Below are positions 1 through 64,000 of a stretch of 64,000 nt of DNA, one piece after another. This DNA is from Diphasiastrum complanatum. Lineage: Eukaryota; Streptophyta; Lycopodiopsida; Lycopodiales; Lycopodiaceae. The notes beneath the pieces are model-generated. The model was not told the DNA's origin and made no database searches. It was given only the letters and a program-made list of their open reading frames with translations. How positions within the stretch are numbered: position 1 is the stretch's first letter; the number at the start of each line of letters is the position of its first letter. Where the stretch lies: NCBI GenBank assembly GCA_029204225.1, contig CM055100.1, positions 26,302,649-26,366,648 on the forward strand, in the 5' to 3' direction. Both the position numbers and the translations under genes were made by a program.

Positions 1-242
1 TCAATCCACTATCATCTACATCTACCCTTAGCCTCTCCTGTCCACCTCTCATTTTTTTTTTCACTTGATGTCTCTTCTTCATTCAATCTCTCCTCTGTTT
101 TTACCTCTACTCTCCATGAATCCCCTTGACAATGTGCCTCACCCTCCACACTACTAGTTGAATCCAATTTGTATATGATTCTTTACCTCGCGCATCCACC
201 CTTGTTTTTCCAAAAAGACACATAATTTTTTAAACCTTCTAA

Positions 243-1640
243 GATTTAGTTATTGTCTTTGATGAATTCAAAGACCGGAACAATTTTTGGTTGACCCTGT
301 GGAAGCTTTGGCTTATTTTGTGCATCATGTTCACAAAGTTTCATACCTTTTTGTGGTAGCCATTCAATTGACTTAGGGTGCATTTTGTATTGCAGTATGC
401 CATGTTGCACGTAAAAACAAAACTGCAATGGTTTGGAGTAACCAACCAATCTCTTGTTCTTATCACACAAACAACAATTTACAAAGTCTTTAAAGTTTGG
501 AACCTCCTTAAACAGGAATGCTTCTTGGTTTCCAAGGGGAGGCTCGAACCTGAGACCAAAGAAACTTTGGATGTCAAGCTAACCAACTAAGACAACCCCG
601 TTGGGTCTTAAACAGGAATGGAGCAACACACTCATTGAAGCATTGCATTGCTAAGCAATGCATCAATATCCTCATGTGTATGTCCCACCATGAGGAATCC
701 TAATTGAACTATCTCAAAGACTCCTCTAGCAACAAGCAAGGAAAGATATGCACTTATTTTCGGATCCACAATTGTCTAATTGTAGCAGAAACATAGGAGA
801 CAAGTGTTTAAAACCTGTAGACCTCGTTGAACTATCTTGTGTACTTTGAATATATTGCAATTGAATAGGCATGATTGTTGAACTCATAACTTGGTTGCAT
901 CTAGCATTATCACCTGGCACATGACCAAATGCTATTAAATCCACACTTTTGGTACACTCAATGTTTTCACATTGCACTTGTATATACTTATTATCTTCTT
1001 TTTGGACCTCCATGTGATAATCCAATGCCACCCTTGAAGTTAAGGATTTAAACAGATTACCTAATGACGATGTTTTCTCTCCAAGCAATAAGTCTCCATA
1101 AACATGCTTGCCTTTTCTCTCCAAATTTCATAAACACATTGCTAGGGAGCCCACTGTGAAATTGGGATCCCCTAGCCAAAGACCCATTGAAAAGTGTCCA
1201 TATCCATTTTGACCATGTCCATGTGTTATCATTCCTGCCAAATGATATCGGTAATTGCATCGCATGGCCCAATGATTTTGGTATAGGCTACAATCATGGT
1301 ATCGATGTTTTCTGTTGATCCATCTTATCATGAATGATGCATAGATACTTATTTGGATGTGATTATGAGTACAATCTCCAACCATAATAGAAATTCCTAC
1401 AACTCATTTGTTGAAGCATGTGCATTCTTCTTTTCATGAGACATTTTGCACTCTCCTCTCGATTTCTAGTACATTCTAGTTGCAATTTAATATATGTGCA
1501 AATATCACACTTCGAAAACATGCTTGTCTTTGAAAGACTCACAATTTTGAATGTTGTATGCCATAGCCTATGAATTATAGATTTTGACATTTTCTTATAT
1601 CCCAATTCATTCAAAGTAGTATTAAGTGCAAAATATCAAT
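243..1640 (-). pseudogene. DUF7869-like DDE transposase relic, interrupted by a SINE
   Basis: Read on the minus strand, pieces in different frames give the landmarks of the DUF7869 (RNase H-fold, transposase-like) family in the right order. A cysteine region starts KCDICTYIKLQ (about 1500). It is followed by IIHDKMDQQKTSIP (about 1290-1335), then LLLQLDNCGSENK (about 745-785), then LGFLMVGHTHEDID (about 660-700), and a C-terminal part running to a stop near 246. The acidic residues of the DKMDQ, QLDN and HTHEDID motifs are those expected of a DDE-type core. Several stops and frameshifts, including one just after the HTHEDID block, make it non-functional. A short SINE (521-606) sits inside the C-terminal coding part. 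If the SINE and one target-site copy are skipped, an open frame passes from ECVAPFLFK to EVPNFKDFVNC. That the family is a mobile-element protein is from general knowledge; a domain search would settle it. Confidence 0.6.
521..606 (-). mobile_element. 86-bp tRNA-derived SINE, copy 1
   Basis: The insertion is bounded by a perfect 14-bp direct repeat, cttaaacaggaatg, at 507-520 and 607-620, the target-site duplication. On the minus strand the 86 bp carry an A-box-like segment (TGTCTTAGTTGG) and a B-box-like segment (GGTTCGAGCC) with tRNA-like spacing, and end in the small hairpin CTTGGAAACCAAG. There is no poly(A) or other simple tail and no tRNA-unrelated body. It is 80/86 identical to the copy at 23012. 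It lies in the coding part of the DUF7869 relic and introduces stops there. Transposition would depend on a LINE reverse transcriptase supplied in trans; none is visible here. Confidence 0.8.
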
Positions 1641-3580
1641 ATGCTTATACGTTGTCGGGAGAACAAGTTGTGGCTCTCATGCTCCATAAAAAATGATGTG
1701 CAGCTTTTATGTGGCATCCTTTCTGCATTGCTATTGATAAAGTCTTGTATGCTTTTTGACAGGCGAAGGGCTGCTCACGACCTATTGCTACATCCTACAC
1801 ACCTTTTTATGGGTGTCTGACTTTATATTCTTGGTAGTTTTGATTGCATTTGCCAAATCAGAAATGCGTATATTTCTGTCACCATAAAATGTATTTGGGA
1901 GGCACTAGGCTCTGTTGTTGCTTGTTGGCCAATACTTGTCGACTTTTATTGCTAGGGACGCTCCCGGTAGATGTGGGTTCTAGAGCTCCCTTATCGGTCT
2001 TCTTATCAATGCTCTACGTAGTTTCGAGGCTATAATTATGCTTTTGAATATGCTTCCTACAATTATGTTAGCGAATCTGTTAGAAGATTCACAAAAAAAT
2101 CTTCTAACAGAGTGCACTACCATGAGCAGGATTTCTTTTATCATGACCATGCAATGTATTCTTTCTCTTTTTAAATAGATCATTTCTTAACCCTCCTACA
2201 AGAAATGTTTATTATACTTTACCTTTTGTCACCTCATCAATAGTCCTTAAGTGACATGGCACTTGCAAATCTTGAATAACCTTTAAGCCATATCATGCTA
2301 GGGAATAGTAAAGAATAACTTGTTCCTCTTAAAAAAAAAAAGGACATCAATATAAAATGATAATTCTATGTGGACATAGGCCTATAGTTAGCACGTAAAC
2401 AATTGATTATGTAAAAAAGTTTTTACATGTCCATTAAGTTTTTGTTTTTTGATCTCATAGAATGATTGCATCATACTAACTTATCATGATCCATGTTTTG
2501 ATTTAAAATTATTATCCAATTGATGAGAAAAAAAAATGGTTCCAACCAAGCCACGTTTTGAGGGCACCATTCATCTCTTGATGCTCATTTGAGTTTAAGC
2601 ACATGTGGGCATTCTAGAAAGACCAAATAAGTAGATGCATTGGAAAGGAAACATTATCATGACTCCATAATAAATGGGAAAGTACATTCCATATTTTGGA
2701 CAAGCTTACATTTGAAAATAAAAAGATGTGTCATAAAGAGGTACATTATTTGCTATTATTCTTGAGAAAGCTCCATCTTTTTCTAGTTTTATTTCCTCTA
2801 TACTTGTAACCATTACATGAGCTTGAATTAGAAAAAGTTGCTATGACTTAGTATGTAAAGGTCACATCAATAGTGGTAAGATGTACTAAATGTTTACATG
2901 TACATTTGCTAAAAATAATGCTACAATCATGAGCATTTTTTAATTGCAAATATGGGTGATGTGATTGTCTCCAAAATAGATAAATGTAAACTAATTATAT
3001 TGATCTATATTTCTACACATAAGAGGGCATTATATGGTAAAGCTATCAACAAAACTTCCATTATTCTAATTTTATCTTCTTTGTACATGTAATGACAAAT
3101 GATGTTACATGAGATGATTCCTTTGAAACCATAGATAAGAAAAAGTGGTTGTCAACTATTATGTAGAGGTCCCATCAAATATTAGAAAGAATTAATTAGT
3201 GTTTACATGTCTATATACTTGTGATGTACAATAAGCTCCTTTTGAGCTTTCATGAACATAAATATATACTGTATCAAGTACACATGCATGTCTCCAAAAT
3301 AGAAACATTAACACATCAACAAAACTATTTGTATTTTATTCTTTTGACCAAGTAAGTAATTATCACTATATTCACTTCTAGATTTGAACATGGGACTCAA
3401 CATGCAAGACTTATAACTTGTTTATATGGGTTTCATGTTGTTATTGTAAAAAATGTAAGAAATGCCATGCCCCAAGCCAATAATGAATTCAATAAATCGA
3501 GCCCAATATATGTCAAAATTTTAAAACCTCCTACATGTATTTGTTCACGTTAATCTTAAATTAGTTCATCTTTTTGGGCT
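1641..3580. other. AT-rich DNA with no recognisable gene
   Basis: I see only short chance reading frames, poly(A/T) runs and low-complexity AT-rich sequence. A stretch around 2050-2110 contains a short inverted repeat (tgttagaagatt / aatcttctaaca). No coding motif or LTR end was recognised. Confidence 0.5.
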
Positions 3581-3584
3581 CACA

Positions 3585-3804
3585 AGTTGCCACGTAGGCA
3601 TGTCATGAGACAAACCACGCAGGCTTGGGACTTGCCATATGGCAAGCCACGTAGGCCTATCATAAGCTTGTGTGGTAGGTCATATAGGCATGACATATGC
3701 TTGATGTCTGCCATGCAGGCATGTTGCAATCTACCACATAGGCTTGACATAGGCTTGTGTGGCAAGCTAACTAAGCTATGCACAACGTAGGTCTGCCATG
3801 CATG

Positions 3805-3863
<59 letters not shown>
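3585..3863. repeat. Degenerate short repeats leading into a (GA)n microsatellite
   Basis: From 3585 to 3805 the words ccacgtaggc, ggcttg, ggcatg and tgtggcaag recur in shuffled order every 20-40 bp. From 3808 to 3863 the sequence is a pure GA dinucleotide run (about 28 units). The reading frames through it are artefacts of the repeat. Confidence 0.8.
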
Positions 3864-3866
<3 letters not shown>

Positions 3867-4697
3867 TGTGAGAGGGGCCCACCAAGCCTGCGTTTTGAAG
3901 CCTTCCCAGTCCTTCACAACCAATTTTTCCTTCATAGCAATGCATTTTTATTTTAGCCTTTCCCGTGGAAAGTCTGATAATTTAAAAAATCCTTAGAGCA
4001 CCCTTCAAATTCTTGATAATGAAAGTCTCATTTGTTTAACACCTTTCACCATGAAAGTATGTACATGCACTTCAAAAAACTATGTGTGTTGGTAAAGGAT
4101 AATTTGAATTTGGAGTGGGCCCCTTAGATGCATGCCTGGGGAGGAGATCCATGCATCCTTTTCCCCATACATGTGTCCTCCTCCCCACTTTTTAGAGAAA
4201 ATGAAGCATGGATTTAAATAAGAAGATATTTTATTAAATATAACACAATATCTTCGCTAAAGAGGGGCCCGATAAAACTCAAAGTGGAATTTGGGGTTTA
4301 AAATACAAAAAGACTTTGTTGTATTCAAATATTGATTCAAAAGACAAGAAAAGAGTCATAGAATGACACAGAGTATCCTTGTACTTGTGATAGAAGAGAA
4401 ACATCTGAAATGAAATAGAAAATATCATTCTGGCAGAAAAGATAGTCTGAAAGAAAGTGTACAGACCAAGACAAAATAAAAAGTATCAAGGTCTACATTG
4501 AGAACACCAATGGGAACTGCACGGAGCTTTCTTGGCAACATGGCGGCAAAGTTGTTCTTACCAATGCTTTTTTGAGGATTTTTTGAAGGTATGATTTGTC
4601 TTTTGATGGAAAAAAATTGAAGGTGCATGGGAATAGTCCACAGAAGAAATCATGATTTTGAGCACTCTACAGCAGAGCAGATACTGATGGGAGGAAA
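3864..4697. other. No recognisable gene
   Basis: This is moderately AT-rich intergenic sequence. No conserved protein motif, RNA gene or element end was recognised. Confidence 0.45.
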
Positions 4698-4885
4698 GAT
4701 GGAACCTTGTGAAGACTCTTGTCTACATGTGACAAGATTCTACGCATGTCTGAGCTGCCTGTGGAGTAATGATGGCAATATTGCTTTTGACAAGATGGAA
4801 CCTTGTGGAGACTCTTGTCTGCATGTGACAAGATTCTACGCATGTCTGAGCTGCCTGTGGAGTATGATGGCAACATTGCTTTTGA
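4698..4885. repeat. 96-bp tandem duplication
   Basis: The segment starting gatggaaccttgt at 4698 is repeated at 4794. The copies differ by a handful of substitutions and a one-base deletion (agtaatgatgg against agtatgatgg). The pair lies just upstream of the SWIM-type pseudogene and could be part of that element's 5' region. Confidence 0.85.
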
Positions 4886-4989
4886 GCTCTCAGGGGCTAT
4901 AATACGTGGGATGGCATGCAACAAAAATATAATGGACATTTGTGGACCAAACCACTGACATCAAATGTCGTTTTTAATGGAAAGGTACA

Positions 4990-7300
4990 CAAAAGCATAT
5001 GTGTAGGTTTGTATGAGTGTCCTAATCACAACTGTGGAGGGAGAGATAGAAAGGGACTACCAAATAGAGCTCATTTTTCTGGTCAAGTACTCAAAGTTTG
5101 TCCACAATTCTCTGCGTGTGTTGGTCGATATGGCTCTCTCAAGTATTTTTATTGTACATGACCATCCTGTTCGCACAAGGGTGAGCAAACAAAGATTAGA
5201 AACAATAAGAGATAAAGTTGCAAACATACTTTGAATTGACAGAGGAGCTGGTCCTAGAAAAATTCAAATGGAAATAGCAAGAGACTTGATTACAACCTAT
5301 GTCACTGGAGGAGATGAAATGACAGATGTAGACATAGGTAGAGTGGCAAAGGAGTTCTAGCCCCTAGTCATGCAAACTAGATTGCGGAGGATGGTAAACA
5401 TTGCAAAAGAGGACTTGTGTCCTCCATCAAATTCTCTTGACTCGTTGTTGAACCTCAAGAGAACTTGTCACTATGAATTTTTTCATGGTATGTTATTTCC
5501 AGGACAAGGAATAGATACAGATAGGTTTCATGTGTTCAAGATGTCTACAAAAGGTGATGCCTTTGCGGTGGACCTTGTTGTTAGAATGAATAGGTGACAA
5601 TGGCTGCCCATGTGTACGATCCAAAGTAAGTATATTTAATAAAATTGCAAAGATTCTATCATATTGTTTTGTATTGTAGCTCTCTCTTATTGTTGTCAAC
5701 TAACAATGTATTCTCTCTTGAACAGCTTGCAAGAATTGCTTACAATAGCAACATGTGAAATGAAAGAAGAAGATGAGGGAGCTCAAGTCCCGTTCTGGGA
5801 GAAGCTCAATGCAGTGGTGATATAATCACAATCAACTGAATTTTCATGGGTTTATGGCAGATGAGACACAAGCGAACTGGCATGCAATCAAAAAAGTATA
5901 CAATCAAGATAACACTATGGACAATAGGGAGAGGTCATGTTTGTTTCACTGGGAGCAAAGCCTTAAATTCACACAGACAAATATGTCACTAAAGAGCACA
6001 TAAAGCGTCATGTTGAATTCTGTGAAAGTTGGAGAAAGGCAATAAGCAAAGAGATAGCAATTTCTATGTATAGACATATTAGAATGTGGTGGAGCATAAG
6101 AAAAGTGAGAGACTATGACCTTTAATATATGGATTCTTGGATGAGTTGGTGGAATCTCAGGATAGCCCATTGGGAAAATTTGATGTCTTATGTAAGGTTT
6201 TAACTTGGAAATTAGTTCAATCTTGCATGTGTATACATATTTTTATGAAGCACATAGATCAATATATTAATTTTGATTTTTTACCTATTGCAGATCGTCA
6301 GCGTTGATAATGTTGAGGACCTTAGCAAGAACACCACGAACAAATTTGGTGGAGCCAGTGCATGGTAGTTGCTTAGCTGGAGAAGGACAAAGAAAACATA
6401 TTTCTCTCCATGATGTTGTTGTGACAGACCTTGCGAATGCCATTTTGCAAACAACCAAAAAAATTTCATTCGACGAGGGAAGACACATAGGACGTGGACC
6501 AAGTTTGCAAGATCTCGTTGATCGGGTGTTTTGTTGAGCGAATGCAACACCTCAGCCTGGGTTTGTTAACCGTGTGGTGCAACATGCTATGATAGGGACT
6601 AGCATGGATCAGAACCCACAAATGCATGGTGATAGGACAACTTTGAGAAGAAAAAGAAGACCAATAGATGTGAAGGGTGTGAATGATTGTGATAGCCATA
6701 GACCTGAGTACACCACACATACTCGAAAGCAGAGTGTTCATGGTGAACGTAGCAGAGCGACTATAGAAGAAGAGCCAGAATAGGTGCTGCACAACAAAAT
6801 GAGGTGGAGACAGCAGCACAAAATGGAAAAAGAGTTGTTGAGAGAAATGTGAATGATGCACTTTGGGCAATTAGAAGATTACCAGCTAAAAGCAACGTCA
6901 GATGTATGGGATGGCTAGAAGGAAAAGAGAGATGTGACCAAGAGATAGCTAGAGTAAAGAGAAAACCCGCTCCTTGTTTCTTTGGTATGCTACAATACAA
7001 CACATGGAAGAAAGGACAATTCATGTACTTTTGTCGCAACAATGTTCAACAAACATGGAATCCCTATCTCAAAATGGGAGCTACAGGCCACATGTATCAA
7101 GGGAGGCTGTAAAGAGAATAGAGTCAGCTGCCAACATGACAGCTAGAGTGGTGTCAACAGTAGTAGTGAGGACAAAAGAGCATGAAGTTTTTGAGATAGA
7201 GACAACTCACTCAAGGATTGAGGGACGTACGTATAGAGTCACAATAAGCACAAAATCCTCTTGCACGTGTCCAGATTTTATGTCTTAAATGTTATGGCAA
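4990..7300 (+). pseudogene. MULE-like SWIM zinc-finger protein relic with two short introns
   Basis: Several open stretches on the plus strand join into one degraded gene. The segments at 5013-5234 and 5370-5597 share a frame apart from stops. A GT-AG intron fits at 5626-5725 (gtaagtat to ttgaacag) and another at 6192-6293 (gtaaggtt to ttgcag), both about 100 bp. Further segments lie at 6304-6537, 6574-6783, 6804-7112 and 6974-7288. The last ends in RVTISTKSSCTCPDF, the start of a SWIM-type zinc finger (CxC, with the distal C-H pair lost after a stop). A segment near 5850-5960 reads FMADETQANWHAI and CLFHWEQS, similar in style to the D/E region of MULE-type transposases. SWIM fingers are usual at the C-terminus of MULE/FAR1-type proteins. 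Stops and frameshifts show it is dead. The family assignment rests mainly on the SWIM remnant. Confidence 0.45.
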
Positions 7301-7834
<534 letters not shown>

Positions 7835-7849
7835 TCTCCTCCCTTCTCG

Positions 7850-8255
7850 CTGGCGCTTATTTGCACAGGTCCGGTGTTACGAGCGGGGCCTGTGCGCTTT
7901 GGACACGTGGACCCGCCCACGCAATTTAAGGGCAGACAGGGCAGGGGTGCCCGAGTCCCAATGCCAGCGGGTCCAGGCACGAGCTCGAGACCACCCGGTG
8001 CCGGACCTCGTCACCACCTCGATGCCATTAGCGCCGTCGGGGACGCGGCACCACTGGCGCCAAGTGGTCCCACGCGTGCCCGGGACCACCGACGCTAGTG
8101 GTCCCGCTGTCGGGACCTCTAACGCCAGTGGGTCTTGGCGCTCCGGTGCCACTGGCGCCGGCAGGTCCTGGGCGCTGGGACGCGCCACTGGCCCCGGTCC
8201 AGGTCTCATGGGTCCCGGCGCCCACGCGCATGCTGGCGCATGCCCCCGCTCACAC
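7850..8255. repeat. GC-rich degenerate minisatellite-like island
   Basis: About 400 bp of very GC-rich sequence in AT-rich surroundings. Variants of GGCGCCAGTGG, GGTCCC and GGGACC recur irregularly, for example near 8053, 8112, 8152 and 8185. Long open frames exist in several phases because stop codons are rare in such composition. The predicted peptides are low-complexity (Gly, Ala, Pro, Arg, Thr), so I do not call a gene. Confidence 0.6.
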
Positions 8256-8266
8256 ACATGCAATGA

Positions 8267-8369
8267 ATGTGTTTAGTTTCACATATATAGCTCATCTGGC
8301 AAATATTGGAGTTTATTATGGGATAAACATATGATGTGCTTAGTTTCACATATATAGCTCATCTTGCAA
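8267..8369. repeat. 36-bp direct repeat at 67-bp spacing
   Basis: The 36 bp at 8267-8302 (atgtgtttagtttcacat and on) recur at 8334-8369 with two differences. They lie between the GC-rich island and the second CT microsatellite. Confidence 0.85.
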
Positions 8370-8540
8370 TCAACTGATGACTAGCCGCAAAAAATTGGAT
8401 CCCGAATTGCAAGTCCCGTGAAAAATTTCGGGCAGCGGCCTGAAAAATCCCGAGCAACCACAAAAAATACCTGAAAACACATGGCTGCCCAAGATTTGCT
8501 CGGCCGTCATCGCTATCGTGCGAGTAATAGACGGGGGCTC

Positions 8541-8543
<3 letters not shown>

Positions 8544-8605
<62 letters not shown>
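8544..8605. repeat. (CT)n microsatellite
   Basis: A CT dinucleotide run of about 62 bp, followed by a degraded CT-rich tail to about 8685. Confidence 0.95.
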
Positions 8606-8607
<2 letters not shown>

Positions 8608-8719
8608 GCCCCTCACTCTCTCCCTCTCTCTCACTCGCCCTCCCTCGCCTTCCTTTGCTCTTGCGCTCTCTCCCTCTCTATCTCTCAAGGATAGGCATAT
8701 CATTATTCTACTCGTAGGA

Positions 8720-10555
8720 AGAGCATCATATGCCCGAAATGGTCAAAGATAGTGCATGGTTTTTGGCCGAGAGAGAAGGAAGCTTTACCAATTTCTTGAT
8801 CTAGATTAGCAATCTAGGATCCCACAATCAAGAGCAATCAAACATGGAAATCCAACCCCACATGTGTGTGGTACGACCTTCAGTATAGCCTCTTATCAAT
8901 AAATGAGTAAGATCACGTTTAGTTTCCAAAGCATTCATAAAAACACAGGACGAGATTGCCAATTTGCTCTCAAAATTCTATCTCCTCACTATGGAATGAT
9001 AGATTGTACGTACAATAGGGCTCTTCTCCTCTCAAGTTAGGTGAAAATCCAGCATGTAATAAGGAGAATAATTGACATTTTTTGCCCTAATATGTCAATC
9101 TTAGCTAGCCCTAGAGTTATGCCAATTTGATAGTTAGGTTGATCAACTACCACCATGATTTGAGGAGTTTGGTCCTATAACTTAGGAATCGTGACCAAAC
9201 AAACCTAACTAACCCTATGAGTGAGATCTAACCTATCTAGGGTAGCCTTCAAACTTGACAACGTGGATTCACACGTGTGGGACCCACCTATGTACAAATT
9301 TATGTAGTTTAATCAAGCTAAAATTTCCAATTTGTCAAATTTTCACAAACAAAAGTCATATTTGTAACCATTGATGAATCAAAATGACCATCTTACAGAT
9401 AAGGAGCCAAATGATAAATGAGCAAATAGAAATTATGGTCTTACTTGCCTTTCAAACATTGTTACGATCTTATTGCAAAGTTGGAACAGGCGGACTTGTC
9501 TATACCATGCAAGAACCAACACCAGCACCAAGAATTATCCAACCAAGAATATCATATTTGAGATTAGTGTCGTTTTTCTTTATCAAAATCATAGCAATAT
9601 AAATAAATCAGTAAAAGCACCACAAAACAAATATAATGTAAACAAATGAGGCTAGACCAACGGTTCTTCCTCTCTCTTCTTCTCTCTCACACTCTTGTCC
9701 CTCTCACATCATCATCTCTCTCTCACTCTCTATCTTAATCATCACATTGTGGACCTTTCAGTTGCTTCAAGTGAAAATCAGTTTCATGCTTGGTAAAGTT
9801 CCGAATGCTTGTTGGGATCTCATAAAATGAAACATCAATCAATATGCCACTTTAGCTTTCTTGGCTCTTGCTTTTGCTAAAGTTCACATATTCTTTGACA
9901 CAATTCTATGTGACAATTTTGGATGTTTTCTCGTTGTTGTCATATGGCTTTGTTTCAAGTCATGGAATAGTACTAGCTTTTTGAAACCTTTCATATTCAA
10001 TATTTGGATCATACATATATAATGCTTGTTTAACCGTAAAGCACATTGCCAACCAATATTTAAGATTCAATAGCATAGCCATATGATTGAGTGTACTTTC
10101 AGAATACTCTTGTCTTGAGTTGACTTACATATCTGAACATTTCTGTAGAAAATCCCAACTTTGTTCATGTTTTTTTGTTTCAAATCATTCATATTCTTTT
10201 CCATTCTCAACAAGCTGTCGAGCTCTCAATCAAAGACAAAGCTTCAAAAATGTCCTTTATTGCCAATTCTGCAAATGGCGCATGATTTTTCTAGATGTTA
10301 TTCAATCTTGAATGGCAGACAAAAGGTCTGGTGGTGACTGAAGATACACTCCAAATGATCGCTCATCTAGGGCCGAATAAGTGCTTATACATATCCTTCT
10401 AGGTTGAGTTTCATAGCTCAAAAAATGCAAATTTAATGCCATGTATTGATTTTCGTAATATTGTCTTTGTAGGAAAAAGAAAAACTAGGCATCTTGGCAA
10501 GAGACAAAGAAACATGAAACTCGCTACTGGTGGCATATGATGGAGACCTCAAGGG
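8720..10555. other. Intergenic sequence, no recognisable gene
   Basis: Only short frames occur here. A CT-rich stretch at 9663-9745 is the only compositional feature. I recognise no protein motif on either strand. Confidence 0.4.
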
Positions 10556-10959
10556 TGTTGGGGGTATTCCCAACAAAGTGTAAATAAATAAAATCCTCCA
10601 ATAAAATGTGTTGCGAGGGCATGGCATCCTGCGTGTATAAGCCCATGGCCCAATGAGCACGCAATTAAAGTTGTAAATAAAATAAACTTGACTTGGGCCT
10701 TGGAATCAAGATAAAACTAGAGGCCCAATGTCATTTTTAAACTTAGAGATTACTTTTTAGAGTTGGGTCCAAATTGGGACTCACATGAATCTTGTGATTT
10801 CTAATGTACTTTTTGTGGAGTATAGTGGTGAGTAGAGCTAAGGGAGAAAGTAGGAAACTAACTAAAAGTAGCATCTATGCTTAGTTAGGTACCTATCCAG
10901 TGATCTAACCCTTGTTGACAGGAGGGAGGGCTATACTACGAGAGATCTTCGACCCCACA
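10556..10959 (+). mobile_element. 5' LTR of an Athila/Tat-like Ty3/gypsy element
   Basis: The proposed LTR starts TGTTGGGGG and ends CCCACA, so it has the TG...CA ends of an LTR, and is followed after one base by a tRNA-Asp-type primer-binding site. The right boundary is well supported by the PBS; the left boundary is chosen from the TGTTGG start and is less sure. No matching 3' LTR was recognised downstream, which suggests truncation there. Confidence 0.55.
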
Positions 10960-10960
10960 G

Positions 10961-10978
10961 TGGCGCCATTGCCAGGGA
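10961..10978 (+). promoter_or_regulatory. Primer-binding site complementary to tRNA-Asp
   Basis: TGGCGCCATTGCCAGGGA matches the complement of the 3' end of plant tRNA-Asp (TGGCGCCGTTGCCGGGGA) with two differences. This PBS type is common in Athila-like gypsy elements and agrees with the polymerase remnant 280 bp downstream. Confidence 0.7.
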
Positions 10979-11260
10979 TAGGTTTCCACTAACTAGTTTA
11001 GCTGCATTTTAGCTATTTTCTTGTTTTTTAGAGTAGTTTAAGTAGATTTGTGGAGGTTAGAGTTAGTTTTCTGTATTTTTTTGTGTTTGGACTATTTACA
11101 ACTAGCAGAGGAGGTGTGAGAGGGTAGAGGATGCCCTGAACAACCTCTAAGGGCTTGAAACCCAAACCAACCATCCAAAAAACTCAAAAAACACACCAAT
11201 CTGCATTTTGGAGGGAAAAAGAGCCAAAAAACTCATCAGAGTTTTATATCTCCAGAATCA

Positions 11261-12890
11261 GTGGGAACTAACCCTTGCATGATTGGCAGCAGCTCCAGGG
11301 TCGCATCGAAGTATGCAGTTGGAGCAGTCTTAATCCAGCCAGGTGAACACAAATTTTTTTTTCCAATCCGGTTTGCAAGCCGACAGATCAGTGATACCGA
11401 AATAAACTATTCAACCACAGAGCGCAAAGCACTGGCAATGATCTATGTGGTTAAGAAGTTTCGACACTATTTGATGGCCACACATTTTGCTTTTTATACA
11501 GACCATCAACCCTTGCTATATCTCGTTAATAAAATTTGCAACACCGGGAGAATCACCAGATGGCTCCTTCTGTTGTTGGAATTTGATTTTCGGATAGTAG
11601 TTCGCAAGGGAAAACAACACGACATGGCAGATCATGTGTCACAAATCAAGGGAAAGGAGATTGCCACCCAACCCGATGATGAGTTAGCAGATGCTGCCTT
11701 ATTTTACGTGGACACAGTACCAGAATGGGCTGTTGACATTTTTGAATATCTCATGCGTGGCCAACCAGACAAATCACTACCAAAGGCGGAATAGTGGAAA
11801 TTGATCTTGAAGGCTAGACCTTATCAACTGATTGCCGGCCAGTTGTACCGAAGAGGTCCAGATGGAATTCTTCGGTGGTGTATTCTTCCTCATGAGACCA
11901 TCCAGGTCATTTCGCTTTCACATGAAGGCATGGGTGGAGGTCATTTTGCATCTGACATTATAGTTCGCAAGATCCTGCAATCAAGATGTTGGTGGCCATC
12001 CATTCATAAGGATACAGAGGAATATTTGAAAAAGTGTGATGTGTGCCAAAGGGCAAGGAGACCAATGAGATTGAATTATGATCTACTGCATCCAGTCTTA
12101 GCCCAAGCACCATTCAAAAAATGGAGATTGGATTATATCGGTCCAATTCACCCTGCAGCAAGGAGTTCCCAGGCTCGATACATAATCGTAGCCACAGACT
12201 ACCTCACCAAATGGGTCGAAGCCAAGGCAGTAAGAGTAGCTGATGCTAGGACCACTGCCAAGTTCCTTTATGAAAATATTATTGTGCGCTTTGGATGCCC
12301 GGTGGAACTAGTCAGTGATCGTGGAAGCCATTTCATCAACGAGACCATCAAGGTCCTGTTGGAAGAATTCTTCGTGATCCACAAAACCAGTATGCCTTAT
12401 TATCCTCGGGGTAATGGGCAAGAAGAATCATCCAATAAGATCATGTGTAGCGTGCTCACGAAAACAGTTGAAGCTAGTAGATCAGATTGGGAACACAAGT
12501 TGCATGCTGCACTATGGGCATTCTGGACAACATATAAAGGGAGCACTGATCAAACACAATTGGTATATGGTCAAGATGCTATGATGTTAGTAAAGTTTTA
12601 GTTCCTTCATTAAGGATTGCCATTGCGCAACGTCTTAATGAGTCCAAATCTCTATAGCTACACCATGAAGCTCTACATAAACTCTGTGAAACACACTTAC
12701 TAGCTGTGCATGCACTGGCAGTTGAAAAGAAAAGATGCAAAGCTTGTCATGATCGCAGATTACAAAAGAAGGATCTTCATTCAGGAAATCTGGTCCTGAT
12801 GTATAACACCAAGGCAATCAAGGGGAAGTTAAAATTCACGGGCGAAGGTCCTTATAAGATCAAGAAAATTCTTAATCATGGAGCTTGAAC
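11261..12890 (+). pseudogene. Ty3/gypsy RNase H-integrase remnant (Athila/Tat-like)
   Basis: One frame is open from 11261 to 12601 except for a single TAG at 11792-11794. It begins within the RT/RNase H connection (SKYAVGAVLIQ), then gives the RNase H block INYSTTERKALAMIYVVKKF and FYTDHQPLLYLVN. After the TAG come the integrase zinc region (SLSHEGMGGGHF and CDVCQRARR, the HHCC finger) and the integrase core with its D, D and E (WRLDYIGPI, VSDRGSHF, NGQEESSNK). A different frame at 12706-12888 gives the C-terminal part KGKLKFTGEGPYKI. Gag, protease and most of RT, which should lie between PBS and RNase H, are missing: only about 280 bp separate PBS and this frame. The closest relative in the window is at 49640-50780. 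Confidence 0.85.
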
Positions 12891-12900
12891 TTAGAAAAGC

Positions 12901-13790
12901 TAGATGGGACACCATTCGACACACCCATCAACGGTAGCCGGTTGCACAAGTACTGGCCACCACAGTGAGACAGATCCAGATTGGGGGTGACACATTACAG
13001 AAAGCTAATCTGCTCAGCCATCACCGCTAGATCTAAGGAGATCAATCCAAATCAAGCTAAATCCATCAAGATTCAGCCAGATCTGGCAAGATCGGGAAAA
13101 TCCGTCATAATCCAAGGAGGATCTAGATCCTGGTAGGATAAAAAAGGAAGCAGATCATCAGATTGACTGATGGATCTACTACCAAGAATCCATCAAAACT
13201 TTCAGAGAACTACCAACAGTCAGATCAAGCCTGGATGAAGCTGATTACCAGTTTACAAAAGTTAAAAATCAGAAAATCTCGAGATCTCGTCAAAAAACAC
13301 TCTAAAAGAGCACTTTTTTCATGATTTTTTGAGATCCCCTAGGAGATAGCTCTTGAAAATTGGACAGTCACCAAATCTGACCTAGATGCATCCATGAAAA
13401 TCTCTGCGAGATTTCTTGATGGAGGAATCATCATTTTTTTAGTGTATGCGAGAGTTCCCAGAAGCAAAATTTTTAGAACCCTCGCAGAGCATCAAGATCA
13501 TCTTACCAACCCTTGCAAGGTGCCTAAATGGAATCAGAGTAGTGAAATTAGCCTGCCTACATGGTCTGATCTTGAGAATCCACTCATTGGAACAAGTTGT
13601 GCGAGAGATGACTTCCTACGAGAGCACAGACAGCCTGAACCCTCGCAGAACCTTCGCATAGCAGTCAAATCACCTTCTGAACTCTTGCAGACTTCCCTGA
13701 GGTCTTAGAATTTTGTGAAGAAGGTGCCTGCCAAAATTTGGGTAGAACTGAACAAGGGAAAGTGGATTTCACCTAATACGCACTCTAAAT
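12901..13790. other. Region downstream of the gypsy polymerase, rich in AGATC words
   Basis: Between 12960 and 13350 the words agatc and gatct recur very often (agatctaaggagatc, cagatctggcaagatc). Then follows sequence of more balanced composition with no recognised motif. It may be the 3' untranslated region or part of a degraded 3' LTR of the element upstream, but I could not match it to the 5' LTR. Confidence 0.35.
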
Positions 13791-13795
13791 TCCGC

Positions 13796-13803
13796 TATAT
13801 AAG
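13796..13803 (+). promoter_or_regulatory. TATA box upstream of the ORF at 14065
   Basis: TATATAAG in the context cgctatataaggg, with a plausible transcription start about 30 bp downstream. It would give a leader of about 240 nt before the ATG at 14065. It could be an LTR promoter or an internal promoter of the retroelement. Confidence 0.45.
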
Positions 13804-14064
13804 GGCTGAATTTGAGTCATTTGTCACCTTTGCTAGCGAAGCTCTGCCAAAATTTTCACTGAAAATACCAAGTTTTCTGTTTTCGACCAAACCTCCTACC
13901 AGCTGTCATCTACTCATATTAAACATCGATCTGCGCTCTGAACTACAATCATTGTCATCCAACACTCATTATTCTCAATTTTCTATTGTTTCCACATCTT
14001 TTTCCATTTTCCACCGTTTTTTCTACTTTTCTGACTTTTTCGACCACTAATCATCATTGCTAAC

Positions 14065-14508
14065 ATGGCCTCATCATCCTCTGAAGAATTTGGCGCCAAA
14101 CAGGTAATCATCCGTGACATCTCTGAGGCCACGCAGATTTGGCCTTTACCCGCTGACGCTCTGATCCAACCACGGCTGCAGGCAGCCGACCCACTCCTTG
14201 AAGCATTGGGTTTTTACCCGGCGCTGTTCCATCTGGAGATTAACATGGGCCTCGCCCTTCACGCTTACGCCACCTGGGACGAGGTCAAGGCTCCTTTCCA
14301 CTTCCTATACCAAGGTACCATGTACAAGGTCAAGATTAACGCCGACTCGATGGTCACTGTTGGCATTATGTTTGGTGATCGTCAACCCATATCCCATCGC
14401 CACGCCAAAGCTCTGATTAAACCATTCGTCACCCAAACCACACTAGAAATTCCCATCCAGACTAACAATGGTTACCTGATAGAAGCTATCATGGAACCCA
14501 TCATTTAG
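14065..14508 (+). CDS. Unidentified 147-aa ORF 3' of a gypsy polymerase
   Basis: An uninterrupted frame of 148 codons starts MASSSSEEFG in the context taacATGGcc, a good plant start, and ends in TAG. Codon usage and GC content are higher than in the surrounding DNA, unlike a chance frame. The protein has a Ser-rich start, no obvious membrane segment and no motif that I recognise; it reads as a compact globular domain (for example ALGFYPALFHLEINMGLA and MYKVKINADSMVTVGIMFG). A TATA box lies 270 bp upstream. Its place 3' of a gypsy pol is where Athila/Tat elements often carry an extra ORF, so an element-borne additional ORF is my first guess. A truncated host gene is the alternative, because copia sequence begins about 100 bp after its stop. 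Confidence 0.45.
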   Translation: MASSSSEEFGAKQVIIRDISEATQIWPLPADALIQPRLQAADPLLEALGFYPALFHLEINMGLALHAYATWDEVKAPFHFLYQGTMYKVKINADSMVTVGIMFGDRQPISHRHAKALIKPFVTQTTLEIPIQTNNGYLIEAIMEPII

Positions 14509-14609
14509 GCGGCTGCGCATCTATTGAATAACTTTCTGGTTATTTCAACATTTCACAAGGATAGAATCCAGTCTACGCTGCTGAGTCAAATAGTGGAATC
14601 CTTTCTGGA

Positions 14610-15340
14610 ATTCCCTATGGGACATCTCAACTACAAGTCATTGGAGGTGATGGCAAAGAGGCAAGTTGTGTTTGGTCTTTCCAATTCTTTAACAAGCTTG
14701 TTTGTGAGCAATGTGCTTTATCAAAGTTAGATAGGTTACCTTACAAGAGATCTACATCAAGGTCAACTAAGACTTTTCAACTTGTGCATTCAGATATTCA
14801 TGGTGTTACTACAATTAGCAATGGAGATGCTAAAATGTACGTGACTTTTATTGATGCTTTTAGTAGATTTTGTTAAGTGTATCTACTAAAAAACAAAGAT
14901 GAAGTGTTTGATGTCTTTGTCAAGTTCAAGATTGCAAGGGAGGTTTAATTTTCTACCAAGATCAAGTGTTTGAGAAGTGACAATGGTAGTGGATACATTT
15001 CTATCGATTTCAATGCATTTTGTGATGCAAATGGAATCAAAAGGGAGTTCGCAAGCCCAAGGACATCACAACAAAATGGAGTGGCCTAGAGGAATAATAG
15101 AACCTTATGTGAAGGAGCCAAATCCATGAGGTTAGGTGCAAATCTTTCTAAATCCTTTTGGGATCAAGCTTTGTTGTGTGCTAATTTTCTATGCAATAGA
15201 TGGCCAAGTGTGGTATTGGATGGAAAAACCCCTTTTGAGATGTTGTTTTGTAGAAGGCCGAGTGTCAAGTTTTTCAAAACTTTTGGATGCATTTGCTATA
15301 TCAGCATAACTCTTGATGATAGGACAAAGGGGATATAGAC
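14610..15340 (+). pseudogene. Ty1/copia integrase fragment
   Basis: The pieces include the GAG-pre-integrase motif MGHLNYKSLEVMAKRQV, then VHSDIHGVTTISNGDAKMYV and FIDAFSRFC, the second acidic site in LRSDNGSGY, and ASPRTSQQNGVA, which precedes the catalytic Glu region. The final part SFWDQALLCANFLCNRWPS is typical of the copia integrase C-terminal core. Several stops and frame changes break it. The GAG-pre-integrase domain of the better copy at 31134 matches it closely. Its 3' side is cut by LTR-like sequence at 15345. Confidence 0.8.
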
Positions 15341-15344
15341 AGGA

Positions 15345-15620
15345 GGACTACATGAAGAGAAGTGATCTATTTATAGTTGACCTGCATGGGGATTGCATGG
15401 TTCCATGCATAGGACTCTACTCTCTATATAATGAGGTGGAGATTTTCTTGTCGACATATTGGGTTTAGGTTACCAGTTTCTCTCTTTTCCTCTTGCTTCA
15501 CATGGCATGGCTTGGGGGCTAGATCCAGGTTTGATCTAGGATTGGTTGGGCGGTTTGGCTCCATTGTCTCTCCTATTGTGTTCTCCTTAAGATGGATCAA
15601 AGTAGTGTGGTTAAATCTAT
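15345..15620 (+). mobile_element. LTR-like segment, family 2 (copy 1)
   Basis: It contains ccatgcataggactcta at 15403-15419 and a TATA box ctctatataatgagg just after. The same landmarks, with about 60 extra bp between them, occur inverted at 33690-33985, and both then share gcttgggg and ggttgggYggttt. This looks like U3-R sequence of one LTR family. The ends were not delimited. Confidence 0.5.
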
Positions 15621-15643
15621 GCTAAAGCTAGTTGAAGAGGGAG

Positions 15644-16200
15644 TGTGAAAAATTATCAACTAGTTTGATTTTTTATTTGGCAATTTTGAGGCCAAAATGA
15701 AATCTCAACTTAGAGATAGGTTCATATTTGTCAATAAAGACCTAAATAGTAGTTGTACTATTTTTTTCAAGTAGATAAGTGGATGAGTTCGATTTTGAAA
15801 CCATTCTACTTGGCTAATTTTCATACATTGCATCTAGACTAGGTCATTTGGTAAGATACCAAAAAATTACCAATTAGGGCAAGTTTAGGTCAATTGGCCA
15901 AATGACATTGGAGCAAATATAAATATCAGTAGCAGCATGGAGAAAATATCATTGTATTCTCTTTTGATGTAGAGAATTCATCTCTTATGATTCTATGTCC
16001 ATCTCATGTGTATTTCTCATGATATCTTGGTTTTCTATGTATAGAATGTTGATTTTATTGTTGATCTTGCTTTCACATGTGTAAAGGACAGTACTATACT
16101 ACTTCTATATGGACATGGACAATACTAAGTCATATCTAAATTTTTATCATCAGATCTTTGTGCATTTCTAAGTTCTAGCATGCATAAAGTAGTGATTTCT
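15644..16200 (+). mobile_element. LTR of copia family 1 (copy 1), right end uncertain
   Basis: A purine-rich tract (gaagagggag) immediately precedes TGTGAAAAATTATCAACTAG at 15644, which is the usual layout of a polypurine tract and 3' LTR start. The same start (tgtgaRa, then caactagttt) occurs at 29893 (+) and near 22119 (-), each followed by ttatttgRYaatt and gaggc. A TATA-like aatataaatat is at about 15915. I could not fix the right end. Confidence 0.5.
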
Positions 16201-16617
16201 ATCTTGTAGATAAAACTAGATGTGCATCCAAATTTGATCAAGATTTTGTAGATCCATTAAGTGTGTTTTGGATATGAGTTTTTTCACATGCCCTACCCAA
16301 CTCTATTTGAATGCCAATTACTTTCTCAAGATAAGTCCATTTGACTTGAGATCAATTGCATCACAAGCCTTCCAACAAGCTATTATGCACTAGATTTGGA
16401 TCTACCTTGGACACCAACCATTCAAAGTTGGGTGATCTCACACATGTTTGAGAACAAAATTCCATACAATACCTAGCATGGATCCAATCAATGTAATTTT
16501 GATCCCTTCTGGTCCAAAAACTCCTAGATAACATCAACAATCTACTTCACTCTCAAATTCGGGTTTTATAAGCAAATTTTCATCAAACTTAAATGCATGC
16601 AAATCATCCTTAGGATA

Positions 16618-16629
16618 GCTCTAATACCA
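16618..16629 (-). promoter_or_regulatory. tRNA-iMet-type primer-binding site (minus strand)
   Basis: GCTCTAATACCA is the reverse complement of TGGTATTAGAGC, one mismatch from the standard plant PBS. It implies an LTR element on the minus strand, with its LTR beginning at about 16630 to the right and its internal part to the left, now lost. Confidence 0.45.
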
Positions 16630-16650
16630 TGTCAACTTTTTTAGGTGTGT

Positions 16651-16924
16651 GGAGACTCACAAACCAATGTGATTAATCTTCTAAGGGTGTGTTATTGCAT
16701 ATGAATCTATCTCGTGATTGATGCAAACAATCTATCTTGACAATCTCAAAGCAAGAGCACACAAGCATGCATCTATCATTCAAGCATGTGTGTGGAGACT
16801 CACAAACCAATGTGATTGATCTTCTAAGGTGTGTGTTATTGCATATGAATCTATCTCTTGATTGATGCAAACAATCTATCTTGACAATCTCAAAGCAAGA
16901 TCACACAAGCATGCATCTATCATT
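16651..16924. repeat. 143-bp tandem duplication
   Basis: The segment beginning ggagactcacaaaccaatg at 16651 is repeated at 16794 with few changes, down to gcatctatcatt. It lies in the putative LTR that follows the minus-strand PBS at 16618. Confidence 0.9.
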
Positions 16925-17210
16925 CCCCAACTATCATTCACATAGTAGAGCAACTCTTGTCATCTTGCTCTCGAGTAGAGAGAGAATACATAGTGGTGCT
17001 CTTGGATAGAGAGAGAATGTAGAAAAAATTCCAAGTGTTGGAGCTCTAACTCTCGCTCTCATCCAAAAAACTGTGAAAGATTTGGGACCAATTCAGATCC
17101 AAATCATCTAAAGATCTTTGGTTACAAAACAAGCTACTCCACCAATCTTGCCAATGTAGAAAAATCAGCATCTAGACACAAAATAGAATGCTTAATCTAA
17201 TAGAACTTTA

Positions 17211-18260
17211 TCAAACACCTATCTCTTGTGCAAGCTTAAAAGAGATGAAATTATGAGAGAAGCCTGCATCAAAGAGAATTAAACAGAGTTTGTTATGGAC
17301 TTGTCTCCATGTCTTGAGGAGATCGTGGTTTTGAGTGTCTTCAATGCTTTGTACGGCAACCTGCTTCCCTTTGTCTGCACTTGAAGGTTTGGTATCTTTG
17401 AGTGGACATTTGAAGAAAAGGTGTCCCTTTTCTCCATACTTGAAGCATCTTCCTTCCTTGCGATAGGCCTGCACTCGTTCTTTGGAAATGTGTTGAGTCT
17501 TCTCTTTTGGAGTTTGAGTGGTGGGATGTTCCTTCCTTTTGTTTCCGCTTCCATTTCGATGATTATCCTACAGTTCAATTCTGGTAGCATAATATATGGC
17601 TTGTTCCAAAGTATCAGCTTGTACTAGATCTAAGCCATATTGTATACTTCTATGCAAACCCAAATAGAACTTTCTTTTCTGTTCTTTTTTGGAAATGGAA
17701 TGTAAAGTCTGAACTTTCAAAAGTAGTAAAATCTTTTTGCATACTCAACTACCTTCTCATTTTGTTTTTGCCTAAAGATGTCCCATGCAGCTAAAGTATC
17801 TTTCTTATATTCTTTTGGCAAAAAGTGGGCTTTAATTTGCTTTTTAAAGCTATGCCAAGTGGAAGCAGCTTCGTGATTAGATTTCATAGTTGCCCACCAT
17901 AGAGATGCATACTTATCTAGATGTAATGTTGCAAATTGAATCTTGGAATGATTTGAGTATCTACTTTTCTCAAAGATTGTATCAAGATTTCGAATCCAGG
18001 CAAGAAATTTTCTTCATTGCTACTATATCCATAAAAAAAGAAAACTTAAAAAGTTTATTATCAATCTTAACAGACTTCCTTTTCCTAGATCGAGTAGAGG
18101 AGGAGTCTATTAGCTCTAATATTAAAGAGGTCTTGTAAGAAAAAGGAAATTCGAGCGGAAGAAAAATCTATTCGAAAGTAAACATACAAAGTCCTGTGTA
18201 TTGGCATTTGATTCAAGAATGAATAAACATGGCCCTCACATCAACTTCACAAAGAAAAAA
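17211..18260 (-). pseudogene. Ty3/gypsy gag-protease remnant
   Basis: On the minus strand the last part of gag shows a zinc knuckle CFKYGEKGHLFFKC (17430-17475), in which the second cysteine of CX2CX4HX4C is replaced by Tyr. It is followed by the protease motif LILFDAGFSHNFISFKLAQE (17215-17275), the altered D-S/T-G active site of retroelement proteases. Upstream gag sequence in broken frames extends towards the PBS at 18281. RT and the rest are missing; the frame ends at 17211. Two frames (17211-17474 and 17279-17590) overlap, which shows at least one frameshift. Confidence 0.75.
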
Positions 18261-18280
18261 AGAAAAAATAATAGACCTTG

Positions 18281-18292
18281 GCTCTGATACCA
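18281..18292 (-). promoter_or_regulatory. tRNA-iMet primer-binding site of the minus-strand gypsy element
   Basis: GCTCTGATACCA is the exact reverse complement of TGGTATCAGAGC. It marks the start of the internal region of the gag-protease remnant to its left. The LTR should begin within a few bases to the right, about 18295, and run to at least 18480. Confidence 0.7.
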
Positions 18293-18774
18293 AAACTATG
18301 AACTTGAAGTGAAAGTCTACTATTTCTAAAGTAGAATTACAGACTTAGGTCATAAGGTAGAATTCGAATTTGATCAATGCAAAATTATTGATAGGAGTGA
18401 TAAGATCCTTGCACTCGGCAAGACGTAGAGTTACTCATAGAGATTGGCACACTGTTATTCTGAGTCTAGTCAAGCCTTGAAAACCTCTGTTCTAGTCAAT
18501 AAAGTGTGAAGGATTTCAGATCATTATGATCCAATCCACTTAAATGATCTTTGGTTAGAAAGAAAAATACACAACCGCATCCAACCGTAGAGAATACATT
18601 CACCAGAACACCCATTACTTCACTCTTTGCATTGTTGCGACCAAACAACCATAGTCCACTTGCTTTCCAAACGCACTCACACCTCCTCCACAATTCCACC
18701 GTCAGGATCACAATCTTTCAACCTTCCGTGATCCTTCTCCATCACTTGCAACAAAATAATCTCAATCTCTTTGG

Positions 18775-18885
18775 AGAGATTTGCTTGCCTGAGTTGGTTT
18801 TTCTTCTTGAAGCAATTAGAGGCATAGTGCCCCTTCTTGCCACAAAAGAAACACTTGACTTTCTTCTTCTTGGTCTTGGAAGTAG
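18775..18885 (-). pseudogene. Retroelement gag zinc-knuckle fragment
   Basis: Minus-strand reading gives KKKKVKCFFCGKKGHYASNC, a perfect CX2CX4HX4C knuckle, followed by FKKKNQL. This belongs to a retroelement gag different from the one at 17211, whose knuckle is altered. The surrounding frame is broken and no protease follows. Confidence 0.7.
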
Positions 18886-19145
18886 AAGAATGAGATGGGT
18901 CATCCTCTGTTCAACTTTTTCAGTGGTTTTATGGAAGATCTTGTTTGCTTGTTTGCTTTTGGTTGCTCTTCATTGCTAGTGATCTTGCTCTTGCTTTTGC
19001 TTGCTCTATTGATCTTGTTTGTTCTTGCTTACTATTAATCTATTGCTTTCTATTCATTGCTTACTCTTCTAATCTAAAAGTCTTCAATACTCTTTCACTC
19101 CCATTCTCCACTACTTTCTAACTTTTAAAGTTTTTCTTTGATACA

Positions 19146-20252
19146 ATGTCTTCAAGTGGTAGGTCAAGTGGAAGGTCAAGTGGGAGACCATCTAGGTGAA
19201 GAGCTCGTGAGGAGCCCGAAGAATATAATCAAGAGTGGTTTGAGAATCTATCTCCTCAACAAAGAGATAGAATCAAAAATCTTGTGTTATCTTCTTCGGG
19301 TGAATCATCCGAGAGAAGAGCTTCCGAAGATGCCCCTTCCCAAGAATCGTGTAGTGTGTATTATGATCTTAATCCACGTGGTGAATACGCGTGACAATGT
19401 AGTTCATGCCCTTTTGCATGATTTAGTTGCTTTATATTTTGGTAAAGATTACATGACCAATTGTTCCTCCCAATCGCTTGAAGACAAAAATAAAATAATA
19501 GAGACTTTGTATTCTGAATTCCCTCAATCCAATGCTTTTAGTAGGACTTGGGCCTTGAATACAATGTGCCTTTGGATTCAAAACAAAAGGCAACTGATGA
19601 GAAGAGCCGTGAGGAATCCCAAGAATCCCATGAAGCCTGGATGGTGTTTCAAAAGGGATTGGAGGAAGGTGAAAGGGGAATTGTTGCAAAACAATCCCCA
19701 AAAGTATGAACAACAACGTAGGGCCGCCGCCGAGAAGCTCTTAAAACATGGCTAAAGTCATTTGGGATTGGGAGGAAGGGGCAATCTAGAGCCCAATTTG
19801 TAAGTGCAATATTTTTTAATATGATTCTATTTTTGTAGTGAGATTGTTAATGTTTTTTTATTGCTAAACTATATTGTATTGCTAAACTATGTTTTTTTTG
19901 TTGAATGTAGCTTAGTGATTTTGGAAGACACATGACCACTGCGAAGTACAAGCAAGGTTACGATCATGGATATGTCGGCCTTAAGGCTTTTATGGAATCC
20001 CATGGATTGTTTCCAATCATGAACTCTTAACCTTTATTGTTTTGTGATTGTTTACTTTGTGGTTTACAGGTAAGTTTAATCTCAATTTAATTAAATCTTT
20101 GATTCTATTTTGTAGAGAGGCTCTACAACTTCAAGTGTTCGTGATGTGGAAGAAAATGTGGAAAATGTGAAAGAGAACATGGAAGAGTACGTGAATGAGA
20201 GCGAAGGGGAGTTTGATACACCTACAAGATGGAGGCGAGGAGGGAATAAGTG
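19146..20252 (+). pseudogene. Unidentified multi-exon gene, probably transposon-associated
   Basis: A start at 19146 gives MSSSGRSSGRSSGRPSR, then a TGA at 19197 (possibly a mutated CGA) inside a frame that continues with an acidic, Ser-rich segment to 19392. Next comes a frame through about 19400-19750 (LEDKNKIIETLYSEFPQSN, RTWALNTMCLWIQNKR). A GT-AG intron fits at about 19800-19911 (gtaagtgc to gaatgtag). The next exon reads LSDFGRHMTTAKYKQGYDHG, and after a second intron ending ttttgtag at about 20115 an acidic C-terminus VRDVEENVENVKENMEEY ends in TGA at 20250-20252. I recognise no domain. The layout recalls the accessory proteins of CACTA-type elements, but this is a guess. At least two stops or frameshifts are needed to join it. 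Confidence 0.35.
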
Positions 20253-20420
20253 ATGATGAGTAGAGGTTTTTAAATTAAATGTAAGGCCTTGTAGAAGGCA
20301 ATGTAGGAAGAGAGAATTTATTCTCTCATCAATGTACTTGTTTTTAAATCAATCAATATAATGTTTTGGCATCACATCATTCTTGCAAAATTTTTGAATG
20401 CATATATTTTTAGTCCATGA

Positions 20421-20548
20421 ATGCAAATGTATAGTCTATTGAATGCACATCTATTGATTGCAAATGTATCTATTGATGTATTTAATGCAATGTATAGTCT
20501 ATTTAATGCACATCTATGCAATGCAAATGTATCCATTGATGAATTCAA
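20421..20548. repeat. Tandem repeat of about 63 bp
   Basis: Two imperfect copies of a unit containing tgtatagtctatttaatgc, cacatctat and tgcaaatgtatc, 3' of the unidentified gene. Shorter variants continue to about 20560. Confidence 0.7.
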
Positions 20549-21017
20549 TGCAATGTATCTATTTTAGCACATGATTTGCATGCTAGAATGCACAATAAAA
20601 AGTAATGGAAAGCACAATGAAAAGTAATGGAAACCACAATATAATGCATCAATAGATAACACATTAAGTTATCAACTAAATATCAAATGAATCAAAATAA
20701 ATGTGAATTCACCTTTACTATTGTATCTCCATTGTTTCGCAATCTTTGCTTTTCCTTTTGCATGCACTTGATCTTTGAATCCTTTGCAATGAAAGCTCAT
20801 TTTTCATTTTTCAAATCCAAACCTACATCACAAACAAAAAAGATCTTAAAACTTATGATCACAAAACACATACTATTAACATCCATCAATAAACTAAAAA
20901 TCCTAAACACTATCAATCTTCTCACTCACAATCATCCTCATCTCATTCTCACTCCCATCTATACTCTCTTTTTCTCTCTCACACACAACACAAAAATAGA
21001 AAGTCACCTCTAGTTTC

Positions 21018-21550
21018 GGAGCGAACCACATTTTGGTTCGCGCCAAATGTTTTTTTTTTGGACAAAATTTTTTTGTGTGGATAATCCATGCAAATTCGAG
21101 AAACTTATCCACGTGGATACCACGTGGATATAAAAAAAAAAATTATCCACGCGGTATCCACAGCCTCAACTCTCTGGATTTTGCATGGATAAAGCACATT
21201 TTGCGTGGATAATCCACGCGTGGATAATTATCCACACAATATCCACGCGAAAGCCGAGCCTTTCTTATTTAATTTTTACTATGGCGTGGATAATCCACGC
21301 GTGGATTATCCACGCGAAATTAGAATTCCTATTTTCGGCTCCAGGTGTCGGAGGTTTGCCCAACTACCGGTAGTCGGACTTGGCGTGGATAATCCACGCG
21401 TGGATAATCCACGCATTTTGAATTTCATAACATCCAACCGATCTGCTGCCGGAAATAACATTTGCGTGGAACATCCATGCGTGGATAATCCACGCGCTTG
21501 TATCCACGTGCATATCCACACCAATCCACGGCTATATCCAGGCGAATTTT
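21018..21550. repeat. Palindrome array, core GCGTGGATAATCCACGC
   Basis: Units made of gcgtggat, one central base and atccacgc occur at about 21203, 21284, 21299, 21383, 21398, 21464 (variant) and 21479. They are often joined head to tail so that CCACGCGTGG forms a second palindrome. Related shorter forms occur at 21104-21165 and 21217-21232. A separate hairpin gcgaaccacattttggttcgc lies at about 21018-21040. The 17-bp units have 8-bp arms and a single-base centre. They are separated by unrelated spacers of 50-70 bp. The open frame 21205-21645 is a by-product of the repeats. Confidence 0.85.
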
Positions 21551-21689
21551 TTTTTGCCCGCGCATCCTCCTTTGTATTGTGCATGGATATTTGCGTGGGT
21601 ATTTGCTATATGTGTTCTTGTGCTAGTGAATCAAAACATGAATAGAAGCTATTTTTCATAAAACAACAATACCCTACTATATTTCACAT

Positions 21690-22119
21690 GTGTGAACCTG
21701 AAAATAGCAAATATAGATCATTCTACACATAGAATTGCAAGCAATCACAAGTATAGTGCACCAATGGATAGTAGAACCCATGAGAACCATGTATAAGCAT
21801 GAAATGAGATAGATAAGAGAGAAGATCTGCTTATCCACGAGTTACATCCTTTTATAGCAGGTCCAAATCCTATTTGGCCACTTGGCTTTCCCTCCAAAAT
21901 GTAAACCCTTGGGTCTAGATCTAATGTACCCAACATTCAAAATTGAATCTACTCAAACTTGACTTCTAATTTTCCCACACTTTCAAAAAGTGTTTATTCA
22001 AATGAAATTTAGACTAATTAAGTTTGAAAAATCAAACTCTAAGTCTAATAAAAAGTTAGCCTCAATTGCCAAATATAGAAATGTAGCAAATATGATTAAA
22101 CTAGTTGAATCTCTCACAA
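21690..22119 (-). mobile_element. LTR of copia family 1 (copy 2), inverted
   Basis: In reverse complement it starts at about 22119 (TGTGAGAGATTCAACTAGTTT), and follows the copy at 29893 for about 270 bp (gctacattt, ttagacttag, gaataaacactttttgaaag, gaagtcaagttt, gggtacatt). It continues past a TATA box ctataaaagg at about 21850-21860 that the other copy lacks. No coding part adjoins it, so it may be a solo LTR. Confidence 0.65.
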
Positions 22120-22384
22120 AAACTAAGTGTCAACTCAAGCTCTCACACTCTCATAGAGTGGCTCGAGATCCAATATGGGTGGCAATCAAGATCATTGATT
22201 GGATTACTCTCGCACCACCTCTTATAATGATTGGACCACATTCAAACCACCTCTTACATTGATTGGACCATTTTGGTACACCTAGATTTGACCTATGGTG
22301 CACTTACTTGCCAATTTGCATTCCTACATTCTAGGAAAACTATCAACACCTCATAGAACTTATAAAAAATGAGCAATGAGCAAG

Positions 22385-22728
22385 CAACGAGAGAGCGCCA
22401 ATGAGAAGTGAGAAGGGATAAAGGAGAAAGGAGCAACAACCACCAGTGAGCACGATGAGGAATGATGAACGAGGAACGAGGGACTGTGAGGAGAGGATGG
22501 AGGGAAATGAGGGAACGTGGAATGTGGCTACTGACTTTAATGATTAGAAAATAGCAGGCAACGAGAGCGTCGGTGAGAAGTGAGAAGGGAGAAAGGAGAA
22601 AGGAGTAACAACCACCAGTGCGCACGATGAGGAATGACGAACGAGGAACGAGGAACTGTGAGGAGAGGATGGAGGAAAATGAGGGAACGTGGAACATGGC
22701 TAGTGACTTTAATGGTTTAATGAGGCAT
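22385..22728. repeat. 172-bp tandem duplication, purine-rich
   Basis: The unit around gagaagtgagaaggg, caccagtg, cacgatgaggaatga and gaggagaggatgga is present twice at 172-bp spacing with few differences. Confidence 0.9.
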
Positions 22729-23011
22729 GAGGGATAGGGTGTTGTACCGAGAGTACGAGGTACACATTCACATACCCTTTAATAAAATTTAATGACTTTC
22801 TCTTTTAAGGCTTGTAATAAAATTAATTTTTTTTAAGGATTTGATACATGGGCAGAGGGTGGTTCTCTCAATTTTGCCCTAGTCCAGGGTATTCAAGATT
22901 TCTATATGGTCTGGTTTTGATCATGGTATCTCCGATCCAATACCAAGGGCGTGCTCTTATTTGGTGGGGACTCTAATTTTTACATACCATACCAAGCTAG
23001 TAAGGGTTATG

Positions 23012-23100
23012 CTTCTTGGTTTCCAAGGGGAGGCTCGAACCTGGGACCAAAGAAACTTTGGATGCCAAGCCAACCAACTCAGCCAACCCGGTTGGGTGTG
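23012..23100 (-). mobile_element. 89-bp tRNA-derived SINE, copy 2
   Basis: The insertion is flanked by gctagtaagggttatg (22996-23011) and gctagtaggggttatg (23101-23116), a 16-bp target-site duplication with one difference. On the minus strand it has a good A box (TGGCTGAGTTGG) and a B-box-like GGTTCGAGCC, a possible anticodon-arm hairpin (CCAAAGTTTCTTTGG), and the 3' hairpin CTTGGAAACCAAG. It differs from copy 1 at six of 86 shared positions and has three extra bases at its 5' end. It ends 108 bp upstream of the start codon of the NUDX1-like gene, in the opposite orientation, so it is part of that gene's promoter or leader. Confidence 0.85.
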
Positions 23101-23126
23101 GCTAGTAGGGGTTATGATACCTCGGG

Positions 23127-23130
<4 letters not shown>

Positions 23131-23176
<46 letters not shown>
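23131..23176. repeat. (CA)n microsatellite in the NUDX1-like 5' region
   Basis: A CA dinucleotide run of about 46 bp lies between the SINE and the start codon at 23208. It follows a TATA-like tatata at 23127-23132. Confidence 0.95.
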
Positions 23177-23180
<4 letters not shown>

Positions 23181-23186
23181 GCTTAG

Positions 23187-26343
<3,157 letters not shown>

Positions 26344-29300
26344 TGTTGAAATACATGGAAAATGATTTTGGGGAAATGAAAAATCAATACTGGGTATCTT
26401 TCAAATCCATTGGTATATGAAGAATCCACTCCAAATATCATTGGTAAAGTCATGAAGTTTTTTGTAGTTCCAAGTTTTTATTCAGAAGATGCTCTCTAGA
26501 AAATTCAGTTATTTTTGAACTCATGAAATCCAACTATGCTTTTAGTTTGTACCTTCAAATTCGTATGGGGTAAATGATATTTGAAATCCTTATGCATCAC
26601 ATTTGAAACAATTATTTGGAACACAAATCAAACACATTTTCTTCTATTCTTGACTACAAATATTCCCAAAAACAGTAAAATATTATATTTGTAGTAATTA
26701 GAAGAAGCTCTATGAGCAAAACTCAACATTCTAACATGGTTTAAAGTCTTTATACAATTTCCCTAACTTGGCACATTCTAAGATACCCAATTAGATTAAC
26801 TTGTGAATCTCTCTTAAGAGGACAGAGCAATATGTAAGAATAGCTTCATTTCAAAAGACAATGGTATTCTTATCTTCCGCATTATAAAAGGCCTGCCTAC
26901 TTGAATTTATTGTTATTTAGCTTTCTTCATTGACATTCGGAGATAGCAAGTACACTACTTAAATCTCATCCTGATAAACTAGCATCTAAAGAATGCTTCC
27001 AAATTGCATAGGACATTTAATCAAGAGACGATGTATTATGTTTTTTTTATAATATATGATTGTATGTAATTATGATCTATCCAAATTTCATTAAAATCAT
27101 TTGTAACTTTGGACTAACTAAGATATGATAAATAGATTCTTCGGTCCATTAATTTCAAGGACATGCCTCATTAGAAGAAAAAGTCGTGAGCATGCTTTTG
27201 GATTAAATTCATTTGTGAATAAAATGTCATTGAAACATATTTTGCTTTCCAACTATTATGTTTTGAAGTTCTCTAAATCTTGCTCCAAATCATATCACTT
27301 CTTTCAATAGATTCAATGGTTTATGATCAATATTTGTTATCAGATTGTTGCCCTCTTCATATAAAAGCTTGCTTTTTCACTCGAATGGTAGACTCCAATA
27401 TGCCTTTTCATTCAGCATGTTGCCTTAGTAGAAATCTTGTGATCAAATGATCTTGAGTGCTTTGAGGGCTAACCCACAAAATTTTGGTTTGTTATGAAAG
27501 TTCTCCAACATATGCAATTAAATTCTATTTAGTTTACCAACCTAGATTGTGTTTTTCCCCTAGAAATTGCCATGACAATTCAATGCAATTTGAAAACGAT
27601 TTTCATTTGCAACAACATATTCACTTGTATCAACATCCAATATGTACATACCTTTGAGCTTGATATAATGCATCTAGGCAAGCTGAGAATATTGATTTGT
27701 CAATTTATGAATGAAAGCATTGAGGCTATTTTTATCATAGGATTAACTTATTGATGAATGCTTGCTTCCATGGCTAGTCCATATCTATTGTCATATGCAT
27801 TAATAGGAATTCACTAATTGTCAATTTGAAATGACTCTAAATAATTTGGTGAAGAAGAGCAGGAGAATTGATATTCCAAGTTTTAAAAGTTATTATTTGT
27901 TTTCTTACATTTATGTAGAACAAAAAGGAAACTAGCTAAAGACTACAACTAGATACTAACCATGTTCACAAAGTGTTAAATGCACGTTGGTAAGTACTAT
28001 AAATAATCTAGTATGCAAACTATTCCTTATTGCTCCATGTTCTCTTCTTCCTCTTAAGGAATCTTCAGAGAAAAAATCTTCCTTTTTCACAATGCATATG
28101 CCTTTTATCCACATGTTTCTAGCAGGCCAACTACCAACTCTTGTCCAAGTGCATCCAATTCTATATAAACATTAGAATGCTAATATTGTGAGCTTTTTGA
28201 AACAATTTACATCATCTATTCTATTGAAATATCTATAATTATTCATAAAAGATTTTTATGACCAAATAATCAAGGAACTTTATGAAAAGGTCATTGCTAA
28301 AAAGCTAATGCTTACAATTTTGGTGAATTACTCTAGTAGATGATTGGGGGGACTTAAAATTGTTACCTTGGGTTCATTATCAAAAAACCATATAAAGGTT
28401 TTTTTGGCTTTTCTTAGCCTTGCTTTTACTTAAGTTTTATGTCCACCTAAAATCAAGACAACCAATCAAAAATCTTTAAAGGATAATGAATGTGTCCAAA
28501 ATGGCATTGAAGATACTCTACAAGGAAACAAAAATCATTATCAAATCAATACAATTTTGAATACTTTGTGCAAAATTTTTTATATAAGACGAGTAGTCTT
28601 AAAAGTTGAAATTGAAATTGATGTATGACAACATTGCTAAGTGCATTTGAGGTCCCACAAGAGTGTGAGCAGCTTATGTCTGGTATCTCCCTTGTAAAAA
28701 TCAATTGTCTTCAACAACCGTTTTTTGCATGAAAGAGAAAATATGTCACACAATAAAATAGTGTGATGAGATTTGCGCAAACAACAATGTAATTTGCCAC
28801 TACAAGACTACGCTCAACTCACTTTAGATGCAGCTTCAATTTTCGAGAGGAAGTCTGTGAACATTTGTTCATCTTTTTCCACACAAACCTAGTGTCTATT
28901 TCATCGCACTAATTCTATTGCCATATTTCCCATCCCAGCAAACAAGTCTATGATCACATCCTCCCATTCGGTGAACAAATCTATGACGTACTTGCAATGA
29001 AGAACTTGAGATTATTCTTATTGAAAGATAAACCGTTATTGAACCACCTTTGTATAAGCTCAAACAAGAGGAATAATTTTACCTTTTGGATCAAATCAGT
29101 TAACTTGGAAAATTTTGCAAAAATCATTCGAAAAACTTTCAACTTCAATTCTAAAAAGAAATGGTCGAAAGAAAGTTCTTTGAAATTTCAAGGTTTCATT
29201 CAAGAGGAAAACTTCCTAAATCAATGAGAGTATGGTCCCGTAATGTTAGTGCAAAAGAGGACAACAATGGGTCCCATGCAAAATGTATTATTGACTACTC

Positions 29301-29892
29301 TTGGATTTCTTGCTATTCAAATCACATTTGAACTTCAAACTACATTTCTCAAGAAGACTTCGGCCAGGGTGAGGGCTGCAAGCACATAAACCAGAGGAGA
29401 AGGTTATAACTTTCCCTCTCATGAACACTTCATGAGGAGCTTTAGCAAGTAATCTTCTTTATTGAAAAAACCAAAAATTTGAAAAATAGTTCTAAACAAA
29501 TCATAACTTCATGTCAATTATGATTTAAAGGTGCTCAGCCCTCCGAAAATGCAAAAAGCTTAATGAGTAACACAAATATAACATACTGATAAATGACCAA
29601 CATAGACCTTGCACAACACTATTAACACCTGTAAAAAACTAGAGACCTCTTTGCCCCTCTGCGACATGCAATGTCATCCAATAAACTGTAAGATTCATTG
29701 GCCCTCAAAAACCCAATTGGCTTTCGATTTAGGTTTTCTTTTGATGAAAGTACGTGCTACTGTGAGACTATGAAGCTTGGGATAGGGAAAACTAGTACGA
29801 TAATATATCAACATAAGGAGCGATTTTACCTACATAATGCAAGATCATTAGTGCCTTCCCTTATAAAATGTCATCATGCATTTAGTAGATCC
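26344..29892. other. AT-rich intergenic DNA, no recognisable gene
   Basis: 3.5 kb 3' of the NUDX1-like gene. All frames are short and lack recognisable motifs. It ends at the LTR start at 29893. Confidence 0.45.
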
Positions 29893-30160
29893 TGTGAAAG
29901 TTTTCAACTAGTTTAGTCATATATGCTACATTTGTTTATTTGTTATTTGAGGCCACTTTCATATTAGACTTAGAAGTTGATTTTCAAAGTTATATTAGTC
30001 TAAAAGTGATTGAATAAACACTTTTTGAAAGCATGGGAAATGTAGAAGTCAAGTTTTAGTAGATTCAAATTTGAAAGTTGGGTACATTGAATCTAGTCCC
30101 AAAATAGCAGGGTTTTTCATTATGGAGAAAAACCACATGGCAATTTAGGTTTTGGAGAAG
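29893..30160 (+). mobile_element. 5' part of an LTR of copia family 1 (copy 3), truncated
   Basis: It starts TGTGAAAGTTTTCAACTAG and matches the reverse complement of 22119-21850. It stops short of the TATA box and R region, and runs directly into copia gag sequence at about 30170. PBS and the rest of the LTR are deleted, so the copia element that follows lacks its promoter. Confidence 0.65.
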
Positions 30161-30164
30161 GGAA

Positions 30165-32837
30165 ATCTTTTCTTGTTTGCAAAAGAATGAAGAAAGTCCA
30201 AATACTATTATTTTGAGAGTGAAAGCATTGAATGATGAGTTGGCTTGCATTGATGAGAGCATTAAGGAAGGAGAGCTTGTTCAAGTTATTCTTAATGGAT
30301 TGTTGGATGCTCATGCTAACATTGTTCAAATTATTGCTATTTAAAAGACTTTGCCAAGTTTGATTGATCTTCAAGAGATATTGATCAATGAAGAATATAG
30401 GCTTCAAGCAAGAGGTGGATCTTCATCAACATCTCATGTTGAAGAGGAGGCTATGTTCATCAAGGGCAAATTCAAGGGCAAAATCAAAAGTAAGTGGTCT
30501 AACGGGCAAGATCAAGTGGATGCTTCTTCAAATGGCACAAGTGCTTCTATTGTGGCATCAAATGACACTTTGCAAGTGAGTGCTACAAGAAGAAGAGAGA
30601 TCAAGGAGACAAGCAAGGTAATCTTACTCTTTATGAGGATGGTTTGGATGTTCAAGATGCAAATCATTGATGCTTTTGTGATGTCTTCATGTATGCTTGC
30701 TAATGATGGAGATCTAGATCCATGGTGGATTGATAGTGGAGCAAGTTCACATATGACTTTTCACAAAGAGTACTTCACTTCTTTGTTGGCTTATGGAGAT
30801 GACAAGAGGGTGATCTACACGGCCAATGAAGGTGAGTGTGCAATCAAAGGGATTGGCACAATTCTTATTTCTCTCTCTACAAATAGGAATTTTCATTTGG
30901 AGGATGTTTAGTTCATTCTATTACCAAGAATTTACTTAGTGTGGGTCAATTGCTAAGTAAAGGCCTCAAAGTTGAGTTTGATGAAGATCCTTGTATATAA
31001 AAAAAGAAGGATATCTTGATTGCAAAAGGTAAATGGAAAGGGAAGTTGCTCAAACTAGATGCTTGTGTTATTGCTAACCAAGTTGGATGTGCTGCAAGAG
31101 AGCAAATACCTATTCAAGATGTTTGGTATAAAAGGATGGGGCATCTCAACTTTAAGTCATTGGAGTTAATGGCTAGAAAGCAAGTTGAGATAGGTCTTCC
31201 AAGTTCCTTAAAAAGTATCAATCATGTTTGTGAGTCTTGTGCTTTGTCAAAGTCACATAGACTTCCTAATACTAGATCTACATCTGTATCTATTAAGGCT
31301 TTTCAAGTTATACATTCAGATATTCATGGAATTACTACAATTAGCAATAGTGGAGCTAAGATGTATGTAACTTTCATTGATGATTTAAGTAGATTTTGTT
31401 GGAACTATCTACTAAAGAAAAAAGATGAAGTGTATGATGTATAGTTAAGTTCAACAATTCAAGGGAGAACCAATTTTTCACAAGGATCAAGTGCTTAAGG
31501 AGTGACAATGGTGAGTATATATCTACCAAGTTCAAGGCTTTTTGTGATGAGCATGGGATCAAGAAGGAGTATACAGTGCAAGAAAGTACCTTCATAAGCT
31601 TTCCATCAAGCTATAACACCACTATCTTTGGATCAACAAGCAAGGAGATAGAAGGGACTGAAAGTTCTATCTAGGCCAAAAATTGGCATTTACATTTATG
31701 AACCAACATACTTGCATGGTACAATGTTTGTAGCAAGCCTAAAGTCAAGATGGATTATTATTTCAACAACAACACCTTGTATGCAGAATTCATAAGGCAC
31801 TCTACGGGCTGAAATAGTCACCCAGAGCCTACTTTTAGAACATCAATGCATTTTTGATAGAGAATGCTTCTATTCCAAACTTAGTAGATTCGAATGTTTA
31901 CTTCAAATCTATATCAGAATACTTCATCATCATCACTCTCTACGTAGATGATACACTCTTATTTAGTAATAATCTGAATCAGATGAATGATACAAAGTGC
32001 ATGCTGGCCCAGGAATACAAGATGATTGACATGGGTCCACAACATCCCACTATTGTCTTGGAATCCAAATTCAATGAGATCGACCCAGCAGACTGATCTT
32101 CATCAATCATCAACAATATCTCAACAACGTGCTGGAAAGGTATGGAATGACCAACTGCAAACCCAGTCTCTGTCCACTCGACCCTGGACTAAAACTATCA
32201 AAGGAACACTGAGACAGAAAAGGAGGAGATGAAGCGCTACCCATTTCAATCCATCATCAGCTCATTGATGTACACAATGATTTGCACGCGACCAGACCTT
32301 GCATATTCGATCAGTACACTCAGCTAGTTCTTGTCAAATCCAGACATAGCTCATTGGAAAGCGCTAACAAAGGTCATGAAATGTATTCAAGCAATGACAA
32401 CTCTCAGCATCTGCTATGGAGGCAGCCAAACTTCCAATATCCTTGAAGCCTACACATATGCGGATTGGGCAGGAGATGTTGACACCAGAAAATCAACTTC
32501 TAAATTTGTATTTTTATACAACCAAGGCCCAATCTCATGGAACAGCCGGAAGCACACCTCAGTTGCATTATCATCAACAGAATCCGAATACATAGCTGCA
32601 ACAAATGCAACCAAAGAGGCGATATGGCTTAGGCAACTGCTTGTAGACCTCAATCTTCCACAACCACTTCCTACAACAATCTATTGTGGCAATCAAAGAA
32701 CAATAACGCTATCTCTCAATCTGAGATTTCACTCTCGAAGCAAACATATAGAAATCAAGTATCACTATCTTAGAGAGAAAGTGCAAAGTAAGGAGGTAGT
32801 ATTGATTTTCTGTAGAACAAATTACAGGGAGTGTTAG
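30165..32837 (+). pseudogene. Ty1/copia polyprotein remnant (gag-PR-INT-RT-RH)
   Basis: In order: a gag end (LNDELACIDESIKEGELVQ, 30220-30340); linker and protease 30351-30911 with the active site in WWIDSGASSHMTFHKEYF (30723-30775); GAG-pre-integrase and integrase start 31016-31444 (MGHLNFKSLELMARKQVEIG, then the CX2C pair in CESCALSKSH, then IHSDIHG and FIDDLSRFCW). Next comes RT with the catalytic YVDD in LYVDDTLLFSNN (31942-31980), and RNase H 32331-32837 (YADWAGDVDTRKSTS, VALSSTESEYIAA). Between about 31590 and 31850 the integrase core and most of RT are missing or unrecognisable, and several stops occur. Integrase and RT/RH have different degrees of decay, so this may be a join of two copia fragments. 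Confidence 0.85.
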
Positions 32838-33500
32838 ATTTCTTATGCTCAGTCTTAAACAAATTGTTCAAGTAATGAGCATCCTGAAAAATCGAAGGCC
32901 GACAACATATTTTTTGGGCCTTCACATTTTTCCCCTTTGAAATTTTCTATGACTTAGAAATCATTTTTAGGCACCTTCGTCTTTTTTTGCCTTTTTCGCT
33001 CAACGAAAAATGTGACACACTAGCCAAGTGGCCAGAATACCTTAGAAATCATTTTTAAGACACCCTGACCGACTTCGCCAATGGATGAGTAACCCTAAAA
33101 CAGCTAGACAAACAAATATCCCAAATGCGGTTGACGGTTACCAACTTTTGTACATATGCAAAGACTAGCATAAATAGCCTTAAAGACTTGTAAGATATTT
33201 TTTCTTCCTGTAAATCTCTATATTAGCTAAAACAAGCTATGTAAATAATAATAATGATAATCTCTCAAAATTATCGTTAAGCAGAGTTATAGCCAACGTT
33301 ATTACGCTCAGCAAGCTGAAGTTATTACTTCAAGCTCTTGTACTCACTGTTGATATATTTTATCAGAGTGCAATTTTTGTCTCACTACTGTGTCGTTCAT
33401 TTGCAAAAACTGTATGAATTCTTCTACTTGAATATTTCTGCTACTAACTATTGCATTTCCGTTTCTACACGCCTACGCTCTGAGCAACCGAGCCTCCGCT
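32832..33500 (+). mobile_element. 3' LTR of the copia element, right end uncertain
   Basis: RNase H is followed by the tract acagggag and then TGTTAGATTTC at 32832, the usual polypurine tract and LTR start. A TATA-like gcataaatag lies at about 33168. It does not resemble the family 1 LTR at 29893, which supports a composite origin of the element. The right end could not be fixed. Confidence 0.5.
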
Positions 33501-33689
33501 ACACTCACGACCACCGTTTTATGACAAAAAGGAGCAGCAAGGAAGTGTTGTTCAAGTTTACTTTACTTGCTCTATCTCATGTTTGAGCAATTTCATGTGA
33601 ATGTGTGCAAATTGTCAAGATATGGTAAAACTAGCTACATTGGTGAGCATCATTTTGATGTTGGATTTGTACTAGCATGCTTGGTATAA

Positions 33690-33985
33690 GGGAAGCTCCT
33701 TAGATCCTGCTTACAAATCCTAAACACAAAAGAATAACACATTGTGGAGAAACCACCCAACCAAGTAGAAGCATCCAATCAATCTCTAGAAGCCTCACCC
33801 CCAAGCCAAGGAACAAGAAGCATGAATGTAGAGTGAGGGCCTGGCAATGGATCAAGAACCATGATGAGGAGTAGGCCGAGTGTGGTCCTCTTATATAGAG
33901 CCTAATGCATCCTGGGCACATAGCCATGCATAGCCCTATGATCCCTATACATAGATTCACCTAGAATAGAGTCCTATGCATGGAC
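33690..33985 (-). mobile_element. LTR-like segment, family 2 (copy 2), inverted
   Basis: In reverse complement it shares with 15345-15620 ccatgcataggactcta, a TATA box (ctctatataagagg, about 33887-33900), gcttgggg and ggttgggtggttt. It abuts the left side of the transposase-like gene at 34000 and may have truncated it. Confidence 0.5.
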
Positions 33986-33989
33986 CAAC

Positions 33990-35760
33990 TATTCATAGAA
34001 TTGCTATTGATCTCTACACATGCATACACTGTCTCATTACCTTGTCTAGTAGGGAAGCATATGCAACAATATTTAAACTAATTAGAAAAGCTTTTAAGCA
34101 AGTTCAAATTAGAAAAGTCCCAATCCCTAGGACATATCACTTGAAGAAAGAGAGAGATACATTAAACATAGGTATGCATAAGATCACTGGAACTTCATTT
34201 CATATTGAGGAGGTGTATGAAACTGATGGAAGATCGATATTCTATAATTCATCAAACAATTTATTTGTTGATCTAAATTACTTGCTGAGATACATCGTCA
34301 CATTATATGATATAACCTATGAAAAGGTGAATGGCAAAATAATCATAGTACTTAAGTTAAATGAGTCAGAAATTGTGAAAGGGCAGAAGATGGAGAGAGT
34401 TAGTATAACTCTCATGAATGGTGCTCTATCACAAACAGAGAACCAAGAAGATTTTAGATTCAGTGTCCAGTCAGAAAATGATATATGGTGGTTGGCAGCG
34501 TTTCAGGTAACTAGCCTCATAATTACTTTACATTCATTGAATAGTATTAATACATTGTAAACTAAGTCTGATTAATTCTTTGGACAAGTGCTGAAAGAGG
34601 ATCATGATATATTATCATGGATATTCTCAAGGACATCTTATCCTAGGATCATCAAGGACCATATGGATGAAGGACTTCTCAATGTTCCAGGAGTTGGAGA
34701 CTTCAATGTTGAATGGCACTTAGCAGGTGATTTGAAAACATTGAAATGTGTGTATAATGTCTCTCACGGTGCTACATCAAAACATCCTTGTTTGTACTGC
34801 ATGAAAATGGCAAAAGATGTAACTAGGAGTACATGAATTACTAGAGAATATGCAGAAACTGGAAGCCTGTTCTACCTATCCCCTTAAAAACTGTGCTTGT
34901 TTGCACTCTTCATGCAGAAGTTAGATTAATAGAAAAGATCATTTATCTTCATATAGTTTTTGCTTGGAATACTAAGCCAGCATCATTAGCAAAGGAAGCT
35001 ATCTCTCGATTAGAAGATGTTTTATCAAAAGCGGACTCCATAAAGGACATGTCAAAATTCAAAAAGATGAAAACCTTTCAGGAAAGAATGGGAACATGCC
35101 AACTAAGCCAAGCATAAAAAGCACGTCGTTTTCTATTAAATCATACTGGTAAGGCTTCTAATATTCAACACTCAGTCTGGACAGATATTATTGCTGCCAC
35201 TCAAGATTTTGAGAAAGACGGCAAAACCAGAGTACTAAAAGTTGATGTACGGAAAAAGCTTGATAGAATGATTGCTATTTTAAGAAAAGAAAAATACTCT
35301 GATATTGATAAGAAAGCTGTCCAAAGGACTTGTGTCGAGTTTGTTAATGCAGTATCAAAAGCATGGGGAGAAGATCACATCACTCATTACATGGTTAGTA
35401 TAAAATTTTCAAAATGCTTTCAAATTTTCATATATATTTAGATCCAAACATAAGACTAACATTATGATTTTGACATATGCAGCACATACTAAGAGATCAT
35501 ACAACATTTTTTGCAAGTACATGTGGAAGCTTGAGTGTATGGTCATCACAAGGGATGGAGAAGTCACACTGGCAAGCACAAGTAGCATTTCATCGAAATA
35601 CACAACATGGAGGAACCAATGAAAAACGAAACTACATTTGTAAATTGTTTCAGTGGTTCTACCGCAGAGTTCAGAGTCGACATATAACAAAATCCACACA
35701 ATATAACAAGTTAAGAAAAGCACGCAAGTTCATACAGGAAGAGAAAATTAGATGATTGAT
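33990..35760 (+). pseudogene. Putative transposase of the histone-carrying element (copy A)
   Basis: Exon 1 (to 34506) gives a charged domain (TYHLKKERDTLNIGMHKITG, DGRSIFYNSSNNLFVDLNY) ending AAFQ. An intron fits 34507-34587. Exon 2 reads WHLAGDLKTLKCVYNVSHGA and PCLYCMKMAKD, a D-containing strand followed by a CX2C pair. After a stop and frame change come PVLPIPLKTVLVCTLHAEVR and a helical region up to 35392. A GT-AG intron 35393-35482 (gttagtat to atatgcag) precedes CGSLSVWSSQGMEKSHWQAQ, a segment with a candidate catalytic Glu, and LFQWFYRRVQ. The layout (D region, zinc pair, H region, late E after a Gln-Gly) resembles DDE-type transposases of uncharacterised families. I could not name the family. 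It has several stops and frame changes. The last 420 bp are duplicated at 43485-43900. Confidence 0.45.
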
Positions 35761-35884
35761 GAGTAGAAAATCATCATTGTCATCAAATCATGACATGTTC
35801 AGAATTGCTTTGCAAATTCATTGAACAAGAGAGGAGAAATACTCAATGTAAATGTATTGATTGTATTATACCAAAATACAAAGT

Positions 35885-37384
35885 GTCAACTATTCATCAT
35901 CAGATCTTGTATCAGATTCTATGGCAGTATTGTCATGAAGAAATTCTCTGCTAGCGTATGCATCTAATAGATGTGCATTATCCTTATTTCCACTAAGCTC
36001 AATATAAGTGGAATACAATGAACAATGGGAGCTCCTCAAAGGAACATTCCCATCAGTAAAGCCTAAAATGTTCAAAACATAAGATCTTTTGACAAAAATG
36101 ATCTTATTCGTCTTAACAAATTTATGTCCTCCTAGGTGAAATGATAAAGCTTTGACTGCCATTATAAGACTCTCCCCGATTGGGCTCAGCTTCGAATGAG
36201 CAATACAGATCTCATTCTTCAAGAAATGCCTAAGATAGTGGCCCAGTCCACTGTCCCTTTGGAACGAGGATGCGTGTTGTCTAAAACCACCTCGTCTCGC
36301 AGCAAAATTATTCTTTATAAGAGCATCCTGCAATAGGAAATATGTTAGCAAAAACACATAATGCAAGGAAGATTAAACACTTACACATTCTTCATCAGCA
36401 GCAGCAACCAGATCAGGATGATCAATATAATGACCACGTACTGAAGTGGAATCATTAGTGAAATGCATTAATGATGGATGAGGGAAGCCCATCTGGGATT
36501 GAAATGCCGTGAATTCTTCATCGGATGGTTTGCCTTGCCCATCCTCAGCTATATTTGATAAAGTCTTATTCAGACATTTTTCACCGGTCATAAGTCCCTC
36601 CTCATCATCAAAATCAATACCAGCAACAAGGTCATCTATTTCAAAATCTACAAAGTCGGAGAATTCAAAAATTGTGTCGGATAATAAACATAGAACCTGT
36701 CCTCATGATAGTCAAAAAATTTACATAAATCAGCAATAGTAAAATATACATCATCATTAATATAATATACAAGCAAATTGAAAAGACATTTTGACTCCTC
36801 CATAGATTTGGATTCATCATCAGATGTATTTTGGCCAATGAAAGAATCCCAGAGAACATCAGTATTTACATCAATAAAGTCACTTTCCTTATCAGGAGTG
36901 TCGATAAAAAAGTGACTGATATCCTTAATAGCTAACTGAATAGAGGATGGTGCAAAAGGAAGGTTAGCAATAGAAACTTCATCATCATCTGGGATCTGAA
37001 CTAACAAGAAAAGTACGAAACCACTCTGAAATTCAACCAATCGACATTTCTTGTTGCAATACGGACACATTGAACAACTTTTGAAAAGATCAAATAATTT
37101 GGTGAACATTCTATCCAGTCTATGTCTGAAAGCTGGAAAGAAATGAACAAGATTAGTATAATGCATGTACTGGAGTGGACCTATGGAGAAAACATGCTTA
37201 TCAAGTATATCTCTGAATCTGACATAATGTTCATAAAATACGTTAGAATTGGTTGTGCAGTCCTGAAAACATGTAGATATGGCCTGAATAGACTGTGACA
37301 ATAGTCTAGATTTTTAGTAATCCCAAATTCGCTAAGAAATGAACTCAAGCCTGAATCTCGTGAGGATGATGAGGAAGAGGCCAT
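35885..37384 (-). pseudogene. Unknown ORF B of the element (Ser start, CPYC zinc motif)
   Basis: The start at 37384 reads MASSSSSSRDSGLSSFLSEF. A frame change near 37290 leads to a frame open from 37301 to 36648. This holds MCPYCNKKCRLVEF (two Cys pairs, a possible zinc site), acidic segments (DTPDKESDFIDVNTD, SDDESKSMEES) and ends near 36648. A second open part, 36591-36373, reads SDEEFTAFQSQMGF and HPDLVAAADEEC, then a GT-AG intron (about 36385 down to 36333), then DALIKNNFAARRGGFRQHA and a C-terminus to 35890. I do not recognise it. Its 3' end overlaps the 3' side of the convergent transposase gene by little or nothing. The last 170 bp or so recur at 44030-44205. It is divergent from the H3-like ORF. 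Confidence 0.45.
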
Positions 37385-37397
37385 GGCAGTAACGTGA

Positions 37398-37840
37398 ATA
37401 TCGCACTTGTGCGCGAGGGAGAATTGAACCAAAACTAACTATCAAAATGGTGCACAAGAGAGATATGTACTGCAGGCAAATACCGAATATTGCACTTGTG
37501 CATGAGTAGGTATAGTTGCAAGCAAATGGACAGGCGATGTAAAATCACAAACTTCGATGAATTTTTGTCACTTTTTTTTAGGCTCCGCATATTGCACTTG
37601 TGCGCGTCCTTCACAATCGAAATTTCTCCTACCGTCTTCCATGCGCACAGGTTCGATACGTCTGCCTACGTGTCACTCCATATCGCACTTGTGCATCTTT
37701 CCTCAAAACTAATCGTTCTCTCTGATATTCGGCTTGCACAGGTCCGATATACCATACATTCTGTCCGTACATGTCGGTCCTCTGCGAGTTCTTTATCATC
37801 CCTCCCTCTCATCCTAACCGTCACGCACAAGTCCGCTATC
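37398..37840. promoter_or_regulatory. Divergent promoter space with a two-orientation 15-bp motif array
   Basis: Direct copies of atatYgcacttgtgc lie at 37398-37412, 37487-37501, 37589-37603 and 37680-37694. Inverted copies lie at 37645-37659 (gcacaggttcgatac), 37736-37751 (gcacaggtccgatata) and 37825-37840 (gcacaagtccgctatc), with a weaker one at about 37452 (gcacaagagagatat). Direct copies are 89, 102 and 91 bp apart. The array fills the 471 bp between the start of ORF B and the start of the H3-like ORF. Such arrays of short direct and inverted motifs are bound by the element's own protein in the subterminal regions of En/Spm-type elements; a shared promoter operator is an equally good guess. 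Confidence 0.65.
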
Positions 37841-37855
37841 ACATAGTACACGTCC

Positions 37856-38942
37856 ATGGATAGGATAAGGCAGACAAGGAGGGACTTCTTCTCTCCTGGC
37901 TCATCCTCATCCCCTGCGGTTGCCATCACACCACCCGCTAGACCTAGAAGCGCAACCGCAGCAGGTGGCTCTCTGAGATACGCAAGTATCAGAGATCAAC
38001 AACTCTATTGATCCCAAGAGCTCTGTTCTACCATGCTGTCCGAAACATAACAAGAAATGATCTCGAACAGCTGGTTAGATTTACCCCAGTGCTCTTCAGT
38101 GCCTTCAGGAGGTTGTTGAGGATTACATTAGCCTTTTTTTTGAGGATTCTTTTTTGCTTGCCATCCATTCCAAGAGGGTTACCATAATGCCCAAGGATTT
38201 TCAGCTCCTGATGAGGATGAGGGATAGGTACTGTAGGTTACATGTATCTCAGCCTGCTGCTCCTAGACCAAGTCCTCTAGATAGGACTGATCTTCCTACG
38301 AAGTGTCCTAGGAAGTAGACAACCCCCAAGTGTGCTCCTAAGAAAGTGAAGCCTAACCCTTCAGATTCTGTGAAGTCTAACTCGGAATCCATTGTAGATA
38401 ACACTGCTGTTGATAATGCTGTAAATATAGCTACCTCTGTTTTGGATACCCCTTCAATTGCTATAGATACTACACATCCACCTCCTCCTCCTCCTCCTCC
38501 AAATTTTTATACATATATAGATTCGGATGATTATCTTAAATTTGAGAAAGACATATCCGATGCTATAGATACTATTGGTACTCCTTTTTGCTTTAGACTA
38601 GATGAACTTCATTTTAGTATTAATTTTAGAGTTATAGATTGCTTGGATCTCAAAGTCAGAGGGGCTCCTATCAGTGATCCTGTGATAGAGTCCGGGCTTA
38701 CACTCTTGCAATATGACATTGCAAGAGATTCATCAAATGAGTTCTTGGTGCTGAGTAACTTTCTGCTTCAGGCCTTCAAGGAGAACAATGACACATTGTC
38801 AGTGTTTACACTTCCTGAGTACACATTAAGCCAGGTGTACAGATTTAGACAAGAAATTATTCTGAGTATACTAGCTAGGGCAAGGCTTCAGCCTCCCGTT
38901 ATTGATGATGGTGCAAAGGATGATGTAGTTATACTAAATTAA
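37856..38942 (+). pseudogene. Histone H3-like protein with long C-terminal extension, inside a mobile element
   Basis: The start at 37856 gives MDRIRQTRRDFF, shaped like the H3 tail start, then a Ser/Pro/Ala-rich tail. At about 37972 the frame shifts and the H3 core begins: EIRKYQRSTTLLIP (37975-38016), the alpha-N helix, then LFYHAVRNITRND (alpha 1) and RFTP. A second shift at about 38087 leads to [34 protein letters not shown] and [14 protein letters not shown], that is alpha 2, loop 2 and alpha 3. RVTIMPKD (38175-38198) is the H3 signature. Loop 1 is about one residue longer than in H3, and CENH3 proteins also have longer loops here, but this is weak evidence. Past a TAG at 38316 the same frame runs 208 codons: Lys/Ser-rich, eight prolines at about 38481-38504, then an acidic globular domain (LDELHFSINFRVIDCLDLKV). 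Canonical H3 stops just after alpha 3. The tail does not show an H3K9-type motif. This copy is dead. Confidence 0.75.
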
Positions 38943-39179
38943 GATCAGAAAAAATATAGATAACATAGAACAAAACTACACGTATAGATTTCATAGAAAA
39001 ATATACATTGATATATCAAATGCTGCTCCAGTTTATGAATTTGGGAGCACAAAATACATGTACAGATGCCCAATTTGGGCTTTCATTTATTAAATGAAAG
39101 AGTGTATACACAGATTTTTACTAAAGTTTATTTGAAACTATTGTTCTCCCACAATGGTGATTGTTGTAGGTAGATCTTT

Positions 39180-40690
39180 GCAGCACATTATCAGCTCCTG
39201 TCTTTTTCGCATCTGTGACATGGCAAATATTAGTGAATGTGCAATTGTAAATGATGACGTTTTCTAATATTTTGTTCTATTTTGAAATGGCAATAAACAT
39301 AAAGTACTTACGAGTCTTCCGTTGATGATAAAGCTGAAATATGTTGGTAGATTGGTTTGTAATAGCATGAGCTCTGTTCTGATAAAATCAATCTTCCAAT
39401 GCTCTTCCACCTCAACCATAGTCAAATATTCCTCATTGTAGATAATGCTTATCTCCATTCAGTTTGTGTGACCATTTAGTTCAAAGTCTTGATCCAGTGG
39501 TAGCCATGTACCTTCAATTTTCTTGTATCTCTGGTAGCTAAATGTGAGACTGAGCATTTGCTTTTCGATATGATAACGAAAGATCATTGAGGACTTTTTA
39601 ATCCTGCATTCTATGTCACTATTTGTTTTACTATCCCAGCCTTGATCCATGAGATCTGACAAAGTCTCATCTGATAAATCCTTGCAAACAAATAAAGTGG
39701 TGTCCTACGAACACTAGCAATCGAGAAAAAATCAACAAATATATGCAATGAGATAAACCAACTTAGGTGAACAATTTTTGAGCTTGTGCTTATCTTCATA
39801 GCATTTTTAATATCAATGAGTAGCTTGCATCTCAAGGATTCAGAAACAATGCTGTCAGGAGTAGGCCACTCATCACTTTGAAAACTAGGCAATGGAATTG
39901 CTTCGAGCTTGCCAAAACCTCCATCTGTTTGTGGCGTATATAAAGATTTATAAAAATAGATACCACAATCTGCAAGTTCCTTTGGACTTCTTCCTCTGTA
40001 TTGCAGCTTTCCAACATCAGAGTGAATCATGTCTGATATTCCTGCAAGTGATTGTGTGGGCTCCCATTCACTTATGCATGATGGATATAAATCTGAAAGA
40101 AAAAAACAATGTTGAAGCATTTACATCATAATCTGAAGAGCTTCAATAAAGGAAATCACCTATGATTGCTAAAGAGTGCATATGTTTTGATATATTTACA
40201 ATTATATTTTTGATGATCATGAGGATTGATATCATGTACTTTGATTTCTGAATGCATATGTGCATGTTGGCTAAGACTTCTGATATCGATTGACCTCCCG
40301 GGGTAGTCTTAAACTCCAAATTTTTTGCTTTCCAATAAGATTTATAAGTCATTTTTGCTCTTTTCTTTTGTCAAAAATTGCCCTTTGATGATGGATGCAG
40401 CAATACCCATGAGTTCTTTGTATATTTTGTTGGCTTCTAGTTAGTAGCTTCATCTTTCTCATTGTAAAAAATCACAGAATTGATTGTAGATCTGGGTCTC
40501 CTTGCCATTGCTATTTTCAAAGCTTGGGTGCCAGAAATCTCTCTGATATGATACTTAATTTCAATTTTTCGTATCACATTTGATCTAATGTGAATGCCAA
40601 CATAGTTACAGTTACTGCGTATACCATATTTTATGTAATTGTACATACTATATTTCTATAACTGTAACTAGTATAGTTAGAAAATTTCAT
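39180..40690 (-). pseudogene. Unknown ORF D of the element
   Basis: Minus-strand pieces in order: YIKYGIRSNCNYVGIHIRSN and KIEIKYHIREISGTQALKIA (40640-40530), ARRPRSTINSVIFYNEKDEA, then after frame changes MTYKSYWKAKNLEFKTTPGG (about 40350), then, after a likely intron, SDLYPSCISEWEPTQSLAG through FQSDEWPTPDSIVSESLRC (40100-39830), and a last part with LMDQGWDSKTNSDIEC and LSFTYQRYKK-like text to about 39460, then IDFIRTELMLLQTNLPTYF (to 39264). I recognise no domain. The first part (39901-40919) is present again at 47339-48355, where similarity stops abruptly on the right, so the element probably ends near 40919. Confidence 0.4.
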
Positions 40691-40959
40691 TATACTAACC
40701 AGCATAGTCAAGTAAATTTAACTTGAGGTATTGACGTCGGGTAGATTAGCACGTGTTGGGTAGGAAGAAGAAACCAATGGGATACGTCCATGCTGCCCGG
40801 ACACAAATTTCAAAGTTTTCTATATTGCATTTTTATTTTTTAGTTAATTTGAACTACGTTACGTAGATTTCAAATCTGTGCATTTTGATTGGGCTTGGTG
40901 ATAGTCGAAACTAAAGAAACTCGAATGTGGGACGAATCCTCATCCAATCCAACTGTATC

Positions 40960-43480
40960 ACCATCATGTAAACTTAGTTTCAAATGACTTACATGAAACA
41001 CTGGGTGTACAACCGATTTTCTTTGAAGATCGAGTTACGTCTTGGAATCCTAAGATATACCCAGTCATCAACTTTAAAATCTCTTGGAGATCTCTTAAGA
41101 TCGGTGTAGTGTTTAGCTCTATCCTGAGCACTACGGATACTATCCTTAGCCACTTGCAACATTTCTTGCATATCATGCAAAAAATCAGCAACCTTCTAGA
41201 TCTTTTACAGACTTTGTCTCAACATTTACTGGAGATCTAGGTTGAAAACTGTACATAAGCATAAAAGGACTGTAACTTGTAGCAGAATGTTTTCTACCAT
41301 TATATGCAAACTCAACCAGTGGGAGATAATCTTCCCAATGAGATTGCTTGTGAGAAACATACGTCCTCAAAATATCTTTTATAGTTTGATTAGTCCTTTT
41401 TGTCTAGCCATCTGATTAAGGATGATCAGAAGAACTCAAAGAAGTTTCCTTTATGGAATACTGCTGACCAAAAGTGACCTGTAAACTTAGGATCTCTATC
41501 ACTAACAATGTCACTTGGTAGACCATACAACCGAAATAATCTTTCAACAAAGATCTGGGCTAAATCAGAAGCCTTTATAGTTGACTTGACTGGTATGAAT
41601 GCAACTAACTTAGTTAACCCATCAATCACAACCCAAATAGAATCATTTTGTCATTGGGTCTTTGGAAGTCCAACTACAAAATCCATAGATATGCTTTCCC
41701 ATTTCTTATCTGGGATATCTAACGGATGCAACAGACCACCAGCCTTATGGCGTTCAGCCTTTGCTAGTTGACAGGGCTTGCATTTAACAACATATGACTT
41801 GACATATGGCTTGAGCTTTGGCCAATAAAAATCCCTCTTAGCCAAGTCTAGAGTCTTGTGTATATCGGGATGTCCTGCACAGGGCATGTCATGACATTCA
41901 AACAAAATCTTCCTTTTGAGCTCATCATCACTAGGTACGCAAACTTTTCCATTCTAAAATAATAATCCATCTCAAATGGCGAACTGTTCCACAATCTTTT
42001 TATCTTTCTTAGTTAGTTGAGTCCCCTGTGTTTCTGACTCAACACTGTCCACATTTCTTTCGGTCTGAACAATGTTCCAAATGTGACCAAAATGGGAATC
42101 TGATTCATATTTTTCTCTCAGCGAAAGATATAGATTCGTAAAAATCTGGGTGAATGACAACTCGTTCAGTTCACCGATCCGACTAAGAGCATCTGCAACT
42201 TGATTAGAGCTGCCTCTTATGTAACGGATTTCATGACCAAATTCTTGCATCAATTCAGCCCATTGAGCTTTTCTCCCCTAAAGATCATGTTGATTACAAA
42301 AAAACTTAAGAGGCTGGTCATCCGTATACACTACAAACTTACTACTATACAAGTAGTGTCTCCAGGTTTTAAGTGCATGGATTACAGCAAACAATTCCTT
42401 TTCCTGCGTAGTATAACGCAACTAAGGACCAATGAATTTTTTGCTTTGAAATGCTAGTGGCCTATCCATTTGTAATAGAACTGCTCCAATTGCAACATCA
42501 CTTGCGTTTGTTCTCACGACGTAAGGTAAATCTAGATTTGCAATTTGTAACACGGGAGCTGAAGCAATCATTCTTTTAAGTTTCTCAAAACACTGATTCA
42601 ATTTCTCGTTCCAAACAACAAGCGGACTAGGTTGATTCCTCTTTTTCTTTTTATTAACAATTCCTTTTGTCAGATTATTAAGCGGTGCTGCTAATTTAGC
42701 ATATTCCTCAATAAATCTCTTGCAGAAAAGTGTAAAACCTAAAAGGGACTTTACTTGCCTCACAGTTTTCGGAATTGGACAATCAATCACAATCTTGATT
42801 TTATCCTCGTCAATCTTGAACCCATTTACTGTGATCTTATGACCGAGATAAAGCAACTCTTGTTTAAAGAATTCACACTTGGACTCTTTAGCGTAGAGTA
42901 ACTCCTGACGGAGCTTCATCAAGATGATTTTTAAGTGCTCTACGTGTTCCACCAAGGATTTACTGTAAACGAGAATGTCGTCTAAGAATACTACCGCAAA
43001 CTTTCCCAAATATGGACGAGATAAATCGTTCATCATTTGTTGAAACGTTGCTGGACCATTCACTAATCCAAATGGAAACACTAGAAATTCATAATGACCA
43101 AATGTAGAATGAAATCATGTCTTTTGGACATCTTCTGACTTAATTCTTATTTGATGGTACCCTGTCCTGAGATCTATCTTGGTGAAATATTGTGCTCCAC
43201 CCAAGCGATCTACAAGGTCATCCATCCTGGGTAATGGATATTTATTCTTTATAGTCACTTTATTAAGGCCCTTGTAACATCCGAAAACCTCCATCTTTCT
43301 TCACTTTAAGAAGAACATGAGCGCCCCATGGTGATTACTAGGTTGTATATGTCCCATCTTCAGATAGTTTTCTATTTGACTTGAAATCTCTGTCTCCTCT
43401 TTCTGAGAGGACCTATAAGGTTGTCTAGAGACAGGTTGACTTCTTGGAATTAACTCAATCATGTGGTCTACTGAGTCAAG
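40960..43480 (-). pseudogene. Ty3/gypsy (chromovirus-like) RT-RH-INT fragment without LTRs
   Basis: Minus strand, from the right: RT beginning near 43420 ([32 protein letters not shown]), FPFGLVNGPATFQQMMND, the catalytic FLDDILVYS (42975), then the RT thumb. RNase H follows (TNASDVAIGAVL, YTDDQPLKFF, GSSNQVADALSR), then the integrase zinc finger (CHDMPCAGHPDIHKTL, CKPCQLAKAERH) and core (SMDFVVGLPKTQ, VSDRDPKFTGHFW), and ends in the C-terminal part at about 40964. Stops occur at 42420, 41970, 41645 and in the core near 41425. No LTR, gag or protease is present. Both ends abut sequence of the histone-carrying element (copy A end at 40919, copy B start at 43485). Confidence 0.85.
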
Positions 43481-43484
43481 TTTG

Positions 43485-44205
43485 TTAATGTAGTTTCAAA
43501 AGCATGGGGAGAAGATCACATCACTCATTACATGGTTAGTATAAATTCTTCAAGATGCTTTCAATTTTTCATATATATTTACATCCAAACATAAGATTAA
43601 CATTATGATTTTGACATATGCAGCACATACTAAGAGATCATACAACATTTTTTTCAAACACATATGGAAGCTTGAGTGTATGGTCATCACAAGAGATGGA
43701 GAAGTCACATTGGCAAGCACGAGCAACATTTCATTGAAATACACAACATGGAACAACCAATGAAGAACGAAACTACATTTGTCAATTGTTTTAATGGTTC
43801 TACCGCAGAGTTCAGATTCGACATTTAACAAAGTCCACACAATACAACAAGTTTAGAAAAGCATGCAAGTTCATACAGGAAGAGAAAATTAGATGATTGC
43901 TGCGTAGAAGATCATCATTGTCATCAAATCATGACATGTTCAGAATCGCTTGCAAATTCATTGAACAAGAGAAGAGAAATACTCAATGTAAATGTATTGA
44001 TTGTATTATAACAAAATACAAAGTGTCCACTATTCATCATCAGCTTGTGTGTCAGATTCTATGGCAGTATTGTCATGAAGAAATTTTCTGCTAGAGTATG
44101 CATCTAATAGATGTGCATTATTCTTATTTCCACTAAGTTCAATATAAGTGGAATACAATGAATAATGGAAGCTCCTTAAAGGAACATTCCCATCAGTAAA
44201 ACAAA
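43485..44205 (+). pseudogene. Copy B, left part: transposase 3' end and ORF B 3' end
   Basis: This 720-bp stretch is closely similar to 35336-36060. It contains the last transposase intron (gttagtataaat to atatgcag), the segment homologous to the last transposase exon (with a stop early in it), and, convergent with it, the end of ORF B up to cccatcagtaaa. Similarity starts suddenly at ttgttaatgYag next to the gypsy fragment and stops at 44205. Together with 47339-48355 it shows that the element exists in at least two copies in this window. Confidence 0.85.
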
Positions 44206-45045
44206 TGATTTTTATTCCATTAATCTGATTTGTTCTTTCAATATGGATATAGTTGACTTTCCTAGATGATTGGTCATTTTTAACTCAAAATTAGATGCCA
44301 AAACATCTTCATCTTGTAAATTTAAATCGTCAACTCTTGGTTGATTTTTTGACAATCACTTTCTCTGGCCCTTCGGATCTACTTGCAACATTTCAAATTC
44401 ATACTAGCTCAAAAAAATTGACGTTGAAGTGGTGCTCAACCAATGGACACGTAATACTTTTGTTTGATTACTATTTTAATTGAATTCAAGTACTTTAACA
44501 ATCCAAAATGGACGTTCTTCTCTATTTTATGAAGCTAAAAGTGCAACAAGACTTCCAATTTGGATTTCATTCAGATCATCACACCACTTCATTTTTGCAA
44601 GTTTTGCAGTTCGTCTATTTCCACATATCGTAATTTTTTTAGTTTACAAAAAATTATTTGGAAACCACTCCAAATTAGTTGTGAATTATCAAATTGCTCT
44701 TATGTTTTAATTTTGAATTATATTTTTATCTCACTATTTAATGTAAACATTCAAATTCATTTATTTTTAATTTATTTTTTTAGTTTTTAGTTTTCTAGAT
44801 TTTTATTTGATTTTTTTTAAATCTTTCAGAAAATTAAATCTCTAAAAGATTTTAGTTTTTAATATTTCATTTTTATGATTTTTTTAAGTTTTTTTGATAT
44901 TTTATTATTTATTATTTATAATTTTTGATTTTTTAATAATTTAGTTTTTAGATTTTTTTTTTTAAATTTAACTTTTTAATTTTTAATTTTTTGATTTTTG
45001 AATTTCCAAACTTTGAATTTTAAAAATTGTTTCTAAAACTTTCAC
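44206..45045. other. Extremely AT-rich segment, no gene
   Basis: It takes the place that 36060-39900 has in copy A. From about 44700 to 45040 it is mostly runs of T and A. No coding motif is visible. Confidence 0.5.
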
Positions 45046-45047
45046 GT

Positions 45048-45475
45048 AGTTTCTCTTGCTATGCTGAGCATAGCAAGAGAAACTTTTGCTATGCTCAGCA
45101 TAGGAATGGATGTGGAGGTTTCTTTTGCTATGCTGAGCATAGCAACAGTTGCTCTTGCTATGCTTAGCGTAGGAATGACTATGGGCCTTCATCACCTTTG
45201 TTGTCAACTTTGTCGACAAAGCGTAGGTTCAACATTTTTGTGCTGAGCACAAAAATGTTGAACATAGGACCACTTTGTCGATAAAGTTGTCAACAAAACA
45301 TTCGCCTTCAACGAAGGCCCATTTTGAGTCCTATGCTCAGCATAGGACTCGATATGGGCCTTCGTTGTTTTTAACGCAACGACATTTGAGCATACCCATT
45401 TTGAGTCCTATGCTCAACATAGGACTCAATATGGGCCTTCGTTGTTTTTAACACAATGGCATTTGAGCATATATT
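45048..45475. repeat. Palindrome cluster with core CTATGCTgAGCATAG
   Basis: A hairpin with 18-bp perfect arms and a one-base centre lies at 45048-45084 (agtttctcttgctatgct / agcatagcaagagaaact). A second, also 18-bp arms and one-base centre, is at 45227-45263 (gttcaacatttttgtgct / agcacaaaaatgttgaac); it is nested in an outer inverted repeat (about 45199-45224 with 45270-45297). The core recurs at about 45090, 45128 and 45158 (variant). Then a 77-bp tandem repeat (45321 and 45398) carries gagtcctatgct and its inverse around another one-base centre, followed by gggccttcgttgttttt. Confidence 0.9.
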
Positions 45476-45926
45476 CGCGGAAATGTCTTTCATATGCAAA
45501 TTAATCCATATGCAAGGCTGTGAACTTCCTTGTTTTTACAAAATTACTAGAATGAATAACTTATTGAGAAGATGGTTGGGATGGAAGACCCATGAAACTC
45601 AATGTTTATTATAGTTCATGTGGCACACGCCCTAGGGACACAATGGTCATGATGATTGAACTAGAAGTTTTCACATTTGAATTGATAAGGCAATGGATTT
45701 CTCCTCCATTTTTGTAGGGCTTGCATACTTGACAAGATCAAAGTGGTGTTGCTCATCCATATTTGTTTTGTTGAAAGGATAAGCTTGTGAAGGGATCTTA
45801 TGGGCCTGAGACATACTTGAATTTCAATAGAACTTTTCAAACATAAAGTTTGAAAAGGGTTGAATGGTGAATAATACGTTGAAGGGCACATTTGTTTCAA
45901 ATAGAAGAACCCGTTCAAAAGTTTTG

Positions 45927-45998
45927 AAACCTATGCTCAGCATAGCAAGAAAACTTTCAAAAGTTTTCTTGCTATGCTGAGCATAGCGAAAAACTTTT
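45927..45998. repeat. Inverted repeat built from two copies of the palindrome core
   Basis: The arm ctatgctcagcatagcaag plus aaaact (from about 45931) is followed after a few bases by its reverse complement ending ctatgctgagcatag (about 45986). Each arm itself contains a palindrome, so alternative hairpins are possible. It lies about 450 bp to the right of the main cluster. Confidence 0.85.
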
Positions 45999-46089
45999 AG
46001 GTTTTGCTCTCTCTTATATCCGCTCTGCTGAAATTTGACTTAAGTATCGATTAGGTGGTCCGAAATGTCGTAGAGCTGTATTGAATTTA

Positions 46090-46345
46090 CTCCAATTTTC
46101 AAAATGGTAATGGCTGGTTGAGAGTGTTATACACTTGATTATTCAAAATGATTTCATAGTTTCAAAGCAAAATGCCATGCTATATTGTCCATGTAATGAG
46201 ATTAAGGTTACTATAGGTATTGATTGATTATCATTGAATTTACTCCAGACTTCAAAATCAAGGGGAGATGTTGGGAGTTCATGATGACCGTATGAGAGTG
46301 TTGTATAGTTGATTATTCAATATGATTTTATAGTTTCAAAGTAGA
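46090..46345. repeat. Direct repeat of about 90 bp at 177-bp spacing
   Basis: gagagtgttatacacttgatt and the following 40 bp (from 46121) recur at 46298 with several changes; the preceding gaatttactcca also recurs. Confidence 0.7.
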
Positions 46346-46349
46346 TGAG

Positions 46350-47338
46350 ATTTGTCAACAACTCTATTTGGCACTAACTGTCATGCTATCACTAAATAAT
46401 GAGCTATTTTATGCATTCAAAATTTTATTATTTGCAATTGTTCTTGTTGAATATGTGATTGTTCTTCAATACAAAGCACCACAAGATATTTACAAGCAGG
46501 TTAGCAAACTAATATCAGTTTGGTACAAGGTCTGGCATTTTAGTGGTCTTCCTAGGTGTGGAAAGCTTGTAATTGGCCTCCTCTTGGGCAACCCATTGCT
46601 ACAAATCTTGGCCCAAGTTTTCATAGTTGCAACTTTGTCCCAAATTAAAGTTGCAAGCTATATTCTCAACATTCTGGACTCATGACAAGGTCTAACTATG
46701 GTACTTTGTCTCGTGGTAACAAAGAAACGAATTAAAAAAGCAACACACTCTCAAAAAATCAACATACTTTTTAGCATCTCCGAAATTGAAAAACAAACAT
46801 CTCAAGTTGGCGCATATTTTCTAAAATCTTCTCCAGCCAGACATAACACAATCTTTACAAATTTTCAAATAGTAAAATTTCACATTTTTTTTAGTTTTGT
46901 CTTGTATATAATTTTCAAAAATTAATTTCAAATTTCAATGTTCTAGTCATTACAATCACTCTTTAACAAGTCAAATATGTGTAGTTTAAAAAAAAATTAC
47001 CAAATAAGTTAATCTTAGAATTTTTAAACCGTTAAAATTACTTTAAATCGTAATTGTTTTTCTCAGGTTCAAATTCAAAGTTTGAAAATTTGACATTATT
47101 CTGATTTTTTTTAATGAATAAGTTGTTCACATTCAAATATGTTTTAATAAAAATAAATTTAGAAATGAGAAAAAAAAATGATCGCTTATATTTTTCATAT
47201 TTGTAAATTATAACAAAATAGACTTTTTTAAAATTTTAACTTTTTTTTTTGGAATTTAACGTTCAAAATTTTGACATTTTTTCACTAAAATTCCAACTTC
47301 TTAGAAAAATGGGTGTCTAGGTCATTTATCTTTTTTTT
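46350..47338. other. AT-rich DNA, no recognisable gene
   Basis: Low-complexity AT-rich sequence. The 105-codon frame at 46368 has no recognisable motif and no supporting signal, so it is not called. Confidence 0.45.
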
Positions 47339-48355
47339 TGAGCTTGCCAAACCTCCATCTGTTTGTGGCGTATATAAAGATTTATAAAATTAGATACCAC
47401 AATCTGCAAGTTCCTTTGGACTTCTTCCTTTGTATTGCAGCTTTCCAACATCAGAGTGAATCACGTCCAATATTCCTGCAAGTGATTGTGCTGGCTCCCA
47501 TTCACTTATGCATGATGGATATAAATCTGAAAGAAAAAAACAATATTGAAGCATTTAAATCATAATCTGAAGAGCATCAATAAAAAAAATCATCTATGAT
47601 TGTTGTAGAGTACATATGTTTTGATATACTGACAATTACATTTTTGATGATCATGAGGATTGATATCATGTACTTTGATTTCTGAATGCATATATACATG
47701 TTGTACTAAAACTTACGATATCGATTGACCTCCCGGGGTAGTCTTAAACTCCAAATTTTTTGCTTTCCAATAAGATTTGTAAGTCATTTTTGCTCTTTTT
47801 TTTTTGTCGAAAATTGCCCTTTGATGATGGATGCAACAATACCCATGAATTCTTCGAATATTTTGTTGGCTTCCAGTTATCAGCTTCATCTTTCTCATTG
47901 TAAAGAATCACAGACTCGATTGTAGATCTGGGTCTCCTTGCCATTGCTATTTTCAAAGCTTGGGCGCCAAAAATCTCTGTGATATGATACTTAATTTCAA
48001 TTTTTTGTATCACATTTAATCTAATGTGAATGCCAACATAGTCACAATTACTGCGTATACCATATTTTATGTAATTGTACATACTGTATTTCTATAACTA
48101 TAACTAGTATAGTTAGAAAATTTCATTATACTAACCAGCATAGTCAAGTAAATTTAACTTGAGGTATTGATGTCGAGCAGATTAGCACATGTCGGGCAGG
48201 AAGAAGAAACCAATGGGATATCTCCATGCTGTCCGGACACAAATTTCAAAGTTTTCTATACTGCATTTTTATTTCTCTGTTTATTTGAACTACATTACGT
48301 AGATTTCAAATCTGTGCATTTTGATTGGGCCTGGTGACGGTCAAAACTAAAGAAA
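47339..48355 (-). pseudogene. Copy B, right part: N-terminal half of ORF D and element end
   Basis: About 1 kb closely similar to 39901-40919, same orientation, with the same intron-like gap and the same reading pieces (YIKYGIRSN, ARRPRSTI, TYKSYWKAKNLEFKTTPGG). Similarity on the right stops at ctaaagaaa in both copies, after which the flanks are unrelated; this is the best candidate for a terminus of the element. On the left it stops at gagcttgccaaa after a T-run. Confidence 0.85.
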
Positions 48356-49630
48356 AAAAAAGTATCTTTACAAAGGGTCTTTTTTTATTTTGGAACTCCT
48401 CTAATGTGTATACATACAGTTTTGTTTAATGATCATGCTAGACTATACCAAATGTAGACGTTATTCAAGTGTCAAAAAGAAAGTATTCGCGACAGATGCA
48501 TAAGATGATTTTAAGACAGTTCCTTAGAGCATATTTACGGATACACAGCAAACGACTATAATGCGCTAGAGAGTTTGTCTGATCAGAGAGTAATTCATGT
48601 AATGCGTTAGAGATTGCTAGTACACTCGGGATCACTCACACTCAATAGTGCGGAGAACAGAGATAAGGGAGAATAACTCTCAGCACTCTATTCACTTCTT
48701 CAACCTTTTACAAATACATAAACTCTTCTCTCTCGATGGTCAAGACTGAAGTGTGAGATCAATAGATGTTCTACGGGACGAACAAACACACCTCTAAACT
48801 ATAGGTGCGTCGCTTTCGTGAAAAGGTCTAGTTAACAATTAGGTTGAGTATATGTCCAATTATACCATAAGAGGTACATTTAACTAAGAGTTAAAATTAC
48901 TCTAGTTTAACATGTCGATTCATATAGAGTCGTTTCGCGTGGATGACCTAATAAAGACTATCCAAAGCAATGTCTTCCCTTTTAAAGGTCTCATCCTTAA
49001 ATACAAGGCAAGTACTTTGGAGATATATTCTCAAAAAATGACTTAGGCCTCTTCATGATCTATATTTATCCAGCACATATTTTCATTTTCGAGTATATCA
49101 TGCCATGTTTAAGTTGATATTCAATATTTTAACAATTTCATGGCATCACAGAGTTCCAAAGAATTGAAAACACTCTTGGATCTCACATGCAACTTAAACA
49201 CAACTCACTTGTGTGAAATGATGTGGCTATGACCTCACAAACTTGCTCAAAACAATTCTATCTTTGATTGATATACTCAAAAATGGATTTAGAATCAAAC
49301 TAGCAAATTCCTGGATCAAATCAAAAGTGGCCACATAGGATTAGGCGACCTACCCACCGTACTTCAAGTGTTTACAAATCTTGCTAGGCTCATCAAAATG
49401 ATTTGAAATCAATTGCAATGGAAAGTAGACATTTCTAGCTTTCTAGCAAGCTATACTGTCAATATTTTTGGATAAAGCATAAGGGAGAACAAAAGGAAAG
49501 AGATGGGCTAGATTTCACACGTGTGAATAGTCTAAAATCCATACATCCTCTGTTCAGATCTAATCATTTAAACATTAATGACCTTCACAATTGGAGAACA
49601 AGAAAGCTCGTCTTTGAAAACAGAGAGTAG
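48356..49630. other. Intergenic, no recognisable gene
   Basis: AT-rich sequence with only short frames. No coding motif was recognised. Confidence 0.4.
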
Positions 49631-49639
49631 GCAGTACAG

Positions 49640-50780
49640 GTGAATCCAAACACTTGGATAGTGAAGCCTATTACTCCTAAGTCTGATAATGATTTCTCCA
49701 CCATAGACCCTAACATTGATCGCCCAAGACCAGTTAAGGGTGGGTATTACGATTCTCAATATGACATTGTGTGTTGGACAAAAGCATTAGCCACAATTGA
49801 CTGTATGGCTAGGCATACTTGTCAACTAGATTCAGATTCAGAACCCATCACTTCTTCTCCCAAGGACTACACCCTAGAGATGCCTATAATTTACGGGGTG
49901 AACATGATCAATGTGGCATGGTTAGCAGCGAAACCTATTCATGATGTAGTTGAAGATGATTTGGTACCGTGGCAATATGCCTTTTCTTACAACGAAGAAG
50001 TGAAGCTGACAGACAGATAGATCCTGCAACATATGGACCCTGAGCGATTTGGAATGAGAAAAATACCAGCTCAACCTCCTCAAAAATCACTATTAGTTAA
50101 AGTTTTCGAGGTGGAACCACCCAAGAATTCCATGTGCATACAGACACATCAAAGTATGTAGTTGGAGCCATCTTGACATAGCCAAGAGTGCAAAAAGAAT
50201 TTCCCAATTCAATATGCCAACTGACAGCTCAGTGAATTAGAAATGAACTATTCAACCACAGAGCGAGAAGCATTGGCAATGATTTTTGCGGTGAAGAAGT
50301 TTAGACACTATTTGATGGCCCCGCACTTTGCATTTTATACAGACCATCAACCATCGCTATATCTAGTCAATAAAACTTGTAACACATAATGGATCACACA
50401 ATGCTTACTATTGCTGGAGTTTGATTTCCGGATAGTGGTATACAAGGGAAAGCAACATTACATGGCAGATCATGTGTCGCGAATCAAAGAGAAGGAAACC
50501 ACAATCCAACCGAATGACGAGAGCTACTAGATGATGTCTTAATTTATATTGATACAGTACCAAAATGGCCCACAAATATAGCTGAATATTTAATGCGGGG
50601 CCAACCAAACAAGTCTTTATTGAAGGTGGAATTACAGAAGTTGATACTTAGAGCCAGACCTTACCAGTTGATTGTCGGTTAGTTGTACCGACGAGGATTA
50701 GAAAACATCCTCAAAAGGTGTGATCTTCCACATGAAACCACCCAGATAATATCGTTGTCACATGAAACGATAGGAAATAT
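49640..50780 (+). pseudogene. Ty3/gypsy fragment related to the element at 11261
   Basis: A frame of 126 codons at 49640-50020 (KGGYYDSQYDIVCW, YGVNMINVAWLAAKPIHDVV) leads into RNase H in broken frames: MNYSTTEREALAMIFAVKKF, FAFYTDHQPSLYLVN, FDFRIVVYKGKQH. Then comes the start of the integrase (RARPYQLIVG, SLSHETIGN). The same segments occur at 11400-11950 with clear nucleotide similarity, but this copy has more stops. It breaks off at about 50780 inside the integrase zinc region, where sequence of another LTR element begins. Confidence 0.8.
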
Positions 50781-50783
50781 GAC

Positions 50784-50795
50784 GCTCTGATACCA
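50784..50795 (-). promoter_or_regulatory. tRNA-iMet primer-binding site of a minus-strand LTR element
   Basis: GCTCTGATACCA is the exact reverse complement of TGGTATCAGAGC. It lies right at the break of the gypsy fragment. An LTR should begin at about 50800 (tggggattgag) and run to the right; its far end is not recognised. Confidence 0.6.
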
Positions 50796-50799
50796 CTAT

Positions 50800-52368
50800 T
50801 GGGGATTGAGATTCTACTTTGGACAAGCCTTATGGTAGAAATTACTTGCCTCTCCAAAAGAAATAAAGAATGATTTAATTGTATGCATGATCATTCTTTA
50901 CCGTCCAAATTAATTCAATACTTGCTAGTTTGTTTGATATCATTCAATTGACTTTAGTTGAATATCATAGTTGTCTAAGACAATAATGAGGAAAGCGAAT
51001 AACTTACACGTCTAAGACAACCATGTATTTTTCAATATGATATTCAACATTATTCAATGGAGATTGAACATATCATGCATTTAGTACAAAATCACAACAG
51101 ATTCCAAAAATAAAATCACTCCCTGATGTAGTAAGTGAATATGTATAGCAAAACTATCTGAAGTGTACATCAATTAGATCGTTAAAGAAAATCCTATGAG
51201 CATCAAGCACTAAGGTGTTCGAATAAGCTCACATTAGTTGTGCATTGAGCACAATGATCCTACTTTGTTGTAGATCGACCTATGCTGAGACTTGTGCCGA
51301 ATCTCATGTATTTATGTGGAGTCAAGAGAGCCATCTTGATGTTCAAAGTGGCCATTTTGAATCCGCTTAGAGGGCCCTCTTGCGCATTATGTAGAGGGAG
51401 GGGATGAGCATCCAATATCTTAAGTCAAATCTAAAATGTTTAAATTGACTCCACACATTCCAAAATCATGAGCATAGATAAAATCTTAGCATAGATAAAA
51501 TCCCATAGATAAAATCTTAAATTAAAAATATTGGGAACCCACTTGAGACATACGTGTTTTCACATCTTGAGAGCCATTTTGAATGCCCAAGCTGGTCCTC
51601 TTGAGCTTGAAGAGGGCCATATTAAGGCTAATTTAGATAGAGGTCCATCTTGAGAGCCCTCTTGAGCCCTCAAGATGGCAATCTAGAGGACCAAGAGGGA
51701 GCTCTTGAGTGTCACATAGAGGGAGGGCATGAGTAGTCAATATGTTGGGACAAATTTTAAGGTGTTGTGGAGTTGACTCCACATATTCAAAAAATTGTGA
51801 GTGAGGCTATGTATTTAAAATCTTGAGAAATTGTGAGTGAGGCTATGTATTTAAAATTGTGAGTGAGGCTATGTATTTAAAATCTTGTGAGTGAGGCTAT
51901 GTATTTAGAAATGTTGGGAACCCACACAAGAAATGGGTCCCTACATCTTGAGCCTCAAATGGTCCTCTTGAGCCCTCCAAATGGCCATCATGAGGCTCAA
52001 GAGACACATATTGAGCCCTCAAGATGGCATCTTTTGAGGGCTATGAAAAGCCACCGATAAGTGGAGGATGGGTGTGTTTGGGCTTCCTTTCAAAAGATGC
52101 TTCATGATAGAAAATGGGGGTGGGCAATGACCATTGCTCAGAAACCAACCTGCTCAAACATTTTTGCTTGGAAAATGGTGAACCCCCTCATAGCAATTGC
52201 ACATGTTTACATGTTCTTTGCATCTCATAGCCACATCAAATAACATAACTTACTATTGTGTGCCATAGACTAAAAGCTGACAAACTTGTCATGTCACAAT
52301 GGTCAACCAATGACGATATGCCACCTAGTACCAAACTTTTGTGAAATTTTCCATTGGGACAACCACAC

Positions 52369-52370
<2 letters not shown>
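50800..52370. repeat. Putative LTR followed by short tandem repeats
   Basis: From 51250 to 52040 the words gagccctc, aagatgg and gccatcttga recur in both orientations. Three copies of a 14-18-bp unit (agataaaatc) lie at 51474-51517. Four copies of about 26 bp (gtgagtgaggctatgtattt) lie at 51795-51915. No coding motif was found. Part of this stretch may be the LTR that goes with the PBS at 50784. Confidence 0.6.

Positions 52371-52421
<51 letters not shown>
52371..52421. repeat. (GA)n microsatellite
   Basis: A GA dinucleotide run of about 51 bp, 390 bp upstream of the TATA box of the lipase-like gene. Confidence 0.95.
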
Positions 52422-52422
<1 letters not shown>

Positions 52423-52756
52423 ATACATGCGAAGGTATTTGCACCCATAGACATCTAAAATGAGGACCATAGTTGAAGCAAACGTGTAGATGCCATTCCA
52501 CTTGCATGTGATGTATGTGATTCATTTCCAAATGTAAATTAATTCATAATCTCATTTACTATTTTAGTGTGCTTATTTGACATTCTACATAGAATGGTCA
52601 TCATAAAATTTTCATTTATGTAAATAAAGATCTCATGGAATATAAAAAAATTAGTGTTTATGTAAGCAAATATCTCACAGAATATTAACTTGGTAAAATA
52701 TACATGATTGTATTTTGGATTAAAAATTTTAAATTATAAATTTTACCGGGAATGAG

Positions 52757-52765
52757 ATATAAAAG
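52757..52765 (+). promoter_or_regulatory. TATA box of the lipase-like gene
   Basis: ATATAAAAG in the context atgagatataaaaggc. A start about 30 bp downstream (near 52790) would give a leader containing a 35-codon upstream ORF. A leader intron 53104-53510 (gtaagaaa to tttccag) would end exactly at the start codon. Confidence 0.5.
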
Positions 52766-52814
52766 GCTAAAGCCCATGAGCGTGACTGCTTAGCACACAA
52801 GGGTGGCAACCTCT

Positions 52815-52922
52815 ATGCTCGCCATCGCCATCGCCATCTGCTCCGCTTTCATCTTAAAATTGCACACCATCCAACCATTTCTCCCCTTTCCTCTTGAAGA
52901 TCGTGTTGAAATGCCAAATTGA
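52815..52922 (+). CDS. Upstream ORF (35 codons) in the lipase-like leader
   Basis: ATG at 52815 to TGA at 52920-52922. The peptide begins MLAIAIAICSAFILKL, hydrophobic like a signal segment, from a gccatc trinucleotide repeat. It closes before the likely leader intron, so it is not a first exon of the enzyme. It may reduce translation of the main frame, as upstream ORFs often do; that it is translated is unproven. Confidence 0.3.
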   Translation: MLAIAIAICSAFILKLHTIQPFLPFPLEDRVEMPN

Positions 52923-53510
52923 ACAAGTGGGTTGATGCTACTTTTCAATGATCGTGAATATATATTGTTGCAGAAATTAAGTCTAATTTAATCCGAAGCT
53001 GCTATTTTCTGAGATTAATTCAAGCACTTGATGAGGCAAATGCTAGAATGCAATCAGCTGAGCACTGTTACTGAGGCCACATATTTGTCCTCGTTCTGAT
53101 CCAGTAAGAAAATTTCCTTCCCTTTTGCCAATAACAGCAAACATTGGAGCAAAACGACAGCAGTATCAAGATTACAGTGGGATCAGATTTGTAGCAATTG
53201 GGTGATTATTAGTGGGTAAATCAACCCGGTCTGGACAGAGCAAAGGGAGAAAATTTTGAGCTACGTAGTACTTTTTGTTCAAGACCAGGCCATTCCTCAC
53301 CATTGATTTTCTGATCATTCAAAAAGGTGGCTTCTGCCTATTTCTTAGCCATTGCATGCAATCCATGCAAACTTTGGAAAACAATCATACTATCGATTTA
53401 ATTTTGTATTCGTGACTTTAGTGTAATTAGATATACATTCCTATATCTAAAGCTTACATGCAAAGCGTGTCTGACTTTGCGTGCAAATTTGGTAGATAAA
53501 TTGTTTCCAG

Positions 53511-55584
53511 ATGTCGGACATTGCTGCCTCAATCAAGTTTGAGGAGGTGAATATTCAGACCAGAAATCTTACGACATTTAATCGATCTTCTGTCAAAATA
53601 AGTCCTACACCTTTTTCCATGCATTGGGCATGTGCTACTAAATGAGAGTATGAGTTTCTCATGTGTTTCTGTCAACACCATCATCATGATAACCTGAATG
53701 TTGGGTCATTGGTGCAGGAGCTCATTAAAACTTCAAGAGGATTAAAACTTTACACCTGCAAGTGGCTGCCAGAAGATAAAGAAATCAAGGGATTAGTATT
53801 TCTCTGCCACGGTATGAAACTTGAATCATGCAATGATGCAAGCATTTTCTAATTCTAGAGCATCAGTGTTCATTGCTTTTGCTTCAATCTCTTACCCTAC
53901 TTCAATAAATATATTCTACTCTCTGCATAAGCTCATCAATTTTGATTGTCATGCAGGATATGGCATGGAGTGCAGCCTATTCATGAAAGGTACGCAACAT
54001 TTACATATAGAAATTGGTCGTTGCACACTTGTTACAGCCTATGTAAACATTTGAAAAGTGATGAAGCTTTTTTAGTTTTGTAAGGAACTTGCTTTGTCTT
54101 AACGGTCAGACAAGTGTGAAGTAGCATTTCCTAATGGGATTATTGATGCTGCAGGAAGCGGGGAGAATCTGGCCAAAGCAGGCTATGGTGTATATGGAAT
54201 CGATTACGAGGGACATGGAAAATCTGACGGGCTAAGATGTTACATCCCCAAGTTTCATAACCTGGTTGACGACTGCATCACGTTCTTCAATTCTGTTAAA
54301 GGTAATACTTTTCACTGATTTCCTGCCATAAAACTCTGATTTAAAGGTGAAAAGCTTAAATCTGGAAAAGATCTGGTTTTACCTTGCGAAAGGTGGGAAA
54401 ATGACTTCCTTAGTTGGCTGATACAAAAATGGATATTGGGATACTGCAGAAAGTCCAGAAAATAAGAACAAGCCAGCATTTTTGCTTGGAGAATCCATGG
54501 GGGGATGCATAGCTCTCTTGATCTCAAGAAAGGAGCCCAAAGCTTGGAATGGATGCGTTCTGGTTGCCCCTATGTGCAAAGTAGGTACCTTTGACATTTG
54601 AGCTTTGAGCATTTACGTAAATAGATTGAGTGTAAATCGATTTGAACTCTTCCAAAGGGTATAATTTGATTCTGCTTCAGTTCTTTATCTCGGAAACTCA
54701 AAAAATGTTTTCTGATGAACATTATTGTACACAAGTTAATTACGAGCCAGCGGGTGGGTTTATTTTAGATTTCGGAAAAGGTGAAACCACCTGCCATTGT
54801 TGTTAAGACACTGTCGACATTGTCCCCCTTCATTGGCTCATGGAAGATTGTTCCTAGCAAGAACGTAATTGATGCAGCGTTCAAAGTTCCAGAAAAGAGA
54901 GCACAGGTGATTCAAGAAAACAGACTGCATAGTTATTTTTCTGTTCTGTGGGCAGGTTTTCTCAGTGAATTATTTGAAGATGAGATGCTCATTCCCATTG
55001 CTTGATTTCATAGATTCGAGCTAATCCATATACATATCAAGACAAGCCCAGGGTGAAGACTGTCGTAGAGATGCTTGCTGCAAGTCAGAAACTAGAGAAG
55101 AACCTTCATGAGGTAAGATAAATTAAATTTCCCAGCATCAATGATCATCGCCACACCTCTAAATATTTCAACTTTTGAAGGCACATATGTAGATCAATAC
55201 AAAAATTTTGTTTCTAACTTTTTCCAGTAATATAAAACCTTAACTAGAATGTGAAATATTTGGTTTGCTCAAGGTCATGAGTTGTAATTGTGGCAGATAA
55301 CAGTTCCCTTCTTGGTCTTGCATGGAGAGGCCGACACAGTCACTGATCCTGAGGTTAGTAAGGCCCTCTATGAATCTGCTCAAAGCTCAGACAAGACTTT
55401 CAAGCTGTACCCAGAACTCTGGCATGGCCTTCTGAGTGGAGAGACAGATGAAGACATCAATAAGGTATTTTCGGACATCATTTCATGGTTAGATACGAGG
55501 ATTTTGGGAGAGGTCCTGAAAACTAATGCAGATATGAATGAAACTTCGCTCAAAGGACTCCAAGATTTATCTGCAACTCTCTGA
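53511..55584 (+). CDS. Monoacylglycerol lipase-like alpha/beta hydrolase (eight exons, 321 aa)
   Basis: Exons: 53511-53546, 53718-53811, 53957-53989, 54155-54301, 54450-54580, 54769-54906, 55014-55112, 55297-55584. All seven introns are GT-AG and the joined frame is 966 nt ending TGA. The protein begins MSDIAASIKFEE. It has the oxyanion motif LCHGYG (41-46), YGIDYEGHGKSDG (68-80), the nucleophile elbow GESMGG (Ser119), Asp239 in LHGEADTVTD and His269 in LWHG. These match the Ser-Asp-His triad spacing of monoacylglycerol lipases. The wording of the motifs (VLHGEADTVTD, SSDKTFKLYP.LWH, GET.EDI) is that of the plant MAGL group, which hydrolyses monoacylglycerols and lysophospholipids; caffeoylshikimate esterase is a relative, so the substrate cannot be fixed. 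No signal peptide or membrane segment, so probably soluble. The first coding exon is only 12 codons and starts straight after an acceptor-like tttccag. Confidence 0.92.
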
Positions 55585-56094
55585 ACTTCGACCATTGAGA
55601 ATATGCACATTCTAATCACCTGGCATGATCCATAAGTGCACATACATGATGAATGTGGATATTTTCGCACTCTCGAGTCTACAGATATCCAATTTATGCC
55701 ACAAAGATTTGACTAAGATTCTATCATTCACTTATGAATGATAAATATTTGATTTTTCATTTGCATATTGTTGTTATTGATAAGACAATGCCAGAAGAGA
55801 AAAAGTAAAGGATATACTCACTGCTCCTTTTATCAAAACAACATTCCATATTCTCGGAGAGCAAATAATTGTCCTTATTAACTTGATAAGAAGTGGATGC
55901 TTATCAAATTTGGAAAGAGTGTGAATCATCCTTCTCATAAATGTAGAATCTTCCATTTAGGATTGAGTATGTCGTTGGATTGGGATATTTCATATGAACA
56001 TTTAGCACACCAGCATTACAAGAATCTCGTGACTATATTTGGTTTCAATCATTTCCAAGCATTAGTACAAATCTATAATAGACACTAAATAAGG

Positions 56095-56098
<4 letters not shown>
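55585..56098. other. 3' flank of the lipase-like gene
   Basis: AT-rich sequence without a recognised gene. The polyadenylation signal was not identified with certainty; a gataaatattt at about 55740 is the nearest candidate. Confidence 0.4.

Positions 56099-56163
<65 letters not shown>
56099..56163. repeat. (GA)n microsatellite
   Basis: A GA dinucleotide run of about 65 bp followed by gagcgagcga. Confidence 0.95.
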
Positions 56164-56170
<7 letters not shown>

Positions 56171-56252
56171 ACCAGCGAGGTACATATATGGGAGTTTTTC
56201 CACACAAACTTGGGACTTGGGCGAAATTTTTCGGCAACCCTGCTGGTGAAAA

Positions 56253-56490
56253 CCTAGGTTGACTCTGCATCCTCGGAGGATTTTGTAGTGTTGGTTCATA
56301 AACTGCATTTGGGCTGATAGTGGACAGCTGGCACATTTTCATCTGAACACAGATATTCATTGGCTCTGAACGCAGATGTTCAGAGCCATAGTGCAACCTC
56401 TTGTCAACGGAAGGGCAGTTGAAGGGCCCAAATGGCAAAAAATGCCTAGGTTGACTGTGCATCCTAGGAGGATTTTGTAGTGGTGGTTCA
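56253..56490. repeat. 46-bp direct repeat at 192-bp spacing
   Basis: cctaggttgactStgcatcc and the following ggaggattttgtagtg and ggttcat occur at 56253-56298 and 56445-56490 with three differences. Confidence 0.85.
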
Positions 56491-56584
56491 TTTCATCTGT
56501 GTTGCAACAGGTTCCATTTGCCCATGATGTGACGATTGTTCTTCGACAATAATCTTGGTCCAAAGGATTGGTGGCATACGTATA

Positions 56585-56690
56585 GGGGAAGGCCCCCGTC
56601 CGAGGGCCTTCCCCGATTTAAGGCAGGGCCGTCACACCCTCGGGCCCAAGGCCTTAAATCGGGGAACGCCTGAGGGCGGGGGCCTTCCCC
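56585..56690. repeat. GC-rich hairpin element, 40-bp inverted arms
   Basis: The left arm 56585-56624 (ggggaaggcccccg to gatttaaggc) and the right arm 56651-56690 (gccttaaatcgggg to ggccttcccc) are inverted copies with a few mismatches around a 26-bp loop. It is GC-rich in AT-rich DNA. It may be a foldback or MITE-like insertion; I found no convincing target-site duplication. Confidence 0.75.
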
Positions 56691-57545
56691 GGCGTAAAGC
56701 AATTCAAAATGTTTTGAGTCTCTTGAACTTTTCACATTTACTACTCTCTTTCTACTTTTTTTACTACACGTCGTTTGTCCTGCCTCATGCGTGCATTTGT
56801 GGTGGCTATGAAGTTCATTCTGAAGGAAGGCACAAGAGCGATGGAGCCCAGGAGATCGTTCTAAGTTGTTACAGTCGTGGATGGATTGGTTGCAGCCCAG
56901 GAAACAACTAACCAGAAATCTGATGTGGTGGTGATCTTGCTCAAGATTTTGCAAACATGTCTAACAACCATCATCCAACGTACTGAAGCCCATTGTGAAT
57001 GTCTTGAAGCACACAAAGGTCAGTAGGAATTACTTCTAAGAAGGCACACAATCCACCCTGGCTCTACTGTGAAGTTCGAACATCTGAAGCAGCATCTTGA
57101 CAGCAGCAACCAATCCATGAAATAGATAACAACGTGGATCATTGCAGTGAAAATCACCAACAAGGAGCTGAATCCAAAGCACATTTGATATCTAATACCC
57201 TGCTGTCTTTTTTAGTTCATTGTTGGACCACAATTTTGGATCCCGATGATCGGTGCCATAGAAGGCCGATAGAAGGCTGATAGTGGGAAGTTGTGTTGAA
57301 TACTCAAAACAATGGATTATGAATCAAGGTAAATTGAATCAAATAAAAAAGGATACTGATTTTTTACTGTTCGTAAAAACGTCTATCAATTTACCTGTGG
57401 TAAAACAGTTTTTAAGAGGAACCTTACACAGTTGTAAGGTTCCTTTGATGTGTCAATGTGTTAGAGGAGTAATATTCTTCCATTTAAGGTTACTTCTAAA
57501 TACATAGCAAAATATTTTGAAGTGCTTTACGTACTTGTAGAGACC
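56691..57545. other. No recognisable gene
   Basis: Short frames only, with no recognised motif, between the hairpin element and the gypsy fragment. Confidence 0.4.
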
Positions 57546-57549
57546 AATA

Positions 57550-59500
57550 CTGTTGTGGTATTCTTCAGCCATGAGCTTAATATTGATTGAATCTATGCTT
57601 AAAGCTAAAGGTGCTTTTGTTGATGGTGATGCAAACATTTACCCTGTAATTGGAAAACTCAAGCTTCAAATCTCCGATTACTATGAACCTATAGAATTCA
57701 TGGTAGGTCCTTTACAGGGAGTAGATGTAATCTTAGGCATGCCTTGGGACAAAATGCACAACCCTCTGGTGGACTATAATAAGCATTTAATTTCATGGAA
57801 GCACAAGGGTAAAGATGTTAGTGTGCATGCAGGATAGAGTGGCGAAACAATCCCTTTGGTAAGCCATATTCAGGTATCAAAGGTACTAAAGAAAGCAATA
57901 TTTCCTTATTTGTTGTTTGTTTGAAGTATGGATGATGATGTTGATGGAAATACGCATTCTTTGGACAGTAATAGAAAAGACTTTTTACTAAAGTATTCTT
58001 CTTGTTTTTCTGATGAGCTACCAAAATTCCTACCCCCTGAAAGACCTGAAGATCATACGATAGACATTATCCCTGGAAGTTCCATACCCAATAGACCTCC
58101 CTATAGGGTAAGCCATTCTCAACAAGAAGAAATTTCTAAACAAATTAATGATTTGTTAGAGAAAGGTCTTATAAAACCCAGTAACTCCCCCTATTGCTCT
58201 CCTGTACTTTTGGTACAAAAGAAAGATGGGATTTTTAGGATGTGTGTGGACTATTGTGCTTGGAACAAGATTACAGTTAAGAACCATTTTCCTATTCCAA
58301 GAATAGATGACATTATGGATAGGATAAATGGATCTTGTATCTTTAGTAGAATTGATTTGACAAGTGGATACCACCATATCAGAGTAGCACCCGAAGATGT
58401 CCATAAAACTACTTTCAGAACTAACTCTGGTCTTTATGAATTTTCAGTGGTACCTTTTGGTCTTACTAATGCTCCCGCAACATTCAATAGAATGATGGAA
58501 CGAATCTTTCGACCTCATAAACGTTTTGTAGGAACATTCTTTGATAATATCTTAGTCTTCAGTGCAAATGAAGAAGAGAAGATAAGCTATGTATTCCTAT
58601 AACATTTAGAACCAAGATCCTTCAAGAAACCCATAGTCCTCCCTATGTAGGACATAGAGGAATCCCTTCAACTCGGGAAGCTCTGAAAAGATTCTTTTAT
58701 TGGCCTACCATGCATCGAGACACAAGGCATTACATAAATGCATGTCTAGTCTGTCAACACAATAAAGATGAACGAGGATTAAAAACTCATGGTTACTTCA
58801 TCCCTTGCCTATTCCTGAAGCACCCTGGGAACATATTACCATGGACTTTATCTCTGGGTTCTCTAAAACCAAAAATGAAATGAGATGATATGGACTATCA
58901 TTGATAGATTTAGCAAACAGGCTCATTTCATTCCTTGTAAGAAAAAGCTTAAAGGACCCGAAGCTGCTGATTTGTTTATTCGTCACATCTTTAGGTTGCA
59001 TGGACTACTCAAAAGTATAGTGTCAGATCGGGATACGAGATTTACTGGCAACTTTTGGAGAGACCTTTTTGATAATTTGGGGACAACCCTTAAATTCTCT
59101 TCTTCCTTTCAACCCCAGACTGATGGTCAAAGTGAAATTACTAATCGAACCATCATAGATTTGTTGAGAAATTATGTAAGTGATCAAAAGACTCAATGGG
59201 AACACTATCTTCCTATTCTAGAATTTGCTTACAATAACACCGTTCATTCTTCTACTGGTAAAGCGTCTTTTGAAGTAATATATGGAAAACCAATTGTGCC
59301 TCCTGTATTAAGGACTAAAGAAAAGATATTTGCTTCAGATCAATTTGTGCAGGATTATCAAGACACATTTTCAAAGGTTTAGCAATCCATTGCAAATGCA
59401 CAACAGAAACATCAGAAAAGTGCAAATATGTGTCGGAGGGCAATCAAGTACTGTGGTGGCCTAGTCGTTATAGATTTTCACAAAAGCGATGAACTATGTA
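57550..59500 (+). pseudogene. Ty3/gypsy (chromovirus-like) PR-RT-INT remnant
   Basis: A protease end (FMVGPLQGVDVILGMPWDKM) at 57571-57837 is followed by RT at 57928-58602 (ELPKFLPPERPEDHTIDI, SPYCSPVLLVQKKDG, DLTSGYHHIRV, FGLTNAPATFNRMM). The catalytic box reads FFDNILVF instead of the usual F.DD, so the second Asp is replaced by Asn. The frame ends at 58602. The RT end and RNase H are missing and the sequence jumps to the integrase zinc region at about 58610 (HRGIPSTREALKRFFYWP, in a different frame, and CLVCQHNK). The integrase core follows (WEHITMDFISGFSK, IVSDRDTRFTGNFW, PQTDGQSEITNRT) to 59382. No LTR was recognised. Confidence 0.85.
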
Positions 59501-60600
59501 GTATAAAAGGTTTGATCGTTCTCCAAGAGAGAGAATAATCTCATCCTTTGCATGGTAAATGTATGTATGATGGTAAACAGACTAGAATGTATAAAATTTA
59601 CAATGAATACTACAACGACATAACTGGTTATCCAAAGATATTTGGGTAAATTGGCATCCAGGAACACCAATGATGAAACGATTTGGTCAAGGTCTGCAAT
59701 TGTAAAGATTACTTTATCTTCCAAGCTCTTCAGACATCAGGTAAACAGTCAGAACAGACAACAACTAGCAAATAGATTCATCAAGCAGAATCACATTGGC
59801 TAAGGATTCTTCTTAATCAAACACAGAGGATTAGTTCTTATTGCACAAAGCAAACAAATCAAAACATCAAACAATCTCATTATCTGAACACATAGCTCAT
59901 TCAGTTTGAAGGAAGTTATGCTAAAGGTTATGCTTAGCAGCTTTGGCTAATTCCCTGCACACATTAGTCAGAATTGTTACCTGTTGGTGTCGCCTGAAAA
60001 TCCATGTTAGAGTAGCTGAAATTCAGTATAACGTAAGAAATGTGTGTGACGCAAACAGAACAGTATCACAATCAATCACAGATCATACAGAGTGTATTTG
60101 CACAAATGATAAGAAGTAATTCTGTGAAAGATAGCAGAGAGAAAGAATGCTCAAGCTATAGGAACTTGCTCTCCACTCTCTATTGATACTCAACTCTGTG
60201 TAGAAATGCGTATGTACAATGGCACAAAGTGATGTCCTTATAGGAATGTTCTTCAGCCTCAATGTCACTTACGAACCATCAAATGTCGGTTTTGAACTTC
60301 TATTGCATCTCTTATAGGACGTCGCAACTTCTACTCAAAATATGAATTTACAAAGTGCATAATAGGCCTTTACATGAATTTAGGCACTATAGCACATTTT
60401 ACATATATTGAAAATTTTTACAATATATGATAAAACTTGGATGATGTGAGATCATAAGACTCCACATATCCCCTTCCTCAGTTGTGCAGTGGCTCGCAAA
60501 CAACTGGTTTATGTCCTTCTCTATCGCTTTCGGCTGGCTGGCTTGCTGTGGAAAATGGCCTTGGCTCAGGCTTCCTTTTCTTCATTTACTTGCTCCAATG
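59501..60600. other. No recognisable gene
   Basis: AT-rich sequence with short frames only. No LTR ends or motifs were recognised. Confidence 0.4.
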
Positions 60601-63345
60601 TCATTCCTTTGTTGCTAGAAAGTAATTGTTCTTCTGGTTATAGTCTTCTTGGTATGACAAGTTCAGATACCCCCCCATTCCTCGATTGCCCATTGGTGCG
60701 AGGGGGTTATCACTTAATATATTATTAACAAGATGCGTATACCAACTATCCTTGGTCAGGATTTCAGACATCTCGGCAGAAGGGACAATTAGTAAAAGGG
60801 CAACATATCTATATTCGAGAAATTTTGCTTTAATGTACAGTTGTTGAACAGACAGGAGGGCATACGAAATAAGAGAAGCAGTATTTACATGGTTGTAAGT
60901 GTAATACGATCTAGTTATTGGATTAGTGGAGCAAAGTATATTATTTGTTTTTACTTCCTCCAAATAACAAGAATAGTTAGCTTCCCAATCTGTGTAGATT
61001 TCCCACAGATCAGGGAATAGCAACTGATGAGTAACTCAGGAAGAAACTGATTTAGAGTTAGAGACAACTTTCTTCACATCAAAAATGTTAATTGATTCTA
61101 ATTTATTCAAATACTCATCTAGAGCTGGAAAAATATTATTTTCGAATGTTCTTAGATATTCTAAAATTTATATATACAAGGATCCTACGATCACATGGAT
61201 ATAGTTAGTTTGCACATTGAACTTGTTCTGAACAATGGCAAGGGCGAGGATTCCTTTTTGATGTATAGTTAGTCTAGACCAAAGAGTATTTATGTTAGAA
61301 AAAGTCCAAGGGTTTTCCCATTGTTCTTTTGTGTAGCCAAAAAGTTTAGGTAAGAAAGGTAATCCATTCTCCATTGGAGTTCTGGACTACAAAAAGGTGG
61401 AAGAAAGAATGCTAGTTCCTAATGAAATGTCTGAAATTCTGACCTTAGTAGTGAGTGCACAATCTTGGTTTTCTTTACAACTACTCCACTTGGTGACGCC
61501 TGAGCTTGATATGGAATGATGCTTAATGCCTCAGATTGGTCTTCAGCAGTTTGTACCTCTGCAGCCTCCTTGGATTCAGTCTGTGTCTCCTGATCCTTCT
61601 GGACTTGCCTGCAGATGGTATCCATTTGGATGGCCTGTTCTGACATAACCGATGCTGGCTCATCTGTTTGTGTCTCCTGATCTTGGCCTTGTGCTGGTTC
61701 TTCCACATCAGAAATCTGCATTTAGCCTGATTGAAATTTGGCCTCTTCTAACTCTTCCTTCAACTTTTCATAAGCAATCATCTGCGACTGCAGATATTGC
61801 AGCTGGAAGGTCTAAATCATCTTCTCTTGGATTTTCTTCCATGCTACTGGATTAATTCTGTACCTGCCATGAGATATGCAGGCACCTAGTGTGACTTCGG
61901 CGCTGATTTGCCATAGTATCTTCTCTTCGGCCTGTTTCTTGTATATCTGACTGTCTCTTCTTAACATTTCTACAGAATTTTGCAGTTGGGCAATTGAATC
62001 CTGAGCACTGCTGAGTTTGTTACTCAGCTCCGCATTACTACTCTAAAGAGTAGTTCATACACGTCTCTCCTCCTGCAAAGAAGTCTGCAGGTCTGAAGTT
62101 GTTGTTTAGGCAGTATAATTTCACTTTTGAAGGTATTGGAGTGCTCTTGCATTTCTTTCAACACTTCGAACATAGCGTCCTACCTTCCATTTGCTTCTTC
62201 AAGCTCTATGTTTTTCTTGCTCAGCTCTGCTGGGGCCACTTCAAGTACTTTGGTTTTATAGGCCAGCTCAGCCTTTGTTTCGCTCAACTCTGTATCCCTT
62301 TGGGAGAGGTCTGTTTTTATTCTTTCATACTTTGATCCCAGCTTCCTGGATACTTTCTCCAAGCTGGCAAGATGTTGAATAGTTTCCCTCGTATCCGGCA
62401 GTAGTGTTCCAAAAACTTTTGATATAATTCGGCATCGAGAATTGGTGCCTCGACGTCGCTTTCGTTGCCCTGCTGGCCATCAAGAAGTTGTTCTACTCCT
62501 TGTGGTGCTGGATCTTGTGGTATATCAACCTGATTGTGCTCCTGATCAGCTGTGTCCTCCGCTTCCTCTTCCGCATCCCTATTTCCGTCTGTGCTGGTCA
62601 ATGGCGTATACTGGGATGATGGTGAAGTCATTCTCACCGAGCTCCCTTGACTTGATGATGATGATGTGGTTGCTACGGTGGTTGCGTTTGATGTCTGCAT
62701 CTGGGATTCGGCCTCAATTGATGGGGCTAGCTCTGATAGCACTGGTCTCAACACACCAGCATGCATACATAAAATGTCCGTCTGCTGACCTAGTCTAGAA
62801 AACTGATTAACTTTTACTATTTTACAAAATTGCTTGAAAGCAATCTGTCCAAAGACAATCGGCTCTCCATTTAACAAGTATCCCATATTTGTATTTGAGA
62901 TAGTGTATTCTTGCTCTGATAAAAAGATAGAAGCAAGAGCAAATCGAATGAAGCTCTTGAGATTGGGATCTCTAATGTAAGAGAGTTTATATCCCCGTTT
63001 CTCAAGATAAGCTTCTTCTTGAAAAACTCCACTCTCCGCGATAAAATACGGTTTAGTAACTGGCATACTGTCATCCATAGGCAATCCTAAGGCACGAAAG
63101 TAAAATCCTTCTGTAATAACAATCTCTTGATTGCGAACAATAGTGGAAATATGTCCTTCTTCCGTTTCCCCCAAATTGCAAATCAGCTCATAACACAAAT
63201 CAGTAAGAATTACTGATGGGTTAAATTGAAGAAGACCTTCAATTCGCGCTCGAACAGCTAGTGGTTGTAATATGGTATCACTGGCTTTGGGTGCGTTTTG
63301 AATACAATCGCCATGGTGCTTGCAGTTGTAAACGAGCGATGGCGG
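60601..63345 (-). pseudogene. Large unknown gene, broken (acidic and coiled-coil middle)
   Basis: The best frame, 63198-62317 (293 codons, and open upstream to about 63340), begins with a folded domain (GHISTIVRNQEIVITEGFYF, FQEEAYLEKRGYKLSYIRDP, PNLKSFIRFALASIFLSEQE). It passes into a Ser/Thr-rich and then acidic linker (EEEAEDTADQEHNQVDIPQD), and ends YCRIRGKLFNILPAWRKYPG. After a frame change a coiled-coil segment follows (SQRDTELSETKAELAYKTKV, 62362-62180). Then comes a Gln/Glu-rich part (61721-61419), and, back in the first frame, WENPWTFSNINTLWSRLTIH (61300) and PDLWEIYTDWEANYSCYLEE to a stop at 60601. I recognise no family. The order domain, linker, coil, domain suggests one long protein of a mobile element or host that has decayed; it could also be two genes. 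Confidence 0.35.
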
Positions 63346-64000
63346 ACAAGAGCTTGATCACAACAATTCGCAAATCGGAGAGCAAGAGTGATGGAAAGTG
63401 GTAGCAACAACAACTGAAGTGTTTAAGGTTTTAGACGTGTTGATGATATTTTGGCGGATTAGACTAATGTTAAATGGAAGCGTGTCCTTGGTTTTGAAGG
63501 TACATACTCAATAATAAAGTGTCTAGTCCTAAAAACAAAAATAAATAAATAAATGAATAAATAAACAAAATACACGAATGCTTCGCTTGGTAAATCAAAG
63601 CGAAGATTATTATGCGAAAAATGCGAAGGTGTCAGAAGGTAGAAAATCTCAAAAAATGCGAAGGTAAGTGTTGCAATTTCCATATTTCTAAAATGGTAAA
63701 TTCACTTAATACATAGTATTCCAATGTAGTGTCGGGTTTTTCGCAAAGTACAAGCAATGTAGCAATGCTTCGGTATTTTTGGCATTTTTGCTAAAAATGT
63801 AACTTGGTTTCGGCATTTTCGCAAAAACTTTGGTAAAAATGATGCACCGAAAATTAGTCACCTTGAAATCCACTTTTCCATTTGTCCACAATTATATAAT
63901 ATGAATGTGTCAATTTTTTCTTTTAATTAAGGTGAAAGTCTTTTTTGCACACCATTTCCTTGTGGTACTTCACCCTTAACCCGTTCATCTTGTTCTTCAC
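63346..64000. other. No recognisable gene; gcgaa-rich tail
   Basis: Between about 63570 and 63840 the words gcgaa and gcgaag recur (for example gcgaaaaatgcgaaggtg) and appear inverted as ttcgc/ttcgg. No gene was recognised. Confidence 0.45.

What the first reader, a model, noticed from the sequence alone, without database searches (positions are those of the whole stretch)
37856..38942. A histone H3-type protein with a 200-residue extension encoded inside a repeated mobile element
The H3 core is visible without a database: EIRKYQRST, LLIP, the alpha 2 segment with [11 protein letters not shown] and [11 protein letters not shown], plus an H3-like tail start. The extension after the histone fold stays in the frame of alpha 3 past one TAG. 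H3 proteins are normally single-domain, and plant DNA elements are not known to me to carry one. An element-borne H3 could mark or shield its own chromatin, or aim insertion at centromeric or other special chromatin. This copy has two frameshifts and a stop, so function can only be tested with other copies.
Basis: partly seen in the sequence, partly recalled or inferred. Interest (0 to 1): 0.9.

Follow-up and report, generated by a model that had tools for sequence, protein, structure and literature searches.

The report
Transposon carrying a histone H3–protease fusion
A high-copy plant jumping gene carries its own histone H3-like protein fused to a SUMO-protease-like domain; the copy in this window is broken, but at least one other copy has the whole gene open, and the pattern of changes suggests that selection kept the histone part working.

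Summary
In detail: window 37856-38942 encodes an H3 fold (joined pieces, Pfam Histone 1.3e-18) broken by two frameshifts and a stop. It lies in a multi-copy DNA transposon with ~36-bp terminal inverted repeats. One full-length copy is 9,451 bp; the genome has 604+593 exact 31-bp ends (control 0+0) and 3013 first-look candidates for the H3 region.

The "200-residue extension" is the remnant of a second domain. Other copies carry ~660 bp more here: three introns and the core of a Ulp1/C48 cysteine protease. Locus L041 has the gene open over 480 codons, with Histone 1.4e-24 and Peptidase_C48 7.6e-9 in one protein.

Differences fixed between subfamilies indicate purifying selection on the H3 core (10 synonymous, 2 nonsynonymous, p 2.7e-6; against introns p 0.026), less firmly on C48. 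Of 20 fetched H3 copies, 19 keep gene A, B or D, in one order and strand. A second high-copy H3-bearing repeat family exists.

Inferred, untested: an element-made H3 mimic, keeping the K4 context but lacking K9, brings a de-SUMOylase to chromatin against silencing. The catalytic Asp is not clearly present.

The parts
34047..40919 (+). Element copy 1, both ends missing: about 1.45 kb lost at the left, about 55 bp at the right
   Evidence: Extent of matches to the fetched copies; left end in L016 lies 1,453 bp before the base matching window 34056; right end lies 55-60 bp beyond the base matching 40919
34047..35755 (+). Remains of gene A (putative transposase; no Pfam match)
   Evidence: Open frames; matching longer frames in L035; Pfam 0 families for the X-joined pieces
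35890..37400 (-). Remains of gene B (unknown function), divergent from the H3 gene
   Evidence: Open frames; 328-353-codon frames in L034, L011 and L028; no Pfam family above cut-off
37399..37694 (+). Four TATYGCACTTGTGC sites between divergent genes B and H3-C48
   Evidence: 37399, 37488, 37590, 37681; four sites, one mismatch allowed, in 5 of 6 other copies checked
37533..37534 (.). Junction of a ~340-bp deletion relative to other copies
   Evidence: Gap in matches to other copies
37856..38942 (+). Remains of the H3-C48 gene: H3-like tail, H3 fold, linker, and the two ends of the C48 domain; two frameshifts and one TAG
37972..38225 (+). H3 fold (across a frameshift)
38801..38804 (.). Junction of a ~660-bp deletion that removed the C48 core (His and Gln/Cys motifs) and three introns
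38804..38942 (+). Exon 4 of the H3-C48 gene (C-terminal end)
39459..40500 (-). Remains of gene D (unknown function)
   Evidence: Open frames; longer frames in L034 and L035; no Pfam family above cut-off
43472..48406 (+). Second, rearranged copy: 43472-44200 and 47337-48406 match the element, 44200-47337 does not match copy 1; right terminal repeat ends at 48406

Best explanation
SHOWN: the window holds a decayed copy of a DNA transposon family (full-length example 9,451 bp, about 36-bp terminal inverted repeats) with four genes in the order A(+), B(-), H3-C48(+), D(-). The third gene encodes one ~480-residue protein: a short H3-like tail, an H3 fold, a basic/Pro-rich linker and a Ulp1/C48 cysteine-protease-like domain, in four exons. 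INFERRED: gene A is the transposase. The H3 part takes the protein to chromatin, by pairing with H4 or by presenting an H3-K4-type tail without K9. The C48 part removes SUMO or another ubiquitin-like tag from chromatin proteins there, which weakens silencing of the element or lets its DNA be cut. Anatomy about 0.95 likely; H3-guided de-SUMOylation against silencing about 0.3.
For: Multi-copy element with terminal inverted repeats. One protein with both domains: L019 spliced, one stop, Histone 1.8e-21 and C48 3.9e-7; L041 spliced, no stop in 480 codons, 1.4e-24 and 7.6e-9. Introns GT-AG in most of 10 copies surveyed. Selection: H3 core fixed differences 10 synonymous/2 nonsynonymous, p 2.7e-6, CpG-type contexts masked p 3.1e-4; C48 14/15, p 4.5e-4, masked p 0.017. 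Gene order kept in 20 copies. Tail keeps K4 in 21 of 23 rows and K9 in 0 of 23. His, Gln and Cys of the C48 site align with yeast Ulp1.
Against: The catalytic Asp of Ulp1 aligns to Val or Asn. Synonymous fixed differences in the H3 core run 4.3 times the intron rate, so the ratios above flatter selection; measured against introns the H3 core gives p 0.026, C48 p 0.062, linker p 0.54. Within subfamily 1 the ratio is also below 1 (0.48 for H3 core). No expression data. Gene A has no Pfam match and its fold was not predictable. Target-site duplication not shown: 1 of 5 complete copies has a 3-bp match. No relatives of the C48 half found.
Confidence: 0.55

Rival explanations
1. The C48 domain is not an active protease but a SUMO-binding tether: the H3-C48 protein holds SUMO-marked chromatin proteins, or the transposase, at nucleosomes.
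For: Catalytic Asp aligned to Val or Asn; C48 selection weaker than H3.
Against: His, Gln and Cys positions are kept in L041 and, where not hit by stops, in many copies.
Confidence: 0.2
2. The H3 fold works as a DNA-wrapping subunit of the transposition complex at the element's ends or at the TATCGCACTTGTGC sites, not in nucleosomes.
For: Iterated sites between the divergent genes, four in 5 of 6 other copies checked; H3 core is the part with the lowest nonsynonymous rate.
Against: The tail keeps the H3 R2-K4-Q5-T6-R8 context in most copies, which suggests contact with chromatin readers or writers.
Confidence: 0.12
3. Passenger: an H3 (perhaps CENH3-like) gene and a protease gene captured from a host, carried without a function for the element.
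For: Gene capture by plant DNA transposons is well known (established knowledge); grouping with CENH3 not rejected, p 0.089.
Against: Low nonsynonymous rate in the H3 core; fused gene present across subfamilies and copies; a second H3-bearing repeat family.
Confidence: 0.08
4. The element is a relic of a DNA virus or Polinton-like element, whose Ulp1-type protease matured capsids and whose histone packed DNA.
For: Ulp1-like proteases in Polintons and relatives (passages of PMC10175614); viral histones exist (recalled).
Against: No polymerase, integrase or capsid family by Pfam in the gene pieces scanned; full copy only 9,451 bp; viral-contig searches empty (close relatives only).
Confidence: 0.05

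Closest known systems
P0008, an H3 + Peptidase_C48 protein (391 aa, source label lgn, organism not given)
   Same: Same order of domains, H3 then C48; H3 parts 54% identical over 95 residues
   Different: H3 part much nearer to canonical H3; C48 parts align only weakly; has a D in the usual place of the catalytic site; genomic context unknown
Crypton elements with a C48/Ulp1 peptidase (CryptonF, CryptonS)
   Same: Mobile element carrying a C48/Ulp1-type peptidase (passages of PMC3212892)
   Different: Cryptons use a tyrosine recombinase; no histone mentioned in the passages seen; here terminal inverted repeats and an H3 fused to C48
Polinton/Maverick elements
   Same: Ulp1-like cysteine protease, terminal inverted repeats (passages of PMC10175614; repeats recalled)
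   Different: No polymerase, integrase or capsid gene found; 9,451 bp
CENH3/CENP-A
   Same: Divergent H3 with changed tail; loop 1 one residue longer than in canonical H3
   Different: Lacks the Trp typical of CENH3 loop 1/alpha 2 in the references used; separate branch in the tree; fused to C48; in a transposon
Transposon anti-silencing proteins such as VANC of VANDAL elements (recalled, no call)
   Same: Would work like: an element-encoded factor that lifts silencing
   Different: No sequence relation tested; VANC is not a histone or a protease

Membership tests
Core histone H3 | H3 histone fold above the Pfam cut-off | tested here: met
   L041 Histone 1.4e-24, 87.1 bits against 26.4; best PDB matches named histone H3
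Core histone H3 | Canonical N-terminal tail with K4, K9 and K27 | tested here: not met
   K4 context kept in 21 of 23 rows, K9 in 0 of 23; the ARKSAP stretch around K27 not seen in the L041 protein
CENH3/CENP-A | Groups with CENH3 in a tree | tested here: inconclusive
   Separate in the best tree, but grouping not rejected, p 0.089, with one recalled and one PDB-derived reference
CENH3/CENP-A | Located at centromeres | not testable with these tools
   Needs cytology or ChIP
Peptidase C48 (Ulp1) | C48 domain above the Pfam cut-off | tested here: met
   L041 7.6e-9, 36.2 bits against 20.7; L019 3.9e-7
Peptidase C48 (Ulp1) | Catalytic His, Asp and Cys with oxyanion Gln | tested here: inconclusive
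   His, Gln and Cys align; Asp aligns to Val or Asn
DNA transposon with terminal inverted repeats | Inverted repeats at both ends of many dispersed copies | tested here: met
   Four copies bounded by the exact 31-bp repeat; 604+593 exact occurrences, control 0+0
DNA transposon with terminal inverted repeats | Target-site duplication | tested here: inconclusive
   1 of 5 complete copies (L034) has a 3-bp match; L035, L036, L037 and L017 none
DNA transposon with terminal inverted repeats | DDE transposase | tested here: inconclusive
Polinton/Maverick | Protein-primed polymerase, integrase and capsid genes | tested here: not met
   None in the gene pieces scanned with Pfam; pieces come from decayed copies
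Crypton | Tyrosine recombinase | tested here: not met
   None in the gene pieces scanned with Pfam; pieces come from decayed copies
KDZ/Zisupton-type transposons (recalled) | Family-specific transposase | not tested
   No profile at hand; literature searches timed out

The most novel reading that the evidence does not exclude
A new class of plant DNA transposons, with at least two high-copy families in this genome, that encode their own histone H3 variant. In one family it is fused to a de-SUMOylating protease, so that an element-made H3 mimic without K9 brings an anti-silencing enzyme to chromatin.
Probability: 0.3. Interest if true: 0.95.

Novelty: new variant of a known kind. Interest (0 to 1): 0.82.

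Why it matters
Ulp1-like proteases are known in mobile elements, but I know of no DNA transposon with a conserved histone gene, and the three answered literature searches listed none (partial coverage, nine others timed out). If the protein enters chromatin, an element would be making part of its host's chromatin fabric and delivering a SUMO-directed enzyme with it. That would be a direct handle on how transposons escape silencing, and a natural H3-enzyme fusion. A copy with an open gene (L041) makes this testable.

Tried and rejected
Centromere-targeted insertion: end clusters on contig C1 (65.0-66.7 and 95-100.6 Mb) suggested it. But the 67-bp left end (76+89 exact matches, first 100 listed) has only 3 places on C1 and is spread over the contigs listed, and 7 flanks read from the clusters fall into two sequences, one per cluster. 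Amplified host segments fit better.

Spliced-copy (retro-processed) reading of the 660-bp loss: rejected, because the 5' breakpoint lies inside exon 1 and not at its donor.

Viral origin: searches of viral contigs with the extension and with P0008 found nothing (close relatives only).

Homologues: of the joined protein, 23 hits, all by the H3 part as far as coverage (22-35%) shows; of the C48 half, none at E up to 10 among 1047 candidates. The gene A search could not be made. AlphaFold2 for B and A gave pLDDT 33 and 32; no fold search was run.

Literature: searches were answered; searches failed, so the check is thin.

Full report
What is in the window. Window 37856-38942 encodes an H3 fold in three frames in register, with a stop before the last 207 codons. 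Pieces joined with X match Pfam Histone at 1.3e-18 and PDB H3 chains at 1.4e-17; the separate pieces match at 8.5e-5 (below the curated cut-off) and 6e-11. The 207-residue run alone had no Pfam match.

The element. The window's own genome (1.74 Gb, 5176 contigs, not named, not identified by me) gave 3013 first-look candidates for 37856-38942; 40 were scored, and the 39 other than the window itself are 92-94% identical. I fetched 20 of these as 10-kb loci. Matches extend over 34047-40919 of the window. Ends were found from shared match limits and from the inverted sequence CATTAGAGGAGTTCTCAATATCAAAAAGACC. That 31-mer occurs 604+593 times exactly, its reversed control 0+0. A pair on contig C1 is 9,451 bp apart (L034); others span 8,091, 5,410 and 2,592 bp. 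Target-site duplication is unresolved: of five copies with both ends (L034, L035, L036, L037, L017) only L034 has a 3-bp match.

The true gene. In other copies the place between window 38801 and 38804 holds about 660 bp more: the end of exon 1, three introns and two exons. Of 10 copies surveyed, GT donors are in place in 8, 9 and 10 and AG acceptors in 9, 9 and 8, for introns 1, 2 and 3. The extra exons read, in undamaged copies, DHWSLNLIS... and SPQQNDSFSCGWYTLYNAKLF. Spliced, L019 gives 478 residues with one stop, Histone 1.8e-21 and Peptidase_C48 3.9e-7. The best PDB match for its second half is yeast Ulp1 (1euv), E 0.0049. L041 gives 480 codons without a stop, Histone 1.4e-24 and Peptidase_C48 7.6e-9. 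The Asp of the Ulp1 triad aligns to Val or Asn, so activity is open.

Selection. Against L041 and L034, which belong to another subfamily, 21 copies of subfamily 1 (20 fetched plus the window, some incomplete) give pairwise dN/dS 0.17 for the H3 core, 0.31 for C48, 0.51 for the linker and 0.25 for the tail; within subfamily 1 the values are 0.48, 0.49, 1.74 and 0.45. Differences fixed between the subfamilies (L041 equal to L034; at least 80% of at least 8 copies agreeing): H3 core 10 synonymous and 2 nonsynonymous, C48 14 and 15, linker 11 and 11, tail 4 and 1, introns 17 of 294 sites. Fisher p 2.7e-6, 4.5e-4, 0.0075 and 0.0098; with CpG-type contexts masked, H3 core 6/2, p 3.1e-4, and C48 8/14, p 0.017. 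A caution: synonymous fixed differences in the H3 core run 4.3 times the intron rate, for which I have no explanation. Against introns the nonsynonymous rate is 0.23-fold in the H3 core (p 0.026), 0.52-fold in C48 (p 0.062) and 1.26-fold in the linker (p 0.54). So selection on the H3 core is supported, that on C48 is suggestive. Copies share ancestry, so these p values are rough.

Linkage. Of the 20 H3 copies, gene A is found in 14, B in 17, the C48 core in 17, D in 13, in the order A(+) B(-) H3-C48(+) D(-) wherever present; 19 keep at least one of A, B and D, and L023 only the C48 core. Missing modules lie outside the 10-kb pieces or are lost; I did not separate the two. Four TATYGCACTTGTGC sites lie between B and H3 in the window and, with one mismatch allowed, in 5 of 6 other copies checked.

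Tail and tree. The tail reads MDR(R/K)KQTRRDFF: the H3 pattern R2-x-K4-Q5-T6-x-R8 (as in the canonical tail of P0014) with D or G in place of K9. K4 is kept in 21 of 23 rows, K9 in 0 of 23. In a 28-row tree, in which only 4 of 25 inner branches are starred, the element H3 forms its own branch (100/98), outside H3.1/H3.3 and outside CENP-A/CENH3; grouping with CENH3 is not rejected, p 0.089.

A second H3 family. A search with canonical H3 gave 6039 first-look candidates and 154 matches, 13 of them full-length at 96-98% and many divergent at 44-55%, several in open frames of 300-440 codons. Seven divergent ones were read: L041 is family 1; L038, L039, L040, L042, L043 and L044 have a Pro-rich region before a C-terminal H3 fold (Pfam run on two: L042 1.4e-28, L039 3.8e-24). 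The L042 stretch gave 648 candidates; of 40 scored copies 38 hold both the H3 part and the part downstream. Downstream is a minus-strand frame with weak likeness to gene B (26% over 100 residues, E 0.002 in a set of 9 by BLASTP; not reported by phmmer). In the tree this H3 is the nearest group to the family-1 H3, at 94/85, unstarred. This suggests, but does not show, one wider group of histone-bearing elements; I did not find the ends of family 2, so that it is mobile rests on copy number.

How it may work (inference). The likeliest reading is a chromatin-going de-SUMOylase: the H3 part docks on chromatin, the C48 part removes SUMO-like tags, and silencing of the element drops. A tail without K9 fits a product that cannot carry that silencing mark. 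Weak points: the unclear Asp, the unassigned gene A, and no expression data.

Known context. Passages of PMC3212892 report C48/Ulp1 peptidases in Crypton elements; passages of PMC10175614 list Ulp1-like proteases among Polinton-group genes. Neither shows a histone carried by an element in the passages seen. Three answered searches listed no histone-bearing transposon; nine others failed. P0008 is another H3 + C48 protein, organism not given, so the pairing is not unique to this genome.

Noticed in passing
L038, L039, L040, L042, L043, L044 (C10, C18, C17, C10, C4, C16 of G000): A second high-copy repeat family with a Pro-rich region and a C-terminal H3 fold, followed by a minus-strand frame weakly like gene B.
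   Followed up: partly
G000 contig C1, 65.0-66.7 Mb and 95-100.6 Mb: Dense clusters of the element's right end; 7 flanks read fall into two sequences, one per cluster, so host segments carrying an element end seem to have been amplified.
   Followed up: partly
P0008 (protein database): An H3 + Peptidase_C48 protein of 391 residues from an unnamed source, on a 4,779-bp contig.
   Followed up: partly
window 43472-48406: A second copy of the element whose middle (44200-47337) does not match copy 1 and holds AT-rich DNA and short inverted motifs.
   Followed up: no
H3 core of L041/L034 against subfamily 1: Synonymous fixed differences are 4.3 times the intron rate; unexplained, perhaps mutation context or recombination between subfamilies.
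   Followed up: no
window 62317-63357 (-): A 346-codon open frame without a Pfam family above cut-off.
   Followed up: no
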